IMG/VR virus record: IMGVR_UViG_3300037421_000099
Location: 1-54,124 of that record
Strand: one strand, 5' to 3'
From: a virus
Length of the DNA stretch: 54,124 bases
A program made the translations under genes and the position numbers. Positions 1 through 54,124 of this stretch are shown in pieces. How positions within the stretch are numbered: position 1 is the first letter of the stretch; every line of letters begins with the position of its first letter. The notes under the pieces were generated by a model, which was not told the DNA's origin, searched no databases, and saw only the letters and a list, made by a program, of their open reading frames with translations.

Positions 1-485
1 CGTTCGTACCCGCCGCTCGCCACCGATGACGTGGGGTCTTCGAACTTCTTCACGCGCGCGTGCGCGACGACGACAATCGCGATCCCCCTGAACCAGATCC
101 TCTCGAGCTGCGAGATGACCTTGCGCCACTCGACCGTGACCGCATCGTCGCCCTTGCCGTATCCGCCCTTGTGGTCGGTAACCGTTCCTCCCTTGAAGAG
201 GAACTCGTGGCTCATCGCTTCGATGTCAGTAATTGAGTCTAGGACGAGCGTCTTGCACGCTGCCGTCCCGTTCTCGACCGCTAGAAGCCACTCCTGCATG
301 TCCCCCCAGTCCGCGATGTCCACCCGCTGCACGTCGTAGTTGTGGCTCCCCCGATTCGCATCGAGGAACAACGGCTCGGGAGCGCCAGCGGCGTATCCGG
401 TTTTCCCGATGCCGTCGAACCCGTAGATGAGAACCCTAGGGGGCCGCTTGATCGTCCCCTTCCGTATGCGTTTCAGATCCACCAT
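1..485 (-). CDS. Phage P-loop (RecA/AAA-like) ATPase, 3' end cut by window edge
   Basis: The first 161 codons are visible. The Walker A motif GFDGIGKT lies at about residues 22-29, followed by a stretch ending LVLDSITD that fits Walker B. This is the pattern of phage RecA-like nucleotide-binding proteins that sit in recombination clusters next to a PD-(D/E)XK nuclease. ATG 485 was chosen because GGAGG lies 6 nt upstream. The start lies inside the 3' end of the upstream nuclease ORF (50-nt overlap), which is unusual beside the 4-nt overlaps elsewhere in this operon. The likely role is recombination or repair. The exact substrate is not visible. Confidence 0.8.
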   Translation of the reverse strand, partial: MVDLKRIRKGTIKRPPRVLIYGFDGIGKTGYAAGAPEPLFLDANRGSHNYDVQRVDIADWGDMQEWLLAVENGTAACKTLVLDSITDIEAMSHEFLFKGGTVTDHKGGYGKGDDAVTVEWRKVISQLERIWFRGIAIVVVAHARVKKFEDPTSSVASGGYE

Positions 486-1509
486 CACTCACCTCCGTGG
501 TCGCAACAGGAATCGAACCCGCTGCAGAAGCACCAGCCGACCCGTCATCTTCGATCATCGCATCCGTCTTCCCGCCCAGCACGAACGTCCGCGAAGCAGC
601 CCCGGTGTCTGGATTCACCAAGGAGATCGACCACTCCTTCTCCACCGAGATGACCCCCGAGGGCTTACCCCAGTACGTATGATATCCGATCATCATCGCC
701 CGTTCACGCGCGTTGTCGTAGGGGTCCTCGTTATCCAGCTTCAGAAGCGCCCCTTGGATGTCCCCTCCCGACTTCCACCAGTGCTCCAGCCCCCGGTGAA
801 GCGAGCTTCCCATCCGTAGCGGCTCGGGCTTGGGCCCCGTCGGCTCGACCAGCATTTCGTACCGAAAGAAGAAGCGCCTGGCACACGCTCTGTAGCATCG
901 AATCGAGGATTGCGTAAGGACGTCTTCGCCCTGCGCGTCGAGCTCTTCGTGCCTCTTGGTGCGCACGCGAAAAAGCATTGGATCGTCGATCGTGGTCGCA
1001 CCCGTGCACACCGAGAAGTAGTCGCACGTCCGCCCGTACTGCATGCACTGGTCGGGGTTGCGCGGCCAGACCTTGAGGCGTCGCGAGTCGCGGATGAGGC
1101 CCGCGGTCTGCCAGACGTCGAGCGCGTTGTCCACGCGATCCGTCTCGAGCCGTACGACCACTTCCCGACGGTAGTAGTAATCCGGCTTCTCGCCGATCGC
1201 CGCGATGAGCCGCTGAAAGAACTCTTCCGGCGTCTCGTCGACCTCGCGCTGGTTGGCGTACAGGCGCGGGATAGGTTCCTTCTTGGTGGGCTTGGTGTAC
1301 GTGCGCTTCTCGAGAGGCGTCGCCTGCAGCGGCTGCAACATAGGTTTGCGCAGCACATTGAAGAGCACCCCCACCGCGTCGTAGCCGAGTGAGATTGCGC
1401 CCTCGTTGTACATGCTGACTTGTGGATCGATGATCAGGCGCTTCCAATAAGGAGAGCCGACGGAAATGTCTTCGCCCGTGGACTTGTTCTCGACGACGAG
1501 GGTTCTCAT
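436..1509 (-). CDS. PD-(D/E)XK nuclease (Cas4/RecB-like Fe-S type) with circularly permuted domain order
   Basis: All four motifs of the PDDEXK_1/Cas4-like nuclease fold are present, but in swapped order. Residues 5-190 look like the usual C-terminal half: ExK as E7-N8-K9, QxxxY as Q30-Y34, then the Fe-S cysteines C155, C162 and C168, ending HEEL. Residues about 197-322 look like the usual N-terminal half: C205/C209, GxxxHxxxE around H238, and the GxxD strand with D316. A linker of about 7 residues joins old C-terminus to old N-terminus. Residues 323-357 match nothing and overlap the next gene. The start ATG overlaps the GIY-YIG stop (ATGA). In the usual order the N- and C-terminal cysteines bind one cluster, so the native termini should be close and a permuted protein could fold. 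It could also be a recombined, inactive gene. Confidence 0.75.
   Translation of the reverse strand: MRTLVVENKSTGEDISVGSPYWKRLIIDPQVSMYNEGAISLGYDAVGVLFNVLRKPMLQPLQATPLEKRTYTKPTKKEPIPRLYANQREVDETPEEFFQRLIAAIGEKPDYYYRREVVVRLETDRVDNALDVWQTAGLIRDSRRLKVWPRNPDQCMQYGRTCDYFSVCTGATTIDDPMLFRVRTKRHEELDAQGEDVLTQSSIRCYRACARRFFFRYEMLVEPTGPKPEPLRMGSSLHRGLEHWWKSGGDIQGALLKLDNEDPYDNARERAMMIGYHTYWGKPSGVISVEKEWSISLVNPDTGAASRTFVLGGKTDAMIEDDGSAGASAAGSIPVATTEVSDGGSETHTEGDDQAAP
498..542 (-). other. tRNA 3'-end-like element (T-arm plus acceptor-like strand)
   Basis: Read on the minus strand, this contains the canonical T-loop TTCGATT (517-511) closed by GCGGG/CCTGT (two G-U pairs), followed by TGCGACC and A at the place of the acceptor strand and discriminator. 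GGTCG (542-538) can pair with CGACC (503-499). No D-arm, anticodon arm or full 5' acceptor strand was found, so this is not a complete tRNA gene. It lies in the unmatched tail of the permuted nuclease ORF and could be a recombination scar or attachment-site remnant, or chance. Confidence 0.3.
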
Positions 1510-1934
1510 CGGGATGTAGCTCGATCATTCATTAGTCGAACTCCAATTTTTTTGAGACCATAAATCGTTCCGCGCTCATACTGTAAAGCAGTACGTTTGG
1601 AGCACCAAAATTTTCCCAAGAGGTGAATTGCTGGAATTTTCCCAGAACGTTTTATCCATTTTATCCACCGGCAACGAGCAGACGTATTTAGTCGACTATT
1701 TTTTACTATAGATAGATGAGCCTTCAATCTTTGATCTAAATCTAACGAGGTGCATCCTATATATTTTACATAGCCGCTAATAGGACACGTCAATGCGTAT
1801 ATACGCCATTCCGTAAGACATTCTACAGAACCGTTACACCCTTCAGTAGAGCGACAACCCATGAACGATGCCCACGGCGAACCTCGATCAAGCTGTTTGC
1901 GCCCACATCTTTTACATCTATAAAGCGTTTTCAT
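1506..1934 (-). CDS. GIY-YIG homing endonuclease with N-terminal zinc ribbon
   Basis: An N-terminal CxxC...C...C ribbon (C7, C10, C27, C33) is followed by a complete GIY-YIG domain: IYA at 45-47, YIG at 58-60, catalytic Arg69, Glu120 and Asn136. Such nucleases cut a target and promote spread of their own gene. The coding DNA is visibly more AT-rich than its neighbours, which suggests recent transfer. Its stop overlaps the start of the permuted nuclease (ATGA), so the two are translationally coupled, and it is a candidate agent of that rearrangement. Confidence 0.85.
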   Translation of the reverse strand: MKTLYRCKRCGRKQLDRGSPWASFMGCRSTEGCNGSVECLTEWRIYALTCPISGYVKYIGCTSLDLDQRLKAHLSIVKNSRLNTSARCRWIKWIKRSGKIPAIHLLGKFWCSKRTALQYERGTIYGLKKIGVRLMNDRATSR

Positions 1935-1947
1935 TCGCCCTACATGA

Positions 1948-2577
1948 TCAGTAATTGGGCCACGCCCACATCGAATCCCAGGGAACCTCGTTTTGCTCGT
2001 ACCAAACGGTTTTCTCTTGCTCCGTTGCGAAACGTGGAACAGGTTTGTCCTTGGGCCACTTTCGCTTCAAGGTGAACTTGTCGGATTCAGCCAGAGATTC
2101 CCATCCACTCCCGTAACGCGAAACTGGAAAATAGAAACCGACCCTACATTCTTTGCCGACTGCGTAGGACCATCCGTATACGTCAGCAATCAGTTTCCTA
2201 AGCAGCTCTCCAGGCTTCTCGCCTAGAACCTGATCTCCACGCAAATTCGGCTGCAGCGGGCCACCGCCGGTCCCGACCGGGATCACCGCAATCGAAACGC
2301 TTTCTGGCTTCCTACCAACCGAAGGGAGCCAGGCCAAGATGGCCTCCCAGAGTAAGCCGAGCTCTTTTGGCCAGCTGTCTCTCATTCTCTTTTCTTCTTC
2401 GTTCATGACCGGCTTCCTCAGCTCTAAAGCCAGTTCACGGGCGCAACGCTCAAGCATGATCAGTTCTGGTCTAGTAGTGACCTCTACACCAGGATCCTCA
2501 TCCAAGAATACGCCCCGACACCACTTCAAAAGAAGCTCTCGAAGCCTAGCCCGAAGAACTCTCTCAGACTGCTCCAT
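1948..2577 (-). CDS. Hypothetical protein, 209 aa
   Basis: Not recognised. The protein is Trp- and Lys-rich with a helical, charged N-terminal half and no clear membrane segment. Composition is less GC-rich than the rest of the operon, as for the downstream homing endonuclease. The start overlaps the 3' end of the preceding 65-aa gene by 14 nt. It belongs to the operon running from 5007 to the left edge. Confidence 0.6.
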   Translation of the reverse strand: MEQSERVLRARLRELLLKWCRGVFLDEDPGVEVTTRPELIMLERCARELALELRKPVMNEEEKRMRDSWPKELGLLWEAILAWLPSVGRKPESVSIAVIPVGTGGGPLQPNLRGDQVLGEKPGELLRKLIADVYGWSYAVGKECRVGFYFPVSRYGSGWESLAESDKFTLKRKWPKDKPVPRFATEQEKTVWYEQNEVPWDSMWAWPNY

Positions 2578-2761
2578 GACCGAACCTCATCCGAATCTGC
2601 CGAATCGTGTGATGCGGCAGCGTCTTGCCGTTCGGCCCCTTGCGCCGATGCTTGGCGCAATAGAAGCGCACCGGCTGAATCGGTTTGCGTCCGCTGACCG
2701 GGACGTAGCCCCCAGAGTCGTGGCACCCCTGGGGGGACTCGCAACGCGGCTGGATCTTCAT
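2564..2761 (-). CDS. Small zinc-binding protein, 65 aa
   Basis: Cys and His residues (CESPQGCHD near the N-terminus, YCAKH in the middle) suggest a single zinc site, as in many short phage early proteins. It lies directly downstream of the ParB-like gene. A longer alternative frame over the same DNA (2526-2744) lacks this pattern and was not used. Function unknown. Confidence 0.55.
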   Translation of the reverse strand: MKIQPRCESPQGCHDSGGYVPVSGRKPIQPVRFYCAKHRRKGPNGKTLPHHTIRQIRMRFGHGAV

Positions 2762-2770
2762 TCGCTCATC

Positions 2771-3625
2771 CTATCCGATGAGCGACACGAGCGGCTTCTC
2801 GTCGCCGAGAACCCAGTAGAGAGCCGCCTCGATTGCGGCGCGATGATTCTCCTTGATCGCCTCAGCCCCTTGAACCTCCTCGAGCTTCGCCTGCACCTCC
2901 TTCTTGCCGCGCATCCCATCGGTGAGCCCGAGCGCTTCGCGATTCTCGGCGCGAGCCTTGCGAGCCGCCGCGCGCGGCTTCTTCTCTCGGGTGTGGTCTC
3001 CGGGGGGAGGTAGGTCGGCCAGGCGCTTCTTGGCCTCGCCAGCGTCCAGCTTAGCGAGCTTGTAGCCGTCGCTCGCTGCGATCGTGCCGTTCTCGACGGC
3101 CTTTTTCACCTCCTTTGGAGCGTCGAGCAGGCGGACCATGTTCTTGATGGTCGTCGTCGAGACGCCCATCATGATGGCCGCCTCCTCTTCGGAGCGCCCG
3201 AGGTCCAGGAACCTGGCGACCTTTTGCGCCTTCTGAAGCGGTGTCTCGGCTCGGCGGTGAACGTTCTCGCTGACCATCACGCCCATCAGCACATGGGGCT
3301 CGCCCCGGCGAACGACCGCTGGCACCCAGATCGGCTCTTCGCCTTTCTTCTTCAGGCGCTTGTTCGCCTCGCGCGTCGCCAGGACTCGACCTCGGCCCGC
3401 AACAACCTCGGTCTTCCCGGTCTCGGGGTTCTTTCGGACGACGATCGGCTCGATGACGCCGTAGGCCATGATGTTGAGCACCATCGACTCTTCGGGCGCA
3501 TCGAAGATGCGCTCGTCGAAGATGGCGCTGCCCTTGTCGTCGACCAGGACCAGATCCGCCGGGTCGAAGAGGAGCGTTGCGCCTCTACCTTTCGCGTTGT
3601 GTGCGTCCTTGGAGCTCTTAGCCAT
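2771..3625 (-). CDS. ParB/Spo0J-like nuclease-fold DNA-binding protein
   Basis: The N-terminal ParB domain shows VVAGRGRVLATREAN (the GERR-like box) and SENVHRRAETPLQKA, followed by an HTH around EEEAAIMMGVSTTTIKNMVRLL. Length (284 aa) is normal for ParB. The C-terminus is rich in Lys, Arg and Glu. No ParA partner was seen, so the role could be partition-like centromere binding, transcription control or a phage-specific function. AAAGGA lies about 8 nt upstream of ATG 3625. The start overlaps the preceding HTH gene by 8 nt. Confidence 0.85.
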   Translation of the reverse strand: MAKSSKDAHNAKGRGATLLFDPADLVLVDDKGSAIFDERIFDAPEESMVLNIMAYGVIEPIVVRKNPETGKTEVVAGRGRVLATREANKRLKKKGEEPIWVPAVVRRGEPHVLMGVMVSENVHRRAETPLQKAQKVARFLDLGRSEEEAAIMMGVSTTTIKNMVRLLDAPKEVKKAVENGTIAASDGYKLAKLDAGEAKKRLADLPPPGDHTREKKPRAAARKARAENREALGLTDGMRGKKEVQAKLEEVQGAEAIKENHRAAIEAALYWVLGDEKPLVSLIG

Positions 3626-4052
3626 GGCCGTTCCTTTCCTCTTTCTGCGCTTCGCGCGCTCTTCTCAGCCGCCCTGTCACTGCACTCATCGAACATCCTA
3701 GGCGCTGCGCGATCGCGTAGATCGGCAGGCCCTCCTTCTGCTGGAGGCGAAGCGCTTCCATCGCTTCGGGGCTCGCCTTGGCGAGACTCTTGGGCTTGTA
3801 GACCCTGACGGTGGGTTTGGGCGCCGGGTCAGGGGATGGGAGGTAGAGGCGCTCGGGCGTGCCGTTCAGCCGCGAGCCACGAAGACCGAACCGGAGCACG
3901 CGTAGAGCGAGCTTCACTTGCCGGCCGCGATCGGTCCTGCCGTGCGCGAAACCGTTTTCGATCCGATCGATCGTCACGTTCATCCGGCCGTCGGAGCCGT
4001 AGCGGTTCATCACGACGACCGACCAGCATTGGCCGACTTCGACGTGTCTCAC
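3618..4052 (-). CDS. DNA-binding protein with C-terminal HTH, 144 aa
   Basis: The start is GTG 4052, which overlaps the exonuclease stop as GTGA. The N-terminal half (VGQCWSVVVMNRYGSDGRMNV) looks like a small beta domain. The C-terminal 40 residues hold a helix-turn-helix (LPIYAIAQRLGCSMSAVTGRLRRA) of the type used for DNA binding. A longer ORF reading upstream in this frame is out-of-frame translation of the exonuclease gene. Possibly a regulator of the left operon. Confidence 0.7.
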   Translation of the reverse strand: MRHVEVGQCWSVVVMNRYGSDGRMNVTIDRIENGFAHGRTDRGRQVKLALRVLRFGLRGSRLNGTPERLYLPSPDPAPKPTVRVYKPKSLAKASPEAMEALRLQQKEGLPIYAIAQRLGCSMSAVTGRLRRAREAQKEERNGHG

Positions 4053-4732
4053 GGCTGGACTACCGCGTGAAACGGAAGCTCCGCCACGTCTTCGAGCGGC
4101 ATATTTCTGTACCAGTGCTTTCGCGCCGGCTCCCAGAAGAACCCGTGTTCCTTGACGACGTCCTTCATCTCGAAAGGTGCCATCGACACGACGCGCACCT
4201 TGGGTCGGAGCGCGAGCCGGAAGAGTTCCTGAAGGTCTCCTCCTAGCTCGGCGACACGCGTCAGCACGCGGCTCATCATGTCGACGTCGGTCATCGCGCG
4301 GTGCGCTGCGATGACACCGAGGCCCAGGCCGAGGGCTAGGTGGACGAGATGATCGCCACGGAGGCCGCGGGGCCACTTAAAGTCTGACTTGGTGCAGACC
4401 CACTTGGCGCCGTTCCAGAGCGGCGGCGTGAACTTCATGTCGAACTCAGCCCGATGCGCAACGATGCACTCAGCACCCATCGAGATCGTTCGCACCCGCC
4501 GCCACACGTCCGCCGGAGTCGGCGCACCCATGAGCATCGCGGCCGAGATCCCGTTCACCTTCTCCATGGGGTTGTCGGGTTTCTCCGCCGGATCCCACAT
4601 GAGAGACGAGAAGCTCACAATCGGTGTCGCCTGCTCGATGTCGTAGAGCTGCACGGCGACCTCGATGCAGCGGGCGCCCTGCGCGGGGTCCATTCCGGTC
4701 GTCTCGCAGTCGAGGAGGAGAACGTTTTTCAC
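4049..4732 (-). CDS. DnaQ-like 3'-5' exonuclease (DEDDh)
   Basis: Exo I is LLLDCETTG (D8, E10), Exo II is VAHRAEFD (D98), Exo III is AHRAMTDVD (H144, D149), so all DEDDh catalytic residues are present. The last about 50 residues (FFWEPARKHWYRNM) form a small extra domain also seen on other phage exonucleases. It likely trims or proofreads DNA ends during replication. It is coupled at both ends by ATGA/GTGA overlaps. No phage DNA polymerase was recognised in the window, so a host polymerase is the likely partner. Confidence 0.9.
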   Translation of the reverse strand: MKNVLLLDCETTGMDPAQGARCIEVAVQLYDIEQATPIVSFSSLMWDPAEKPDNPMEKVNGISAAMLMGAPTPADVWRRVRTISMGAECIVAHRAEFDMKFTPPLWNGAKWVCTKSDFKWPRGLRGDHLVHLALGLGLGVIAAHRAMTDVDMMSRVLTRVAELGGDLQELFRLALRPKVRVVSMAPFEMKDVVKEHGFFWEPARKHWYRNMPLEDVAELPFHAVVQP

Positions 4733-5007
4733 GCTTGCCTCCAGTAGCCCTGCTCGATATCCGACGCGACGGTCCGGATCAGAACCGACGTCACATTATT
4801 GTCGTCACCGGCTCGCTCGCGGATGTACGTCGCGATCTGCTTCACCACCCGCGCCTCGGTGCCCTCGGTATCCGGCGTGAGCTCGCGGAGCATCCGATCG
4901 GCCATGTCGTCGTAGATACCCGGTACGATCGACTGCTCCCGAAAGCTCCTCAGCCACTTCGCTGCCGCCAGCACACCCTTCTCCCAGTCGCTCGGCCCCT
5001 GTCCCAT
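4729..5007 (-). CDS. Hypothetical protein, 92 aa; first gene of left operon
   Basis: ATG 5007 was chosen because a GGAGG box lies 7 nt upstream and coding character stops there. Trp-, Arg- and Glu-rich with three predicted amphipathic helices. The middle (YDDMADRMLRELTP) resembles short phage early proteins. It overlaps the exonuclease start by ATGA. Function unknown. Confidence 0.7.
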   Translation of the reverse strand: MGQGPSDWEKGVLAAAKWLRSFREQSIVPGIYDDMADRMLRELTPDTEGTEARVVKQIATYIRERAGDDNNVTSVLIRTVASDIEQGYWRQA

Positions 5008-5039
5008 TCCGCAACCTCCACAATGGGCCACGATAGAGC

Positions 5040-5068
5040 TTGTGTTGCTGAGTGTCAACTGGTATCTT
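5040..5068 (+). promoter_or_regulatory. Candidate sigma70-type promoter of the early plus operon
   Basis: TTGTGT (5040-5045), 17-nt spacer, TATCTT (5063-5068). The predicted start of transcription falls next to ATG 5077, which has no Shine-Dalgarno sequence, so the first mRNA may be leaderless. It sits in the 69-bp divergent gap between the left and right early operons. Confidence 0.5.
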
Positions 5069-5076
5069 TGTCGACG

Positions 5077-5241
5077 ATGAACGAACAAGACTCCGTCGTC
5101 ATTCACGTGCGCCTCCCCAAGGAAACGCACAAGGCCCTCGTCATCAAGGCCAAGGAACACTTTGACCTCCCTGTCGGATCGCTCGCCCGCGGCCTCATAG
5201 AGGAGGGATTGGGCATCCGGAAGAACGGAAAGAAAAAGTGA
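5077..5241 (+). CDS. Ribbon-helix-helix (Arc/CopG-like) regulator, 54 aa
   Basis: A beta strand VVIHVRLP is followed by two helices (KETHKALVIKAKEHF and VGSLARGLIEEGL), the size and pattern of an Arc/MetJ-type dimeric repressor. It is the first gene of the plus operon next to a divergent promoter region, so it probably controls one or both early operons. No Shine-Dalgarno is visible before ATG 5077. The next gene starts within its stop (GTGA). Confidence 0.75.
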   Translation: MNEQDSVVIHVRLPKETHKALVIKAKEHFDLPVGSLARGLIEEGLGIRKNGKKK

Positions 5242-5510
5242 GCAGCTGGAGAGAGATGCCCGCACCTTCGCAGCCGCCCGCGATCGATGCGGTATTCGGG
5301 ATGGCCCGAGAGCTACTCGGCTCACTCATGCCAGAGGAAGCGTACGAGTACAGAATGTGGCTCCGCGAAGTGCGCAAGCGGGTGCGTCACCGGCAGCTGC
5401 GAGAGGGAATCTTGGTGCGCCCGAAGCAGGCGCCACATCGGTGTTCAACTTGTCGCGCAACAGGACACAATAGGGTGTCCTGTCCTCAACGACGGAAGAC
5501 AGAGACATGA
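5238..5510 (+). CDS. Small protein with CCHC zinc knuckle
   Basis: Near the C-terminus the residues CSTCRATGHNRVSC exactly fit the CX2CX4HX4C zinc knuckle, a single-stranded nucleic-acid-binding fold. The remainder is helical and basic (EVRKRVRHRQLREG). The GTG start overlaps the RHH gene's stop; ATG 5256 is an alternative. Probably an RNA- or ssDNA-binding early protein. Confidence 0.7.
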   Translation: MSSWREMPAPSQPPAIDAVFGMARELLGSLMPEEAYEYRMWLREVRKRVRHRQLREGILVRPKQAPHRCSTCRATGHNRVSCPQRRKTET

Positions 5511-5854
5511 GCACCTTCCTCCGAGCCCTTTCCGACCTCATCCCGCGCGCTCTCGCCCGCCTGACCAGCGAACCGGAGCTGCAAGAGGTGCCGGCTACGG
5601 TCGGACGCTGGCGCGGCATCTTCGTCTCTCCCGAGACGCAAGCCGTCAAAGACCTCTTCGTCTACGCCAGCACCCGCGAGCAAGCGCAAGCCCTCTTCGC
5701 AGCGGTGAAAGAGATCCACGACCCCACCAACCCTCTTCGCACGGTAACGATCGGGCAAGACGGCTGGCAGCTCTCGAGCGTCGAGCCGGACGATTCGGAC
5801 TGGCAGCCGAAGCTCGTCAACGATTTCTACAAGCCGGAGACGAGGGCGGGATGA
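5507..5854 (+). CDS. Hypothetical protein, 115 aa
   Basis: Not recognised. A beta-rich middle section (GRWRGIFVSPETQAVKDLFVYAST) is followed by an alpha/beta portion. No Cys, no membrane segment. The start and stop are coupled to neighbours by ATGA overlaps, which supports it being translated. Confidence 0.65.
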   Translation: MSTFLRALSDLIPRALARLTSEPELQEVPATVGRWRGIFVSPETQAVKDLFVYASTREQAQALFAAVKEIHDPTNPLRTVTIGQDGWQLSSVEPDDSDWQPKLVNDFYKPETRAG

Positions 5855-6159
5855 AAAGAGAGTGGGCCGTGACACATGCTCCGACCATCATGAAACACGA
5901 CGGCACTGTCTCGGTCCCGTGCCCCCCAGAGGGGGACGGCTGGGACCTGCGCGGAACCGCACTTGCGACAGGAGGCGGAACAGACCTTGTCTGCTTCTAC
6001 TGGCAGCGCGACCTCGGTGATACTGCGAAAACACCAGGCCAGGTCGCGTTCGAGTCGTACCACTACGAACTCAAGAACCCGGAGGAAGCATGGAAGAACA
6101 CGTATCACGGCACCCGAGAGATGTGGGAACAGCTAGCGGCTCGCGTTCGGAGTCTTTAG
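5851..6159 (+). CDS. Hypothetical protein, 102 aa
   Basis: Starts at ATG 5851 inside the upstream stop. Beta-rich and Trp/Tyr-rich, with GDGWDLRGTALATGG and VCFYWQRD segments, resembling small phage-operon proteins of unknown role. No catalytic motif was recognised. Confidence 0.65.
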   Translation: MKREWAVTHAPTIMKHDGTVSVPCPPEGDGWDLRGTALATGGGTDLVCFYWQRDLGDTAKTPGQVAFESYHYELKNPEEAWKNTYHGTREMWEQLAARVRSL

Positions 6160-6161
6160 TG

Positions 6162-6434
6162 ATGAATCGTACCTCCGACCTCGCCCTCCTCTCGCGCATC
6201 CTGCAGCCCGGCAACGACCCCGAGCTTTCTCCTTACGAGAAAGCCGCGTTCACCGGAATGCAGCAAGACTTGCAGAGCGGTCAGGTCGCGCTCACGCTCC
6301 GGCAGCGAGCGTTTGCCACCGAGGTCGAAAAGCGCCTCCAGCCGTTCGACACGAGCAAGGTTCCACGCGGTCGCGAGGTCATTACGCCCGCGGTTCTTCG
6401 TCAACCGCTACCCAAACGCCCGCCCGGCCGATGA
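6162..6434 (+). CDS. Hypothetical protein, 90 aa
   Basis: Starts at ATG 6162, two nucleotides after the upstream stop. The helical core (LLSRILQPGNDPELSPYEKAAFTGM) ends in a Pro/Arg-rich tail. Not recognised. The next gene begins within its stop codon. Confidence 0.65.
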   Translation: MNRTSDLALLSRILQPGNDPELSPYEKAAFTGMQQDLQSGQVALTLRQRAFATEVEKRLQPFDTSKVPRGREVITPAVLRQPLPKRPPGR

Positions 6435-6697
6435 TCGCCTGCGACGCCCCCCACTGCCGTCGCGGCATCGTCAGCGCCGGTATCGGCTGGGGTGACCCGT
6501 GTCCCGTGTGCCAGGGCCTCGGAACGCTTTCGCTCAAGCGCACTGCGACACTTCTCGAAATTCGAGAAAACACGCTGCGGGCGTTTCTTCGTCCCGACCA
6601 TCAGCCGCGAGCGCGGACCTGTCAGCGTATCCTCGACGCCGCTATCAAGATCCTGCACCTAGAAGCCGACGGGAAACAGCTGCGACTCCACAGCTAG
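6431..6697 (+). CDS. Zinc-ribbon protein with HTH-like segment, 88 aa
   Basis: C4 and C9 with CPVCQGLG (24-31) form a DnaJ-like zinc site. The following TATLLEIRENTLRAFLRPDHQPR looks like a helix-turn-helix. It may be a small DNA-binding regulator of the early operon. Confidence 0.65.
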   Translation: MIACDAPHCRRGIVSAGIGWGDPCPVCQGLGTLSLKRTATLLEIRENTLRAFLRPDHQPRARTCQRILDAAIKILHLEADGKQLRLHS

Positions 6698-6706
6698 GAG
6701 AAGAAC

Positions 6707-7108
6707 ATGCGCAAGAAAGACGAGTTGTCCAAAAATTCCTGCATGAAGCGCGCACACCCCGAAGAGATGGTCTTCGTTCTGCTGAGTCGCGATGCGGCTG
6801 CGCCGGCTACCATACGAGCGTGGGCTGCCGAGCGCGTTCGACTCGGCAAGAACGTCGAGACCGACGAGCAGATCGTCGAAGCGCTCGCGTGCGCGGAAAC
6901 GATGGAAGCCGAAGGCCGCAAGTGGGTCGGCCATCCGACCCACTATCCGTTCGGGATGGGTGAAGAGTCTCGGCGTCTGCACCGCGAGTACAACCGCCTC
7001 GTCGAGGCGCAGATCAAAGGCGCGAAGAACGGCGCGGAGGTCAGACGTCTGACAGACGAATGTGCTGCCAAGCGGATCATTCTCGTTCCAGGCGGCGAAA
7101 ACCTCTAA
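6707..7108 (+). CDS. Hypothetical protein, 133 aa
   Basis: ATG 6707 has TAGGAGAAGAAC upstream, a good ribosome-binding site. Mostly helical and charged, with GHPTHYPFGMGEESRRLHREYNRLV in the centre. Not recognised. It lies directly before the helicase. Confidence 0.65.
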   Translation: MRKKDELSKNSCMKRAHPEEMVFVLLSRDAAAPATIRAWAAERVRLGKNVETDEQIVEALACAETMEAEGRKWVGHPTHYPFGMGEESRRLHREYNRLVEAQIKGAKNGAEVRRLTDECAAKRIILVPGGENL

Positions 7109-7112
7109 GCCG

Positions 7113-8855
7113 ATGGCTCGTAAGCTCAACATCTCCCTCCCCCTCTTCGAGGCCGAGTCCACCTCCGCCTCGGAGATCGTCTTGCGTCCTTACCAGGACC
7201 GGGCCGTGCGCCTCCTACGCATGCACAACACGTCCGGCAAAAAGCGCGTTCTCTGCGTGGCTCCCACGCGCGCCGGGAAGACCATTATCATCGTCGCCGT
7301 CACCAAGGCGACCAAGCTCCCGGTCATCGTGGTCGCACACCGCATGGAACTCATCGATCAGGCGGTCGCCCAGCTCGCGCGCGCTGGGTTGACGAACGTC
7401 GGGGTCCTTCGCGGAGACGACGAACGGGAGAACCCGAACGCGTCGGTACAGGTCTGCAGCATCGCAACACTGGCCCGCCGAGAGAAGCCGTACAAGGAAC
7501 AGCGCTGCATCATCTTCATCGACGAGGCGCACCGTTCGTGCTCCGACAGCTACATCCAGCACATCTTCGAGGCGTACCCCGAGGCCTTCATCGTCGGCTT
7601 CACCGCTACCCCCTGCCGGCTCGACGGCAAGCCCCTCGGCGACCTGTACGAGGTTCTTGAGGTCGTTGCGACCTACCAGGAATTGTTCAAACGGCCGGAC
7701 TGGCTCATCGCTCCCGACGTGTACGCCTCACCGCTTCAGGCGGACCTTTCGAAGGTGCGGACGATCGCGGGCGACTACGACGAGGGAGCGCTCGCCGAGG
7801 TGATGCACCAGAAGGACCTCGAAGGCAACGTCGTCGAGCACTGGCTCAAGTACGCGCACCTGCACCCCATGTTCTCGCCCAAGGGTGATCGGCTGCCCGG
7901 CAAGTTCGCCCCCGGCGAACGTCGCGCGACGTTTCTCTTCGCGTCGGGTATCGACCACTCGCTTTCGCTCTGCCAACGCTTCGAAGCGCAAGGCGTGCGC
8001 ATCGCGCACCTGGACGGAACGACCCCCGAAGAGCAACGCCGAGCCGCGCTCCGTGACCTCGCCGCCGGCAAGATTGAGATCCTGAGCAACGTGAACATCC
8101 TGCTCGAAGGCGTGGACCTTCCCGAAGCCAAGTGCGTGGTGCACGCTCGTCCGACGCAATCGATCACGCTCTGGCGTCAGAGCGCATGTCGCATCATGAC
8201 GCCCCACAAGGGGATCGTACCGCTGCTGCTCGACCACGCTGGGAATATGGATCGGCTCTATGCGCCGTACGAAGATGTCAACTGGTCGCTGACAGGAAGG
8301 CCTGCGCGCCGATCCAGCGCGCCCGCAATGAAGGTGTGCTCCACGTGCTACGCGTACGTACTCGCGGGACGCGCCTCGTGTCCGTATTGCGGCGTAGCCT
8401 TCTCGTCTGACTCGTCAGAACGGCAGGTGCCAAACGAGACGCCCGACGAGCTTCAGAAGCGTTCGACAGAGCCGCTCGACCTGCGAAAGCAGTTCTTCGA
8501 CAAGCAGGTAGAGTTCGCGCGCGCGCGCGGGTTCAAGCCGGGGTTTGCTTCGGCGAAGTACAAGGAACGGTACAAGGACTGGCCGCCGAAGGATTGGGGG
8601 GAGCTCGCGAAGTGGGAGTACGCGAAAGATGTAAACTGGCAGCGGGCTCTTGATAGTCGCGAGAGGCGACGAGCTGCGAAGAAGGAAGCGTCGGAACGCG
8701 AAGAGCAAGCTGCAGTCGAAGCGGCACGTACTGAACTGGGAGACGAAGAAGAGGTAGCGCCAGAGGATCCGTTCGTCGCCGACGACGACGACTCGTTCGC
8801 GGGGTGGGTGGAGCAGCAGGGGATCGCGGTGCACAAGCATGGAGGGACGCAATGA
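7113..8855 (+). CDS. SF2 DEAH-type DNA helicase with zinc finger
   Basis: 580 aa. Motif I PTRAGKT (about 51-57), motif II DEAH (137-140), motif III FTATPCR and the RecA2 motif QSACRIMTPHKG mark a phage superfamily-2 helicase of the SSL2/type III restriction class. A four-Cys zinc finger (CSTC...CPYC) lies at about residues 408-426. The C-terminal 150 residues are charged. ATG 7113 was chosen over an earlier in-frame start because the earlier one lies in the upstream gene. The likely role is DNA unwinding during replication or recombination. Confidence 0.92.
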   Translation: MARKLNISLPLFEAESTSASEIVLRPYQDRAVRLLRMHNTSGKKRVLCVAPTRAGKTIIIVAVTKATKLPVIVVAHRMELIDQAVAQLARAGLTNVGVLRGDDERENPNASVQVCSIATLARREKPYKEQRCIIFIDEAHRSCSDSYIQHIFEAYPEAFIVGFTATPCRLDGKPLGDLYEVLEVVATYQELFKRPDWLIAPDVYASPLQADLSKVRTIAGDYDEGALAEVMHQKDLEGNVVEHWLKYAHLHPMFSPKGDRLPGKFAPGERRATFLFASGIDHSLSLCQRFEAQGVRIAHLDGTTPEEQRRAALRDLAAGKIEILSNVNILLEGVDLPEAKCVVHARPTQSITLWRQSACRIMTPHKGIVPLLLDHAGNMDRLYAPYEDVNWSLTGRPARRSSAPAMKVCSTCYAYVLAGRASCPYCGVAFSSDSSERQVPNETPDELQKRSTEPLDLRKQFFDKQVEFARARGFKPGFASAKYKERYKDWPPKDWGELAKWEYAKDVNWQRALDSRERRRAAKKEASEREEQAAVEAARTELGDEEEVAPEDPFVADDDDSFAGWVEQQGIAVHKHGGTQ

Positions 8856-9112
8856 CAAATCAAATAGCGAACGACACAATCACGTTGCCTCGTGTGCTAC
8901 TGCAATGCGTTCTGGATGTTGCAGTGAATTCGATGAGCTTCACCTCAGGCTTCCTTGACAATGAGGAGGTAGAGGCGCTGCGGTCAATCGCAGCAATCTT
9001 GAGTATCGACCCAATGGTAGTCACACCGGACAACCGGGAAGTGCCATTATGGACGACCGCACGAGTACACCTCCTACGGAGGTGTCCGACCTCCGATGTG
9101 CTGGATGTGTAA
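8852..9112 (+). CDS. Hypothetical protein, 86 aa
   Basis: Starts within the helicase stop (ATGA). The core is helical and hydrophobic with no clear membrane segment. DNA here is less GC-rich than in the helicase. Not recognised. Confidence 0.55.
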   Translation: MTNQIANDTITLPRVLLQCVLDVAVNSMSFTSGFLDNEEVEALRSIAAILSIDPMVVTPDNREVPLWTTARVHLLRRCPTSDVLDV

Positions 9113-9130
9113 GCAGACCAAGGTATCCAC

Positions 9131-9325
9131 GTGAGCCGCAGAACGACGTACGAGCTGCGTCACGTGCTCGACGATGACGGGAACACCTGCGACGGTCACG
9201 TGCTCGCAGAGGTTATCGAATTCTCGTCCGACGAGAAGAGCGGTCCCGCGCAGGTTGCAACCCCGGCGTATCGCGCAGGGTGGGAAGGCGTGTTTGGGAA
9301 GAAGCCGGTTGTGGGGCAAGCATGA
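9131..9325 (+). CDS. Hypothetical protein, 64 aa
   Basis: The GTG 9131 start is tentative. It is supported mainly by the ATGA overlap at its end with the next gene and by phage-like content (CDGHVLAEVIEF, YRAGWEGVFGKK). Small alpha/beta protein of unknown role. Confidence 0.5.
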   Translation: MSRRTTYELRHVLDDDGNTCDGHVLAEVIEFSSDEKSGPAQVATPAYRAGWEGVFGKKPVVGQA

Positions 9326-9708
9326 AGACCGCCAAAGAGCTGCTCGCGTCCGGGGAACCTCTCCCCGAAGGCGTCTCGCCCGAAGACTTGCCAGCAGCGA
9401 TGGAGCACGACAGCTCCGACCTCGGCCACGGCGACTACATCCCGAAGACCTTCCTGCGCATCACGCCGCTCGACAAGGCGGGTCGTCGCGCTCTCTGGGC
9501 CAGGTTCGAACCGCTCTTCACTCCCACGTCCGTACCGGAGCTGAAAGAAGCTTTCTACGAGTGCGACGGACGCTTCGTCGAGCTACGCGCGGGTCGCGAA
9601 GGCGACGACGAACAGCTCACGCTCACGGAGGGTGATGTCCTCACGCGAGAGACGATTCAGAAGCTCGTCAGCATCTTGCTGCGCGCGAAGGATGGGTTGG
9701 ACATATGA
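9322..9708 (+). CDS. Hypothetical protein, 128 aa
   Basis: Starts at ATG 9322 inside the previous stop. Contains a beta-strand and helix mixture (TFLRITPLDKAGRRALWARFEPLF) and an acidic C-terminal half. Not recognised. It overlaps the next gene by ATGA. Confidence 0.65.
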   Translation: MKTAKELLASGEPLPEGVSPEDLPAAMEHDSSDLGHGDYIPKTFLRITPLDKAGRRALWARFEPLFTPTSVPELKEAFYECDGRFVELRAGREGDDEQLTLTEGDVLTRETIQKLVSILLRAKDGLDI

Positions 9709-10163
9709 CGAAACAAATCGACCTATTCGGCGTGGACATCTTCTCGTCCGACACGCCGCCCAAAGGCGTCACGACCGTAGCGACTACGCTCACAAACGGA
9801 CCTCTGGTCGACGTCGGGTGCCCTATCCACGGCATCGGCTGCCCTCCCTCGTGCCCCGTTCTGCAGGCCACCAAGGCGGCCGAGTACGCCCTGAAGCGTC
9901 GCGCGACCCACCGCTGCCACGCACGCGCCTGCACCAAGCACGTCCCGCCCGAGATGCTCATGTGCAAACGGCACTGGTTTCGTGTACCCAAGCGCGTTCG
10001 TGACGCCGTGTGGGCGCACTACCGCCCCGGCCAGTGCGACGACATGAACCCTTCGCAGGCGTGGCACCGAGCGGCGGATGCGGCGATCGGGTTTGTCGCG
10101 AGAGCGGAAGGACACGGAATCTCGAAGAATGAAGCGGATGCGCTGGAGGCGTTCGGCTTGTGA
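9705..10163 (+). CDS. Phage zinc-binding protein (CxxxC...MCKRHW type), 152 aa
   Basis: The block from CHARACTKHV to MCKRHWFRVPKRVRDAVWAHY is a four-ligand Cys/His site followed by a helix, typical of a widespread small phage protein family of unknown role. An extra Cys-rich stretch (GCPIHGIGCPPSCPV) precedes it. Coupled at both ends by overlaps. Confidence 0.7.
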   Translation: MTKQIDLFGVDIFSSDTPPKGVTTVATTLTNGPLVDVGCPIHGIGCPPSCPVLQATKAAEYALKRRATHRCHARACTKHVPPEMLMCKRHWFRVPKRVRDAVWAHYRPGQCDDMNPSQAWHRAADAAIGFVARAEGHGISKNEADALEAFGL

Positions 10164-10462
10164 AAACGCCCTACGAAGCTCCTCAGAAGGATTGGACGCC
10201 CACTATGAATCTGCTGAACACGATCGATACTGCAGTAAGCGGAGACCTACCCCTACCCAACCGAGCCGTAACGATGCTCGGCGCACTTCACGTTCTGACG
10301 TGCGCTCTTCTCGCCAACGAAGACCCAAAGCAGTGCTGCCATCGAAGCGACGAACAGCACGATAGTGGGTGCATGGTAGATCAGGCGCTTCGTCTCGTAG
10401 GGCTCGACACTCACGAGAAGCGCGACGAGGCCAGAGAAGACCTGGAAAAACCGAAACCGTGA
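10160..10462 (+). CDS. Hypothetical protein, 100 aa
   Basis: The GTG 10160 start overlaps the upstream stop. The C-terminal half has CCHRSDEQHDSGC, a possible metal site, and a charged end. An internal ATG at 10205 is an alternative start. Not recognised. Confidence 0.55.
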   Translation: MKTPYEAPQKDWTPTMNLLNTIDTAVSGDLPLPNRAVTMLGALHVLTCALLANEDPKQCCHRSDEQHDSGCMVDQALRLVGLDTHEKRDEAREDLEKPKP

Positions 10463-11520
10463 ACCGCATCGGCCCCACCTGCCCGCAGTGCAAGACCCCG
10501 ATCCTCTCCTGCGAGGCGGGCTACTTCCGCTGCTGGCGCTGCCACTGGATCGGCCAGCTCGACGAAACGTTTCGGCCGCTGCCTGACGTTCCGAAACTCG
10601 AAGCGCTCTGCAAGTCGATCCGGTTCGTCCGTGTCGAGGATTACATCTTCGGTGACGGTCTGTTTCACCCGTGCAACCCCACCGTCGCATGGCACGAGGG
10701 ACTACTCTGGCTATCGGTGCGCTTCGTCAGCTACAGGCTCGGTGAGCCGAACGAGTGCGGCCCCTACCACTCGCACAACGCCGTTCGCGCAATCGATGCG
10801 TCACTAGAAGACGTCGACCTGCGTCCAGAAACGTCCAGCGTCCTTCGTGAGCCGCGTACCGTCGACTGGAACAGCCGCAAGTTCGACACGTTCTCTCGCG
10901 GATTCGAGGACATCCGTCTCTTCAGCTACAAGAACGAGATGCGCGCGATCGCGTGCGCGTGCGATTACAACCGTCACGGCAAGCCAGAGCAGGTCACCTT
11001 TCGTCTCCTCGACGCCGGTTACGTACGTGACGTACGTGTCCACCGGTCTCCCATCGCCGAGAAGAACTGGCTTCCCATCGTCGAACCTGACCGCCTGCTC
11101 TACCTCTACGCGCTGCGCCCTTTCACGATCGTGCTCGACGAGAACTGCCAAGAGATGTCGCGCAAGCCGTTTCTCGACGGCCAGGCTCCTGACCAACCGA
11201 TGCTCTCGGGCAGCTCCCAAGCCGTTCCCTTCCTCGGCGGCTATCTCCTCGTCGCGCACGAACGTATCCGCGGCTTCTACCAGCACCGCTTCGTCCACCT
11301 CTCAGACCGGCTTCAAGTCGTCGCCATGTCCAAGCCGTTCTCGTTCCGGCACACCGGAGTCGAGTTTTGCTGCGGGGCCGCCATGCTCGACAGCAGTGTG
11401 CTCTTTTCGTTCGGCGTCGAAGACCGGGAAGCCTGGCTCTGCGAGATCAATCATTCAGACATCGAAAGGATCCTCTATGCACCGAGACATGAACCGAGAT
11501 CAGGTGAAAGCCCTCGCTGA
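10459..11520 (+). CDS. GH130-like five-bladed beta-propeller with N-terminal zinc ribbon
   Basis: GTG 10459 overlaps the upstream stop (GTGA). Residues about 8-32 form a four-Cys ribbon (CPQC...CWRC). The remainder has GH130-family features: GFEDIRLF, EKNWLPI, a VAHER segment, YQHRFVHL and the late FSFRHTGVEFCCGAA. GH130 enzymes are mannoside phosphorylases/hydrolases. Phage copies usually sit next to methyltransferase and glycosyltransferase genes, as here, and probably work on a glycan. Catalytic activity cannot be judged from sequence alone. Confidence 0.75.
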   Translation: MNRIGPTCPQCKTPILSCEAGYFRCWRCHWIGQLDETFRPLPDVPKLEALCKSIRFVRVEDYIFGDGLFHPCNPTVAWHEGLLWLSVRFVSYRLGEPNECGPYHSHNAVRAIDASLEDVDLRPETSSVLREPRTVDWNSRKFDTFSRGFEDIRLFSYKNEMRAIACACDYNRHGKPEQVTFRLLDAGYVRDVRVHRSPIAEKNWLPIVEPDRLLYLYALRPFTIVLDENCQEMSRKPFLDGQAPDQPMLSGSSQAVPFLGGYLLVAHERIRGFYQHRFVHLSDRLQVVAMSKPFSFRHTGVEFCCGAAMLDSSVLFSFGVEDREAWLCEINHSDIERILYAPRHEPRSGESPR

Positions 11521-12127
11521 GCAGCTCTGCAACCCCTTGCCGGGGTGGTGCAAAAAAGAGAAGCGCGATGCGCTCGTCGACAGCGTCTTCATGCTGCACG
11601 AGGAGCTCAAACGGCCCCTAACGATCGTCGAGATCGGAGTCTTCGGCGGAAGCTCCTTCGGGGCCCTCGTCACCGCGGCCGGCTACATCAGCTCTGTCGT
11701 CTACGGCATCGACCCGTGGAGCGTCGAGAGATCCACCGAGCACATGATCGACAAAGCGAACCTCGATTGGTGGTCGAAGATCGACCACGGAAGGATGTAC
11801 CTCGACGTCGTGGATCTCTTCGCCTCCAAGTCGAGCTCTCGCGTGCTGCGCATGACGAGCGCGGAAGCGGCGAAGTACATTCACGTGGTCGATCTCATCC
11901 ACATCGACGGCAACCACTCCGAAGAGAAGTCGGTCTTCGATGTGCAGACCTGGATCCCCAAGGTCACGATCGGCGGCTTCGTTTGGATGGACGACATCGA
12001 CTGGCACGAGGCCGGCGTCTGCACAACCCTTGCCGCGTGCAAGCTCCTGGAAGCTCACTGCGAGCTTCTTCAGACAATCAAGATTCCAGGGATCAACGCC
12101 TGCGGTCTCTTTCGAAAGGTTCGGTAA
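11477..12127 (+). CDS. Class I SAM methyltransferase (Methyltransf_24-like)
   Basis: Motif I is VEIGVFGGSSFGALV with acidic GIDPWS after the second strand. The late motif HIDGNHSEEKSVFDVQTW followed by GGFVWMDDIDW is typical of the Methyltransf_24/CmcI-like group that methylates sugars or small molecules. It overlaps the end of the propeller gene by 44 nt. ATG 11477 has AAAGGA upstream, with ATG 11489 as alternative. A close functional analogue sits at 35418-36014. Confidence 0.85.
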   Translation: MHRDMNRDQVKALAEQLCNPLPGWCKKEKRDALVDSVFMLHEELKRPLTIVEIGVFGGSSFGALVTAAGYISSVVYGIDPWSVERSTEHMIDKANLDWWSKIDHGRMYLDVVDLFASKSSSRVLRMTSAEAAKYIHVVDLIHIDGNHSEEKSVFDVQTWIPKVTIGGFVWMDDIDWHEAGVCTTLAACKLLEAHCELLQTIKIPGINACGLFRKVR

Positions 12128-12129
12128 AC

Positions 12130-13695
12130 GTGCCCCAGTCAGCCAACGAGCACAACGAGCAAATCCGAGCGATCGTCGATCGATTCCAGCCGCGGAAGAT
12201 CCTTGATGTCGGGATGGGACGCGGCGACTACGGCGTGTACCTGCGGAGAGACTGGGGGTGGACGCAAGGATTCCTCGTTGGACTCGAGATCTGGGAGCCG
12301 TACATCCGAGGCGAAAACGCCGTCGCGAAAGAGCAGCTGCAACACTACAACGCCGTCCACGTGCTCGACGTGCGCGACGCGAGCGATCTCGTTCTCGAAG
12401 AAAAGCCCGACCTCGTCTTCGCCTTCGACGTCCTGGAGCACATGCCCCAAGAAGACGCCGTGCGTGTTCTTCGCATGCTGCAGCGCGCGAGCAAGTACGG
12501 CGTGCTCGTGAGCCTGCCGATCATCCCGTACCCGCAGGGGCCCTACCTGGGAAACCCGTACGAGGCGCATCAGAAGGACTGGACGCCCGAAGAAATGCTC
12601 GCGCTCGGAAGCGAATTCTTGCACCGAGGGGTCGCCACGGGCCTCTTTCACTTTCCAGGCGGCGTTCTCGACCGACGCATCTCGGTCCTGATGAACACCG
12701 TTCGCGAGAACGAAGCATTCTCGATCCACCCGCACGACATCCTCGCGGGCCCCGTCGAGCAAGTCCTCAAGCAAACCGTCTCGCCCCACGAGGTCGAGAT
12801 CATCATCGTCGATGGTCTGCATTTCGAGCGGTGGCCCTACTTCGAGGCCTACCACTCGAGCGCTTCGACCAACGGGCTTCGCATCCTGCACGTCCCACCC
12901 AAGCAGTCGCAGATGGTCAAGGACAAGCGCTGCGCGATCAGTGCCTACAAGAATACCGCCCTCGCGCACATGCGTTCTCCCCTCGCCATCACAATCGACG
13001 ACGGAGCGGTCCTGCCTGCAACATACTTGGCCAACGTCCTCGAAGCGTGGGAAGAGCGCAAAGAGATGCTCTCCTCAATGTGCCAGATCCTCAACGGTAC
13101 CGAGATCATCGACTCGCGTCAGGTCTTTCTCGAGTCGGACGGCAAGGTCGTCGGCCCCATCGTCGGTGATGCACGGATCCCCTCGATGTACGGATACGCA
13201 GCGCTCCCTCTCGAAGGGGTGCTCGCCGTCAACGGCTACGACGAGATGTACGACGGCTCGCGCGGCATCGAGGACATGGACATGGGGATCCGCCTGCAAA
13301 AAGCCGGATACCGCATCGCGCTCGACCGCACGCACACCATGCAGCTGTTGCCTCACGGCGCGTGGTCACGGAAGGTCTTCGGCCAGAACATCTGCGGAAA
13401 CGGCGGCGACAACACGTGCGTCAAGTGCTGCCAGACCACGATCAACCTTCGCCTATCCGAGATTCTAAGCGGTGACGTACAAGCCAACCGCCGCGCGTGG
13501 GACGACGAGAAGTGGAGCAAAGTTAGGCCGCGCTGCTACCTCCTGTCGGGCAACCGCTGCTCTCTCAGCTGGCAGACGTGCCCCTACTACGGCTCGTTCT
13601 CTGACCGCGAACACCCGGGCCTGCAGTCCCTCATCGACCACCCGCCGATCTTCGATATGACCGAGGAACGGCGCAACAACGGAATCCGACCATGA
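12130..13695 (+). CDS. Fusion of SAM methyltransferase and GT2-type glycosyltransferase
   Basis: 521 aa from GTG 12130. The N-terminal half has KILDVGMGRGDYG (motif I), FAFDVLEHMPQED and PYEAHQKDWTPEEML, a sugar-methyltransferase pattern. The C-terminal half is a GT-A domain with VEIIIVDGLH, AITIDDGAVLP in the DXD place, and GIEDMDMGIRLQKAGY. A Cys-rich stretch (CGNGGDNTCVKCC) follows. With the propeller and the previous methyltransferase it makes a glycan-building set that may decorate virion or host surface. Confidence 0.85.
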   Translation: MPQSANEHNEQIRAIVDRFQPRKILDVGMGRGDYGVYLRRDWGWTQGFLVGLEIWEPYIRGENAVAKEQLQHYNAVHVLDVRDASDLVLEEKPDLVFAFDVLEHMPQEDAVRVLRMLQRASKYGVLVSLPIIPYPQGPYLGNPYEAHQKDWTPEEMLALGSEFLHRGVATGLFHFPGGVLDRRISVLMNTVRENEAFSIHPHDILAGPVEQVLKQTVSPHEVEIIIVDGLHFERWPYFEAYHSSASTNGLRILHVPPKQSQMVKDKRCAISAYKNTALAHMRSPLAITIDDGAVLPATYLANVLEAWEERKEMLSSMCQILNGTEIIDSRQVFLESDGKVVGPIVGDARIPSMYGYAALPLEGVLAVNGYDEMYDGSRGIEDMDMGIRLQKAGYRIALDRTHTMQLLPHGAWSRKVFGQNICGNGGDNTCVKCCQTTINLRLSEILSGDVQANRRAWDDEKWSKVRPRCYLLSGNRCSLSWQTCPYYGSFSDREHPGLQSLIDHPPIFDMTEERRNNGIRP

Positions 13696-13973
13696 GAACG
13701 TTCATCACGGCTCTCGTCGTCGTCGCGGCGTGTAGCGCCTCCAAACCCGGAGGAATCCTCTACGTCGACCCTGCCGTCTACCCCTGCGGCATCAACGACA
13801 ACTACTGCAACGGGCCCGGACATCCCTTCCCGTGCTGCATCGAGAACAGCACGTGCGGAGGAGCCAAGTACGACCACTCGTGCCCGGAGAACGAGTGCTG
13901 CTTTGTCGGCGCGTCCTTCGAGATGAAAGAGGACGCTGGCCCCAGACACGGAACGCCCATGAGGCTGCAGTGA
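13692..13973 (+). CDS. Cys-rich secreted lipoprotein
   Basis: A short signal peptide (MRTFITALVVVAAC) carries a lipobox VAAC, so Cys14 is the likely lipidated residue. The mature part has about ten Cys residues in 80 aa (CGINDNYCNGPGHPFPCC, CPENECC), suggesting a disulfide-rich fold outside the cytoplasm. This style is common in myxobacterial genomes. It may be exposed on the host surface or be a cargo gene. ATGA overlap with the glycosyltransferase gene. Confidence 0.7.
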   Translation: MRTFITALVVVAACSASKPGGILYVDPAVYPCGINDNYCNGPGHPFPCCIENSTCGGAKYDHSCPENECCFVGASFEMKEDAGPRHGTPMRLQ

Positions 13974-14200
13974 CGACCCTCGACGTCGAGCGCGAGCGAC
14001 GGCGACCCTTCTGCCGGAGTGGGCAGCGGCGGAAAGTCGTCGCCTACGGAAACGCTCCGCGCGTCGGCCGGCAGTGCTGGCCCGAGCGCCAAGAAGATCT
14101 CCGTGGTCTCGCCAGCACACCCGCGCAACGCTTTCTCTTCTGCATATCGCTCGCGGGACGTCCGATGCCAGGGGATGTTCGATGCCCCAACACGCCTTAG
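13970..14200 (+). CDS. Small basic protein, 76 aa (tentative)
   Basis: GTG 13970 overlaps the upstream stop (GTGA) and the frame runs 19 nt into the VRR-NUC gene. Arg-rich with three Cys. Support is mostly positional, and other frames here are also open. Confidence 0.4.
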   Translation: MTTLDVERERRRPFCRSGQRRKVVAYGNAPRVGRQCWPERQEDLRGLASTPAQRFLFCISLAGRPMPGDVRCPNTP

Positions 14201-14559
14201 AATCGGACCTGCTCGCCGCCCTGCTCCTCGAAGCCCCTCGCGCCTTCCCCGAGCTCCGTCTCTTCCGCCGCAACGTCTCCAAGGTCAAAATTCTCGATCC
14301 GCGCACCGGACGCTCCCGCTCGATGCGCTTCGCCCTCCCGGGCCAGTGCGACCTCTGGGGCGTTCTCGTCGGCGGCATACACATCGAGATCGAACTCAAG
14401 TCCGCCACCGGCTCTCTCGAGCCCGATCAGCGCGTCTGGCGCGACTTCTGCGCCGAGTGGTGCATCCCGTACGCCCTTCTGAAGGCCCGCGCCGACGAGT
14501 CGATTCCCCAGACGATCGCCCGCTGGCTCGTCGAGCTTCGTGCCACCATTCCAGTGTGA
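14182..14559 (+). CDS. VRR-NUC domain nuclease
   Basis: The whole 125-aa protein is a stand-alone VRR-NUC fold: GQCDLWGVLVGGIHIEIELKSATGSLEPDQRVW gives the catalytic D, ExK-like EIELKS and the Q...W helix. Such nucleases are common in phages and act on branched or end DNA in repair and recombination. ATG 14182 is the start at which similarity begins. The gene ends just before a candidate promoter. Confidence 0.88.
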   Translation: MPQHALESDLLAALLLEAPRAFPELRLFRRNVSKVKILDPRTGRSRSMRFALPGQCDLWGVLVGGIHIEIELKSATGSLEPDQRVWRDFCAEWCIPYALLKARADESIPQTIARWLVELRATIPV

Positions 14560-14560
14560 G

Positions 14561-14590
14561 TTGTCAAGCCCCCCGTTCTGCTCGTACACT
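14561..14590 (+). promoter_or_regulatory. Candidate promoter giving a leaderless mRNA
   Basis: TTGTCA (14561-14566), 18-nt spacer, TACACT (14585-14590). ATG 14597 is 7 nt after the -10 box and has no Shine-Dalgarno, so the start codon probably coincides with the transcription start. Confidence 0.5.
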
Positions 14591-14596
14591 TCACCC

Positions 14597-15091
14597 ATGA
14601 ACACTCAGGGCGCAGTCATCGGCGGCGGAGCTGGAGCGGTCGCAGGAGGGCTCGCCGGCTACTTCACGGCTCACGCCCTGCGCGGGGGTCGAAAGAGCAT
14701 GCACCAGGCAGCCTACGCCGCGGGCGGGGCCATCCTGGTCGGAGCGCTGGGAGCGTTCCTCGGCGGACAGGTGCAGGCAGCTCCCCAGCTGCCCTCCAAC
14801 CCAGCGAACCCGAACGCCCCCGGCTCGAACGCGTACTGGAACACCCTCACGCCGCTGCAGCAGCAGACCTACAAGAGCAAGCTCTACGACTGGGCCACGC
14901 AAGCCACGACCTCGGGCACCTACCCGAGCTCCGTGCAGAGCCTCTCCGAGCTCGGCGTCAAGTCCGTCGCCGACCTCGACGACCCGGGCAACCTCGCCCT
15001 CGTCACCGACGCCTTCCAGACCGCGAGCGGCGGGGTCGGGGCGTACGCAGGAGTCATCGACGCGGCGGTGTACAAGGCTGTCACCGGCTGA
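14597..15091 (+). CDS. Glycine-zipper membrane protein, 164 aa
   Basis: Two hydrophobic segments with GxxxG-type repeats (about residues 5-25 and 38-58) are separated by a basic loop. The C-terminal 100 residues are soluble, with a helical YWNTLTPLQQQTYKSKLYDW segment. It resembles other small membrane proteins of the virion modules at both ends of the window. Transcribed alone from its own promoter. Confidence 0.7.
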   Translation: MNTQGAVIGGGAGAVAGGLAGYFTAHALRGGRKSMHQAAYAAGGAILVGALGAFLGGQVQAAPQLPSNPANPNAPGSNAYWNTLTPLQQQTYKSKLYDWATQATTSGTYPSSVQSLSELGVKSVADLDDPGNLALVTDAFQTASGGVGAYAGVIDAAVYKAVTG

Positions 15092-15275
15092 GATTCTCGA
15101 GCGCCCTCGCATACTCCTCGCAAGCGACATCGAAACGCTGCACCGCCTCGTCCCACGCCTGCTGAGCGTGGGGCGTAGCGGGTGTACCGAGAAACGGACG
15201 AAGCGCCTCCAAGTCTGCCGAATACTCCCTCATCTGCTGGCGCGCATTCTCTAGATCACCCTCTCTCGTCGTCAC
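15081..15275 (-). CDS. Coiled-coil-like small protein, 64 aa
   Basis: GTG 15275 was preferred over GTG 15296 because GGGAGG lies 7 nt upstream and the codon overlaps the previous stop (GTGA). All-helical and charged (GDLENARQQMREYSADLEAL). It converges with the plus gene ending at 15091 with an 11-nt overlap. Function unknown. Confidence 0.6.
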   Translation of the reverse strand: MTTREGDLENARQQMREYSADLEALRPFLGTPATPHAQQAWDEAVQRFDVACEEYARALENLSR

Positions 15276-15418
15276 AACGGACCTCCCGTCGGCCACGTAC
15301 CTTGCTGCTGACGCCCGGCGATGTAATTCGAGAGACGCTCATCGATGGCGTCGCGCTTACGCCACTGACGCGTCAGCGTGTACCAGGCCATTACCAGCAT
15401 CAGACGCCAAAACTTCAT
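15272..15418 (-). CDS. Small membrane-associated protein, 48 aa
   Basis: ATG 15418 to TGA 15272. The N-terminus (MKFWRLMLVMAWYTL) is a short hydrophobic or amphipathic helix and the rest is basic and polar. Positions fit the operon, with overlaps on both sides. Confidence 0.55.
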   Translation of the reverse strand: MKFWRLMLVMAWYTLTRQWRKRDAIDERLSNYIAGRQQQGTWPTGGPL

Positions 15419-15804
15419 GCTGGGAGCTGCTCTCCGTACCCCTCGTGACGAAGCCCCTCGATCGCGCGACGAATCGCCGCCAGCACCTCACGCTTCGTAC
15501 GCCCCGGCGTATCCTCAAACTCACGACCCGTCCGAAACAGACGATCGGGGTATCCGTACGCGCGTAGCAGCGCATTCTGAGCGAGAAAACCGACGCGCCA
15601 CGGCGAATCGAATGCGACACGAAGCATAGCGCCCCAAGGCGTAAAGCTTCGCGCTCGCGCAGAGCGCTCATAGACAGACCGACCTCGGCGATCGCGTGCA
15701 AGCGCCCCTTGCGTCCAACCGCGCCGAACGAGCTTCATCGACCTGCGCAACACGTTACGAGCGCGCAAGCGGTTTCCGGGTGTATCCACTACGACCGTTT
15801 TCAT
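15415..15804 (-). CDS. DUF6197-like protein, 129 aa
   Basis: The pattern VRRGWTQGALARDRRG, FTPWGAMLRVAF and EFEDTPGRTKREVLAAIRRAI matches the layout of the DUF6197 family found in phages and actinobacteria. ATG 15804 is the start of that similarity; the longer open frame upstream is a shadow of the next gene. Function of the family is unknown. Confidence 0.7.
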   Translation of the reverse strand: MKTVVVDTPGNRLRARNVLRRSMKLVRRGWTQGALARDRRGRSVYERSARARSFTPWGAMLRVAFDSPWRVGFLAQNALLRAYGYPDRLFRTGREFEDTPGRTKREVLAAIRRAIEGLRHEGYGEQLPA

Positions 15805-16166
15805 CTCGCACCTTCCTCTGCGATCGCTTTGTTGAACGCCGCCATCCACTCGTCCATCACCTGGCCCCCGTCGGGAGAATTGAACTCCCTGTTCGACCCT
15901 TCTCGCGACACGGAGCTCGCTGCAATCGACTGCAACGGCTCCGCCAGCGTCGCGCTGGGCTCTGCTTCCAGCACGGGGCTCTTCTTTACTTCTCTGTTCT
16001 TCTCGAGACCGCATCCCACACACACCGCCGTCCCCCCGTCCCAAAGCCACCGGATCCGCTCGTCCAAATCCAAGATCATGTGCAGCCCGCACCCCGAGCA
16101 CACGTCCGCGCATCGGTCTTCTAGGTTCAGCGCAGCGAGCTGACGACGCGTTTCTACGTCGCTCAT
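15801..16166 (-). CDS. Zinc-ribbon protein, 121 aa
   Basis: Residues about 19-55 hold CSGCGL...CVGCGL, a two-CxxC zinc ribbon. The middle is low-complexity (SPVLEAEPSATLAEPLQSIAA) and the last 20 residues are helical. The low-complexity linker is encoded by DNA that also carries a tRNA-like fold, so part of the sequence may be kept for RNA structure. ATG 16166 overlaps the upstream HNH gene's stop. Confidence 0.65.
   Translation of the reverse strand: MSDVETRRQLAALNLEDRCADVCSGCGLHMILDLDERIRWLWDGGTAVCVGCGLEKNREVKKSPVLEAEPSATLAEPLQSIAASSVSREGSNREFNSPDGGQVMDEWMAAFNKAIAEEGAR
15862..15978 (-). other. Candidate tRNA-like structure ending in CCA
   Basis: Read on the minus strand: CCCCGT (15978-15973) pairs with ACGGGG, then hairpin GCTGG/CCAGC, a long middle hairpin (GCGAC...GTCGC enclosing CGGAGC/GCTCCG and CGTTGCA/TGCAGCG), then a perfect T-arm GGGAG-TTCAATT-CTCCC, acceptor strand GACGGGG, G and CCA (15864-15862). 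The whole is 117 nt, longer than a tRNA, and the anticodon arm is not canonical, so this is not an ordinary tRNA gene. It lies within the coding region of the zinc-ribbon protein. Confidence 0.35.
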
Positions 16167-16642
16167 GACGCGTGTCTCAGTCCTCGCGCGATGCGCGACA
16201 CCGAGTGCCGATGCAGACCCACGCGCTTGGCGACGTGCGCGTAGCTCAACCCTCGCGCCAGCAGATTCCGCACCTTTCGCACGTGCGACGCATCTCGATG
16301 ACCCGTGAACCCCCTCGGCGCCGTCCCGTGCCGGCGCTTGTCCGCCTCGTTCTGCCGGCGCGTCTTCCACGACAGGTTCCAGAGCGCGTTGTTGTCCTTG
16401 TTCCCGTCCGCGTGCGCCGCCTCGTGTCTGTGCGACGGCGGAGGTCCTACGAACGCCAGAAGCACCGCGCGCGCGACGAACAAGCGCCGACCGCGCGCCG
16501 TGACCCTCAAGTAGCCGCTGTCGCTGCGCGAGGGACGCAGCGCGTGACCGCGAGGGCCGTAGATGACGCCCCTGTCGGAGACGATGTAGCCGTCGAAGCC
16601 GGGGATGCGGCGCGAGCTCGCTGAGAACCGTTTCGCGTTCAT
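16163..16642 (-). CDS. HNH homing endonuclease with NUMOD4 and HTH
   Basis: NUMOD4 (IPGFDGYIVSDRGVIYGPRG) is followed by an HNH domain (HRHEAAHADGNKDNNALWNLSWKT) and a C-terminal HTH (SYAHVAKRVGLHRHSVSRI), the standard free-standing phage homing endonuclease layout. ATG 16642 overlaps the upstream HNH gene's stop; the 215-aa open frame starts in that gene's DNA and is not used. Confidence 0.9.
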   Translation of the reverse strand: MNAKRFSASSRRIPGFDGYIVSDRGVIYGPRGHALRPSRSDSGYLRVTARGRRLFVARAVLLAFVGPPPSHRHEAAHADGNKDNNALWNLSWKTRRQNEADKRRHGTAPRGFTGHRDASHVRKVRNLLARGLSYAHVAKRVGLHRHSVSRIARGLRHAS

Positions 16643-17289
16643 CGGCCCCTCAGATCGTGAGGATGAGGTGTCCGAGCCGCTTTGCCGGCGTTGCAATCCC
16701 AGCACAGCGTCTGAAGATTTCTCAGCTCTGTCAGGCCGCCTAACGAAACCGGGATCACATGGTCCACGACCAGCGTGACCACTGGAGAAGGCAGCCCACA
16801 ACGTCGACACCGAAACCCGTCTCGCTCGAAAACCTGTTGACGAAGAGCCGTGGTTACCTTGTTGCGCTCTTCTTCGACTTTCTCAGCAGAGACTTTTGCA
16901 TGCCGTTTATCAAACACAACGCTCATTCTCGACAGAAGCATGCACACGCCAGTGAAACGACGTAGAGCATCGCCGTTCCAGTTACTGTACGCAGCGACGA
17001 TCCGTTCGAACTCAAACAGATGTCCTCTACACTTCTCTACGTGCACATCACGCAAATACCCAGGCTTCGTCGCCCAATGCCACGAGCAGGCGTTCTCGCC
17101 CTGACAGTACACGCCCGACGCAAACGTAGCGCTGTAGTCGCGCCGCTCCCACCAAGCGACCATCGCCGTTCCCTGCTGCGACTTGGTCTGGATCGCCTGC
17201 GTGAGGTCTCGCCCGCAGAAGACGCATCGCAACAGGTCGTATTGCTGAACCTGATTCCACCACCTATCCGACTGAAATTCTTCGATCAT
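16639..17289 (-). CDS. HNH endonuclease (McrA-like), 216 aa
   Basis: The C-terminal domain (VFERDGFRCRRCGL, VDHVIPVSLGG, LQTLCWDCNAGK) is a full HNH with two CxxC zinc pairs. The N-terminal 100 residues contain another CVFCG site and aromatic residues of unknown fold. It follows the primase-helicase with an ATGA overlap and is coupled to the next HNH gene, so two mobile-type nucleases sit in tandem. Confidence 0.87.
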   Translation of the reverse strand: MIEEFQSDRWWNQVQQYDLLRCVFCGRDLTQAIQTKSQQGTAMVAWWERRDYSATFASGVYCQGENACSWHWATKPGYLRDVHVEKCRGHLFEFERIVAAYSNWNGDALRRFTGVCMLLSRMSVVFDKRHAKVSAEKVEEERNKVTTALRQQVFERDGFRCRRCGLPSPVVTLVVDHVIPVSLGGLTELRNLQTLCWDCNAGKAARTPHPHDLRGR

Positions 17290-19925
17290 TTGAGTAACGA
17301 TCTCTTCAATATTTCCAGAGCCGCATTCAGGCGCTCTTCCTCCCAGCCTTCATTTTTTACCCACACCCGCACGTCGTGCCCGATTCGCTGCGCGTTCTGC
17401 AGCGACCTCGCGTCCGCCTCCGAGTCCCACGGAGATGGGGTCGCCGGGGGGGAGAGCTCCAGACGCCACAACGCGGCGCCTAGGCGCCTCTCTGGCCAGC
17501 CTTTCTCCTCGGCGTAGGCCTTCGGGTCTATTCCGCGCGCGACGAAGCTACGCAGGACGTCAGCGTCACCAATGGCCCTCTGTACGCGTTCGGCGGCGAC
17601 CTGCCTGGCGAGCCGTCGTCGTTCGGGGCCCCAAGGCTTGGACGACATGTAGGTCTTCCACTGCTTATCCGGCAACCTGTAGAGCTCGTCAGCGTCCTCT
17701 TCAGCCTGCTGATTTGTGAGTGCCGCGTCGATTTTGTGAGTGCCGGAATGAGTGCCGGAAAAAGCCGGCACTCTCGTTTCGCTGTTTTTATAGGCGTTCG
17801 TGGAGTTTTCATCATGAGTGCCGCTGAGTGCCGCGCCGTTTTTTGCTGCGGCACTCTCCACACCCACTCCCATGAGTGCCGGTGTGCCGGCACTCTGGGG
17901 GGTGTGGGGGGAGATCTCTCTCTCTTGTGGTTCATTTTGACCCACCTGTTCCCAGCCCTTCGGGTAGTACCGAATCTCACGACTGCTCACCTCTTGGCAC
18001 ACGACTCTTCCGCCCTCAACGCATCTTGCTACCGCCACGTCCACGGTATCTTTCGCACATCCACCTTCAATCTGAGCGGACACATGGGTGCGTAGCTGAA
18101 CCTTACCGATTCCAGGCTTGTTGTAAATGACGGCTACAGCCGCGTCAGCCGCCGCGTTGATCTTGGCTTCCTTCTTGTCGGTGTTCTTCTGCTCGGTCTT
18201 CGAGGGCTTCGAAGCAGCCACCGAGACGAGGTCCGGCGACACGCTGCACTCGGTGATAGCCATTTTGTCGCGATTGATTTCGAGAAACAGTCCGGTACCA
18301 GAAGGACCGTGCTTGTTCTTGGCGACACCGAGAGAAAGAAGGTTTGTTACGTTCTTGACGGAACGAAGAACGAGCATCACACGCGCGCTGTACTCGATGG
18401 CTCCAGACTCCTTGGCGCTCGCCATATTGCCGGCGCTTTCAGCTTCTTCGACCGCCTCGATGCTGCGATAGCTTCCGCGATTCATCTCGCTGGTAGCGAC
18501 GACGAGCATCCTGTAAGCAGTCGCGGTTTCTCGGACTGCGCGAACGTTTGCGTTGACGATCTGCCTTTCGCTGACGTCGTCCTTTCGCTTGGTCAACGCT
18601 TCGCTCGAGACGCTTTGGATCGAGTCGACGACGAGCATGGATCCGGTTTTTCCGGACTCTTTGGCGTACGCGGCCAGGTTCGAAGCAGCCGCCTCGATCG
18701 TCCACATCGCGTCGTACATGCGGACCGAGACGTCGGCGAAAGCCGTGTGCAACGCTTGCAACGTCTCCTTACTGCGCTCCTCGCACTGCCGGCGAGAGAA
18801 GCCTCGCCGCTGGGCGAGGCGGGTCTGGACGTCCGGATCAGGGTCTTCGTCGACTGCCAGGATACCCACCGCCAGACCTCGCGCTGAAAACACGTCCGCG
18901 AGCTGCACGGCCAAGGCCGTCTTGCCGGCGTCTGGAGCTCCCACGAGGTACACCCGCGAGCCCAGGGTGAATCCTCCCCCGGTGAGCCCATCTAGGGTCG
19001 GCAGGCCCGTGGGAACGTGGATGAGTGGGCCCTCTTCTTGCCAACGGTCGATGATAGCAAGCGGGCTTAGCGGCTTGCGCTCGGTTGGCGGCGAGAATTG
19101 AGCGAAGATGCTGGCGCCGTTCGTGTGACCGTTGGCGTGGCCGTTTGTTTTCGAAGACGAAGGTACGTACGGCTGCATCTCGATGAGCTGATCGAGGTTT
19201 CCGCCTGAGGACAGGAGATCGGAGACGTCCTTGTGCGGTGGTGGACACTCGCAGAGCCGCATCGAGCGTGGGTGTCCGGTGAGGTTGGCTTGGACCTCTA
19301 GTGCGTGCTTTCGGCCTAGGCCGTCTTCGTCGGCGTCCGCGATGATGATGACGTCGCGACTCGCCAAGGGGGCCCACGCCGACGACGCGACGGCGGCCCA
19401 CTTGCCGGCCCCGCCAGGGTTGCAGGTGGCCAGCAGTCCACGTTTACGAAGGTTGTCGACGTCCTTCTCGCCCTCGACGATGTAGATGGGCCGGTCAGAG
19501 TCATCGACGGTGAGCTCGTGCAGGCGGTAGATGACACCGCGCACACCCTTGACGCCAGCGGTCCATCCGCCCGCTCCGTCGGAGCGACGTTGCCAGAACT
19601 TCTTGCCCGGGTCACGCACGACCTGGAAGAGATCGCGGCCCTCTTCGTCGTCGTAGGTATAGAGCGCTTCGTGGTCGGTGACGCCGCGAGAGACGAACGT
19701 GCCGCCGCTATGGTCGATGCCGCAGAAGCACGGGCCCCAGAGCCAGTGCACGTACCCTTTGCTGCCGTCGTTTTGCTGGATGCCGTGCGCGAACTCTTCG
19801 CGCATGCAGTGGGCGAATTGCCCGTCGTCGGTCAGGTACCCCCAGCAACGTGTTCCTTCTCCACGTTCCGACTTCTCCCATCCGCCGCAGATCGGGCATG
19901 GGTTGTCGCGCTTGAAGCGAATCAT
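17286..19925 (-). CDS. TOPRIM primase-helicase, 879 aa
   Basis: N-terminal zinc site (C10, C13, C27, C40) and a second Cys pair near 66-68, then TOPRIM (VEGEKD with E151, IADADEDG with D197/D199), an Asn/Gly/His linker, and a RecA/DnaB-like motor with Walker A GAPDAGKT (329-336) and Walker B SMLVVDSIQ. The last about 300 residues are charged and less conserved. It supplies priming and unwinding at the phage fork. It is transcribed leftward, away from the structured region at 19932-20350, which may mark the replication start. Confidence 0.9.
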   Translation of the reverse strand: MIRFKRDNPCPICGGWEKSERGEGTRCWGYLTDDGQFAHCMREEFAHGIQQNDGSKGYVHWLWGPCFCGIDHSGGTFVSRGVTDHEALYTYDDEEGRDLFQVVRDPGKKFWQRRSDGAGGWTAGVKGVRGVIYRLHELTVDDSDRPIYIVEGEKDVDNLRKRGLLATCNPGGAGKWAAVASSAWAPLASRDVIIIADADEDGLGRKHALEVQANLTGHPRSMRLCECPPPHKDVSDLLSSGGNLDQLIEMQPYVPSSSKTNGHANGHTNGASIFAQFSPPTERKPLSPLAIIDRWQEEGPLIHVPTGLPTLDGLTGGGFTLGSRVYLVGAPDAGKTALAVQLADVFSARGLAVGILAVDEDPDPDVQTRLAQRRGFSRRQCEERSKETLQALHTAFADVSVRMYDAMWTIEAAASNLAAYAKESGKTGSMLVVDSIQSVSSEALTKRKDDVSERQIVNANVRAVRETATAYRMLVVATSEMNRGSYRSIEAVEEAESAGNMASAKESGAIEYSARVMLVLRSVKNVTNLLSLGVAKNKHGPSGTGLFLEINRDKMAITECSVSPDLVSVAASKPSKTEQKNTDKKEAKINAAADAAVAVIYNKPGIGKVQLRTHVSAQIEGGCAKDTVDVAVARCVEGGRVVCQEVSSREIRYYPKGWEQVGQNEPQEREISPHTPQSAGTPALMGVGVESAAAKNGAALSGTHDENSTNAYKNSETRVPAFSGTHSGTHKIDAALTNQQAEEDADELYRLPDKQWKTYMSSKPWGPERRRLARQVAAERVQRAIGDADVLRSFVARGIDPKAYAEEKGWPERRLGAALWRLELSPPATPSPWDSEADARSLQNAQRIGHDVRVWVKNEGWEEERLNAALEILKRSLLK

Positions 19926-19931
19926 GCGCGA

Positions 19932-19959
19932 TTGTCAGATGCTGTAAGAATAGTAAAAT
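19932..19959 (+). promoter_or_regulatory. Strong sigma70-type promoter
   Basis: TTGTCA (19932-19937), 16-nt spacer, TAAAAT (19954-19959); both boxes match consensus at five of six positions. It is the best promoter seen in the window and points into a gene-free region. Predicted start of transcription is near 19966. Confidence 0.6.
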
Positions 19960-19965
19960 AGAACC

Positions 19966-20350
19966 GTGTACCCTCGCACTTTTGCGCGCATCGCGAAGTC
20001 GACGAGACTGAGCCAATACGAGCTGTTCTTCGGTGGGGTGGGCATGGGGGATCCTCCGCGTGCGAGAGAAGAGCCCCTGAGACAGCCGACTGAAACGACG
20101 TGAGAAGTCCTCCGCCGCGGGGGAGCGCGAAGTCCGAAGCCGTTCCAGCCAGCTGTCTCAGGGGCCCGAGCCGCTTCTCACGTCGGCTCGGATCGATGAG
20201 CCTAGATCAGGCGAATCGAGAGAGGGAAGCACTTTGTTGGATAAAAGCGAACGCCTCCGGGGTTGCGGTCCCGGAGGCGTTCTAGGGCGGCTCGAAGAGC
20301 GAGGAAAAGTCCTCGACTACGAAACCGATCCTGAGCGTAGCAGCTTTTTT
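19966..20350 (+). ncRNA. Candidate structured non-coding RNA with interlocked (pseudoknot) pairings
   Basis: About 385 nt without a convincing gene, between a strong promoter and a T6 tract at 20345-20350. Pairings seen: CTCGCAC 19973-19979 with 20060-20066; a perfect 14-bp pair 20073-20086 with 20152-20165; a perfect 12-bp pair 20096-20107 with 20174-20185, which crosses the 14-bp one; and CCGAGCC/GGCTCGG (20166-20172, 20185-20191), whose loop carries the 12-nt strand. A weak stem CTACG/CGTAG precedes the T-tract. No match to tmRNA, RNase P, 6S or group I intron cores was recognised. It could also be a replication origin with cruciform repeats. Confidence 0.55.
20250..20281 (-). terminator. 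Rho-independent terminator of the fibre-gene operon
   Basis: Perfect 12-bp stem AACGCCTCCGGG/CCCGGAGGCGTT with an 8-nt loop. On the minus strand it is followed by CGCTTTTAT, a U-rich tail. It lies about 70 nt downstream of the stop of the gene ending at 20349. On the plus strand it is part of the candidate RNA. Confidence 0.65.
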
Positions 20351-21530
20351 ATTTCTGCTCGACCGCGAAAACGCTTGCGCCACCGATCCCGACGGTGAGA
20401 TTGCCGGCGTTACCTTGACAGGTGATGCGCCAGAAGTGGGCCAGCAGATCAGGGGCCGAGTCGAGCGCTGAGATCTCGACGCTCCAATCTCCCGATGCAG
20501 CTGCGGTCACAATGGTCGTCTTGATTACGCCCAGGTCCCGGATGAGAGAGACGGTGATGCGTTCTCCCGGAACGGAGTCTTGCCCTAACATCTGTCCGGT
20601 GACGAGATAGAGGCCCGCCCCTTGTCGCGTCAGAGTCCCTACGGACCGGAACGAGACGATGTTGGCGGGCCCGAGCGCACCGACATTGGTATCGTTCAGA
20701 TCGTTGGTTTGCGCGAGCTGGTTTAGGGCGTTCTTGACGAGGATGGGAACGGGATTCCAGTTTGTACCGCCCGGTGACGCGTCGTAGCTCACCTGCGTTG
20801 CTGTATCGACGGGGATGAGCCCCACGCCGGTCTGCGGTGTGCCTACGGTTGTATTTGCGTCGAATGACAGGGTCATACCGGCGCCAGCGTTCGCCCAAAA
20901 GTTCCCGGCTACATCCGATAGGTTGAATGCGTCCACGAACCAGGAGCCTGCGGCTCCACCTAAGACGGGCGTTATTCCGTCGCCGAGCAGTGAGTTGTCG
21001 AGCACGACCAGGAGCCCGGTATGGCCCGCGACCACCACAGCGAACGGCGCTTTGCCCGCTTCGGAGAGGATCTGGCAATTTTCTCTCATCCAGATCGTGC
21101 TGCCGTTGACCATCGTCACGACCGGCAAGGTGCTTGCGCTCTGGAACGTCACGTTGCCCTCGATCGTCATCGTCGTAAACGCGAGGTGAGCCCCTTGCGC
21201 AAACGTGACGATGCCTCCGAGGAAGTCGGAGGCGTTGCCATAAGTCCCGAAGGTGGTGTTGTCGACGTTCCAGCCGCCGGCTGGCTGTCCCGCCGCGGGG
21301 ATCGTGATGGGCGCGAGCGACGCGTCGAACCACACCCATCGTGGTCCTTGCGCCTGCGAGTAGGCAGAATAGAGAGACGGCCAGTCGGTGAATACGTTGC
21401 CGCTGGCAATACCCCCAGGTCGGAGAACAAATAATGATTCCAGGTTGGGTGTGACCGCACCTACAATCAGACGTATAAGCGCTTCGAGCTTTTTGACGCG
21501 CCCCTGCAGATCGAAGTCGTCAGTGCTCAT
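20349..21530 (-). CDS. Fibre- or spike-like virion protein, 393 aa
   Basis: A short N-terminal coiled coil (LQGRVKKLEALIRLIVGAV) precedes a long run of beta-rich, Asn/Thr/Gly-rich repeats typical of beta-helix phage fibres (TMTIEGNVTFQSAST, LLVVLDNSLLGDG), then a small C-terminal beta domain. Likely a receptor-binding or head/tail decoration protein. The 231-aa protein at 52138-52833 has a similar coil-then-beta plan. Confidence 0.65.
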   Translation of the reverse strand: MSTDDFDLQGRVKKLEALIRLIVGAVTPNLESLFVLRPGGIASGNVFTDWPSLYSAYSQAQGPRWVWFDASLAPITIPAAGQPAGGWNVDNTTFGTYGNASDFLGGIVTFAQGAHLAFTTMTIEGNVTFQSASTLPVVTMVNGSTIWMRENCQILSEAGKAPFAVVVAGHTGLLVVLDNSLLGDGITPVLGGAAGSWFVDAFNLSDVAGNFWANAGAGMTLSFDANTTVGTPQTGVGLIPVDTATQVSYDASPGGTNWNPVPILVKNALNQLAQTNDLNDTNVGALGPANIVSFRSVGTLTRQGAGLYLVTGQMLGQDSVPGERITVSLIRDLGVIKTTIVTAAASGDWSVEISALDSAPDLLAHFWRITCQGNAGNLTVGIGGASVFAVEQK

Positions 21531-21952
21531 GGATAATTCTTCCAGCCGATGACGGCTTTCACATCGTTTCTGCTATCGAGCGTCTTGGTACGCATGCGTC
21601 GAAAGCCTTTCGGGCTCTGCTGACGCAGCCGGATCGTGTTCTTCTTGAGGTCGGGCCTGGACGGTTTGAAACCGTTTCGCTTCGCCCAGCCCCACGCTTG
21701 TTTTACGGTGAAGCGATCGCGCGGGAAGATGAGCGACTGCACTTCGCTAGGGCTCTCGCCCGCGAGAAGCGCTTTTCGCCGCTTGGGCGTGGCTACGGAG
21801 GTGATGACACCGGCCGAGCCGATTACGATGCCTGAGATCGTCAGAACGGCCCCCACGGGTCCGAGAACGGTTCCACCGCGTGACCAGAGTAGGCCACCCA
21901 GGATCGCAGCTCCAATGCCGCCTCCGATGGCCCATTTTTGCGTGTCGTTCAT
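21527..21952 (-). CDS. Membrane protein with phage-type C-terminal domain, 141 aa
   Basis: Two hydrophobic segments with glycine zippers (about 8-24 and 30-55) are followed by a soluble domain: FTVKQAWGWAKRNGF, IRLRQQSPKGFRRMRTKTL and VKAVIGWK. This F..A..WA..GF...RxRQ..P..F domain recurs in many phage virion-associated proteins of unknown function. ATG 21952 fits the overlap with the next gene. Confidence 0.7.
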   Translation of the reverse strand: MNDTQKWAIGGGIGAAILGGLLWSRGGTVLGPVGAVLTISGIVIGSAGVITSVATPKRRKALLAGESPSEVQSLIFPRDRFTVKQAWGWAKRNGFKPSRPDLKKNTIRLRQQSPKGFRRMRTKTLDSRNDVKAVIGWKNYP

Positions 21953-22353
21953 CGTCGTCTCTTCCGTGAGAGAGCGTACGCGGCCCCGGCCCCCATGCCT
22001 ACGATCACCGCCCCGGCGATGGCGGCGCCCCATGGGAAGCTGCGGGCCAGGATGTCCTGGTAGGTCGACCAGGGCTTCCAGTTGGTGCCGCCGCTACTGA
22101 TCTGCAGCGCAGCGTGCGCGTTGTAGTCTGGGTCGAGTAGGCTTGACTCGTCGTACTGGGGGTGCGCGAGCGTGTTGATCTGCCAGAGGCCGAAGCTGCG
22201 CTCCGGGAGCGCGTTAGGGAGCGGTCCGTGGATGTTCGTCGCGTTCGTGTTGCCGCTGCTCTCGCGCAGTGCGATCGTCGCTGCGAAGCTCGGATCGGGA
22301 AAGCCCGTGTCGGCGGCCAGCTGGCGGAGCTGCGCGAACGAGAGAACGGACAT
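21949..22353 (-). CDS. Membrane-anchored SLT-type transglycosylase
   Basis: ALRESSGNTNATN with catalytic-type E31, then ERSFGLWQIN (about 51-60) and YNAHAALQISSGG, the order of soluble lytic transglycosylases. The C-terminus is one transmembrane helix followed by the basic tail SRKRRR. It likely cuts peptidoglycan at entry or exit while held in a membrane. First gene of this minus operon, with a 53-bp divergent gap to the plus gene at 22407. Confidence 0.8.
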   Translation of the reverse strand: MSVLSFAQLRQLAADTGFPDPSFAATIALRESSGNTNATNIHGPLPNALPERSFGLWQINTLAHPQYDESSLLDPDYNAHAALQISSGGTNWKPWSTYQDILARSFPWGAAIAGAVIVGMGAGAAYALSRKRRR

Positions 22354-22406
22354 GCGCTCGGGTGTAGGCTACCCGTTCTGTCGCATGTGGGCTAGACTGC
22401 TCACGT

Positions 22407-22580
22407 ATGACGCGGGAAGAGGTTCGGGAGCACGCGCAGGCAGTGAGCGAGGGCAAGCCGCTCAAGAGCTACGTCGAGAGCGCGAAAGTGCTCGCGAAGT
22501 GGGTTCTTGAGCAGATCGTTCCGCCGGCTGTACCGCCGCTGCATGTCCCCTGTCCAGGAGCTATCGATGCGAGTCGTTGA
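22407..22580 (+). CDS. Small helical protein, 57 aa
   Basis: ATG 22407 lies 8 nt after TAGACT (22393-22398), a possible -10 box, and has no Shine-Dalgarno, so it may be leaderless. Helical (EEVREHAQAVSEGKPLKSYVESAKVLAKWVLEQ is split here only as description of the main helix span, residues 4-36) with a Pro-rich end. It overlaps the start of the hydrolase gene by 14 nt. Function unknown. Confidence 0.55.
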   Translation: MTREEVREHAQAVSEGKPLKSYVESAKVLAKWVLEQIVPPAVPPLHVPCPGAIDASR

Positions 22581-23256
22581 GATCCCCTGCGGGGCAGTCG
22601 GTGCCGACATGCTGACGCCGCTCACGCCCTCGATGGCGCGAGCATTCGCGGCGTTCACGATCCCGGGTACGCGCACGGGCCTCACATTCATGGAGCGCTA
22701 CCTCGAGAACCTTACCGCGGGGGAGCTCGCGGGCGATCTTGCTGCGGGCTTGGGTGTCGTCTTCGTCGGAGAGTCGCGCCCGCCCGGATGGCTGCCGTCC
22801 GCGCTACTCGGTGCCGAGGATGGTCAGCGCGAGGCGGACAAGCTTTCCGCGCTCAGCGTTCCCGAGGGTGTCACCGTGACGTGCGACCTCGAAGGGATGG
22901 GCGGAAGTGCGCAGGACGCGATCGCGTACGTCATAGCCTGGTGCCAGAGAAAGCGTCGCGGGGACATCGGTCAGGGGTACATCGGCGATCAGGTGCCGCT
23001 CAATCCGATGCAGCTCTACCAGCTGCCCTTCACGCGCTACCAGCGCTCGCTCTCCAACGTGCAGCAGGTGGCAGGCGTCGACTACTGCATGTTGCAAGCG
23101 TTTCCGACGCAGACGCTGAAGCTTCTCACGGGGGACCTGTCGGTCGATCTCGACTTCGTGACGCGCGACAAGCGCCTTCGCTTGCCGACGATGCTCATCG
23201 ACGACTGGAAGGTTCCGGCATCGGCTCCCCTAGTGGGGGAGGAATCGGAGTCTTGA
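22567..23256 (+). CDS. DUF1906-type glycoside-hydrolase-like endolysin candidate
   Basis: 229 aa from ATG 22567, with AGGAG upstream. FTIPGTRTGLTFMERYLENLTAGEL and LAAGLGVVFVGES followed by GVTVTCDLEGM match the plan of DUF1906 proteins (TIM-barrel, GH25-related). Such domains occur in phage lysins. Together with the membrane SLT protein and holin-like protein it makes a lysis group. The 3' end overlaps the convergent gene 23195-23398. Confidence 0.65.
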   Translation: MRVVEIPCGAVGADMLTPLTPSMARAFAAFTIPGTRTGLTFMERYLENLTAGELAGDLAAGLGVVFVGESRPPGWLPSALLGAEDGQREADKLSALSVPEGVTVTCDLEGMGGSAQDAIAYVIAWCQRKRRGDIGQGYIGDQVPLNPMQLYQLPFTRYQRSLSNVQQVAGVDYCMLQAFPTQTLKLLTGDLSVDLDFVTRDKRLRLPTMLIDDWKVPASAPLVGEESES

Positions 23257-23398
23257 CCGATTCGAGATAGCGCGAGAGCTCATCGTCGAGCTCTTGCAGC
23301 GAAGGTCCCGTGTTCTCGGCGATCGAGTCGAGCTTGTCTCGATACGTCTTTACCGCAGGGTGTTTGCCGCTTCCGCTCTTGGGTCTGGGGATGCTCAT
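23195..23398 (-). CDS. Small hydrophilic protein, 67 aa
   Basis: ATG 23398 overlaps the holin-like gene's stop. Contains a helical YRDKLDSIAENTGPSLQELDDE segment and a Pro-rich C-terminus. The last 62 nt overlap the 3' end of the plus hydrolase gene. Possibly a lysis accessory. Not recognised. Confidence 0.55.
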   Translation of the reverse strand: MSIPRPKSGSGKHPAVKTYRDKLDSIAENTGPSLQELDDELSRYLESVKTPIPPPLGEPMPEPSSRR

Positions 23399-23634
23399 GG
23401 GCCTCTGCGTTGAGCTTCGAAGATGTCGGATAGCTTCTCTACGCTCGCGATGACTCGAGCCTGCAGGTTCAGGGCCAGATCAGTATACGCCTTGGCGTCC
23501 GCGATGCGCGCGGCCCTTTCTCGAGTGAGATCGCGGTCTTTGATCCAGAGCGCCCACAATAGGACCGCACACATCAAGCCGAGCACGCCATGGCTGGCAA
23601 GAGCTGCAACGAGAGAACCGCCGGTAGGATCCAT
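23395..23634 (-). CDS. Holin-like membrane protein, 79 aa
   Basis: One strong transmembrane segment (LVAALASHGVLGLMCAVLLW) after a short polar start, then a charged coiled-coil-like cytoplasmic part (IKDRDLTRERAARIADAKAY). The size and plan fit small phage holins or holin partners. Neighbouring muralytic genes support a role in lysis. Confidence 0.6.
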   Translation of the reverse strand: MDPTGGSLVAALASHGVLGLMCAVLLWALWIKDRDLTRERAARIADAKAYTDLALNLQARVIASVEKLSDIFEAQRRGP

Positions 23635-23693
23635 GCGCGTTCGATCGTAACACGCGCCTTGACGATGGCTCTGCTCGGCTTCAGGGTCGCCCG

Positions 23694-24164
23694 ATGTTCC
23701 AAACCATTCGAGCCCTCGTCTTCTCGATCTGGACGCTCATTTCTCCGGAGCTTGCACGCACGCCGGATGCGCCCGTGATCGCGGATGCTCTCGCGACAGT
23801 GGCCGTGCAGGATGCGAATTTGCCGCCTGTCTTCGGGAGTCACGATGTCGACGTCGTCTTGGAGGCTGTCTACGTGGCCGGTGAGAGCGGCGTCGATCAC
23901 AACCCTCGGCCGCAATCTTGGGATGCCAAGGATCTAGTTTCGTGCGGAATACTTCAGGAGCGGTGCTCTTTCGCCAGGACTCATTCGCTCGTTGAGCAGG
24001 CGCGCTATTGGAAGGTCCTTCTGCGCGCCGGCAAGAAGAGCTGCCCGCAAACGCCATCAGCTCCCTTGGGTGGTCACTGTAAGGCGGGCCAACCGCTCGC
24101 GGATGTGCGCATGGCGATCGCAAGGGAACTGTTGCGCGAGGTGATTCGCAGCGGTAGCCTCTGA
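23694..24164 (+). CDS. Putative lysozyme/transglycosylase-like protein, 156 aa
   Basis: An N-terminal hydrophobic segment (TIRALVFSIWTLI) is followed by VYVAGESGVDHNPR with a possible catalytic Glu, and DLVSCGILQERC in the place of the (S/D)xGxxQ motif of lytic transglycosylases. TTGACG (23659-23664) lies 35 nt upstream of ATG, but no clear -10 or Shine-Dalgarno is seen. The family assignment is weak. Confidence 0.45.
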   Translation: MFQTIRALVFSIWTLISPELARTPDAPVIADALATVAVQDANLPPVFGSHDVDVVLEAVYVAGESGVDHNPRPQSWDAKDLVSCGILQERCSFARTHSLVEQARYWKVLLRAGKKSCPQTPSAPLGGHCKAGQPLADVRMAIARELLREVIRSGSL

Positions 24165-24202
24165 TCTGCGAGTCGGTTGGGTCGGCATTCTCCGTGTACA
24201 TT

Positions 24203-24242
24203 GAACGCCCCGCTCGGTCCTCCTTTCCCGAGCGGGGCGTTC
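24203..24242. terminator. Perfect 15-bp hairpin between two plus genes
   Basis: GAACGCCCCGCTCGG (24203-24217) pairs fully with 24228-24242 across a 10-nt loop. There is no U-tract on the plus side. It follows the gene ending at 24164 and lies 4 nt before TATCCT (24246-24251), the probable -10 box of the next gene, so it could be a terminator, an operator or both. Confidence 0.5.
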
Positions 24243-24258
24243 GTGTATCCTTAGGGTC

Positions 24259-24513
24259 ATGACACCTCGAGAGGGAGCCTTCGTGGGCGGTATCCTGGGG
24301 CTCGCCGGGGGCGGGGTCTTGGGCTTGGTCGGCAAGCGGATGATCCGGGGCAACGCGGATCTGAAGGCTCTCACCTTCACGGGCGTGTCGCTGCTCGGTA
24401 CATACGTGGGAGCGGTCATCGGCGCCGGCACGTGTCAGCCCTGCCAGCCGTGCCCGAAGTGCCCGCCGTGCCCGCCGCCGCAGAACACGTTGTTCCCGCC
24501 CAATACGCAATGA
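24259..24513 (+). CDS. Glycine-zipper membrane protein with Cys-Pro tail, 84 aa
   Basis: Two hydrophobic helices (about 7-24 and 39-57) with GG/GxxxG motifs, then a tail of CQPC/CPKC/CPPC steps containing five Cys in about 15 residues, which may bind metal or cross-link. TATCCT lies 7 nt before ATG with no clear Shine-Dalgarno, so the mRNA may be leaderless. Confidence 0.65.
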   Translation: MTPREGAFVGGILGLAGGGVLGLVGKRMIRGNADLKALTFTGVSLLGTYVGAVIGAGTCQPCQPCPKCPPCPPPQNTLFPPNTQ

Positions 24514-24665
24514 GCCTGGGTCCGGACACACTGATGCCCGAGGAGGCTCCAACCGATCCGGAGTTGCCCTCGATCGAGGTACTTCTGGCGGGACTGCAGG
24601 ACCCTCCGCCGCTGTCTCTTGCCGAGGAGTGGTCAGGATTCGCTTCGGAAGCGCTCGACGACTAG
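24510..24665 (+). CDS. Small acidic protein, 51 aa
   Basis: ATG 24510 overlaps the preceding stop (ATGA). Pro- and Glu-rich with a helical C-terminus. It ends 4 nt into the convergent gene at 24662. Function unknown. Confidence 0.5.
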   Translation: MSLGPDTLMPEEAPTDPELPSIEVLLAGLQDPPPLSLAEEWSGFASEALDD

Positions 24666-24868
24666 CGGCTTCGGATACGCCAGAGAGCAAACTTCTCGCG
24701 CGTCAGGGTCTTCTGACCGTTGCACGTGAAACACTTCACTCGCTTGGAGAAGTGCCGTCCGTCGGGTAGGTCGACGGTTTGGAGCACCTCTCCCTCGCCG
24801 TGGCATGCTGGGCATGGCAAGCGCGAGAGATCGGGTTCGGTGGGGCGCTCGTCGTCGAACTTGGGCAC
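24662..24868 (-). CDS. DnaJ-type zinc-finger protein, 68 aa
   Basis: CPACHGEGEV and CFTCNGQKTL form one pair of CxxCxGx(G/K) repeats, as in half of a DnaJ zinc domain. GTG 24868 was chosen because TATCTT lies 6 nt upstream; the longer frame would start inside the neighbouring gene. It may be leaderless. Confidence 0.6.
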   Translation of the reverse strand: MPKFDDERPTEPDLSRLPCPACHGEGEVLQTVDLPDGRHFSKRVKCFTCNGQKTLTREKFALWRIRSR

Positions 24869-24887
24869 CGGCCTAAGATAACCGCTC

Positions 24888-27800
24888 TTAGCGACGGGGC
24901 TTTTTCTTGCCGATGTAGCGCGAGCGAGCAACGCCGTCGGAGTCTCGCCAGTAGGCGTACCAGTAGGGCCCGTGGGGGCACTTGGTGCAGCCAGGCTTGC
25001 TGCATCGAACGTACTGCTGGGTCAGGGTGGCTTCGTCGGGAACGCCGTCTAAGCGCTCTTGCGCGGGCGGCAGAGGGTTCGGCTTGGCGTAGCCGGCGCG
25101 CACTCTGCTGGCGCGGCCTGCGGGCGCCAGGAGCTTGAACAGGCCCACGACGGCGGCCGTGCCGAGGACGGCGGTCGCGGTTACGACCACCGCCTTGTGT
25201 GCAGACTCATCTGTCTTGTGTGCAGACTCAGCAGTTTCGCCAACGGTCTTATTTACAGGCTCTACAGTCTTGTGTGCGGACTCATTAGTCTTATTTACAG
25301 ACTCAGCAGTCTTATATGCAGGCTCAGCAGTCTTATATGCAGGCTCATACGTAGAGCCCGTGAGCTGATTCATCCTCCGCCGGATGAACTCGAGCTCTTC
25401 GTCGTCGATGTTTGCGGACTCATCCGCTTTATAAGCGGACTCATCTAGTCGCAGGAGGTTCCACCACGACCACGTAGCGCCTCCGCCTCCTCCCGAGCTG
25501 GACACGCCGGGGATGAAGCCACGAGGCCCTGGGGGCGGTTGTGGAGGCGTGGGAGGAGTCGGCGGGGTGGGGTTGACCGGCGAGAGCGGCGGCTCTTCGT
25601 AGACCGACAGCGGTGGACGAATCCGCCGCTGCACGTCTTCGAAGACCCACCCGATGTTGGCCAGGACAACGAAGCGCGGTTCGAGCGCCGGGTCTTCAGG
25701 GACCGGTGGCTTGGTGCGTTCTCTTGGAGTCGTCTCCGATGGCACCCATCCGATCGACGGCAGGACGACAACGTGAAGCGTTTGGATGACCGGGTCTTCC
25801 GGAACGGGCGGCTTGGTGCGCTCGCGCGGCTGCACGTCGCTGGGTACCCATCCGATCGACGGGAGTGTGCTCTTGAGCGGGAAGTCCGCTTCGGCCAGGG
25901 CCGGCGGCTTTCGACGAGGGGTAACTTCGTCCGGAACCCACCCCAGGCCATCGATTCGGATCTGCGTTAGCGGCAGATCGAATTCGACGGGAGGCTTAGT
26001 GCGCTCTCTCGGTTGAACGTCGACACTTACCCAACCGATCGACGGCAGCACCGTGGGCAGGCCGTGTAGGATCGGGTCTTCTTGGATCGGGGGCTTGGCG
26101 CGCTCTCTGGGCGTCGAGTCCGACGGCACCCAGCCGAAGCTCGAGAGCGAGACGGACCTCGGCTCGAGAGTGGGATCTTCCTGAACGGGTGGCTTCATCC
26201 GCTCCCGGGGAAGGACTTCGATGGGTATCCACCCGATAGAACTCGCTACGAACGGAGATGTCGTTTTGACGAGCGGATCTTCTTGGATGGGGGGCTTGGT
26301 CTTCTCTCTGGGAAGAATGTCAACAGAGAGCCAGCCGATTGAAGGAAGCGACGGAGCTGTCAGTGATTTGACGAGTGGGTCTTCTTGGACTGGAGGCTTG
26401 GTGTGCTCACGAGGCTGGACGTCGACCGGGATCCACCCGAGTGACAGCAGAGGCTTGGTAGCTGTCAGCGCCGAGTCTTCTTGAATGGGCGGTTTCGCGC
26501 GTTCTCTGGAAGAGACGTCTGAAGGGATCCATCCAAGGTTCGAGAGGAGCGACTTGCCGAGCGCCGGATCTTCTTGAACGGGAGCTTTGGTGCGAGGGCG
26601 CGGGATAGTTTCGACAGGGATCCATCCGAAGCTCAGGAGCGGCGGCTTGGTCGACTCGAGCAGCGGATCTTCTTGAATGGGAGCCTTCGCACGAGCACGC
26701 GCATCAGCCTCGACGGGCATCCACCCGATGCTTCTTGGCATCAGGGGCGTGAGCGGCATTGGCGGGTCTTCGAAGGTCTGCTTTCTGCGAGATGGAAGCG
26801 TTTCGTCGCTCGCCCATCCGCTCGTAAACGGAATGGTCGCCGTGCTGGTGGCTTCTGATTCGGGACTGATATAGGGACGTCGCCGTGGAAGTGTTTCGTC
26901 GCCTACCCATCCAAAACTAGCGATCGTCTGAGCTTTGGCACTAAGGATTGGATCTTCTTGAATAGGCGCTTTAGTGCGTTCGCGCGGCTGAAAGTCGGAC
27001 GGAATCCATCCGATGTTGGTTGTGATAACCGTTCGCTGCTCTATTGGGGGATCTTCTTGAATTGGTGGCTTACTTCTTTCGTGCGGAAGTATGTCGACCG
27101 GTACCCAACCGATTGATCCGAGAGCCGCTGCAGCGATTCTAGCTAGAGCTTCAGGCCCTGACTCGAACGTATATTTGGATCCGTACTTGCGAGGTAATAC
27201 AAACTCATTTTCGTTATGAATTTGTTCCGGCTTGAACGCTACTAGATTGATGTCCCATGCTGCGCTTGAGGCCTGCGTGGGGGCCGACGTTTGCGAGCCC
27301 GCCGCGCCGGCGACCTTGTATTCGACGCAGTTACCGAAGGGATCATCGAGAAACAGTTGCGTCCAGCCCGCGGTACCTGCGCTGACGTGATTGGTAACTG
27401 AGGTGAGTGAGAGAAAGATTTCTCCGGCGAATTTAGAGGTGCCCGAGATTGATGGCGAACCGCTGCCTCCGGTCGTCACGTTCGCGACATCGAGCGGCGA
27501 CACGGTGTCCGCTCCCGTGATGTAGATGGCGGCGATCGACGCGAACGCATCGGTCAGGTTCCCTGATGCGGTGAGGGTGATCGTGTTGGCTCCCGCGCCG
27601 GCCGCCGCGATGTTCTTCGCGTAGTACGCGTACAGGCCGGGCGTCGCATTGCTGGCCCCCGGGATGTTCGCGTACGTGTTGCCGGACGCATCGATGATCG
27701 ACGAGATGCTCAGAGCCGGATCGAGGTTGATCAGCAGGAGGAGTAGCCCACCCGCGGCCTGCGCTGCGGGGAGCGCGATCTTGAGCTTCGTCGCCCAATC

Positions 27801-28094
27801 GCTACCGCCCGAGCCTGCCCCCCACTTGCCCCACACCCAGGACTTGCCGGCGATTGTCGTGCTCGCCGCCACGTGCAGCGTTGCGGATGTGCCGGTGGGA
27901 AAGGCGTCAAAGGTTGTCGTCAGGTCCGCGCCCGCCGCTCCAGCGCCGCGGAGAGTAACGCTCGTGTTTGCGGGCGTTACTGACGTGAACGGGATGTCTC
28001 CGCCGCTGACCGTGAACGCTGTCTGCGTAGCGGTAACGTTGCCGTTATTCAGCCAGTACGTGACGGTTCCGGAGTCGGCGACTGCGCAGGGCAT
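24888..28094 (-). CDS. Giant repeat protein: beta domains, 16 tandem repeats, membrane helix, DUF6788-like end
   Basis: 1068 aa. Residues 1-300 are beta-rich, with a phage adhesin-like sandwich (SSIIDASGNTYANIPG, YYAKNIAAAGAGANTITLT). About residues 325-835 carry 16 repeats of 30-35 aa on the theme SIGW(V/I)P.(D/E)..PRERTKPPIQEDP. A Pro/Gly-rich linker, a run of seven-residue repeats (KTAEPAY-like), one transmembrane helix (about 25115-25195) and a C-terminal YVRCSKPGCTKCPHGPYWYAY...RYIGK domain like DUF6788 follow. No frameshift is seen. It may be a long fibre or a membrane-held scaffold. The domain mix is unusual. Confidence 0.75.
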   Translation of the reverse strand: MPCAVADSGTVTYWLNNGNVTATQTAFTVSGGDIPFTSVTPANTSVTLRGAGAAGADLTTTFDAFPTGTSATLHVAASTTIAGKSWVWGKWGAGSGGSDWATKLKIALPAAQAAGGLLLLLINLDPALSISSIIDASGNTYANIPGASNATPGLYAYYAKNIAAAGAGANTITLTASGNLTDAFASIAAIYITGADTVSPLDVANVTTGGSGSPSISGTSKFAGEIFLSLTSVTNHVSAGTAGWTQLFLDDPFGNCVEYKVAGAAGSQTSAPTQASSAAWDINLVAFKPEQIHNENEFVLPRKYGSKYTFESGPEALARIAAAALGSIGWVPVDILPHERSKPPIQEDPPIEQRTVITTNIGWIPSDFQPRERTKAPIQEDPILSAKAQTIASFGWVGDETLPRRRPYISPESEATSTATIPFTSGWASDETLPSRRKQTFEDPPMPLTPLMPRSIGWMPVEADARARAKAPIQEDPLLESTKPPLLSFGWIPVETIPRPRTKAPVQEDPALGKSLLSNLGWIPSDVSSRERAKPPIQEDSALTATKPLLSLGWIPVDVQPREHTKPPVQEDPLVKSLTAPSLPSIGWLSVDILPREKTKPPIQEDPLVKTTSPFVASSIGWIPIEVLPRERMKPPVQEDPTLEPRSVSLSSFGWVPSDSTPRERAKPPIQEDPILHGLPTVLPSIGWVSVDVQPRERTKPPVEFDLPLTQIRIDGLGWVPDEVTPRRKPPALAEADFPLKSTLPSIGWVPSDVQPRERTKPPVPEDPVIQTLHVVVLPSIGWVPSETTPRERTKPPVPEDPALEPRFVVLANIGWVFEDVQRRIRPPLSVYEEPPLSPVNPTPPTPPTPPQPPPGPRGFIPGVSSSGGGGGATWSWWNLLRLDESAYKADESANIDDEELEFIRRRMNQLTGSTYEPAYKTAEPAYKTAESVNKTNESAHKTVEPVNKTVGETAESAHKTDESAHKAVVVTATAVLGTAAVVGLFKLLAPAGRASRVRAGYAKPNPLPPAQERLDGVPDEATLTQQYVRCSKPGCTKCPHGPYWYAYWRDSDGVARSRYIGKKKPRR
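25190..25440 (-). repeat. 21-bp repeat tract coding seven-residue repeats
   Basis: Imperfect copies of a 21-bp unit code for KTAEPAY, KTAESVN, KTNESAH, KTVEPVN and related units, just before the membrane helix of the giant protein. The tract is clearly more AT-rich than its surroundings and its copies are near-identical in places, a sign of recent expansion. Confidence 0.7.
25590..27120 (-). repeat. Tandem ~90-105-bp repeats coding the GWxPxD...PRERTKPP unit
   Basis: Sixteen copies lie inside the giant protein gene. Conserved positions are GW, an acidic residue 3-5 further, PR-R-KPP and Q/PEDP. Copies 3, 4 and 13 are more divergent. The array is in frame throughout, so it is a protein repeat, not a CRISPR or a DNA satellite. 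Confidence 0.8.
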
Positions 28095-28100
28095 GGGCTT

Positions 28101-29720
28101 TTATCGAATCCCGTCTGCGACCAGCCATCGGCTCAATGCCGTAGGTGTGGCCTGCACGAGCAGAACCCAATCGTTGTCACCGCCTGCGTTTGCGCCTGGC
28201 ACCGTGAACGTGTGGCTGCCGACGCTTACGAGAGACGCGATAAACGTCCGCTGTCCGTTGGTCGGGTCGATCCAGTACGCACTCGCGTTGCTTCCGAGCT
28301 TGGTCATGTCCACACCAAAGCTCCCGGAGTGCGGGTCCGGTACGTAGGCCAGTAGGCACGACTTGTCGTCGGCCGCAGACGACACGATCCAATCCGTGCC
28401 GCCGCTCGGCGGATTCGTGTCGCTGTAGCTCGCGGCAGTCCCCTGTCCCGACGTGATGATCGTACCCATGGCCCCTAGGTTTTCGGGGATGAGTCGCCAC
28501 CAAGGAACCGTTGCAAGAAAGTTTCCGACTTGCGCATGATCGAGCGTGGCTACATGACTAAGTAGATTCGCCATGCCACCTATCGTACCGCTCACCGCGC
28601 AAAGCCAATTCCACGTGACTCCGCCGTCTACGATGCCGCTTCCTGTTCCTGTCGGCCCGCCGCTCCCTGCACTAGTGCCGGCGGCAACACATTGGTACCA
28701 ATTGCCTGAGTGATTCACGATTGTGTTGATCAGGTACGTGAAGCTGGCCTGCCAGCAGGTTGCAAGGCTTCCCGTGACTCCGTCTACACTGGTCGCGAAA
28801 CCCCAGAGCGGCGTGAGCGCGTTCATGCAGCCGCCGCATTGCGACGTGATGGAAGCGGCCCATGACTCGTATCGCGAGATCGCGCGCGTGACCGAGTGTT
28901 CCCCGAAGTACCAGTTTTCGGGTGAGATCATTGGCTGTCCATCGGGGTAAAGACTGCGCCCCATGGCGTACATAACTGGCTGCGAGTACAGGCTACGAGC
29001 TGTTATACGACTAGCGAAGTCTGTTTGATCCTGTTTGTAGTTGCGCTGCCAGTGGTATGAAACCGGCTGATTGCAGCCGTTCGCTTGCAGGCCCTTCAGG
29101 ATCTCGAGCGAACGAAGCGCTCCCGTGCCTCCGTTAGTTGGGAGCGTATCGCCGCCACAGATCCAGATAATGTTGCTACGGCTCGCAAAGCCGGTAAAGG
29201 CGCCGTGTCCGTTGGCGAGGTACGCGCCGAACGCGTTACATACCCCGGTCGTATTCGCGCTGTTCGTTACAGTGGTGAGCCACCCGTCGGCCGCGCCCTG
29301 ATTGAAACCCGAGTAACAGAATGCAAATGCGATTGTGATGCCGCGCGCGCCGGCATCATCCACGAACCCAGCGACCTTGGAGAAGTACGCGTCGTTCGGC
29401 GTAGAGAAGTCGGCGTCGTGATTCCCAAAGACGCCCGTCCACGTCGTGCCGGACGTGTTCTTCAGAAAGGGAAGCTCGCCCGTCTGCAAGGCGGGCGCAT
29501 TGCTTGCCGACCAGTAGGGCACGCTTGAACACACGTACGTGTAGAGAACCGTGAACCCTTTCGCCTTGCGATCGTCCAGGTACGCACGCCAATCTGTCTG
29601 ACTCAGGTTGATGTGCGCATCCCACGACGCTTCGCCGTGTATGCGAAACGGTATAGATCCGTTCGCAGTATCGACGAAATATCGACCGTTACCGGAAACA
29701 GCGGGTGAGGGGACCGCCAT
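28101..29720 (-). CDS. Apiosidase-like (DUF4038) glycoside hydrolase, virion-associated
   Basis: 539 aa. The start GRYFVDTANGSIPFRIHGEASWDAHINLSQTDWRAYLDDR (long; only its plan is used: strand, HGEASW, then the DW..YLDDR helix) marks the DUF4038/GH140-type TIM barrel. An insert of about 80 aa (NWYQCVAAGTSAGSGGPTG...VTWNWL) resembles carbohydrate-binding modules in phage fibres. The end (DMTKLGSNASAYWIDPTNG) is a collagen-binding-like beta domain. It probably cuts host surface glycan during entry. It stands directly upstream of the giant repeat protein. Confidence 0.75.
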   Translation of the reverse strand: MAVPSPAVSGNGRYFVDTANGSIPFRIHGEASWDAHINLSQTDWRAYLDDRKAKGFTVLYTYVCSSVPYWSASNAPALQTGELPFLKNTSGTTWTGVFGNHDADFSTPNDAYFSKVAGFVDDAGARGITIAFAFCYSGFNQGAADGWLTTVTNSANTTGVCNAFGAYLANGHGAFTGFASRSNIIWICGGDTLPTNGGTGALRSLEILKGLQANGCNQPVSYHWQRNYKQDQTDFASRITARSLYSQPVMYAMGRSLYPDGQPMISPENWYFGEHSVTRAISRYESWAASITSQCGGCMNALTPLWGFATSVDGVTGSLATCWQASFTYLINTIVNHSGNWYQCVAAGTSAGSGGPTGTGSGIVDGGVTWNWLCAVSGTIGGMANLLSHVATLDHAQVGNFLATVPWWRLIPENLGAMGTIITSGQGTAASYSDTNPPSGGTDWIVSSAADDKSCLLAYVPDPHSGSFGVDMTKLGSNASAYWIDPTNGQRTFIASLVSVGSHTFTVPGANAGGDNDWVLLVQATPTALSRWLVADGIR

Positions 29721-29746
29721 CGTGGCTCGCCCCTCTCATTTCCTTG

Positions 29747-29962
29747 CTACTTCGCAGCCAGGGCCGTGAAGTCGTAGAGGACGTCTTCGCTGAAGTGGTT
29801 GAAAAGCTTCTCGTCGGTCACGGTCAGCGTGAGCGTCAGTTCCTGCTCGGTGTGAACGTTGTGCCCCACCGACTCGGGGGAGAACTTGAACGTCTGGACG
29901 AGGATCTTACCCTCGCTGTCCTTGGAATCGTTCACGCTCTGGCATCGCAGTCTGGTCTTCAT
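29747..29962 (-). CDS. Small conserved phage structural-type protein, 71 aa
   Basis: MKTRLRCQSV, FKFSPESVG and a C-terminal EKLFNHFSEDVLYDFTAL follow the plan of a short beta-rich phage protein found near virion genes. A GAGTGAGGAAACC ribosome site precedes ATG 29962. Exact role unknown. Confidence 0.65.
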   Translation of the reverse strand: MKTRLRCQSVNDSKDSEGKILVQTFKFSPESVGHNVHTEQELTLTLTVTDEKLFNHFSEDVLYDFTALAAK

Positions 29963-29969
29963 GGTTTCC

Positions 29970-30308
29970 TCACTCTAGGCCACACGCCCGGAGTACGCTA
30001 CGGCGCTGATGTGCTCTCTTGGAGAGCTCGACGAACGCTTTGAATTCCTGCTCGCGCTCGACATTGCCGGTCTGAAACCCGTTGACCAGCCCCGCATCGT
30101 ACTGGTCCAGCCGGCGCTCGAAGTTCATGCAGCGCCCGAACGCGTGACACTCGTCGCAGACCCACCACTGACACGACCAGCACTTGGCGACCTCGAGTTT
30201 CTTACCCTCGAGAGAGTACATCGGGACGATCTGCTGACAGTGGCAGCAGGTATGGGTCTCCTGTACCTGCTGCCGAAAGCCGTCGCCCTCGAGTATCCGA
30301 GCCGCCAT
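29970..30308 (-). CDS. Phage zinc-finger protein, 112 aa
   Basis: CCHCQQ, CWSCQWWVCDECH and CMNFERR give two or three zinc sites, followed by a helical tail. Similar Cys-rich proteins sit among virion genes of many phages; function unknown. Confidence 0.6.
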   Translation of the reverse strand: MAARILEGDGFRQQVQETHTCCHCQQIVPMYSLEGKKLEVAKCWSCQWWVCDECHAFGRCMNFERRLDQYDAGLVNGFQTGNVEREQEFKAFVELSKRAHQRRSVLRACGLE

Positions 30309-30314
30309 GGCGGC

Positions 30315-30767
30315 TTACTGCTGGCAGTGGCAGTTGACGCCGAAGTTGCCGGCCGCGCCTCCGACGGAGGTGACGATCTGCCAGCCGACGCCGGTCGCAG
30401 CGCCAGCGGTGATGATGATCTCGTCTGCACGGTCGTAGGCCTGCCACTTGTAGGTCAGGCGCGGGTTCATCACGACCTCTTCCAAGAACCCCGAGTAGGT
30501 CGGCTCGATGGTCGCGTTCGCGCCGCCCGTCATCGTGAAGGTCAGACCTTCGTCCGAAGGGTCGGTCGACTTGGCGGTGACGGCTGTCGTCGTTCCGAGC
30601 GCGGTCGCGCGCGCGAGCTTCCAGTCGATGCCCTGGTCTGACGTCGGCGTGCCGTCCGTCCAGCAGTTGTACGAGAGGATGCGCGGCCGAGTGTTGGTGC
30701 CCGAGCCGAGGATCAGCGGGGTCTTGGTGATTGCGACGGCGATTTTGCCAGGCCAGAGGAGGTTCAT
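30315..30767 (-). CDS. Probable virion structural protein, 150 aa
   Basis: ATG 30767 was chosen since coding similarity to a beta-rich protein begins there (MNLLWPGKIAVAITKTP). Thr-, Ala- and Gly-rich with beta periodicity, ending VNCHCQQ. No membrane segment. The abundance of Thr/Ala/Gly is usual for phage structural proteins. Confidence 0.6.
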   Translation of the reverse strand: MNLLWPGKIAVAITKTPLILGSGTNTRPRILSYNCWTDGTPTSDQGIDWKLARATALGTTTAVTAKSTDPSDEGLTFTMTGGANATIEPTYSGFLEEVVMNPRLTYKWQAYDRADEIIITAGAATGVGWQIVTSVGGAAGNFGVNCHCQQ

Positions 30768-30830
30768 GTGCGGGTTTTCCTGGGGGTTGCAGGAAATCGT
30801 ACCCGGCACAGTTGTGGCTAGCAAGCTTCT

Positions 30831-30920
30831 TCAGTGGAGCTCGCCGAGTAGCAAACAGAGCTGTACGATCGTTACCGCAGCGAAGAGAGCTACGCCGATC
30901 CAGGTCCAGCGCGGAATCAT
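30831..30920 (-). CDS. Very small membrane protein, 29 aa
   Basis: One predicted transmembrane helix (WIGVALFAAVTIVQLCLLL) takes up almost the whole protein. ATG 30920 overlaps the stop of the upstream hydroxylase-like gene (ATGA), which supports translation. Function unknown. Confidence 0.45.
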   Translation of the reverse strand: MIPRWTWIGVALFAAVTIVQLCLLLGELH

Positions 30921-31444
30921 GGTGTGCGCCGGACGTCGAACATGAAGTGGATCCGCGGCGTCTCGCCGTAGTTGTGCACGGAGTGCTCTTCGCGCGTGTC
31001 GACGAGGTACGCGGTCCCCACTTCGAGCTCGAAACCTGTTCCGTGCGTAGGTGAGTCCCATACGGTGATGTTGGCGCCGTCCGGGCATGGGGTTGGAGTC
31101 GTAAGCGGCACGTGTACGCGTGTAATCCATTCCGGCGGCTGCGCGTCTCGGTGCCGGTCGATGTGGTGGCCGGGCATGACGACGGAGAGCATGCGGTTGT
31201 ACGCTTCGGGCGCGGACAGTAGAGCCATGTGAGCTCTCAGCTCGAAAACGAGCCTATCCGTCCTATCGCCGAACCCGTGCCACTCCAGATCATTCACCAT
31301 CGCCGGCCGCAGCTCTCCGTTCAGCCGATGCTGCTGCGGCCACTCCTCGAACGGGATGGCCGTGATCCAGGCGACGAGATCGGACACGTCGACCTTGCAG
31401 AGAGGTCGAACGTGCTTCCAGAGTGAAGCTGCCTGAGGGCTCAT
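30917..31444 (-). CDS. Aspartyl/asparaginyl hydroxylase-like 2-oxoglutarate dioxygenase
   Basis: 175 aa. HHIDRHRD (93-100) provides the HxD iron ligands; EEHSVHNYGETPRIHFMFDV gives the distal His (154 or 157) and an Arg for 2-oxoglutarate. The length fits a single double-stranded beta-helix domain. It may hydroxylate a protein side chain or a small molecule. It heads a block with two glycosyltransferases, so its target may be a glycosylated virion protein. Confidence 0.75.
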   Translation of the reverse strand: MSPQAASLWKHVRPLCKVDVSDLVAWITAIPFEEWPQQHRLNGELRPAMVNDLEWHGFGDRTDRLVFELRAHMALLSAPEAYNRMLSVVMPGHHIDRHRDAQPPEWITRVHVPLTTPTPCPDGANITVWDSPTHGTGFELEVGTAYLVDTREEHSVHNYGETPRIHFMFDVRRTP

Positions 31445-31734
31445 TCGCCGAGCCTGAATTTCTCGAATCGTTGCTGGCGAGTCACCGTGAAGAAGCTGAC
31501 CCACACCTCGTCGCGCGGCACGTGGTCTCCGCTCTCGACGAATCCAGCCCATGGGTTGGTCTCGAAGATGATGCTCGAAACTTTCTCGACTTGCGACGGA
31601 TGGCACGTGACGCGATCGAGGATCATTCTCGGTGTCTTGGAAAACTCCCAGTGGATGGAGCTCGCGTCGATGTGACGGCGCGTGGACTGGTACCAGGCGC
31701 GGAACGTCGAGATGTTTGATAGGGCTGCGCTCAT
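31441..31734 (-). CDS. Hypothetical protein, 97 aa
   Basis: Not recognised. Aromatic-rich alpha/beta protein (TFRAWYQSTRRHI, VWVSFFTVTRQQRFEKF). Overlaps both neighbours by one to four nucleotides, so it is part of the hydroxylase-glycosyltransferase operon. Confidence 0.6.
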   Translation of the reverse strand: MSAALSNISTFRAWYQSTRRHIDASSIHWEFSKTPRMILDRVTCHPSQVEKVSSIIFETNPWAGFVESGDHVPRDEVWVSFFTVTRQQRFEKFRLGE

Positions 31735-32474
31735 TACTCTTTCTCCCAGTCGAATTCCGCACCACCCTCTTCAAGCTGCTTTTGCATATCCCCCGAGTAA
31801 CCGTGCCGCACATAGTGCACCGTCTTCGCTGTCGTGCAGCAATGCACTTTCAGCCCCACCTGACGCGCGTGGTCGCAGAACGTGAAGTCCTCGCCTCGGA
31901 ACGAGGGGACCGGATTCTCGTCCTCGGTCTGCGTGCGCTTGAAGTCGAAGAGCATGTACCTGGGCTCGATCTTCGCCCCGATACGCGTCTCCGGCAGCTG
32001 TTCGATCATGCGTACGACGGCGCGACGCGAAGCCATGAACATGCCCGTGCCGACCGCGCGCATCTCGATGAAGCGGTGCCCATCGAGCTCGAAGCCGCGG
32101 AAGCGTTTCGCTTCTAGGTCTTCCGGGAAGTATTCGAGCGCGAAGCGAACGCCCGTGCTCATGACGTAGGCGCCGCCGATCACATCTCCCCTCCCGGAGA
32201 TAATCGCCTTAGCCATCGCGGTCGCCGAACTCGGATCGAATTGCGTGTCGGCGTCGAACGTGAACATGAGGTCAGCGCCCGTGTGCAGAAACCGGTGCTG
32301 GAGCTCGGTACGCGCGACATGGATCATCGAGCATCCGTGCAAGAGGTCTGGCCTGATGACCCTGTACCCCTCGGACTTGAGGTACTCGGTTACGTCCCAC
32401 ATCGACAGAGCCACCTCGGGCTCCATTTGCCGGTGGACAGGTCCGCAAAGAAACACGGTCGGAATCGGACTCAC
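31734..32474 (-). CDS. GT-A glycosyltransferase, 246 aa
   Basis: LMFTFDADTQFDP is the GT-A DXD metal site; GGAYVMSTGVRF and FRGEDFTFCDHARQVGLKVHC are the acceptor-side and ED-type motifs. It resembles phage GT2/Anp1-like enzymes. The neighbouring gene is a paralogue, so the two may act in sequence on one glycan. Confidence 0.82.
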   Translation of the reverse strand: MSPIPTVFLCGPVHRQMEPEVALSMWDVTEYLKSEGYRVIRPDLLHGCSMIHVARTELQHRFLHTGADLMFTFDADTQFDPSSATAMAKAIISGRGDVIGGAYVMSTGVRFALEYFPEDLEAKRFRGFELDGHRFIEMRAVGTGMFMASRRAVVRMIEQLPETRIGAKIEPRYMLFDFKRTQTEDENPVPSFRGEDFTFCDHARQVGLKVHCCTTAKTVHYVRHGYSGDMQKQLEEGGAEFDWEKE

Positions 32475-33193
32475 GCGTCACCTCCCAGGTCGATCGTTAC
32501 ACCCATGCGCTCTAGCTGCTCGTCGAGTTTCGTCACGTAGGCGCGCTCACCGATGTGGACGACGCGCGAGGTCGAGAGCGCATGTACTTTGTAGCCGATC
32601 TCTTTGGCCATGCGCTCGAAGGTGTACTCCTCGCTCTGAAAAACGTGGTGTACCGTCTCCCAGTTGAAGATGATCGGCGTACGTCCTGAACGGGTCGGAG
32701 TGCGCGGCGGGTCACCGACAGATGCCGTAACGCGCTCGACGCATTCGCGCGAGAACGCGATCATGCCGGCGCCGATGCGGTCGACCTCGACGAACGTGTG
32801 CTCGCGCAGCTTGAATCCCTGAACGGTCTTGGTGCGCGTCGTGCCAACGGTAAGCTGCACGTTCGGCCGGCACGACTCGTCTTTGATCGAGATTGCCGCC
32901 CCGGCGATGTGTGCACGTCCGATACCGATTGCTTCGGCGAGGATCATCATCTCGTACGGTCGCCACACCTGATCGGCGTCAACCTGGACCATGATCTCGG
33001 ATTCGGAGCGCAGGAAGTGTTCCGCGATTGTTGAGCGCTGAAGTCCGAGCTGTGCGCTCCCGCGTGAGTGTGCGAAACGGTGGCGATGCACGACGTATCC
33101 GCGCTCGCGCATCGAGTCGAGCGTGTCGATGAAGGAGTCAGCGAACTCGGGGTGGAGCATCCCGTAGACTGGGGAGGCTAGAAAAATCTTCAT
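32471..33193 (-). CDS. GT-A glycosyltransferase, 240 aa, paralogue of the previous gene
   Basis: IMVQVDADQVWRP is the DXD site and IGAGMIAFSRE, FQSEEYTFERMAKEIGYKVH the later motifs, in the same order as in the neighbour. ATG 33193 is where the family similarity begins. The open frame continues upstream because of a likely frameshift in the preceding small gene. Confidence 0.82.
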   Translation of the reverse strand: MKIFLASPVYGMLHPEFADSFIDTLDSMRERGYVVHRHRFAHSRGSAQLGLQRSTIAEHFLRSESEIMVQVDADQVWRPYEMMILAEAIGIGRAHIAGAAISIKDESCRPNVQLTVGTTRTKTVQGFKLREHTFVEVDRIGAGMIAFSRECVERVTASVGDPPRTPTRSGRTPIIFNWETVHHVFQSEEYTFERMAKEIGYKVHALSTSRVVHIGERAYVTKLDEQLERMGVTIDLGGDA

Positions 33194-33203
33194 GGACTCA
33201 CGC

Positions 33204-33445
33204 TCACTCCTTCTCGCCCCGACTCGGGGTCCTTCCACGCAGTTGCTTCGCGAGCTTGCGCAACGCGCGCGCCCACTCCTCGCAGCCTTCGCCAACGCGA
33301 TCACGTCGACCGGCTCCAAGCCCCTGAACACCGTCAGCTTCCAACGCCCCGAGGCGACGTCGATATCGAAGGACCACGGCAACAGGCCGCGTCGCGCGCT
33401 GGCGGTCGTCATGTCGTGGACGGTGGCCTTCGGTCGCTTCTTCAC
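33204..33445 (-). pseudogene. Small protein gene with probable -1 frameshift
   Basis: GTG 33445 overlaps the upstream stop (GTGA). The first about 52 codons read naturally (WSFDIDVASGRWKLTVFRG, DVIALAKA). After about 33289 that frame turns Arg/Ser-rich and runs into the glycosyltransferase, while the -1 frame gives CEEWARALRKLAKQLRG and a stop at 33204. The simplest view is one gene of about 80 aa broken by an indel, real or from sequencing. Programmed frameshifting is less likely because no slippery heptamer is seen. Confidence 0.5.
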
Positions 33446-33699
33446 CGCGTGTCGTCCTTTGCCGGGGGCACGTTCTTCCTGTCGCCGTGGTTGCCGAAGT
33501 GCTCCTTTGCGCACGGTACGCAGAAGACTGCAAAGCAGTAGGCGCATCGGATCGCGGTGTGCTCCACATCAAGAAATGGCCGGTCGAAGAACACCGGCTC
33601 TCCGCACCCGTCCTCACCCGGCGACCACTTGGTGCCCAGCGCTCCAGTTCCGCAGAACGAGTGCGGCTGCGTGCGGTCGAAGTCTACGATCCGGCTCAT
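33442..33699 (-). CDS. Zinc-finger protein, 85 aa
   Basis: C16, C32 and the block CAYCFAVFCVPCAKEHFGNHG hold six Cys and two His, consistent with two zinc sites. It overlaps both neighbours by ATGA/GTGA. Phage small protein of unknown role. Confidence 0.6.
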   Translation of the reverse strand: MSRIVDFDRTQPHSFCGTGALGTKWSPGEDGCGEPVFFDRPFLDVEHTAIRCAYCFAVFCVPCAKEHFGNHGDRKNVPPAKDDTR

Positions 33700-33938
33700 C
33701 GGTCCTTGACTCCTTCCGGTTCGGTTGCGTGGTCGCGAGACGGGGGCACGTCTGCCCAGCCGTGCGAGACGGCTTTGACTCCGGTCAAGGCGTGCTCGGC
33801 GATGACCCGGAGAGCCTCTTCCTTGGTCTCGAATCGCCATGCCTTCGGATCGGTAAACGTCACCCACCGGAACGACGTGTCTCCGTTCGAGTAGCAGAGG
33901 TGGACGTCGAGTCGTTCGATCAGCCACGCGGTCGTCAT
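33696..33938 (-). CDS. Hypothetical protein, 80 aa
   Basis: ATG 33938 has AAAGGAAGTGAGC upstream. The order of strands and helix (LDVHLCYSNGDTSFRWVTF, ETKEEALRVIAEHAL) suggests a small alpha/beta protein. The C-terminus is Pro/Asp-rich. Not recognised. Confidence 0.6.
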   Translation of the reverse strand: MTTAWLIERLDVHLCYSNGDTSFRWVTFTDPKAWRFETKEEALRVIAEHALTGVKAVSHGWADVPPSRDHATEPEGVKDR

Positions 33939-34011
33939 GCTCACTTCCTTTCGGTCGTCTGCTCCGGAGAAGGGGGCAGATTCGCTAGCCGCGCGCTCGG
34001 TTGGCACGGTC

Positions 34012-34830
34012 TCATTTTGCTGCGCACATGCGCTTGAGCAGGTCGACTGCAGACGCCTGCATCGCCTCGACGATTGGCTTGAGTCGAGATCGCGCGGCGT
34101 CCCCTGCGGCGGCCCGTGCGGCGTCCCCTGCGGCGGCCCGTGCGGCGTCCCCTGCGGCGTCCCATGCGGCGTCCCATGCGGCGTCCCATGCGGCGTCCCA
34201 TGCGGCGTCCCCTGCGGCGGCCCATGCGGCGTCCCATGCGGCGTCCCCTGCGGCGGCCCATGCGGCGGCCCCTGCGGCGTCCCCTGCGGCGTCCCATGCG
34301 GCGGCCCCTGCGGCGGCCCATGCGGCGGCCCATGCGGCGGCCCCTTGTTTCTTCGCCTCTTCGCACGTTGCGCGAGCGTTGGCAAGATCCGTTTGCGATC
34401 GAATCTCCGCCAACGATTCCAGCGCCGTCGCGCACTCGTCGAGGTTCGTGAGTCGAAGGAACGCAGGCGTTCGCACGCGGATGTCCCAGTCGATCGCCAT
34501 CCACATCCGGCGGAGCATAAGCGCATCGTCGTCCTTCGTGTCGGGTAGTAGGTCCAGAAGTTCCGCCGTGAAGATCCGGGTGCGCGTCTCGTCGTTCGAA
34601 ATGTTGTCGTTCCACCGACGTACGAAGGCACCGATCGTCGGGCACACGCACGCCAGCGAGTCGGTCCAGCCCGACACGATCTGCTTCTTCGGCCACCCTT
34701 GGCGCGCTGCCCATCGGAGATACGCCGCCTCCATTGCGCAAGCCTGAACCGCTCCGTTCGGGGGCTCGTGTTTGCCGTGACGGATCGTCAGATTGTCGAT
34801 GTCCCAGGGGATGGTCGTCGTCGTCGTCAT
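34012..34830 (-). CDS. Phage-type protein with Ala-Ala-x-x tetrapeptide repeat tail, 272 aa
   Basis: The N-terminal 140 residues (CAMEAAYLRWAA, CVCPTIGAFVRRWND, AIDWDIRVRTPAFL) match a family seen in actinobacterial phages and bacteria, often with the same kind of tail. Residues about 160-245 are repeats of AAWD/AAGD/AARA, which would form a long Ala-rich helix. ATG 34830 lies below two direct repeats (34860-34918) that may control it. Function unknown. Confidence 0.75.
   Translation of the reverse strand: MTTTTTIPWDIDNLTIRHGKHEPPNGAVQACAMEAAYLRWAARQGWPKKQIVSGWTDSLACVCPTIGAFVRRWNDNISNDETRTRIFTAELLDLLPDTKDDDALMLRRMWMAIDWDIRVRTPAFLRLTNLDECATALESLAEIRSQTDLANARATCEEAKKQGAAAWAAAWAAAGAAAWDAAGDAAGAAAWAAAGDAAWDAAWAAAGDAAWDAAWDAAWDAAWDAAGDAARAAAGDAARAAAGDAARSRLKPIVEAMQASAVDLLKRMCAAK
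34095..34345 (-). repeat. 12-bp tandem repeats coding AAWD/AAGD units
   Basis: Units of 12 bp such as GCGGCGTCCCAT (plus strand) occur many times, with several identical copies in a row. Copy number is likely to vary by slippage, always in steps of four codons so the frame is kept. Confidence 0.8.
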
Positions 34831-34859
34831 TGTGGTCTCCGTCTCAATTCGGCCATGTA

Positions 34860-34918
34860 GGTGTCAGCCCGATCGCGTCGGGGGCACGATGGGTGTCAAC
34901 TTGATCGGGTCGGGGGCA
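34860..34918 (-). repeat. Two direct 27-bp repeats, possible operator
   Basis: Copies at 34860-34886 and 34892-34918 match at 23 of 27 positions (core GATCG...GTCGGGGGCA) with a 32-bp period, about three helical turns. They lie in the gap upstream of the gene starting at 34830. A 16-bp motif GGGGGCAGATYCGCTA overlaps the second copy (34912-34927) and recurs upstream of another gene at 33972-33987. Confidence 0.5.
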
Positions 34919-34924
34919 GATCCG

Positions 34925-35416
34925 CTAACGACAAATCAGCCGTCCATTGTTGTCGACTGCAATGTACTCGTTCGACGGACACGGTAACTGAAGCGAAGGC
35001 CACAAGAACAAATGTCCATCCGATGCGGTGCACGAGTGACACACCAGGACGCAGCTCACAGCATCGACCGAGCAGCCACCGCAGCCCCACGGAAGACCCG
35101 GGTTTGTGTCGCACGAAGGCGCAGGGGCGGTCTCCGGGAGGGAGACCTCTGGAAGGCTCGCTTCTACCGGCGCAGGTGGGCTCGCTTCTGTCAGGCCAGA
35201 GTCGGCTTGCGCCGCTGCCTCGATAGGCGCATCCTCATCTCCGCCCTCGACGTCGCTGCACCTGAGACACTCCCCCCCTGTCTCGGCAGCTGCGTCGGGG
35301 GCAGTTTCATTTCCGTCGCTGATCGAGCGGCCGGTAGGGTCCTCGAGAATGGCGGCGGTGAACGGAGCTCCGCCGCAGCCGCACACGATGATGACGAAAG
35401 CTCTCTCGATATTCAT
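34925..35416 (-). CDS. Cys-rich lipoprotein, 163 aa
   Basis: A hydrophobic N-terminus (AFVIIVCGCGG) contains a likely lipobox (VCGC). A long Ala/Pro/Glu/Asp-rich linker and a Cys-rich C-terminal domain (CGGCSVDAVSCVLVCHSC) follow. The layout is like many myxobacterial surface lipoproteins. It may be displayed by the host during infection or lysogeny. Confidence 0.6.
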   Translation of the reverse strand: MNIERAFVIIVCGCGGAPFTAAILEDPTGRSISDGNETAPDAAAETGGECLRCSDVEGGDEDAPIEAAAQADSGLTEASPPAPVEASLPEVSLPETAPAPSCDTNPGLPWGCGGCSVDAVSCVLVCHSCTASDGHLFLWPSLQLPCPSNEYIAVDNNGRLICR

Positions 35417-35417
35417 G

Positions 35418-36014
35418 TTACTTCACCACGTAGCAGAGTTTCGATGTGACCTGCTGAATCTGCCTTTTCTTGCCGATCGTGCGTCCGATCGCTTCTCTCA
35501 CCTCTGCCCAGTCCCAGTCGTCGATGAAGAGGAATCCGCCGGGCGATAGCACTTCCATCGTGTTGAGAATGTCGGCGCTCGCGCCATCGACAGTGTGGGA
35601 GCCGTCGACCAGGGCGAGGCGGAACCTACCGGAGTAGGGGACGGGGAGCATGGCGGTGAGTTTTGGTACGATCTCTTTTGAATCGCCGCGGTAGACAATA
35701 AGCGTCGAGTTGAAGTTGGATCGGTAGATACGTGCTCCTTCGTCATCACGGTGATGAGTTACATCGAGCCTGCGAAGATTTGCCTCGAACTCCGGAAACG
35801 AGTCGTGCTCCGGCAAGTCTTCGCCGCCCATGAACGTGTCCACCGCGACAGTGGTGCCGGCTACCTGCACCAGGCCCGAGGTCGTACGCCCCTTGTACGC
35901 TCCGATCTCGAGCACGTCTCCATCGACGTCGGCTGAGAGAAGCGTTGCGGCACCGACCATCGCGGCGATCTCGATATCGTGCATGTACCCTTGGCTGCTC
36001 GGAACAAGCTTCAT
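35418..36014 (-). CDS. Class I SAM methyltransferase (Methyltransf_24-like)
   Basis: VLEIGAYKGRTTSGLVQ is motif I, AVDTFMGGED the post-II acidic motif, and LALVDGSHTVDGASADI with GGFLFIDDWDW the late motifs. It is related in plan to the enzyme at 11477-12127. It may methylate sugars made by the nearby glycosyltransferases. Confidence 0.85.
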   Translation of the reverse strand: MKLVPSSQGYMHDIEIAAMVGAATLLSADVDGDVLEIGAYKGRTTSGLVQVAGTTVAVDTFMGGEDLPEHDSFPEFEANLRRLDVTHHRDDEGARIYRSNFNSTLIVYRGDSKEIVPKLTAMLPVPYSGRFRLALVDGSHTVDGASADILNTMEVLSPGGFLFIDDWDWAEVREAIGRTIGKKRQIQQVTSKLCYVVK

Positions 36015-36379
36015 GGCTTCACCTTCCCCGATTCGTACGCCTGCTTCGCGACCTCTATCACCTCATCCAACGTAACCCCTAGCACTCTCATGCGCACGCC
36101 CGCAACTCGTAGAACCGCAATCGAGACAGCGCGGGAGGCTTCGCGCGAATCGAGCCGGTGAACCGCACGCACGGCGGTCTGCTCGGCCCAGAGCCAGGTG
36201 GCGAAGTCGTCGATGATGAGCGAAACGATTTCGTCGAAGGTCGGTTTCACCCTGCGATTGATCTCTTCTTCGCCCGTCAGCCCATCCTTGTTCGGGATCA
36301 CGACGTCTACGATCGGCGGAGGGTGACCGAGCCGGCGCGGCGTGTTCACGTCTTCAGCTACGTACTTCTTGTGATCCAC
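36011..36379 (-). CDS. Hypothetical protein, 122 aa
   Basis: GTG 36379 was chosen since GAGAGG lies about 9 nt upstream. The N-terminus is polar, the C-terminal half helical (TFDEIVSLIIDDFATWLWAEQ). No catalytic motif. Overlaps the methyltransferase start by ATGA. Confidence 0.6.
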   Translation of the reverse strand: MDHKKYVAEDVNTPRRLGHPPPIVDVVIPNKDGLTGEEEINRRVKPTFDEIVSLIIDDFATWLWAEQTAVRAVHRLDSREASRAVSIAVLRVAGVRMRVLGVTLDEVIEVAKQAYESGKVKP

Positions 36380-36540
36380 GCCGCTTTCCTCTCCAGCTCT
36401 TCGGCGTTCTGCTTCGCCTCGAGCTCGTCGTTGTGCTGCTTGTGCCTGGAAACGGTAACTGAGAGGGCACGCAAGCGCTCTGAGTGGCGCTCGTGAAGCT
36501 CGGCGAGGCGCTCTTCGCGTGTCTGGGTGTCGCGGGTCAT
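36358..36540 (-). CDS. Coiled-coil protein, 60 aa
   Basis: Nearly all residues from 5 to 52 (REERLAELHERHSERLRAL, HNDELEAKQNAEELERKAA) fit a charged coiled coil. It overlaps both neighbours. Could be a small adaptor or regulator. Confidence 0.55.
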   Translation of the reverse strand: MTRDTQTREERLAELHERHSERLRALSVTVSRHKQHNDELEAKQNAEELERKAAWITRST

Positions 36541-36824
36541 AGATCGTCGTCTCCTGCTTCGAATTGTTCAATCAGTTGCCGAAGTCGCCGCGCCAGTAGC
36601 GGCACGCGCCAGTCCGGGTCTCCGTCCATCCTCCACGAGCCGCACTCGCAGCAGAGGTAGAGGCCGGTGGAGTCCGCCCCGGAGACCACCAGCGTGGTCC
36701 GACCGTGCAGGCAGGTCGCAAACGCTTTTGCGTCCGAGATGATGCTTCGCAGCGGCGAGACTAGGCCGCTCGCTGCTTGGGGGAGCGGCTGTCTGGACCC
36801 GGGGTTACCCAGCATGTTGGACAC
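36537..36824 (-). CDS. Zinc-ribbon-like protein, 95 aa
   Basis: CLHG with LYLCCECGSWRM supplies likely zinc ligands. The start is uncertain: the N-terminal 30 residues overlap the upstream gene by 64 nt and could be spurious. Coupled to the coiled-coil gene by ATGA. Confidence 0.5.
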   Translation of the reverse strand: MSNMLGNPGSRQPLPQAASGLVSPLRSIISDAKAFATCLHGRTTLVVSGADSTGLYLCCECGSWRMDGDPDWRVPLLARRLRQLIEQFEAGDDDL

Positions 36825-36955
36825 CAGTAGTGAAAGGAAACGCTACGGCGTTCCCCGAGTTGGAATTGCGACTGCTCGCAGAACTTGGCTGGCTTGCCAC
36901 ACGAGCAGTTGATACGCCGGGTCTCGCCCGGCTTGAGCTCACGACCGTTCCTCAT
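36761..36955 (-). CDS. Zinc-binding protein, 64 aa
   Basis: RINCSCGKPAKFCEQ and YWCPTCW form two Cys pairs of a zinc ribbon. ATG 36955 was chosen; the longer frame enters the upstream gene. The 3' end overlaps the next gene by 64 nt, larger than usual here. Confidence 0.5.
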   Translation of the reverse strand: MRNGRELKPGETRRINCSCGKPAKFCEQSQFQLGERRSVSFHYWCPTCWVTPGPDSRSPKQRAA

Positions 36956-37325
36956 TCTTACTCTCCTGAATCCTGCAGTTGCAGAACGCGTACGCATCGC
37001 GCGCCCGCTCTATCATCCTCTCGAGCACCGCTTCTACGGTACCCGAGCGGTGCACGCGCTTGCCCTTGTAGATGCCTACCGCAGCGGCGTTCACGCTCAC
37101 GTAGGCGTCGCGCCGGAAGAGCGCGACGACGCGGATCGCGTCTCGTCCGCAGCCGCGGATCCGGTCGACTCCGACCGAGGTGTAGACGCGGACGACGTAG
37201 CGGCGGTCCTTGTCGTGCTCGCGGTCGAAGACCGCTTCGCCGCTGGTAGATACGCGCTTGAAGCCGGCTGATTCCAGGCGAGCGAAGAGTAGGTCAACGG
37301 GGACTTCGACGTAGTTTCCACCCAT
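36939..37325 (-). CDS. Conserved phage hypothetical protein, 128 aa
   Basis: The pattern VRVYTSVGVDRIRGCGRDAIRV and KRVHRSGTVEAVLERMIERARDAY matches a conserved phage and plasmid family of unknown function, with a positively charged alpha/beta fold that could bind nucleic acid. Confidence 0.7.
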   Translation of the reverse strand: MGGNYVEVPVDLLFARLESAGFKRVSTSGEAVFDREHDKDRRYVVRVYTSVGVDRIRGCGRDAIRVVALFRRDAYVSVNAAAVGIYKGKRVHRSGTVEAVLERMIERARDAYAFCNCRIQESKNEERS

Positions 37326-37341
37326 GTTCGTCAGACGTCTT

Positions 37342-37641
37342 TCATTCCCAGAGATTCAACGCTTTTCGGATCTCTTGCGAGAGCTGTTGCTCGAGACGGT
37401 CCAGCTCTTTGCTCGCTGCTCGCGCGTCACGTATGACGTTTTCTGTCAGTGGGCCTTCGATGAGGGCGTCGTACGCATCTACGGCAGCTGAGAGGGCCAT
37501 CGCGTAAGAGAGCGGGAGCGTGACCGTCTCGACCTTGGGTGGTCGTGGTAACGAGAGCGAGATCCTTTGGTTCGGAATCACGATCTCTTCGTCGGACGCA
37601 ACGATTCTCATACGGCGCGTTCGTCGGCGTGTAGAGCTCAC
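37342..37641 (-). CDS. Hypothetical protein, 99 aa
   Basis: GTG 37641 overlaps the upstream stop. The basic N-terminus (STRRRTRRMRI) precedes a helical C-terminal half (NVIRDARAASKELDRLEQQL). ATG 37611 is an alternative start. Not recognised. Confidence 0.55.
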   Translation of the reverse strand: MSSTRRRTRRMRIVASDEEIVIPNQRISLSLPRPPKVETVTLPLSYAMALSAAVDAYDALIEGPLTENVIRDARAASKELDRLEQQLSQEIRKALNLWE

Positions 37642-37883
37642 GACGCCAGCACAACGCGCGCCAGCTCGCGTCCCTCCTTGGTGAGCCGGAACACCACGAC
37701 CTCTCCTGCGGGGCCACGGATGTTGTCCGCGATCTCCAGGACGCCATCGAGCCAGAGACGCGCGGCGAGAAGCGGGTTCACGAAGCTCGGGCTCGGAACG
37801 ATGCTCGATACAACGAGCCCCGTTTCGTGAGCTCGCTGGACGACGCCGCGAGCGGCGGGCGATAGCTTGATGACGTCAGCCAT
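37638..37883 (-). CDS. Hypothetical winged-helix-like protein, 81 aa
   Basis: ATG 37883. LSPAARGVVQRAHETGLVV, then PLLAARLWLDGVLEIADN and VVFRLTKEGRELARVVL resemble a winged helix with a C-terminal LTKEG hairpin helix. It could be a small DNA-binding regulator. Overlaps both neighbours. Confidence 0.6.
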   Translation of the reverse strand: MADVIKLSPAARGVVQRAHETGLVVSSIVPSPSFVNPLLAARLWLDGVLEIADNIRGPAGEVVVFRLTKEGRELARVVLAS

Positions 37884-38295
37884 ATCGAATCTCTCCCAGT
37901 AGCGCGAGCTGGATGACGACGTCCTCTCGAGTCGAGTCTGTCTGCTCGTACCAGTCTGCTCCCCAGCGCTTGATGCCCTCCTCCCAGGCTCGGAGCGCAG
38001 CGGCCCTGTCGAGCCGATACCAGCGAGGCGGTAGCGCTTTGCCGGCACGCCATACACGTTCCACCGCGCATACCGTGGTCTGATTCGGACGCGGATCGTC
38101 GCTCTGCTCGTACACGAGCCATCCGAGCTCTCGATCGCATTCCGCGCCGTACGCCCAGTAGCCCGCGTATCCGCGTCCGAAAACGTCTGAGAATCTCGTA
38201 AGGTACTCGACCCAGAACCCGTCGACCTTCACGGTCATCGAGAACGTGTGCTCGAACGGTTCGTGCTTCTTCTCGACCGCTGCATTCTCTCCCAT
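37876..38295 (-). CDS. Hypothetical protein, 139 aa
   Basis: ATG 38295 (MGENAAVEKKHEP) was chosen over an earlier in-frame start lacking a ribosome site; AGGAAACGAAC precedes it. Trp/Tyr-rich (GRGYAGYWAYGAECDRELGWLVYE). A similar protein type occurs in phage and plasmid accessory regions. Function unknown. Confidence 0.65.
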   Translation of the reverse strand: MGENAAVEKKHEPFEHTFSMTVKVDGFWVEYLTRFSDVFGRGYAGYWAYGAECDRELGWLVYEQSDDPRPNQTTVCAVERVWRAGKALPPRWYRLDRAAALRAWEEGIKRWGADWYEQTDSTREDVVIQLALLGEIRYG

Positions 38296-38382
38296 GTTCG
38301 TTTCCTCCGTCCCAATCGACCCGCGAGCATCGCCAGAGGACACACCCAATGGACTCGAGCTAGCTCGCAGGTCGGTTGGGAC

Positions 38383-38406
38383 GGGCGACCCTTCGGCGGG
38401 TCGCCC
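38383..38406 (-). terminator. Hairpin after the UvrD-type helicase gene
   Basis: GGGCGACCC/GGGTCGCCC, a perfect 9-bp stem with a 6-nt loop, about 10 nt after the stop at 38417 (minus strand). No long U-tract follows. It shares the GGGCGACC core with the hairpin at 40273-40304. Confidence 0.55.
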
Positions 38407-38416
38407 TCCCTTCGTC

Positions 38417-39871
38417 TCACTCGTCGTCGTTGAAACGCTTCTTCTTCTTCCCGAGGCCGTACACGAGACGCAGATCGTTCTTCGCTCGCGTCACCGCGAC
38501 GTACCAGAGATTGTCTTCCTCCTTCTCGGGGCGGTTTCGGTACGTGTCGGCCAGGAGCCACACCCGTTCGCGCTCCAGCCCTTTCGCCTTGTGCGTAGTC
38601 GACAGTACGATCCGGTCGCCGTCGTTATTGTCGGCGAACAGGCGCTCGATCGTGTCGAGCATGTCCCGGACGGTGCGCGCGCCATCGGAGAGGACCATGA
38701 GGCACTCGGCGCGATCCTCGACGGCTTGCGTGCTCTTGCGCTTGGCCTGCAAGCGCTTAACCTCGCCGTCGAGCCACGCGTCCACATACTCACGGAACTC
38801 TTCGATCGTTTTCGCGTTGGACCGCTTGACGAACGAAGCGAGGTTGGCGCCGATGTCGCGTCCTTGAATGTGAGCGCGCCGGCCCTGCTTCAGAAACTGA
38901 AAGCAGAGCGAGAGCAGCGGCGCGTTGGTGCGTGAGAGGACGAAGTCTCCGGCGGCAGCATCCCGCATCAGGACGTCTACCGTCGCATCCTCGCCGTCCG
39001 AAACGCTTCCTTCGGCCGCGCCGGGCGCCGCTTCGAGGTCGCCCACGATCTCTTTCGCCAACTCGACGATCGATCGGCCGCACCGGTAGGTCACCGAAAG
39101 CGGAAGCTCGCGCGCGCCGAGGGCGTCACGCACGCGCTCGAACGCGCCTGCCGCTGCACCTCGGAAGCCGTAGATCGCTTGCTCGGGGTCTCCGACGGCG
39201 ACCACGCGACCCGTCGGCTTGACCGCTTTGAGCACGAGCTCGATCTGCGCCGGGTTCAGGTCTTGCGTTTCGTCCACGAAAACGAAGTCGTACTGCCACA
39301 CCTTCAAGCCCAGCACGACGGGGAGCCAGATCATATCGTCGAAGTCGAGGATCCCGTCGGAGGTGTCCTTGCACCGGTCCAAGATGTAGAGCACGTCCGT
39401 CACGAACGAGTCGCGATCGTCCACGCAATCGAGGCTGAGTTCATCGATCAGGTTGTCGATATCGTCGCGCGTCGACAGAAGACTCCCCTTGGCCCAGCTG
39501 ACGGCTTTGGCCATGTCGCGGCGCAGGTCGAAGTTGTGGTCGTCGCCCACGCGCGCAACGATCATCCCGTCAGTGCGCCGGCTTTCGATCTTGAGCTTGC
39601 CGAGGGCCTTGGTGCAGGCCCGCAGGCCGTAGGAGTGCAGCGTCGACACCTCGACTCCAATTACACCATCGTCGCGCACACGGGCTTTCAGCGCCTCCGA
39701 GATTGACTTGTTGAACGCGCAGAAGAGAGACGACTTGCCGTAAGGCACGTGCTTCAGCGCGCCGAGAATCGTCGTCGTCTTTCCGGAACCGGCACGGGCC
39801 TTGACGACGAGGTGGCCCGAACCGTCGGATACTTCACGGAAGATCGCTTGCTGCAGAGGGGACCATTGCAT
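38417..39871 (-). CDS. SF1 UvrD/Rep-like DNA helicase, 484 aa
   Basis: Walker A ARAGSGKT (about 25-32), motif II VDETQDL, motif III GDPEQAIYGFRG, motif IV VTYRCGRSI, motif V STTHKAKGLE and motif VI YVAVTRAKND are all intact. Shorter than UvrD (about 720 aa), with reduced 1B/2B domains, as in phage and plasmid versions. Repair or replication-restart helicase. The start ATG carries the ACACACCC-type leader common to this block. Confidence 0.92.
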   Translation of the reverse strand: MQWSPLQQAIFREVSDGSGHLVVKARAGSGKTTTILGALKHVPYGKSSLFCAFNKSISEALKARVRDDGVIGVEVSTLHSYGLRACTKALGKLKIESRRTDGMIVARVGDDHNFDLRRDMAKAVSWAKGSLLSTRDDIDNLIDELSLDCVDDRDSFVTDVLYILDRCKDTSDGILDFDDMIWLPVVLGLKVWQYDFVFVDETQDLNPAQIELVLKAVKPTGRVVAVGDPEQAIYGFRGAAAGAFERVRDALGARELPLSVTYRCGRSIVELAKEIVGDLEAAPGAAEGSVSDGEDATVDVLMRDAAAGDFVLSRTNAPLLSLCFQFLKQGRRAHIQGRDIGANLASFVKRSNAKTIEEFREYVDAWLDGEVKRLQAKRKSTQAVEDRAECLMVLSDGARTVRDMLDTIERLFADNNDGDRIVLSTTHKAKGLERERVWLLADTYRNRPEKEEDNLWYVAVTRAKNDLRLVYGLGKKKKRFNDDE

Positions 39872-39887
39872 GGGGGTGTGTCCTTTC
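39872..39887 (-). promoter_or_regulatory. Conserved leader before ATG 39871
   Basis: Minus strand GAAAGGACACACCCCC directly before ATG: a ribosome site AAAGGA followed by an ACACACC run. One of five such leaders in the block. Confidence 0.65.
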
Positions 39888-39919
39888 AGAGAGTGAGACG
39901 GACCGCTAGCGCGGCCTAT

Positions 39920-40090
39920 TCAAGATGGCGAAGTTTTCTTGCAGCTCTCGCACGTCACGCGAACACGAGAGAGAGTAGAGAGCACTCCGACCTGAACGCC
40001 GAGCACACGCCCCGTTTCGCGTCCGCACACGGTGCGGCCGGTGTGCTGCTCTGGATGCCACGGTCGGATGAGGTGGATCTTTCGTTTCAT
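39920..40090 (-). CDS. Small zinc-binding protein, 56 aa
   Basis: VCGRETG and TCESCKK form a likely four-Cys/His zinc site. ATG 40090 is the usual start; an in-frame GTG at 40147 would add 19 residues encoded partly by the 17-bp inverted repeat. A hairpin GGCCGC/GCGGTC follows its stop (around 39899-39914). Confidence 0.55.
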   Translation of the reverse strand: MKRKIHLIRPWHPEQHTGRTVCGRETGRVLGVQVGVLSTLSRVRVTCESCKKTSPS

Positions 40091-40108
40091 GACGCGCGGA
40101 CCTCCGCC

Positions 40109-40272
40109 GCAAGCTACCCACGAGACGGGCTCGGATCCCGGACACACCCCACTTGCCGCGTGTCTACGGCGGACTCCGCCCGGCCTCTCGACCGTGTGCG
40201 CGCCACCCTTTCGGGCTGCTGGGCATCGTCGCTGCAGTGGGAATACAACCGTTTCTCTCGTGGGTAGCTTGC
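40109..40272. repeat. Perfect 17-bp inverted repeat pair flanking a 130-bp segment
   Basis: GCAAGCTACCCACGAGA (40109-40125) and its exact complement (40256-40272) enclose 130 bp. The segment contains GGACACACCCC on the plus strand, the reverse of the leader found before neighbouring minus genes. This is the layout of a small invertible segment or a cruciform. Confidence 0.55.
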
Positions 40273-40304
40273 GACGGGCGACCCCTCAATCAAGGTCGCC
40301 CGTC
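40273..40304 (-). terminator. Hairpin after gene 40312-41049
   Basis: GACGGGCGACC/GGTCGCCCGTC, a perfect 11-bp stem with a 10-nt loop, directly downstream (minus strand) of the stop at 40312. Its core is shared with the hairpin at 38383-38406. Confidence 0.55.
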
Positions 40305-40311
40305 CGTTGTC

Positions 40312-41049
40312 TCAGTGAACCGGTACGCCATCCTCCTCCCTCGGCTCGACGGGAGCCGGAACCGTTTCGGACCCCTTGCCCTCGCGTCGCTCGCGCTCGC
40401 GCCGGCAATCGTGGCACTCGTCGGAGCCTTCGAGGCCAGCGCGATCGATCGGGCGCCGGCACACGCGGCACCGTTCCGTCGTGTCGATGCGGGCGAGATC
40501 GGCGAAGAATGAACGGGCGCTACTCAGCTCCAGCCATCGCCAAGTCTGCCCACGGTGGTGGTCGCGCATCCGGACGCCGGTCGCTTCCGTGTACAGCTTC
40601 CAATCGATCGCGAGGTGCACGGCTTTGAAACACGCCATGATGCGCATCGCGTGCTCGGCAAAGTCGGCCGTTGAGCCGTACGTCTCACGTTGCTCGCTGA
40701 GCCGTCGTTCGACCGCGGTGAGCGAGGTACCGATCTGCTTCGCATCGTAGGCGTCCACGAGGTGCAGATCGGCATAGTTCGGTTCGGCCACGCTGGCCGA
40801 AAGCTCGCGCGGAGGATCGATCTCACCGCGGTAGTTTGGGCTTGTGCTCGCTCGATAGTAGCGCCACACGAGCATGCCGCGTTCGGGCACGGGGATGCCA
40901 GCCACGGCACCCTTAGGGCTTGAAGGGTAGTCGCCGCCGTCGGTCTCGCGGACGGCTAGGTGCAGCTGGACGTAGCGCGTACCGAGCGAGTCGGCGCCAT
41001 AGCTCGTGACGGTAATGCAGGCGGGTCGCTTGTCGTTCTTGGGTCGCAT
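40312..41049 (-). CDS. Hypothetical protein with C-terminal zinc finger, 245 aa
   Basis: ATG 41049 carries a form of the conserved leader. The N-terminal 150 residues are beta-rich (YVQLHLAVRETDGGDYP, GMLVWRYYRAST), the middle helical, and CRVCRRPIDRAGLEGSDECHDC is a four-Cys finger. Not recognised. Resembles plasmid and phage cargo genes in style. Confidence 0.65.
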   Translation of the reverse strand: MRPKNDKRPACITVTSYGADSLGTRYVQLHLAVRETDGGDYPSSPKGAVAGIPVPERGMLVWRYYRASTSPNYRGEIDPPRELSASVAEPNYADLHLVDAYDAKQIGTSLTAVERRLSEQRETYGSTADFAEHAMRIMACFKAVHLAIDWKLYTEATGVRMRDHHRGQTWRWLELSSARSFFADLARIDTTERCRVCRRPIDRAGLEGSDECHDCRRERERREGKGSETVPAPVEPREEDGVPVH

Positions 41050-41065
41050 GGGTGTGTGCCTCGTG
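41050..41065 (-). promoter_or_regulatory. Conserved leader before ATG 41049 (variant)
   Basis: Minus strand CACGAGGCACACACCC before ATG. GAGG replaces AAAGGA, but the ACACACCC part is kept. Confidence 0.55.
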
Positions 41066-41084
41066 AGAAGTTGGACGGGTGTCA

Positions 41085-41101
41085 GCGTGAAGTATTCACG
41101 C
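41085..41101 (-). terminator. Short hairpin at the 3' end of gene 41096-41335
   Basis: GCGTGAA/TTCACGC, a perfect 7-bp stem with a GTA loop, overlapping the stop codon region at 41096. Confidence 0.4.
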
Positions 41102-41335
41102 CAGCGGACGAGAAAAGCGCGAGAGGTGGCCCGCGTCGGCAACGAACGGACTAGCGAACGTTGAATGCGGCTTCATCCGGAGCGTGGACGTTCGGAGGCT
41201 GTAGGTCCAAGACCCTAGGCCGGCGTCGAAACGTCGCGGACTCACGTCGAGCGGAGCCTGATAGTAGAGCGGTCGCCCGGTCGCTGCGTACTCGAGCACG
41301 GCGACCCACGAATCGAAGTGGACGTGGGCGATCAT
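41096..41335 (-). CDS. Conserved phage/plasmid-type protein, 79 aa
   Basis: FDSWVAVLEYAATGRPLYYQAP, VSPRRFDAGL and FVADAGHLSRF follow a pattern seen in short accessory proteins of plasmids and phages. ATG 41335 overlaps the previous stop (ATGA), so it is cotranslated with the 72-aa gene. Function unknown. Confidence 0.6.
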   Translation of the reverse strand: MIAHVHFDSWVAVLEYAATGRPLYYQAPLDVSPRRFDAGLGSWTYSLRTSTLRMKPHSTFASPFVADAGHLSRFSRPLA

Positions 41336-41550
41336 TCGCTCACCCGAACTTTGCCGGGATGCGCAGCGCAGAACGCCTTAGCAGCCGCCTTGCGGCCGAA
41401 AGTAAAGACGTGGCCGGGTGCGTACGAGACGCGAGACTCCGGCACTTCGATACGTGACACGACGGGGCCGCCAGCGAGTAACCGCGATTCGAGTACGGTT
41501 GCAGGCGTGACAATCTCGAACGATTCGATCGCTACGACTTTCGTTGCCAT
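41332..41550 (-). CDS. Hypothetical protein, 72 aa
   Basis: ATG 41550 follows a conserved leader. VVAIESFEIVTPATVLES and YAPGHVFTFGRKAAAKAFCA suggest a small alpha/beta protein of the plasmid accessory type. Not recognised. Confidence 0.6.
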   Translation of the reverse strand: MATKVVAIESFEIVTPATVLESRLLAGGPVVSRIEVPESRVSYAPGHVFTFGRKAAAKAFCAAHPGKVRVSE

Positions 41551-41566
41551 GGGTGTGTCTCCTTTG
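41551..41566 (-). promoter_or_regulatory. Conserved leader before ATG 41550
   Basis: Minus strand CAAAGGAGACACACCC directly before ATG, with the AAAGGAG ribosome site. Confidence 0.65.
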
Positions 41567-41579
41567 CACTGCGATTGCG

Positions 41580-41601
41580 CCGGCCCGTTTGACGGGGCCG
41601 G
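41580..41601 (-). terminator. Hairpin after the DUF3560-methyltransferase gene
   Basis: CCGGCCC/GGGCCGG core stem with a loop of eight, inside a longer imperfect arm flanked by TTGCG/CGCAA, just downstream (minus strand) of the stop at 41614. Confidence 0.55.
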
Positions 41602-41613
41602 CGGGGTCGCAAT

Positions 41614-43326
41614 TCAAGCGGAGCGAACGATCGTGAACAGAGCGACGTTGACGTTCGTCCCTTGCGTTTTGAACGTTCCTTCGGGGAGGTCTTCCCACGT
41701 TGCCGCTATCGGCTTCAGCGCGTCACGCTGGCGCGGTCCGTTCGCGCAAAGGCCTACCAGGATCCCACCTTCACGGAGCATCGTGAGAGCGTGGCGTACG
41801 TGCTTGATATCGGCGCCGTCGGCGAAAGGCGGGTTCATGACGACGCGATCGAACGTGTCGAGGTCGCCTGGATTGAGCGCGAGAAAGTCAGCGTGTCGAA
41901 CGTTCATGAACGAATCGGCTAGCGCCTTCGCCAAGCGCGCGTCTACCTCAACCGAGGTCACGCACGCACCCTTCGCGCGAATCGCACGCACGAGGTTCCC
42001 TGTACCGGCGGAAGGCTCAAGCACGAGGTGATGCGGTTCGATCTTCGCAAGTTCTACCATGCGGGTTGCGAGGTCCGCAGGTGTGGGAAACAGTTGGGGC
42101 GCCGCGACCACTTGAACGCCCGCCTTCAGTTGCGCGCGCATCGCGTCCAGCTCCGCCGGAGCTTCACGCTTGGCGCGAGGCGGGCTTGAAAGCGCCGCCG
42201 CATTGGTGGCCTGCTCGTCTCGCCTTCGCTCGATCTCGGCGGAGAAGTCTTTGAACCGCGGAGGCGCGTCGCTGCCTTCGACCGGCGGGTCCACCCGTTT
42301 GGAGTCGGATAGATAGATCGCGCACAAGGCGCCACGCACGATCGCGGTCCGAACGCGAGCCCCACGCACGAGACGCGTTCCCTTGTAGTCGCAGTGTAGC
42401 TTCGCGTACTCGGCTTTCGTCATGGTCGCGTAGCCCTCGCCGGGGAAGTTGGCCATCGGAGCGAGGTCGCGACGCGACGGCTTGGGGGGCGTAGGCACGT
42501 CGCCAAGCATCGCCCGCTCATACGCGAGACGGAGATCGATATGGGCGATCCATCGGTTGGCATCCGCAATGATGACCACGTGTCGCGCAAGGGCCTTTTC
42601 GGCCGCCTGAGCCGCGTTGATCTCCCCCTTGTCGAGGCTTGACCAGACGCCAAACGGCGCCGCACGATCGTAGTTTGCAATCTGCTTTGCAGTGGCGTCC
42701 GTGAGGTCGGGTTTACTCCAGGCTTTGGAGTAGAATTCGCTCGCTTTGAGCGAGCGTTCATGTCGGCGCCGATCCGCCTCCAAACCCTTGATCCGACGCT
42801 GGCGCACGCCAGGAAGTTCCTTGTACTTGGCATGATGCAGCGCGCCGGCCGCGCGCCGCTCCCAATACTTGGACGTCTCCCACATGCGGATCGTCTTCCT
42901 CATGCCGTTTTCGATCCGTTCGGCATCCTTGCGCGCGTGGCGTTCGGAGTGATGGCCAACGAGGATCGGTTGACCCATCGGAATCCCGTCCGCGATCCGG
43001 TCGACTGCAGCGCGAGCCGCTTGCGCGTCGTGCGCTCGCTTGTCGCTGTAGCCTTCGAACCGTTCCGCGCGTTCCTCGGCTCGATCGCAAAGGCTCGTGT
43101 CCTCGTCTCCGATCTCGCCGCAAAGCTCCAGCAGAAGATCGGCCCGTTCCGGGGTCCACATGGGAGCCACGAAAAGGTCTTGACGAGGTGCCCATATGAA
43201 ACCGGCCGCGCGAACGCGATCGTATGTTTCTTTGGGCAGGCGTGTAGCGCTGTACAAGCGAAGCTTGTTGTCATCCGGGCTATATGTGCCCGTCATGCCA
43301 AAAGCCGTTTCAGGTGCGGCGTTCAT
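41614..43326 (-). CDS. DUF3560 domain fused to N6-adenine-type methyltransferase, 570 aa
   Basis: Residues about 1-190 (FVAPMWTPERADLLLELCG, PMGQPILVGHHSERHARKD) fit DUF3560, found on plasmids and ICEs. The C-terminal 170 residues have LEPSAGTGNLVRAI (SAM motif) and DRVVMNPPF (the NPPF active-site motif of amino-methyltransferases). It may modify DNA against host restriction, though the target could be another molecule. It carries the conserved leader at 43327-43343. Confidence 0.85.
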   Translation of the reverse strand: MNAAPETAFGMTGTYSPDDNKLRLYSATRLPKETYDRVRAAGFIWAPRQDLFVAPMWTPERADLLLELCGEIGDEDTSLCDRAEERAERFEGYSDKRAHDAQAARAAVDRIADGIPMGQPILVGHHSERHARKDAERIENGMRKTIRMWETSKYWERRAAGALHHAKYKELPGVRQRRIKGLEADRRRHERSLKASEFYSKAWSKPDLTDATAKQIANYDRAAPFGVWSSLDKGEINAAQAAEKALARHVVIIADANRWIAHIDLRLAYERAMLGDVPTPPKPSRRDLAPMANFPGEGYATMTKAEYAKLHCDYKGTRLVRGARVRTAIVRGALCAIYLSDSKRVDPPVEGSDAPPRFKDFSAEIERRRDEQATNAAALSSPPRAKREAPAELDAMRAQLKAGVQVVAAPQLFPTPADLATRMVELAKIEPHHLVLEPSAGTGNLVRAIRAKGACVTSVEVDARLAKALADSFMNVRHADFLALNPGDLDTFDRVVMNPPFADGADIKHVRHALTMLREGGILVGLCANGPRQRDALKPIAATWEDLPEGTFKTQGTNVNVALFTIVRSA

Positions 43327-43343
43327 GGGGTGTGTGTCCTTTC
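43327..43343 (-). promoter_or_regulatory. Conserved leader before ATG 43326
   Basis: Minus strand GAAAGGACACACACCCC before ATG, the best match to the shared leader. Confidence 0.65.
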
Positions 43344-43364
43344 GCTAGAGTGAACGGCGATTGC

Positions 43365-43393
43365 GCCCGCTCGTCCCCGTTAGACGAGCGGGC
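43365..43393 (-). terminator. Hairpin after gene 43405-43677
   Basis: GCCCGCTCGTC/GACGAGCGGGC, a perfect 11-bp stem with a 7-nt loop, just after the stop at 43405 (minus strand). Confidence 0.6.
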
Positions 43394-43404
43394 GGGGTCG
43401 CGAT

Positions 43405-43677
43405 TCAGGCCGCGGGCGCTTTGAACGTGTCCGGTTCGAAAGTACCGAGGAAAAGAGCCTTACCGCCGACCCGAACGTAGGCCGATCCGGCGTTGCTGTA
43501 CTGCATGACGAGCACGCGGCGCCAGCGACGATCGGCCAGCTGTAGCTCCCATGAGGTCGCGAGCCGCTTGCCGTAACCCGTGCGGGTCTGCCCACTACGC
43601 GGGGCGGGCGTGCGGCGAACCGCGATCACTTGCTTGGGATCTAGGTAATCGGGCTTGTTGGGATACTGTCCGGACAT
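43405..43677 (-). CDS. Plasmid-type hypothetical protein, 90 aa
   Basis: GYGKRLATSWELQLADRRWRRV and MQYSNAGSAYVRVGGKALFLG follow the plan of short proteins that accompany DUF3560 genes on plasmids. Beta-rich, no Cys. Function unknown. Carries the conserved leader. Confidence 0.65.
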   Translation of the reverse strand: MSGQYPNKPDYLDPKQVIAVRRTPAPRSGQTRTGYGKRLATSWELQLADRRWRRVLVMQYSNAGSAYVRVGGKALFLGTFEPDTFKAPAA

Positions 43678-43694
43678 GGGGGTGTGTCTCCGTT
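43678..43694 (-). promoter_or_regulatory. Conserved leader before ATG 43677 (variant)
   Basis: Minus strand AACGGAGACACACCCCC before ATG. A GGAG ribosome site with the same ACACACCCC run. Confidence 0.6.
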
Positions 43695-43752
43695 TCTGCT
43701 CTGTTGGACGGCTCCCCCCGCAGGGAATTCACCACCGGCTCACTTTTCTCAA

Positions 43753-43769
43753 TTACAGCCCGCCTGTAA
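43753..43769 (-). terminator. Short hairpin after gene 43780-43986
   Basis: TTACAG/CTGTAA, a 6-bp stem with a 5-nt loop, about 10 nt downstream of the stop at 43780 (minus strand). Weak alone; it fits the pattern of one hairpin per unit in this block. Confidence 0.4.
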
Positions 43770-43779
43770 CTCGGGCTCT

Positions 43780-43986
43780 TCAATATGTGGGCTGGAATCC
43801 CCAGGCGGCACGCCCCTCCCCCCGTACGGTGCGGGAAGTGATACGCGTCACACCGGCAGATTCCACGCTCGCGCCGTCGCCACCTCGATCGGGCCCGCTG
43901 CACTTGCGCCACATGCACGCCGGGCGGTCGCGGTGGCAATGCGCGGCGTGCGTCTCAGGCCCCACGCAACGCTTTCGGCTGCACAT
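43780..43986 (-). CDS. Small Cys-rich basic protein, 68 aa
   Basis: The N-terminal CSRKRCVGPETHAAHCH and CMWRKC give a possible zinc site. The C-terminal half is Arg/Gly-rich. Position, hairpin and Cys pattern support it, but no leader of the shared type is seen. Confidence 0.45.
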   Translation of the reverse strand: MCSRKRCVGPETHAAHCHRDRPACMWRKCSGPDRGGDGASVESAGVTRITSRTVRGEGRAAWGFQPTY

Positions 43987-44335
43987 GTAGGTTAGACGAG
44001 CGTCCGCCGGCTCTATTCACTCGGCCGTGATTCCAGTGTGGCTGTAGCAAGCTCATCAATAGTCTAGCGCCTCGCTGGCGCGTCCACCGGTCTGGGGTAC
44101 CCGACCCCTGTACCGATCTCCGATCGCGCGTCTCGCGGGCGACAGTGCGGCGCGGAGGGCCATTGGAGCCTTCCCCGCGGCGGGCTTTCCGGCCGTTCGA
44201 GCGAAAGCGGACTCGACAATCTAATGGCAGACACGGCCTCGAAAAAGCTTGCAAAGTGTTTAAATCATTGAACTTTTCGTCTTCTGCGCTACCGGGCTCA
44301 CGGGTCACGATAATAGGCCTTACGTTGCAAGGGCC
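43987..44335. other. Gene-free region upstream of the integrase; attP candidate
   Basis: About 350 nt with no convincing gene. Short hairpins GCGCC/GGCGC (about 44078-44092) and GGGGTACCCGACCCC-type repeats are present, and the last 100 nt are AT-rich (AAAGTGTTTAAATCATTGAA). GATAAT at 44309-44314 could be the -10 box of the integrase. Phage attachment sites usually lie next to the integrase, so the recombination core may be here. No tRNA-identical core was found. Confidence 0.4.
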
Positions 44336-45439
44336 ATGAATGCCGCTGAAAGCACCGATCTGGCGCCCTCTCCTGCAGCCGAAACGCCATCCGCTGCAGG
44401 AGACGAAAGCACCGCACTGGCGATCGTCGAGCCGGTATCGCCGGGGAGGGAGGCGATCGTCGCGTTTCGACGAGGAGACGAGCCATCGCCTGACGTTGGG
44501 CGACGTGCCGTCACTGTTTACCTAGAGACGCTGCGCAGCGATGAGAGCCGTGCGACAGTGCGTGCCTGCCTAAAACGCGTCGCGACGGCCTTGGACCGCG
44601 ACACGTCGGAGTGGGAGACGCTCCCATGGCACATGCTCACCGCCGACGGAGGGACGCGAGCGCGAGCCGCGCTGCTCGAGACGTATGGACCCACGACGGC
44701 GCGCACGACGCTCAGCATCCTGCGGAGCGTGCTTCGGACCGCTTGGCGCCTTGGCCAGATCGACGGCGACCGCTTCGAACGGGTGACGTCGTGGGGCCCC
44801 GTGAAGGGTGAGAGTCCGATCCGCGGCCGGGAGCTCTCGAAGGAAGAGATCGGCCAGCTGCGCGCCTGGTGCGACCGACAACCGGCCTTCTATGGCGCGC
44901 TGGCCTGGGGGATGATCGCGAGCGCCCTCGGCGCCGGCCTCCGACGCATCGAGATTGTTCGCCTACGGGTGGCCGACCTCGCGGACGACTCGCGGCACCT
45001 ACTCATCCACGGCAAGGGGTCCAAAGTCGTCGTGCACCCGATCGATGCGTGGGTCGGCGCGAGCCTGGAGAGCTGGATCGCGCAGCGCTCGCGCGTCCCC
45101 TTCGCGCACTCGGCGATGTTCTCCTACGCGACTCCCCAGCGCGTGCGTCAGGCGCAGATCTCCAAGTGGCAGGTGTGGAAGCTCCTGCAGGAGGTCGGCG
45201 ACGGAGCGAAGCTTGCGCACTTCACGCCGCACGACCTTCGGCGCACGTACGTGACGGCGTTCCTGCGTAAGCGCGGCGACCTGTCGATGGCGAAGAACCT
45301 CGCGCGTCACGCCAACGAGGCGACGACGGCCCGGTACGACATGCGGAAGAAGGAAGAGATCGCGGAAGCGGCCGAGGTCGTAGGGGCTGAGTGGTTTGGC
45401 GAAGCTAGTTCGTCGGATCGCCGTCGACCTGGATCGTGA
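44336..45439 (+). CDS. int: Tyrosine recombinase (phage integrase), 367 aa
   Basis: The full catalytic set is visible: Arg in GAGLRRIE (about 203), Lys in HGKGSK (about 230), H299 and R302 in PHDLRRT, H325 in ARHAN and Tyr334 in TARYDM. The N-terminal arm (about 1-55) is Ala/Pro-rich, followed by a SAM-like core-binding domain (55-150). Normal length for an integrase. It inserts the phage genome at attB. The 3' end overlaps the convergent gene by 35 nt. Confidence 0.93.
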   Translation: MNAAESTDLAPSPAAETPSAAGDESTALAIVEPVSPGREAIVAFRRGDEPSPDVGRRAVTVYLETLRSDESRATVRACLKRVATALDRDTSEWETLPWHMLTADGGTRARAALLETYGPTTARTTLSILRSVLRTAWRLGQIDGDRFERVTSWGPVKGESPIRGRELSKEEIGQLRAWCDRQPAFYGALAWGMIASALGAGLRRIEIVRLRVADLADDSRHLLIHGKGSKVVVHPIDAWVGASLESWIAQRSRVPFAHSAMFSYATPQRVRQAQISKWQVWKLLQEVGDGAKLAHFTPHDLRRTYVTAFLRKRGDLSMAKNLARHANEATTARYDMRKKEEIAEAAEVVGAEWFGEASSSDRRRPGS

Positions 45440-45722
45440 ACTCCGCGTCGTACGGAAGCTCGAAACGGCCTCGCATGGTCGCGAACGCTAGCTGCGCACC
45501 ATCGACCGGCGAGGTGCACGGCTGCAGCACGATCCCGAGCGCCGGCACGTCGAAGAGAAGCTCTCCCGTCTTAGGCTTGTAGCGTCGGATGTACTGCACG
45601 AAGCGTTTGGTCAGCGGCTCTTCGACCACGACGAACGGCCGGCGCTCGAGATCGCTCGTCATGAGCTCTTCGAGGATTGGTACGAGGCGCTTCTCGAGAT
45701 CGGCGAGCGTGCAGCGGATCAT
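45405..45722 (-). CDS. Hypothetical protein, 105 aa
   Basis: Alpha/beta protein with LEKRLVPILEELMTSDLERR and RFVQYIRRYKPKTGELLFDVP. No known motif. Its last 35 nt overlap the integrase end. It starts within the stop of the preceding 58-aa gene. Confidence 0.6.
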   Translation of the reverse strand: MIRCTLADLEKRLVPILEELMTSDLERRPFVVVEEPLTKRFVQYIRRYKPKTGELLFDVPALGIVLQPCTSPVDGAQLAFATMRGRFELPYDAEFTIQVDGDPTN

Positions 45723-45895
45723 CGTCGCTCCAGAGTGTATCCCATCTTCGCCAGCTCATCGAAGATGACCATCACGGCAACCTGTCCGTCCGTCGGAGGG
45801 TCTTTCGGGTCTCGCGGCTCTTTCAGTTTTTGATCGACAGCCTGCGCGAGTCTACGCGCAAGAATCCTTGCACCTGCTTCGAACGCAGCGCTCAT
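45719..45895 (-). CDS. Small protein, 58 aa
   Basis: ATG 45895 to TGA 45719, with ATGA overlaps on both sides. Helical start (SAAFEAGARILARRLAQAV) and alpha/beta end. Function unknown. Confidence 0.5.
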   Translation of the reverse strand: MSAAFEAGARILARRLAQAVDQKLKEPRDPKDPPTDGQVAVMVIFDELAKMGYTLERR

Positions 45896-46617
45896 CGCCC
45901 CACCATCTTCTCATGCGCCGCATCCACGTACGACGTCGCAAACCACTTCGGGACAGGCTCCGACGGAAGGATGCTGCTCGGGCTCGGGCGCTGCACGAAG
46001 AAGCGCGGCGAGGTCACGTAGAAGCGCATCCCTTTGGCGAGAACGGGCAGGATCGTGCAGTCGATCGCGAGCGGCCAGTCGTTCGTTGGGTAGAGGCACT
46101 GAAAGTCCCAATCGAGGGCCGCTGCGGATCGCTTGTTGAGGACGTACGCGTGCATCCCGAGCATGCCGGCTGTGCGCACGACGTGCGGCGCGACCAGGCC
46201 GAAAGGCTTCTTCTGGTAGCCGCCGCCGAGGAAGATCATGTCCCAGTCGGGAGGGATCTCGCGGTAGACGAGATCGAAGCGCTGCGAGAGGTCCCCTTGC
46301 AGGGAGGAGAAGATCCGCATCTCGTCAGAGGTCGGCGCGTAGCCGGCGCGCACGAGCGACTCAGCGTCCACCATCAGAAAGTCGTCTTCCAGGACCAGGA
46401 CGACGTTGCCGAACTCGCCCCCGGCGATGCGCTTCCAGACGCTCGTGTGCGTGATGGCGGCTCCGCGGTGGCCTTCGCGGTGGGGCGTCGCTGAGATGCG
46501 TTGAAGCTTCGTGATTCCAAGGCGCAAAGCCTCGCTGCAGGCGCTTGCCCACCTGTCAGGGCGATCGTCGAGGTTGAGGCAGAGGATCGAGTCGAAGTGG
46601 TCCTGGAACGGGATCAT
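45892..46617 (-). CDS. GT25-family glycosyltransferase, 241 aa
   Basis: SILCLNLDDRPDRW and GAAITHTSVWKRI are the hallmarks of GT25 (LPS-type galactosyltransferases), with VVLVLEDDFLM as the acidic EDD motif and MHAYVLNKRSA further on. ATG 46617 was chosen for the ATGA overlap. The third type of glycosyltransferase in the window. The substrate cannot be told. Confidence 0.85.
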   Translation of the reverse strand: MIPFQDHFDSILCLNLDDRPDRWASACSEALRLGITKLQRISATPHREGHRGAAITHTSVWKRIAGGEFGNVVLVLEDDFLMVDAESLVRAGYAPTSDEMRIFSSLQGDLSQRFDLVYREIPPDWDMIFLGGGYQKKPFGLVAPHVVRTAGMLGMHAYVLNKRSAAALDWDFQCLYPTNDWPLAIDCTILPVLAKGMRFYVTSPRFFVQRPSPSSILPSEPVPKWFATSYVDAAHEKMVGR

Positions 46618-46994
46618 GCTTTCGCTCGGATGACGCGCGGTTTGCCGCATCCCCAGCACTGCGCACGTGTGATCACGTTTGCGAGCTCTTCGCCTTGAGG
46701 ATGGTTGCGGCAGTACCAGTAGTCACTCTCGCGAGTCCAATCCGGCATCGCTGTCGCGTAGACCTCTTCTTGCGTCGGTGAATCGGTACCTGGCGTCTTG
46801 GCCTTGCCGTCGACACGTAGACCGCGCTTGTGTCGGTCGATCGCGGTCTCCATGCACTTCGAGCTGCACGCGATAGCTCCGATCGGAATCGAGCCAGCCA
46901 GGTAAGCCCACCCCGGAACGTTCTCGCCGCCAGGATGCTTCTTGCCGCACACGATGCACGCATTCGGTGCCAACTCGAGCTCAGGACCAGGCAT
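46614..46994 (-). CDS. Zinc-binding protein, 126 aa
   Basis: CIVCGKKHPGG, CSSKCMETAID and CWGCGKPR are three Cys pairs, consistent with two zinc sites. ATG 46994. Overlaps both neighbours. Unknown role. Confidence 0.6.
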   Translation of the reverse strand: MPGPELELAPNACIVCGKKHPGGENVPGWAYLAGSIPIGAIACSSKCMETAIDRHKRGLRVDGKAKTPGTDSPTQEEVYATAMPDWTRESDYWYCRNHPQGEELANVITRAQCWGCGKPRVIRAKA

Positions 46995-47130
46995 ACGCGA
47001 TCCTCCCCCAAACGCTCCAGAGCCAGCAGCGCCAGCACGAGCGGCTTTCGATCAAAGCGCGCGTGTAGCGCGGACCGTCGGCGAACTCGCCCGGTCTGTA
47101 CTCGTGCTCTTTGCACTTCCTCGGCGTCAT
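46981..47130 (-). CDS. Small Trp/Cys-rich protein, 49 aa
   Basis: ATG 47130 overlaps the upstream stop (ATGA). CKEHEYRPG and SCWRCWLWSVWG suggest a small metal-binding or membrane-interacting peptide. Function unknown. Confidence 0.5.
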   Translation of the reverse strand: MTPRKCKEHEYRPGEFADGPRYTRALIESRSCWRCWLWSVWGRIAYAWS

Positions 47131-47375
47131 GAGGACCTCTTCGCTTGCGGCGACTGCTTCCCAGTCGTCACGTCGTCGCCGTACTGATCGGTGAACGGTT
47201 GGGCCTCCGCTAGAAGCTCCGGCGCGACGTTGGCCACCGGGATCGTGGCCCACTTGTCGAGGCAGACCTCTTGCGAGCAGCACGGAGGCCCGTATTTCTG
47301 CGTGCGCGTGTAGAGCGTCGGCGGCATGCTCGTGAGAGCTCCGCAGTACGCGCACGGGTAGTGCTTATCAGCCAA
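47127..47375 (-). CDS. Zinc-binding protein, 82 aa (TTG start)
   Basis: Start taken at TTG 47375, which overlaps the previous stop and has GGAAGG about 10 nt upstream; the longer frame would lie in the membrane protein gene. CAYCGAL and CCSQEVC supply zinc ligands. Confidence 0.5.
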   Translation of the reverse strand: MADKHYPCAYCGALTSMPPTLYTRTQKYGPPCCSQEVCLDKWATIPVANVAPELLAEAQPFTDQYGDDVTTGKQSPQAKRSS

Positions 47376-47529
47376 AGTGAATCGCCTTCCCACCGACCCA
47401 GTAGACGAGCCAGAAGAGACCCACGAAGAACGCGAGCTCACCCATGCGAGCAAGCTTCGGGTTCGCAGAGAGCGCGAAGAGTAGCGCGCCAGCGACGCAC
47501 ACGACCAGGGGAGCGACGACGGTTGCCAT
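47368..47529 (-). CDS. Two-helix membrane protein, 53 aa
   Basis: Hydrophobic segments VVAPLVVCVAGALLFAL and LAFFVGLFWLVYWVGG with a short basic loop make a hairpin-type membrane protein, the size of small holins or superinfection-exclusion proteins. ATG 47529. Confidence 0.55.
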   Translation of the reverse strand: MATVVAPLVVCVAGALLFALSANPKLARMGELAFFVGLFWLVYWVGGKAIHFG

Positions 47530-47550
47530 GACCCTGATCGTGCGCCTCGG

Positions 47551-48297
47551 TCAGGCCTCGGGCAAGCTGCGTACGTACTTCTCGTGTCCTGGAAGCGTAA
47601 GGAACAGCGCGAGCTCGAGAAGCTCTTCGGAAGCAGGCACCGACCAGTCGTGCACGCACACGGGTCGCCCCTCAGTCACGTCGTAGACGCTGCGCCCGCC
47701 GGTCTCCCTGGTGAGTGGAGAGTGCCGGCTGACGAGCATGTACCGATGCCCCGTGTCGGCACCTTGAACGACGAAGCCTTGCGTGGTCTCGAAGTCCATG
47801 AGCTGCCGAGGAGTGAGAAACTCGCGGAGCACACGCGTCGCGCGGATCTCGGCGCGTTCGAACTCGGGCACCGGGCAGCCGATCGTCGGCTGCGCGACCG
47901 TGACGGCGGCCTTCGCTTTCTCGAGCAGGCCGCTACGTGCCGCCCCCTCTTCGCTGCGGTGGACCTCTTCGATCTTGCCGCCCGAGAAGACGACTGCCGA
48001 CAGAAGCTTGCGCCCACGCTTCATCGCCTTGGCGATCGTGTTCTCGACCTTGGCGATCGGAGCAGCGATCGTCACGGTGGCCTTGTCGAGCGGCCGACCG
48101 TCTTTGAACGCCGCGTCGAGCGTACCCATGCCGTAGTTCGCGAACTTGTCGGGCAGCACCGTAAGCGCTCGCCGCTCACCCTCCGTGAGATTCTTCCACT
48201 CCACTGACGTCGTTTCCCCCTGCGCCGTCAGGCGGATGTCCCCGTAGAACGTCGGGAGGTACCACGCCGGGCCCGTGCTTGTCTGCGAATGCTGCAT
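47551..48297 (-). CDS. Conserved phage protein, 248 aa
   Basis: The N-terminus PAWYLPTFYGDIRLTAQGE and a C-terminal FLTPRQLMDFETTQGFVVQGAD with CVHDW are features of a protein seen in several unclassified phage contigs. No catalytic motif. Overlaps the previous gene by 122 nt, so that gene's tail is suspect. Possibly virion-associated. Confidence 0.65.
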   Translation of the reverse strand: MQHSQTSTGPAWYLPTFYGDIRLTAQGETTSVEWKNLTEGERRALTVLPDKFANYGMGTLDAAFKDGRPLDKATVTIAAPIAKVENTIAKAMKRGRKLLSAVVFSGGKIEEVHRSEEGAARSGLLEKAKAAVTVAQPTIGCPVPEFERAEIRATRVLREFLTPRQLMDFETTQGFVVQGADTGHRYMLVSRHSPLTRETGGRSVYDVTEGRPVCVHDWSVPASEELLELALFLTLPGHEKYVRSLPEA

Positions 48298-49132
48298 TGT
48301 CGGCCTCCAATCGTTTCAAAAGAAGATCGAGACGGCGATCGAGCTGCGGAGTCGATGTGTTGTTCTGCTGCATCGTCCGGATCATCTCGATATCGCCCAT
48401 CATGAGCGAATGCGACATGCGCGCTTCGGTCGCTTCGTTCTTCGCTTCCGCTGCTTTGCTCTGACCCTGCAGTACCATCATGAGCTCGCGCATCATGTTG
48501 GCGAAGTCATTGTCTCCGGCGGCGGGAGGGGCTCCGCCACCGAGAAACGCCCCCATGGGGCCGAGCGGGTGTCCACCGAAGATCGGCGCTGCACCTCGCC
48601 GTACCGCGACGTCCGCGATGCTGTCGGCGAACATCCTTTGCAGCTGCGAAGCGATGCTGGACAGCTCGCCCGCGATGGCGAAGCGCGCCGGTCCGTCTGA
48701 CGCGAGCTGGCTCATGATGAGGTCGCGCAAGCCCCCCAGGACTCGCGACGTCGGAGGCTCTTCGTGTGTCAGCGCCGTCGAGCTGGAGCGAACGTGCTCC
48801 ATTTCGAGCCCATGGATCGGCTCTTCGAGAGGCGCCATGCAGACGACGATCGACTGCGCGAGTTGCGCCCCGTTGGGCACCATCGGAAAGACCTGCAGCC
48901 TCTTCGAGGCTGGCACCGAGGCAATCGCGAGCTTGTAGCCCTCTGGTAGGTTCACGAGAATCGTGTGATCAGCGCCGAGCGAAACGGCGAACGTCCCTCC
49001 CTCACCCCGAAGCGCCTCGAGCTCCGCAAGGCGCTCCGGATTCGGAGGCGGCGCCGGAGCTGGAATGGTTTCGCCGCTCGTCTCTGGGGGGCGGTTGAAG
49101 AATCGCCTCACGTTAGCGTCGGCCGTTCTCAC
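48176..49132 (-). CDS. Hypothetical protein, 318 aa, with long overlap at its 3' end
   Basis: The N-terminal 190 residues are mixed alpha/beta, then Gly/Pro-rich, then helical (FANMMRELMMVLQGQSKAAEAK). The last 40 residues overlap the next gene and read as spurious. A shorter product or a frameshift near 48300 would explain this. Starts within the stop of no other gene but overlaps the next minus gene start. Confidence 0.5.
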   Translation of the reverse strand: MRTADANVRRFFNRPPETSGETIPAPAPPPNPERLAELEALRGEGGTFAVSLGADHTILVNLPEGYKLAIASVPASKRLQVFPMVPNGAQLAQSIVVCMAPLEEPIHGLEMEHVRSSSTALTHEEPPTSRVLGGLRDLIMSQLASDGPARFAIAGELSSIASQLQRMFADSIADVAVRRGAAPIFGGHPLGPMGAFLGGGAPPAAGDNDFANMMRELMMVLQGQSKAAEAKNEATEARMSHSLMMGDIEMIRTMQQNNTSTPQLDRRLDLLLKRLEADNAAFADKHGPGVVPPDVLRGHPPDGAGGNDVSGVEESHGG

Positions 49133-49365
49133 GGCTCGTCCCGATCGTCGTCGTCAGCGGTGTACGGCCGCGCCGGCTGCACGTCGCGGATGCGCGTACG
49201 GACTTTCTTACGCGTCCCCTCCACCCGGCGGACTCCCTCCCGGAGAACACCCCCGACGTCGGAAAGCGCGCTGTCCAGGCCCGTGAGAGCGGCCTTCAGA
49301 CCTACGCGGCCTAGGTCTTTGAGCAGGCCGAGGCCAAGTTTCTCGAGTTCCGGATCGATGGGCAT
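49129..49365 (-). CDS. Small helical protein, 78 aa
   Basis: Amphipathic helices in the first 60 residues (LEKLGLGLLKDLGRVGLKAAL) and an acidic end. ATGA overlap with the 318-aa gene. GGAGAG precedes ATG 49365. Function unknown. Confidence 0.6.
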   Translation of the reverse strand: MPIDPELEKLGLGLLKDLGRVGLKAALTGLDSALSDVGGVLREGVRRVEGTRKKVRTRIRDVQPARPYTADDDDRDEP

Positions 49366-49399
49366 GGGACTCTCCTTTCTTGAGTCTGACTCCGCAGAG

Positions 49400-50098
49400 C
49401 TAGAGCCGCACGCCCCTGCGATACGTGCGTGAGTTCCAGTGCTGTTTACGCGCCAGCCTCAACGGGTGTACCTCGCCCTGCACCTGCGCTTCACCGCCTC
49501 CGCTTTGGCGCTTGATCTGATAGCCCCCATACATCGTCTGGAACGGACCCGCGGCGTCGGGTTGACCGATCGATCCGAGGAACGTGTACGGACCCGGTGA
49601 TCCGGGTGAGAAGAACGCCGGTAGAACGAACGCGCTCACGGCGATGCTGTCGATGGGATAGCTCCGCGCCTCGTCAGCATCGCAGGTCTCATTCGCGTAC
49701 TCGTTACCCTGTCCGTCGTCGCGCCACTCGTTGCACGCTGCGTCACCCGCGATCTCGCAGAGCTCGTGCGTAATACCGATCGATACGTCAGTGAGCGTGT
49801 TGCATGTCGAGAGCGCGAGCAGTGCGAACGGAACCGCAGTGCCGGTGCGATCGTGATAGGCGACGGCTCCTGGCGCCTCAGGAAGCGTGTCGACGAGCGA
49901 GTAAACGATCTCACCCGGAGCGATGTCCGTTGGATCCGAACCCACGCGAACGGAGTAGGAGCCGCCCCATGCGGGGGCGACGTCACGATTGAGCTGAATG
50001 GTTGCCGCCGCTGCAACGGCAGCGAGCCATTCCGGCGTGATGCTCGCCGCGATGGGTGAGGCGTCTGTACCCTCGTTGAGTAGAACGACGGTGACCAT
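49400..50098 (-). CDS. Putative zincin-like protein with HELCE motif, 232 aa
   Basis: ITHELCEIAGDAACNEW (HELCE at about 111-115), an acidic CDADEARSYPID stretch and VSAFVLPAFFSPG match a conserved phage-associated family with an HExxE site, like some metallopeptidases. It could process a virion or host protein. Catalysis is unproven. ATG 50098 overlaps the upstream stop (TGATG). Confidence 0.55.
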   Translation of the reverse strand: MVTVVLLNEGTDASPIAASITPEWLAAVAAAATIQLNRDVAPAWGGSYSVRVGSDPTDIAPGEIVYSLVDTLPEAPGAVAYHDRTGTAVPFALLALSTCNTLTDVSIGITHELCEIAGDAACNEWRDDGQGNEYANETCDADEARSYPIDSIAVSAFVLPAFFSPGSPGPYTFLGSIGQPDAAGPFQTMYGGYQIKRQSGGGEAQVQGEVHPLRLARKQHWNSRTYRRGVRL

Positions 50099-50427
50099 CA
50101 CTTGCCCCCGTCCGGCCGAACGACGTAGCCCTCGACGACCATCGCTTTGCGATGCGCACCGAGTAGGCCTGTAGCTTGCGCAGCGGTCACTCCGCACTTG
50201 ATCGTGGTGTCGACGATGGCGGCCGTCTCGGCCTCTCCCCTCGCGATGTCGGCGGAGTACGTAGTCAGGATGCACTCGGCGGCGTTCAAGCCGACGACGA
50301 CATCGGTAGCGGTTTGCGGAGGGATACCGCCGCCAGGCGTGCACGCGTAGTGCGGCATGAGCAGGCAGACAACGACCGCAGCTGCAGACACGAGGCCCGT
50401 AAAGGCCCCGGGGAACATTCTTCTCAT
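50098..50427 (-). CDS. Probable lipoprotein or spanin-like protein, 109 aa
   Basis: A basic N-terminus and hydrophobic stretch (GLVSAAAVVVCLLM) are followed by HYACTPGG, a possible lipidation or processing site, then a helical periplasmic part. Position near holin-like and lysis-type genes makes an outer spanin possible. ATG 50427. Confidence 0.5.
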   Translation of the reverse strand: MRRMFPGAFTGLVSAAAVVVCLLMPHYACTPGGGIPPQTATDVVVGLNAAECILTTYSADIARGEAETAAIVDTTIKCGVTAAQATGLLGAHRKAMVVEGYVVRPDGGK

Positions 50428-50432
50428 GGTCT

Positions 50433-50699
50433 TTATTGAACCTCTGGTGGTGTGTGGATGGCCAACGATCCAGGCGGCAGCTTCGCTCGCTCTTCGTCGG
50501 ATATGACTTCGATGCTCTCGTATTGCGGGTAATAGCAGCACGCTTCGGTGCCGCATCGATTCGGACATGTGACGTGGAAGTGACCGACTTTGCCCAAGCG
50601 ATCCAGCTTCAGGCATGCGAAGCCGCCCTGCTCCGGGATCGGTACCTCGATCCATAGTTTGCCGCACTTTGCGCACCGGATCGCGAACGTCGCTTTCAC
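50433..50699 (-). CDS. Zinc-binding protein, 88 aa
   Basis: GTG 50699 has AGGAG 9 nt upstream. CAKCGKLW, CPNRCGTEACC supply Cys pairs. The middle is beta-rich. Function unknown. Confidence 0.6.
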   Translation of the reverse strand: MKATFAIRCAKCGKLWIEVPIPEQGGFACLKLDRLGKVGHFHVTCPNRCGTEACCYYPQYESIEVISDEERAKLPPGSLAIHTPPEVQ

Positions 50700-50709
50700 T
50701 TCTGAACTC

Positions 50710-51240
50710 CTACTGAGCTGCTTCGTCCTCCACCGCGCCAAGAACATCGAAGTCGTGCGCGATGAGTAGCCCTCGCCACTCTGTCGAGGCGACCTCGTAT
50801 ACGTGCCGCACAATCACGCGGTCGCCGACCTTCGAGACCATGGGTTCGTTCACGCCGATGCCGCCGCGACCCTTGTAGACGCGCGAAGTGGCTCGGCCGT
50901 CGAACCCTACGGCATGCGGGTTCTTGCGCATCGCTACGCCGGGTCCGACGGCGAGCACGTACCCGAGCGAGAAGTCTTTCGTACGGCGCTTGCGACCCTG
51001 GGGATCGCGCGACTGCTTCTCGACGAGAACGATGAGCGAGCTCGGCGGCTTCTCGAGATCCGCCAGCAAGACGACGTTGTCTCCGGTGGGAGAGGTCAGG
51101 GGTTGCCAGCCTCCAGGCTCGGCCTGCGCCCATTTGCGAGCGCAAGGCACGCACGCGAGGGTGTAGTCGGTGTTCCGACTCTTGAGGGCCGCGACGTGCG
51201 TGCATCCCTCGTGCTCGAAGACGCAGAGCTGACCCGTCAC
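50710..51240 (-). CDS. GroES/Cpn10-like protein with zinc ribbon, 176 aa
   Basis: The N-terminal CVFEHEGCTHVAAL and CVPCARKW form a zinc ribbon. The C-terminal half (LIVLVEKQS, LGYVLAVGPGVA, VSKVGDRVIVRH, IAHDFDVLGAVED) has the strand order of the GroES fold, including the GxGxA turn and the final DVLG-VE. It may help fold virion proteins, like phage T4 gp31. GTG 51240 overlaps the upstream stop. Confidence 0.6.
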   Translation of the reverse strand: MTGQLCVFEHEGCTHVAALKSRNTDYTLACVPCARKWAQAEPGGWQPLTSPTGDNVVLLADLEKPPSSLIVLVEKQSRDPQGRKRRTKDFSLGYVLAVGPGVAMRKNPHAVGFDGRATSRVYKGRGGIGVNEPMVSKVGDRVIVRHVYEVASTEWRGLLIAHDFDVLGAVEDEAAQ

Positions 51241-51590
51241 GCCGCCGCCTTTTTCGCGGCGTCGTTCGCGGCGCGCATCGCCAGAAGCTTCGCAGGAAGC
51301 GTCACGTGCGCATGGATCACAATTCCAGGCGTCGAGCTCGCGAGGAGCGCCGTGAACCCTGCCACGACGCCGTAGAAGATCGTCGCAGCGTCGAGCCGCA
51401 TCGAGGTTCCCAGGCCCGTGAAGTAGGCGACCGTGCCTCCGAGAAACGTTCCGAAGATCGTCAGGTACGGAAGCCACGGCTGGGGGATCGTCTTGATCCC
51501 CAGCAGCGAGCCGGACTGCACGCCATGGGTCACGAAGCCGAGTACGAGACTCAGTATCGTGACCACGACTACGGGAGCCGAGAGAGTCAT
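51237..51590 (-). CDS. Membrane protein, 117 aa, three to four helices
   Basis: Hydrophobic stretches at about 4-22, 40-58 and 68-88, with a short basic C-terminus (KLLAMRAANDAAKKAAA). It could be a holin or a virion membrane protein. The start overlaps the next gene. Not recognised further. Confidence 0.6.
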   Translation of the reverse strand: MTLSAPVVVVTILSLVLGFVTHGVQSGSLLGIKTIPQPWLPYLTIFGTFLGGTVAYFTGLGTSMRLDAATIFYGVVAGFTALLASSTPGIVIHAHVTLPAKLLAMRAANDAAKKAAA

Positions 51591-51826
51591 CGTCCTTCCG
51601 CCTTTCTGCGCGCGCGCGCAGCTCCACCGAGCGCACCGATACGCGCCATGTGCTCGGGTCCGTGCTTGGCAAGCATCGCTTGCGCACCACGGGTGCCAGC
51701 CTCGCTTGCCTCCTCAGAGGAGAACTCGTGAGCGAGACCTTGCGCGTGGGCGGCTTTGCCCCCCTTGCTCGCGATCGCGCGCTGCTTCTCAGGGTCCATG
51801 CCCCTGAATCCACGTTTGGATGCCAT
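51587..51826 (-). CDS. KGG-repeat protein (GsiB/YciG-like), 79 aa
   Basis: GFRGMDPEKQRAIASKGGKAAH and MARIGALGG are the KGG motifs of general-stress, Em-like proteins; the rest is small, basic and Ala/Gly-rich. Phage copies may protect or condense. Overlaps the membrane gene by ATGA. Confidence 0.75.
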   Translation of the reverse strand: MASKRGFRGMDPEKQRAIASKGGKAAHAQGLAHEFSSEEASEAGTRGAQAMLAKHGPEHMARIGALGGAARARRKAEGR

Positions 51827-51871
51827 CGACTGAACCTAAGGACGGACGGCTCAGTCTGTCAAGCGCGCCGA

Positions 51872-52123
51872 TCAGAGCTGCTGGTTGATCTTGCCCGGCA
51901 GAACTCCGGTGTGACGGAACCGATTCGGCAGCGCGCCGGTACCCGTCGTCGTCGTGGTCGACGGCGAAGGCGTCATCAGAACTGCAGTGGTGCCCACCGC
52001 GACTCCCGCGACAGCCGCGCCGATGCCGGCGCCTTTCCCCTTGTTGACGAGGTACCCGATGATCGAGCCGACGAGAGCTCCACCGAGACCACCCATGACG
52101 CCAGCCTGAACTTTCGGATCCAT
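51872..52123 (-). CDS. Glycine-zipper membrane protein, 83 aa
   Basis: ATG 52123. Two hydrophobic glycine-zipper segments (VMGGLGGALVGSIIGYLV and GIGAAVAGVAVGTTAVLM) around a basic loop, then a Thr/Pro-rich end. Similar to the proteins at 14597, 21527 and 24259. Confidence 0.65.
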   Translation of the reverse strand: MDPKVQAGVMGGLGGALVGSIIGYLVNKGKGAGIGAAVAGVAVGTTAVLMTPSPSTTTTTGTGALPNRFRHTGVLPGKINQQL

Positions 52124-52137
52124 CTGTTTCTGCTCTT

Positions 52138-52833
52138 TCAGCCGTACGGCCATTCGGTGACATCGAGTGACGCGTGCCCGATCGAATCGACGTTGGTGCC
52201 CTGCAGGAGAACCCCGAAGCACACGTTGTTTCCGATGGTGAACGGGACCTTTGTTTTTGTCGTTGGACTCGCAGAAACCTTGCCTGCGAACGACCACGCG
52301 TAGGCTGCGTTGCCGCCGCCCGCTTGCTGCGCAGTGACGGTTGTGCCGGTAGTGCTGTTCGATCCGTAGGTGGCCGTAGGGGTATTGAGGGGCGTTCCGT
52401 CGAACGTGAGACCGGTTCCACCCGCAGCATCGGCTCCGAGAACGCCGCTCGACGGGTTGCTTGCGTTCGCGCCGGATATACCGGCAGCGGTAAAGCTTCC
52501 TCCAGGGCCGATGACGCCAGCTCCAGAGGACTGCAAACCCACGAGCTGCACCAGGACGATGTCTCCGCTCGTGTTGCTGTTGAATCCGATGGATAGCTTG
52601 ACCTCAAAGATTCCCGTCTGCGTCGCCTTCAACGCAGCCGCGAGAACGCAAGTGAGAGCAGGCGCTGTCTGCGCACTGGGGAGTGGCTGACGAGTGGTCG
52701 AGCTGCCGGCTCGGCCGGCGTAGCTCACCCAGTTGCCCAGGGCCGTGACCAGTGGCGAAGCTTGGCCCTGTACGAGCTGAAGCCGTGCAGAAAGTTTGGC
52801 GATGTCCGCTTTCAGTTCGCTGTACGAGTTCAT
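52138..52833 (-). CDS. Fibre-like virion protein, 231 aa
   Basis: N-terminal coil (YSELKADIAKLSARLQLVQGQ) then beta-rich Ala/Gly/Thr/Ser sequence ending DVTEWPYG. Similar plan to the 393-aa protein at 20349-21530. Likely receptor-binding or decoration. ATG 52833. Confidence 0.6.
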   Translation of the reverse strand: MNSYSELKADIAKLSARLQLVQGQASPLVTALGNWVSYAGRAGSSTTRQPLPSAQTAPALTCVLAAALKATQTGIFEVKLSIGFNSNTSGDIVLVQLVGLQSSGAGVIGPGGSFTAAGISGANASNPSSGVLGADAAGGTGLTFDGTPLNTPTATYGSNSTTGTTVTAQQAGGGNAAYAWSFAGKVSASPTTKTKVPFTIGNNVCFGVLLQGTNVDSIGHASLDVTEWPYG

Positions 52834-52840
52834 GGGCTCC

Positions 52841-53431
52841 TCAACGCTTTCGCTTGTGCCGTCGCCAGAGAGCGTACCCCACGACGCCGCCGGCAACGAC
52901 GACGGCGCCGCCCACGATCCACGGTGTCAGGTTGGTCGGCTGAGAGGGGGTGACGACGACAGGCGGACTTCCGCCTCCACCCCCACCTCCGCCGCCTCCT
53001 CCTCCACTGCCGTAAGTGCACGCGGCGGGCACGGTCGCAAGCGACCCGTTCATCCCGCCGAGCGCGTTGGCGAGCGCGCTCGCGCAGTCCTGATCGTAGC
53101 GCCCGTTGTACGCGAGCGTCGGCAGACCCGATGCGCCTGGGTCTTCTGCGTTCCACGCCACCTTGAACGCGTGGACGGACACGTTGACGTCCGATCCGTT
53201 GACGCTGACGTTCGTGCAGTAATTTGAATCGGCGTCGATCGCGTTGGCTGCAACCTGCGCAGCATCTTGAAGACTTGCCGTGTCCCCCAGACCCGCTACC
53301 GGCGCGCGAAGCGTCTTGCCGTTCGACTGGACGTACCAGTGTCTCCCGAGCTTGAGCGGAACGTTCCCGAGACCCGCGCGCGCGATCGGGGCCGGAACCT
53401 CGCCGAGTCCAATCTCTTTCCACGCGTTCAT
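52841..53431 (-). CDS. Tail-anchored virion-type protein, 196 aa
   Basis: A soluble N-terminal part, a poly-Gly stretch (about 12 Gly in a row), then a Pro/Thr hinge and one transmembrane helix (WIVGGAVVVAGGVVGYALW) with the basic tail RRHKRKR. One of several proteins here with this tail. ATG 53431. Confidence 0.65.
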   Translation of the reverse strand: MNAWKEIGLGEVPAPIARAGLGNVPLKLGRHWYVQSNGKTLRAPVAGLGDTASLQDAAQVAANAIDADSNYCTNVSVNGSDVNVSVHAFKVAWNAEDPGASGLPTLAYNGRYDQDCASALANALGGMNGSLATVPAACTYGSGGGGGGGGGGGGSPPVVVTPSQPTNLTPWIVGGAVVVAGGVVGYALWRRHKRKR

Positions 53432-53622
53432 CAGGTCCTCTTCTTCTTCTTGCTGCTCACGACTGCGTAAGTGACGGCGGCTCCCACGAGCCCAGCTCCG
53501 AAAGCGATCGCAGCGACCGCTTTGCCTTCGATCCACACGCCCGGAGGCAGGGTCGTCGCTGGCGCCGTCGGAGGTGACTGTTGAGGCGCGGTTGGGGTGG
53601 GAATCACGTAGCTCAGGCTCAT
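53431..53622 (-). CDS. Tail-anchored small protein, 63 aa
   Basis: A Pro/Thr-rich N-terminus is followed by one transmembrane helix (VAAIAFGAGLVGAAVTYAVV) and a Lys/Arg tail (SSKKKKRT). ATG 53622. Same plan as its downstream neighbour. Confidence 0.6.
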   Translation of the reverse strand: MSLSYVIPTPTAPQQSPPTAPATTLPPGVWIEGKAVAAIAFGAGLVGAAVTYAVVSSKKKKRT

Positions 53623-54119
53623 CGTCCACCTCCGACCTGCGGAGGTCCGCCGCCCACGTCCGTCACACCCAAGACTTCGACGTCGAGCGCCATGGCTATA
53701 CGCCATGGAAGAGCCGCGGTCCCGTAGGCAGCGATGAAGCGCCACTCTTGCGGGAGAGCACCCGGATCAGTCGGAGCCGTGATCGTGACGCCTGCGCTCT
53801 GCGCTATGCTCGCCCACCCAGCGAGAAACCCGGGCCCCTCCACAAGCAGATTGAGTGGAGGTAGACCCTGGCTCGCTCCCCAGGGGAAACGTCTGTCGCT
53901 GAAATTGGTGAAGCCACCGATCGCCTGGCCCCAGGGCCGACCTTGATTCGGAGCCGTGTACGCGCCCAGGTTCACGTAGTTGCCACCCGCGCCTACCGCG
54001 ATCGTCTCGTACAGAAGAGCGGGCGTGTCGCTGATCCGGAACGCAAGGTTCTCGATTCCCGCCGCCGCTTGAACCGGCTGCTGATCGCCGAGAATCGTGT
54101 CGTAGAGATTCGGCGGCAC
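53619..54119 (-). CDS. Beta-rich virion-type protein, 5' end possibly beyond the window
   Basis: GTG 54119 is the first visible start, but the frame stays open to the edge, so the gene may be longer. Ala/Gly/Pro-rich with aromatic turns (FTNFSDRRFPWG). The end (EVLGVTDVGGGPPQVGGGR) is Gly-rich. A structural protein is likely. Ends in an overlap with the tail-anchored gene. Confidence 0.55.
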   Translation of the reverse strand: MPPNLYDTILGDQQPVQAAAGIENLAFRISDTPALLYETIAVGAGGNYVNLGAYTAPNQGRPWGQAIGGFTNFSDRRFPWGASQGLPPLNLLVEGPGFLAGWASIAQSAGVTITAPTDPGALPQEWRFIAAYGTAALPWRIAMALDVEVLGVTDVGGGPPQVGGGR

Positions 54120-54124
54120 GAGGG

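Follow-up and report, generated by a model that had tools for sequence, protein, structure and literature searches.

Three minus-strand elements that pair a hairpin with a long-range helix beside ribosome binding sites in one phage: candidate intercistronic mRNA modules

Next to the primase gene of a phage lies a stretch, hereafter E1, in which two long complementary pairings cross each other, which raises the question of what kind of element it is and on which strand it acts. The window, that is, the whole stretch of DNA analysed (54,124 nucleotides; IMG/VR record IMGVR_UViG_3300037421_000099, positions 1 to 54,124), had received a first-pass annotation in which this locus was described as a structured RNA with a pseudoknot, located between primase and virion genes.

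The pairings of E1 are real and exceed chance. The perfect 14-bp pairing claimed by that annotation is present (20073-20086/20152-20165) and lies within a 25-nt inverted repeat (20073-20097/20141-20165) of 88% identity, and the perfect 12-bp pairing (20096-20107/20174-20185) does cross it in the sequence. The 8-bp hairpin (20166-20173/20184-20191), whose loop displays one strand of the 12-bp pairing, was also verified. On the minus strand, these parts correspond to a G+C-rich hairpin, P1 (20166-20191, 8 bp, loop ACGTGAGAAG), a long-range helix, P2 (20071-20167, arms 20139-20167 and 20071-20099), and a pseudoknot strand, CTTCTCACGTCG (20096-20107), which is perfectly complementary to 20174-20185, in the region of the P1 loop. 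In a scan of the whole window, the long inverted repeat scored 19, compared with at most 15 in four shuffled windows. Moreover, in 500 shuffles of the interior, no pairing as long as the 12-bp match of the P1 loop with the P2 interior arose when only Watson-Crick pairs were counted, and 0.4% of the shuffles gave one when G-U pairs were allowed.

The structured stretch most likely lies on the minus strand, opposite to what was first assumed. Both flanking genes are on that strand, namely a DNA primase/helicase gene of 879 aa (17286-19925) and, upstream of E1, a gene at 20349-21530, for which a search for homologues found none and whose sole match is a PHROG of unknown function, so that its earlier description as a virion gene finds no support. 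The 385 nt that had been regarded as free of genes contain a minus-strand ORF of 36 aa (19935-20045) with a strong SD (GGAGG within CGGAGG, 20053-20058), no Pfam match, and a stop codon 9 nt ahead of the primase ATG. The primase gene is without a clear SD of its own, and the ORF and the primase are probably linked by translational coupling. Within P2, 25 bp (20141-20165/20073-20097) are unbroken on the minus strand, including three G-U pairs; because these three non-Watson-Crick pairs would be A-C on the plus strand, the helix is unbroken only as minus-strand RNA, with a predicted energy of -50.1 kcal/mol versus -37.6 kcal/mol for the plus strand. Across E1 and the two sister elements described below (E2 and E3), five of the six non-Watson-Crick P2 pairs (three of three in E1) are wobbles on the minus strand, a signal that, taken alone, has a chance probability of about 11%.

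A separate plus-strand regulatory RNA with a pseudoknot, running from a promoter at 19932 to a T6 tract at 20350 as proposed in the first pass, is very improbable in the light of these data. Such an RNA would be consistent with a sigma-70-like match at 10 of 12 positions (0.4 expected), with the good folding of the plus strand (z -4.8), and with the weakness of the upper P2 on this strand, which could let the lower P2 form together with the pseudoknot. On the other hand, the supposedly strong promoter overlaps the 3' end of the minus-strand 36-aa ORF, the T6 tract (20345-20350) has no stem and coincides with the stop-codon context of the minus-strand gene 20349-21530, the three additional P2 pairs form wobbles on the minus strand alone, and the sister elements are without a significant pseudoknot. 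No terminator-like site (a G+C-rich stem followed by a T-run) was found on the plus strand in 19000-21500; the only one found is on the minus strand (20282-20249), a 13-bp hairpin with a loop of 8 and a T-rich tail, just beyond the end of gene 20349-21530. The part of the earlier interpretation that stands is a structured, probably regulatory RNA, whereas the plus strand, the promoter, and the terminator assigned to it are unsupported.

The whole-window inverted-repeat scan revealed two further outliers with the same layout as E1, 40104-40277 (E2) and 38307-38384 (E3). Both are located in minus-strand gaps, and all genes flanking the three elements are on the minus strand. In E2 (40104-40305), the hairpin GGGCGACC/GGTCGCCC abuts a 22-bp helix (40256-40277/40104-40125), which is followed by an SD CGGAGG (40106-40101), a 56-aa ORF (40090-39920), and then a UvrD-type helicase gene (38417-39871). 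In E3 (38304-38410), located after the helicase, the same hairpin (GGGCGACC...GGTCGCCC) adjoins a helix of 22 bp (38363-38384/38307-38328); a CGGAGG SD and a gene of 139 aa (38295-37876) come next. In both, the hairpin directly abuts the 5' arm of P2, and the 3' arm continues into CGGAGG and the start codon. The layout common to E1-E3 is therefore a G+C-rich P1 hairpin abutting a nearly perfect long-range P2 helix of 22-29 bp, then the SD CGGAGG, either immediately or no more than about 12 nt further on, and then a start codon. It occurs three times in the window, compared with none in 48 dinucleotide shuffles. No other occurrence was found in 2.18 Mb of fetched loci on both strands or in a further 0.51 Mb, which comes mainly from extended sequence of the nearest relatives and partly overlaps the former set (about 2.6 Mb in total); because the layout descriptor was written after E1-E3 had been seen, this zero rate shows rarity and not an independent prediction. 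Within the sequence scanned, E1-E3 are exclusive to this phage.

E2 and E3 are homologous, diverged copies (paralogues). When their diverged interiors were trimmed to the common GGGTGTGTCC stretch, 20 P2 pairs could be counted, including 13 constant pairs, 2 with one-sided changes, 4 with compensatory changes on both sides, and 1 broken pair; slid controls gave none, 40 of 500 shuffles reached the observed level, and the covariation evidence comes from this single pair of paralogues. As E2 and E3 differ in sequence yet keep the pairing, selection appears to act on structure rather than on sequence. E1 resembles them by layout and not by sequence, and a covariance model of E2/E3 neither finds E1 nor gives a convincing match outside the window. 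Significant pairing between loop and interior is absent in E2 and E3 and present only in E1. Thus, although the pseudoknot reported in the first pass does exist as a pairing in the sequence, it does not define the elements, and it was rejected as a family trait. It was also observed that the context of the helicase SD, GGACACACCCC (39871-39883), is complementary to GGGTGTGTCC inside both E2 (40140-40150) and E3 (38338-38347), and that the SD of another gene (41614-43326; GGACACACACCCC) is similar to that of the helicase.

Searches for known RNA classes and for relatives were also performed. Rfam 15 gave no match in the window at the gathering cut-off, permissive matches being far below it, and no tRNA or tmRNA was found. 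Two ribozyme-like candidates were dropped by eye, an HDV-like nested pseudoknot (for which a P1 of 12 bp is too long) and a hammerhead (mismatched core). No useful nucleotide relatives were found in phage records and plasmids, where the one match, of 43 bases, lies within the primase gene only. No homologue of E1 was detected in the collections searched, from which records very close to the window may be missing, the full module is absent from the helicase relatives and from the primase relatives on viral and genome contigs, and the exact hairpin pattern of E2/E3 occurs zero times in viral contigs. A weak combination of hairpin and helix in one locus (L186, 9367-9473) was set aside, with no SD close by. 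Separately, seven helicase relatives have in common a conserved leader, GGGAAAAGGAGATCCC, upstream of the helicase; it holds an SD enclosed by a small inverted repeat and is often preceded by a G+C-rich hairpin.

An intercistronic mRNA module appears to be the most economical reading of this layout, in which, beside the downstream SD, the dsRNA of P2 would be a processing site and P1 would protect a 3' end. The intercistronic RNase III sites of T7 and lambda consist of a dsRNA helix of about two turns that lies between phage genes of the same direction and shortly precedes a ribosome binding site, and the helix length required by RNase III, as known from these sites, suits the long helices of E1-E3. 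Helices of at least about 20 bp, the size expected of such a site, were found in all three minus-strand gaps (22-29 bp). E1-E3 share with the T7 and lambda sites the helix of about two turns, the co-directional genes, and the position upstream of a ribosome binding site. They differ in having a separate hairpin abutting the helix, in the long interior of 34-130 nt that the helix encloses, which counts against a classical RNase III site, and in the 12-bp loop pairing added in E1; in addition, cleavage is here only predicted. That E1-E3 are minus-strand mRNA processing and stability modules of the RNase III type is thus proposed tentatively, with somewhat less than even confidence.

RNase III cleaves dsRNA (PMC4067347). 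In the proposed mechanism, P2, with about two helical turns of dsRNA, would be cut by the RNase III of the host, which would separate the upstream from the downstream message, leave the former ending just beyond the protective P1 hairpin, and provide the latter with a short 5' leader beside its SD. In E1 only, a further pairing of 12 bp can form between the P1 loop and the P2 interior, and this could be an alternative, uncut state. The energies predicted for E1 are -15 kcal/mol for P1, -58 for the full P2, -30 for the lower P2, and -19.5 for the pseudoknot, and simple helix geometry suggests that the loop pairing competes with the full P2. Judging from the helix lengths, the full P2 probably puts the loop too far away to pair, so that E1 may have two alternative states. 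A bolder and improbable extension is that the phage carries leader RNAs of a new class, with a two-hairpin module reused before several genes and E1 as a bistable pseudoknot switch that times primase expression by alternating between a long helix that can be cleaved and a knotted form. If the mRNA modules were confirmed, a single phage would carry three modules of hairpin plus long helix, before primase, helicase, and an adjacent gene, which would offer a simple way to control jointly how strongly and when several replication-related genes are expressed.

The position of the helices at the SD could also point to translational control, in which P2 and its neighbours would tune ribosome access to CGGAGG, possibly as a protein- or ligand-sensing switch with the E1 pseudoknot as its second state. 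This is the main rival explanation, although it is considered unlikely: P2 ends directly at the SD in E2 and E3, where the base of the helix includes the CGG of the SD, the interiors of both contain GGGTGTGTCC, which is complementary to the helicase SD GGACACACCC, and coupling of the E1 ORF to the primase is probable. However, the predicted SD accessibility is ordinary (0.40-0.50, versus 0.18-0.66 for other genes), which makes simple SD masking less likely; the SD of E1 is about 12 nt outside P2, and no conserved sequence resembling a ligand pocket was found across E1-E3.

Two adjacent stem-loops, repeated within one phage ahead of replication genes, are also reminiscent of RNAs that bind RNA polymerase and cause processive antitermination. 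The put RNA of phage HK022 is present in two copies of about 70 nt that are similar in sequence (PMC9378689). E1-E3 share with putL and putR the two abutting stem-loops, the occurrence of related copies in one phage, and an association with early genes (PMC9378689), and E1 adjoins a terminator-like hairpin. In contrast to put, which is formed by shorter, bulged stems near early promoters, E1-E3 extend over about 100-200 nt, have helices of 22-29 bp that are twice as long and without the put bulges, and are located, in every copy, at an SD. Moreover, E1 lies downstream of the terminator-like hairpin and not before it, and E2 and E3, just about 1.8 kb apart, would be redundant. A put-like role is accordingly rated as quite improbable.

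It is equally doubtful that the repeats act at the DNA level, as a replication origin, a cruciform, or copies of a small mobile inverted repeat. A GC-skew minimum near 17-20 kb and the relatedness of E2 and E3 are compatible with such a role, and E1, like iteron-type origins, has repeats close to a replication gene. Unlike those origins, E1 consists of single inverted pairs without an iterated motif, and its arms show no excess of copies; the idea that they are operators was rejected on the same observation. The iterons of this phage lie instead inside the primase gene, where GAGTGCCGS occurs in nine copies, in both orientations, within 178 bp (17718-17895), close to the GC-skew minimum. In five primase relatives, arrays of short repeats are located about as far from the conserved domain. 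The array of this phage is a probable iteron origin and a better origin candidate than E1, and, given its presence, the suggestion of the first-pass annotation that E1 could be an origin has become less likely. In addition, that the three copies lie at SD sites on a consistent strand and contain G-U wobbles argues for a role as RNA.

Several other features were observed in the window. A 12-nt tandem repeat array (34046-34405) lies inside a gene at 34012-34830, and repeats of about 99 nt (25690-27113) lie inside a gene of 1068 aa (24888-28094). The gene at 28101-29720 matches apiosidase-like glycoside hydrolase and putative collagen-binding domains. An integrase gene is present at 44336-45439, suggesting that the phage may be temperate.
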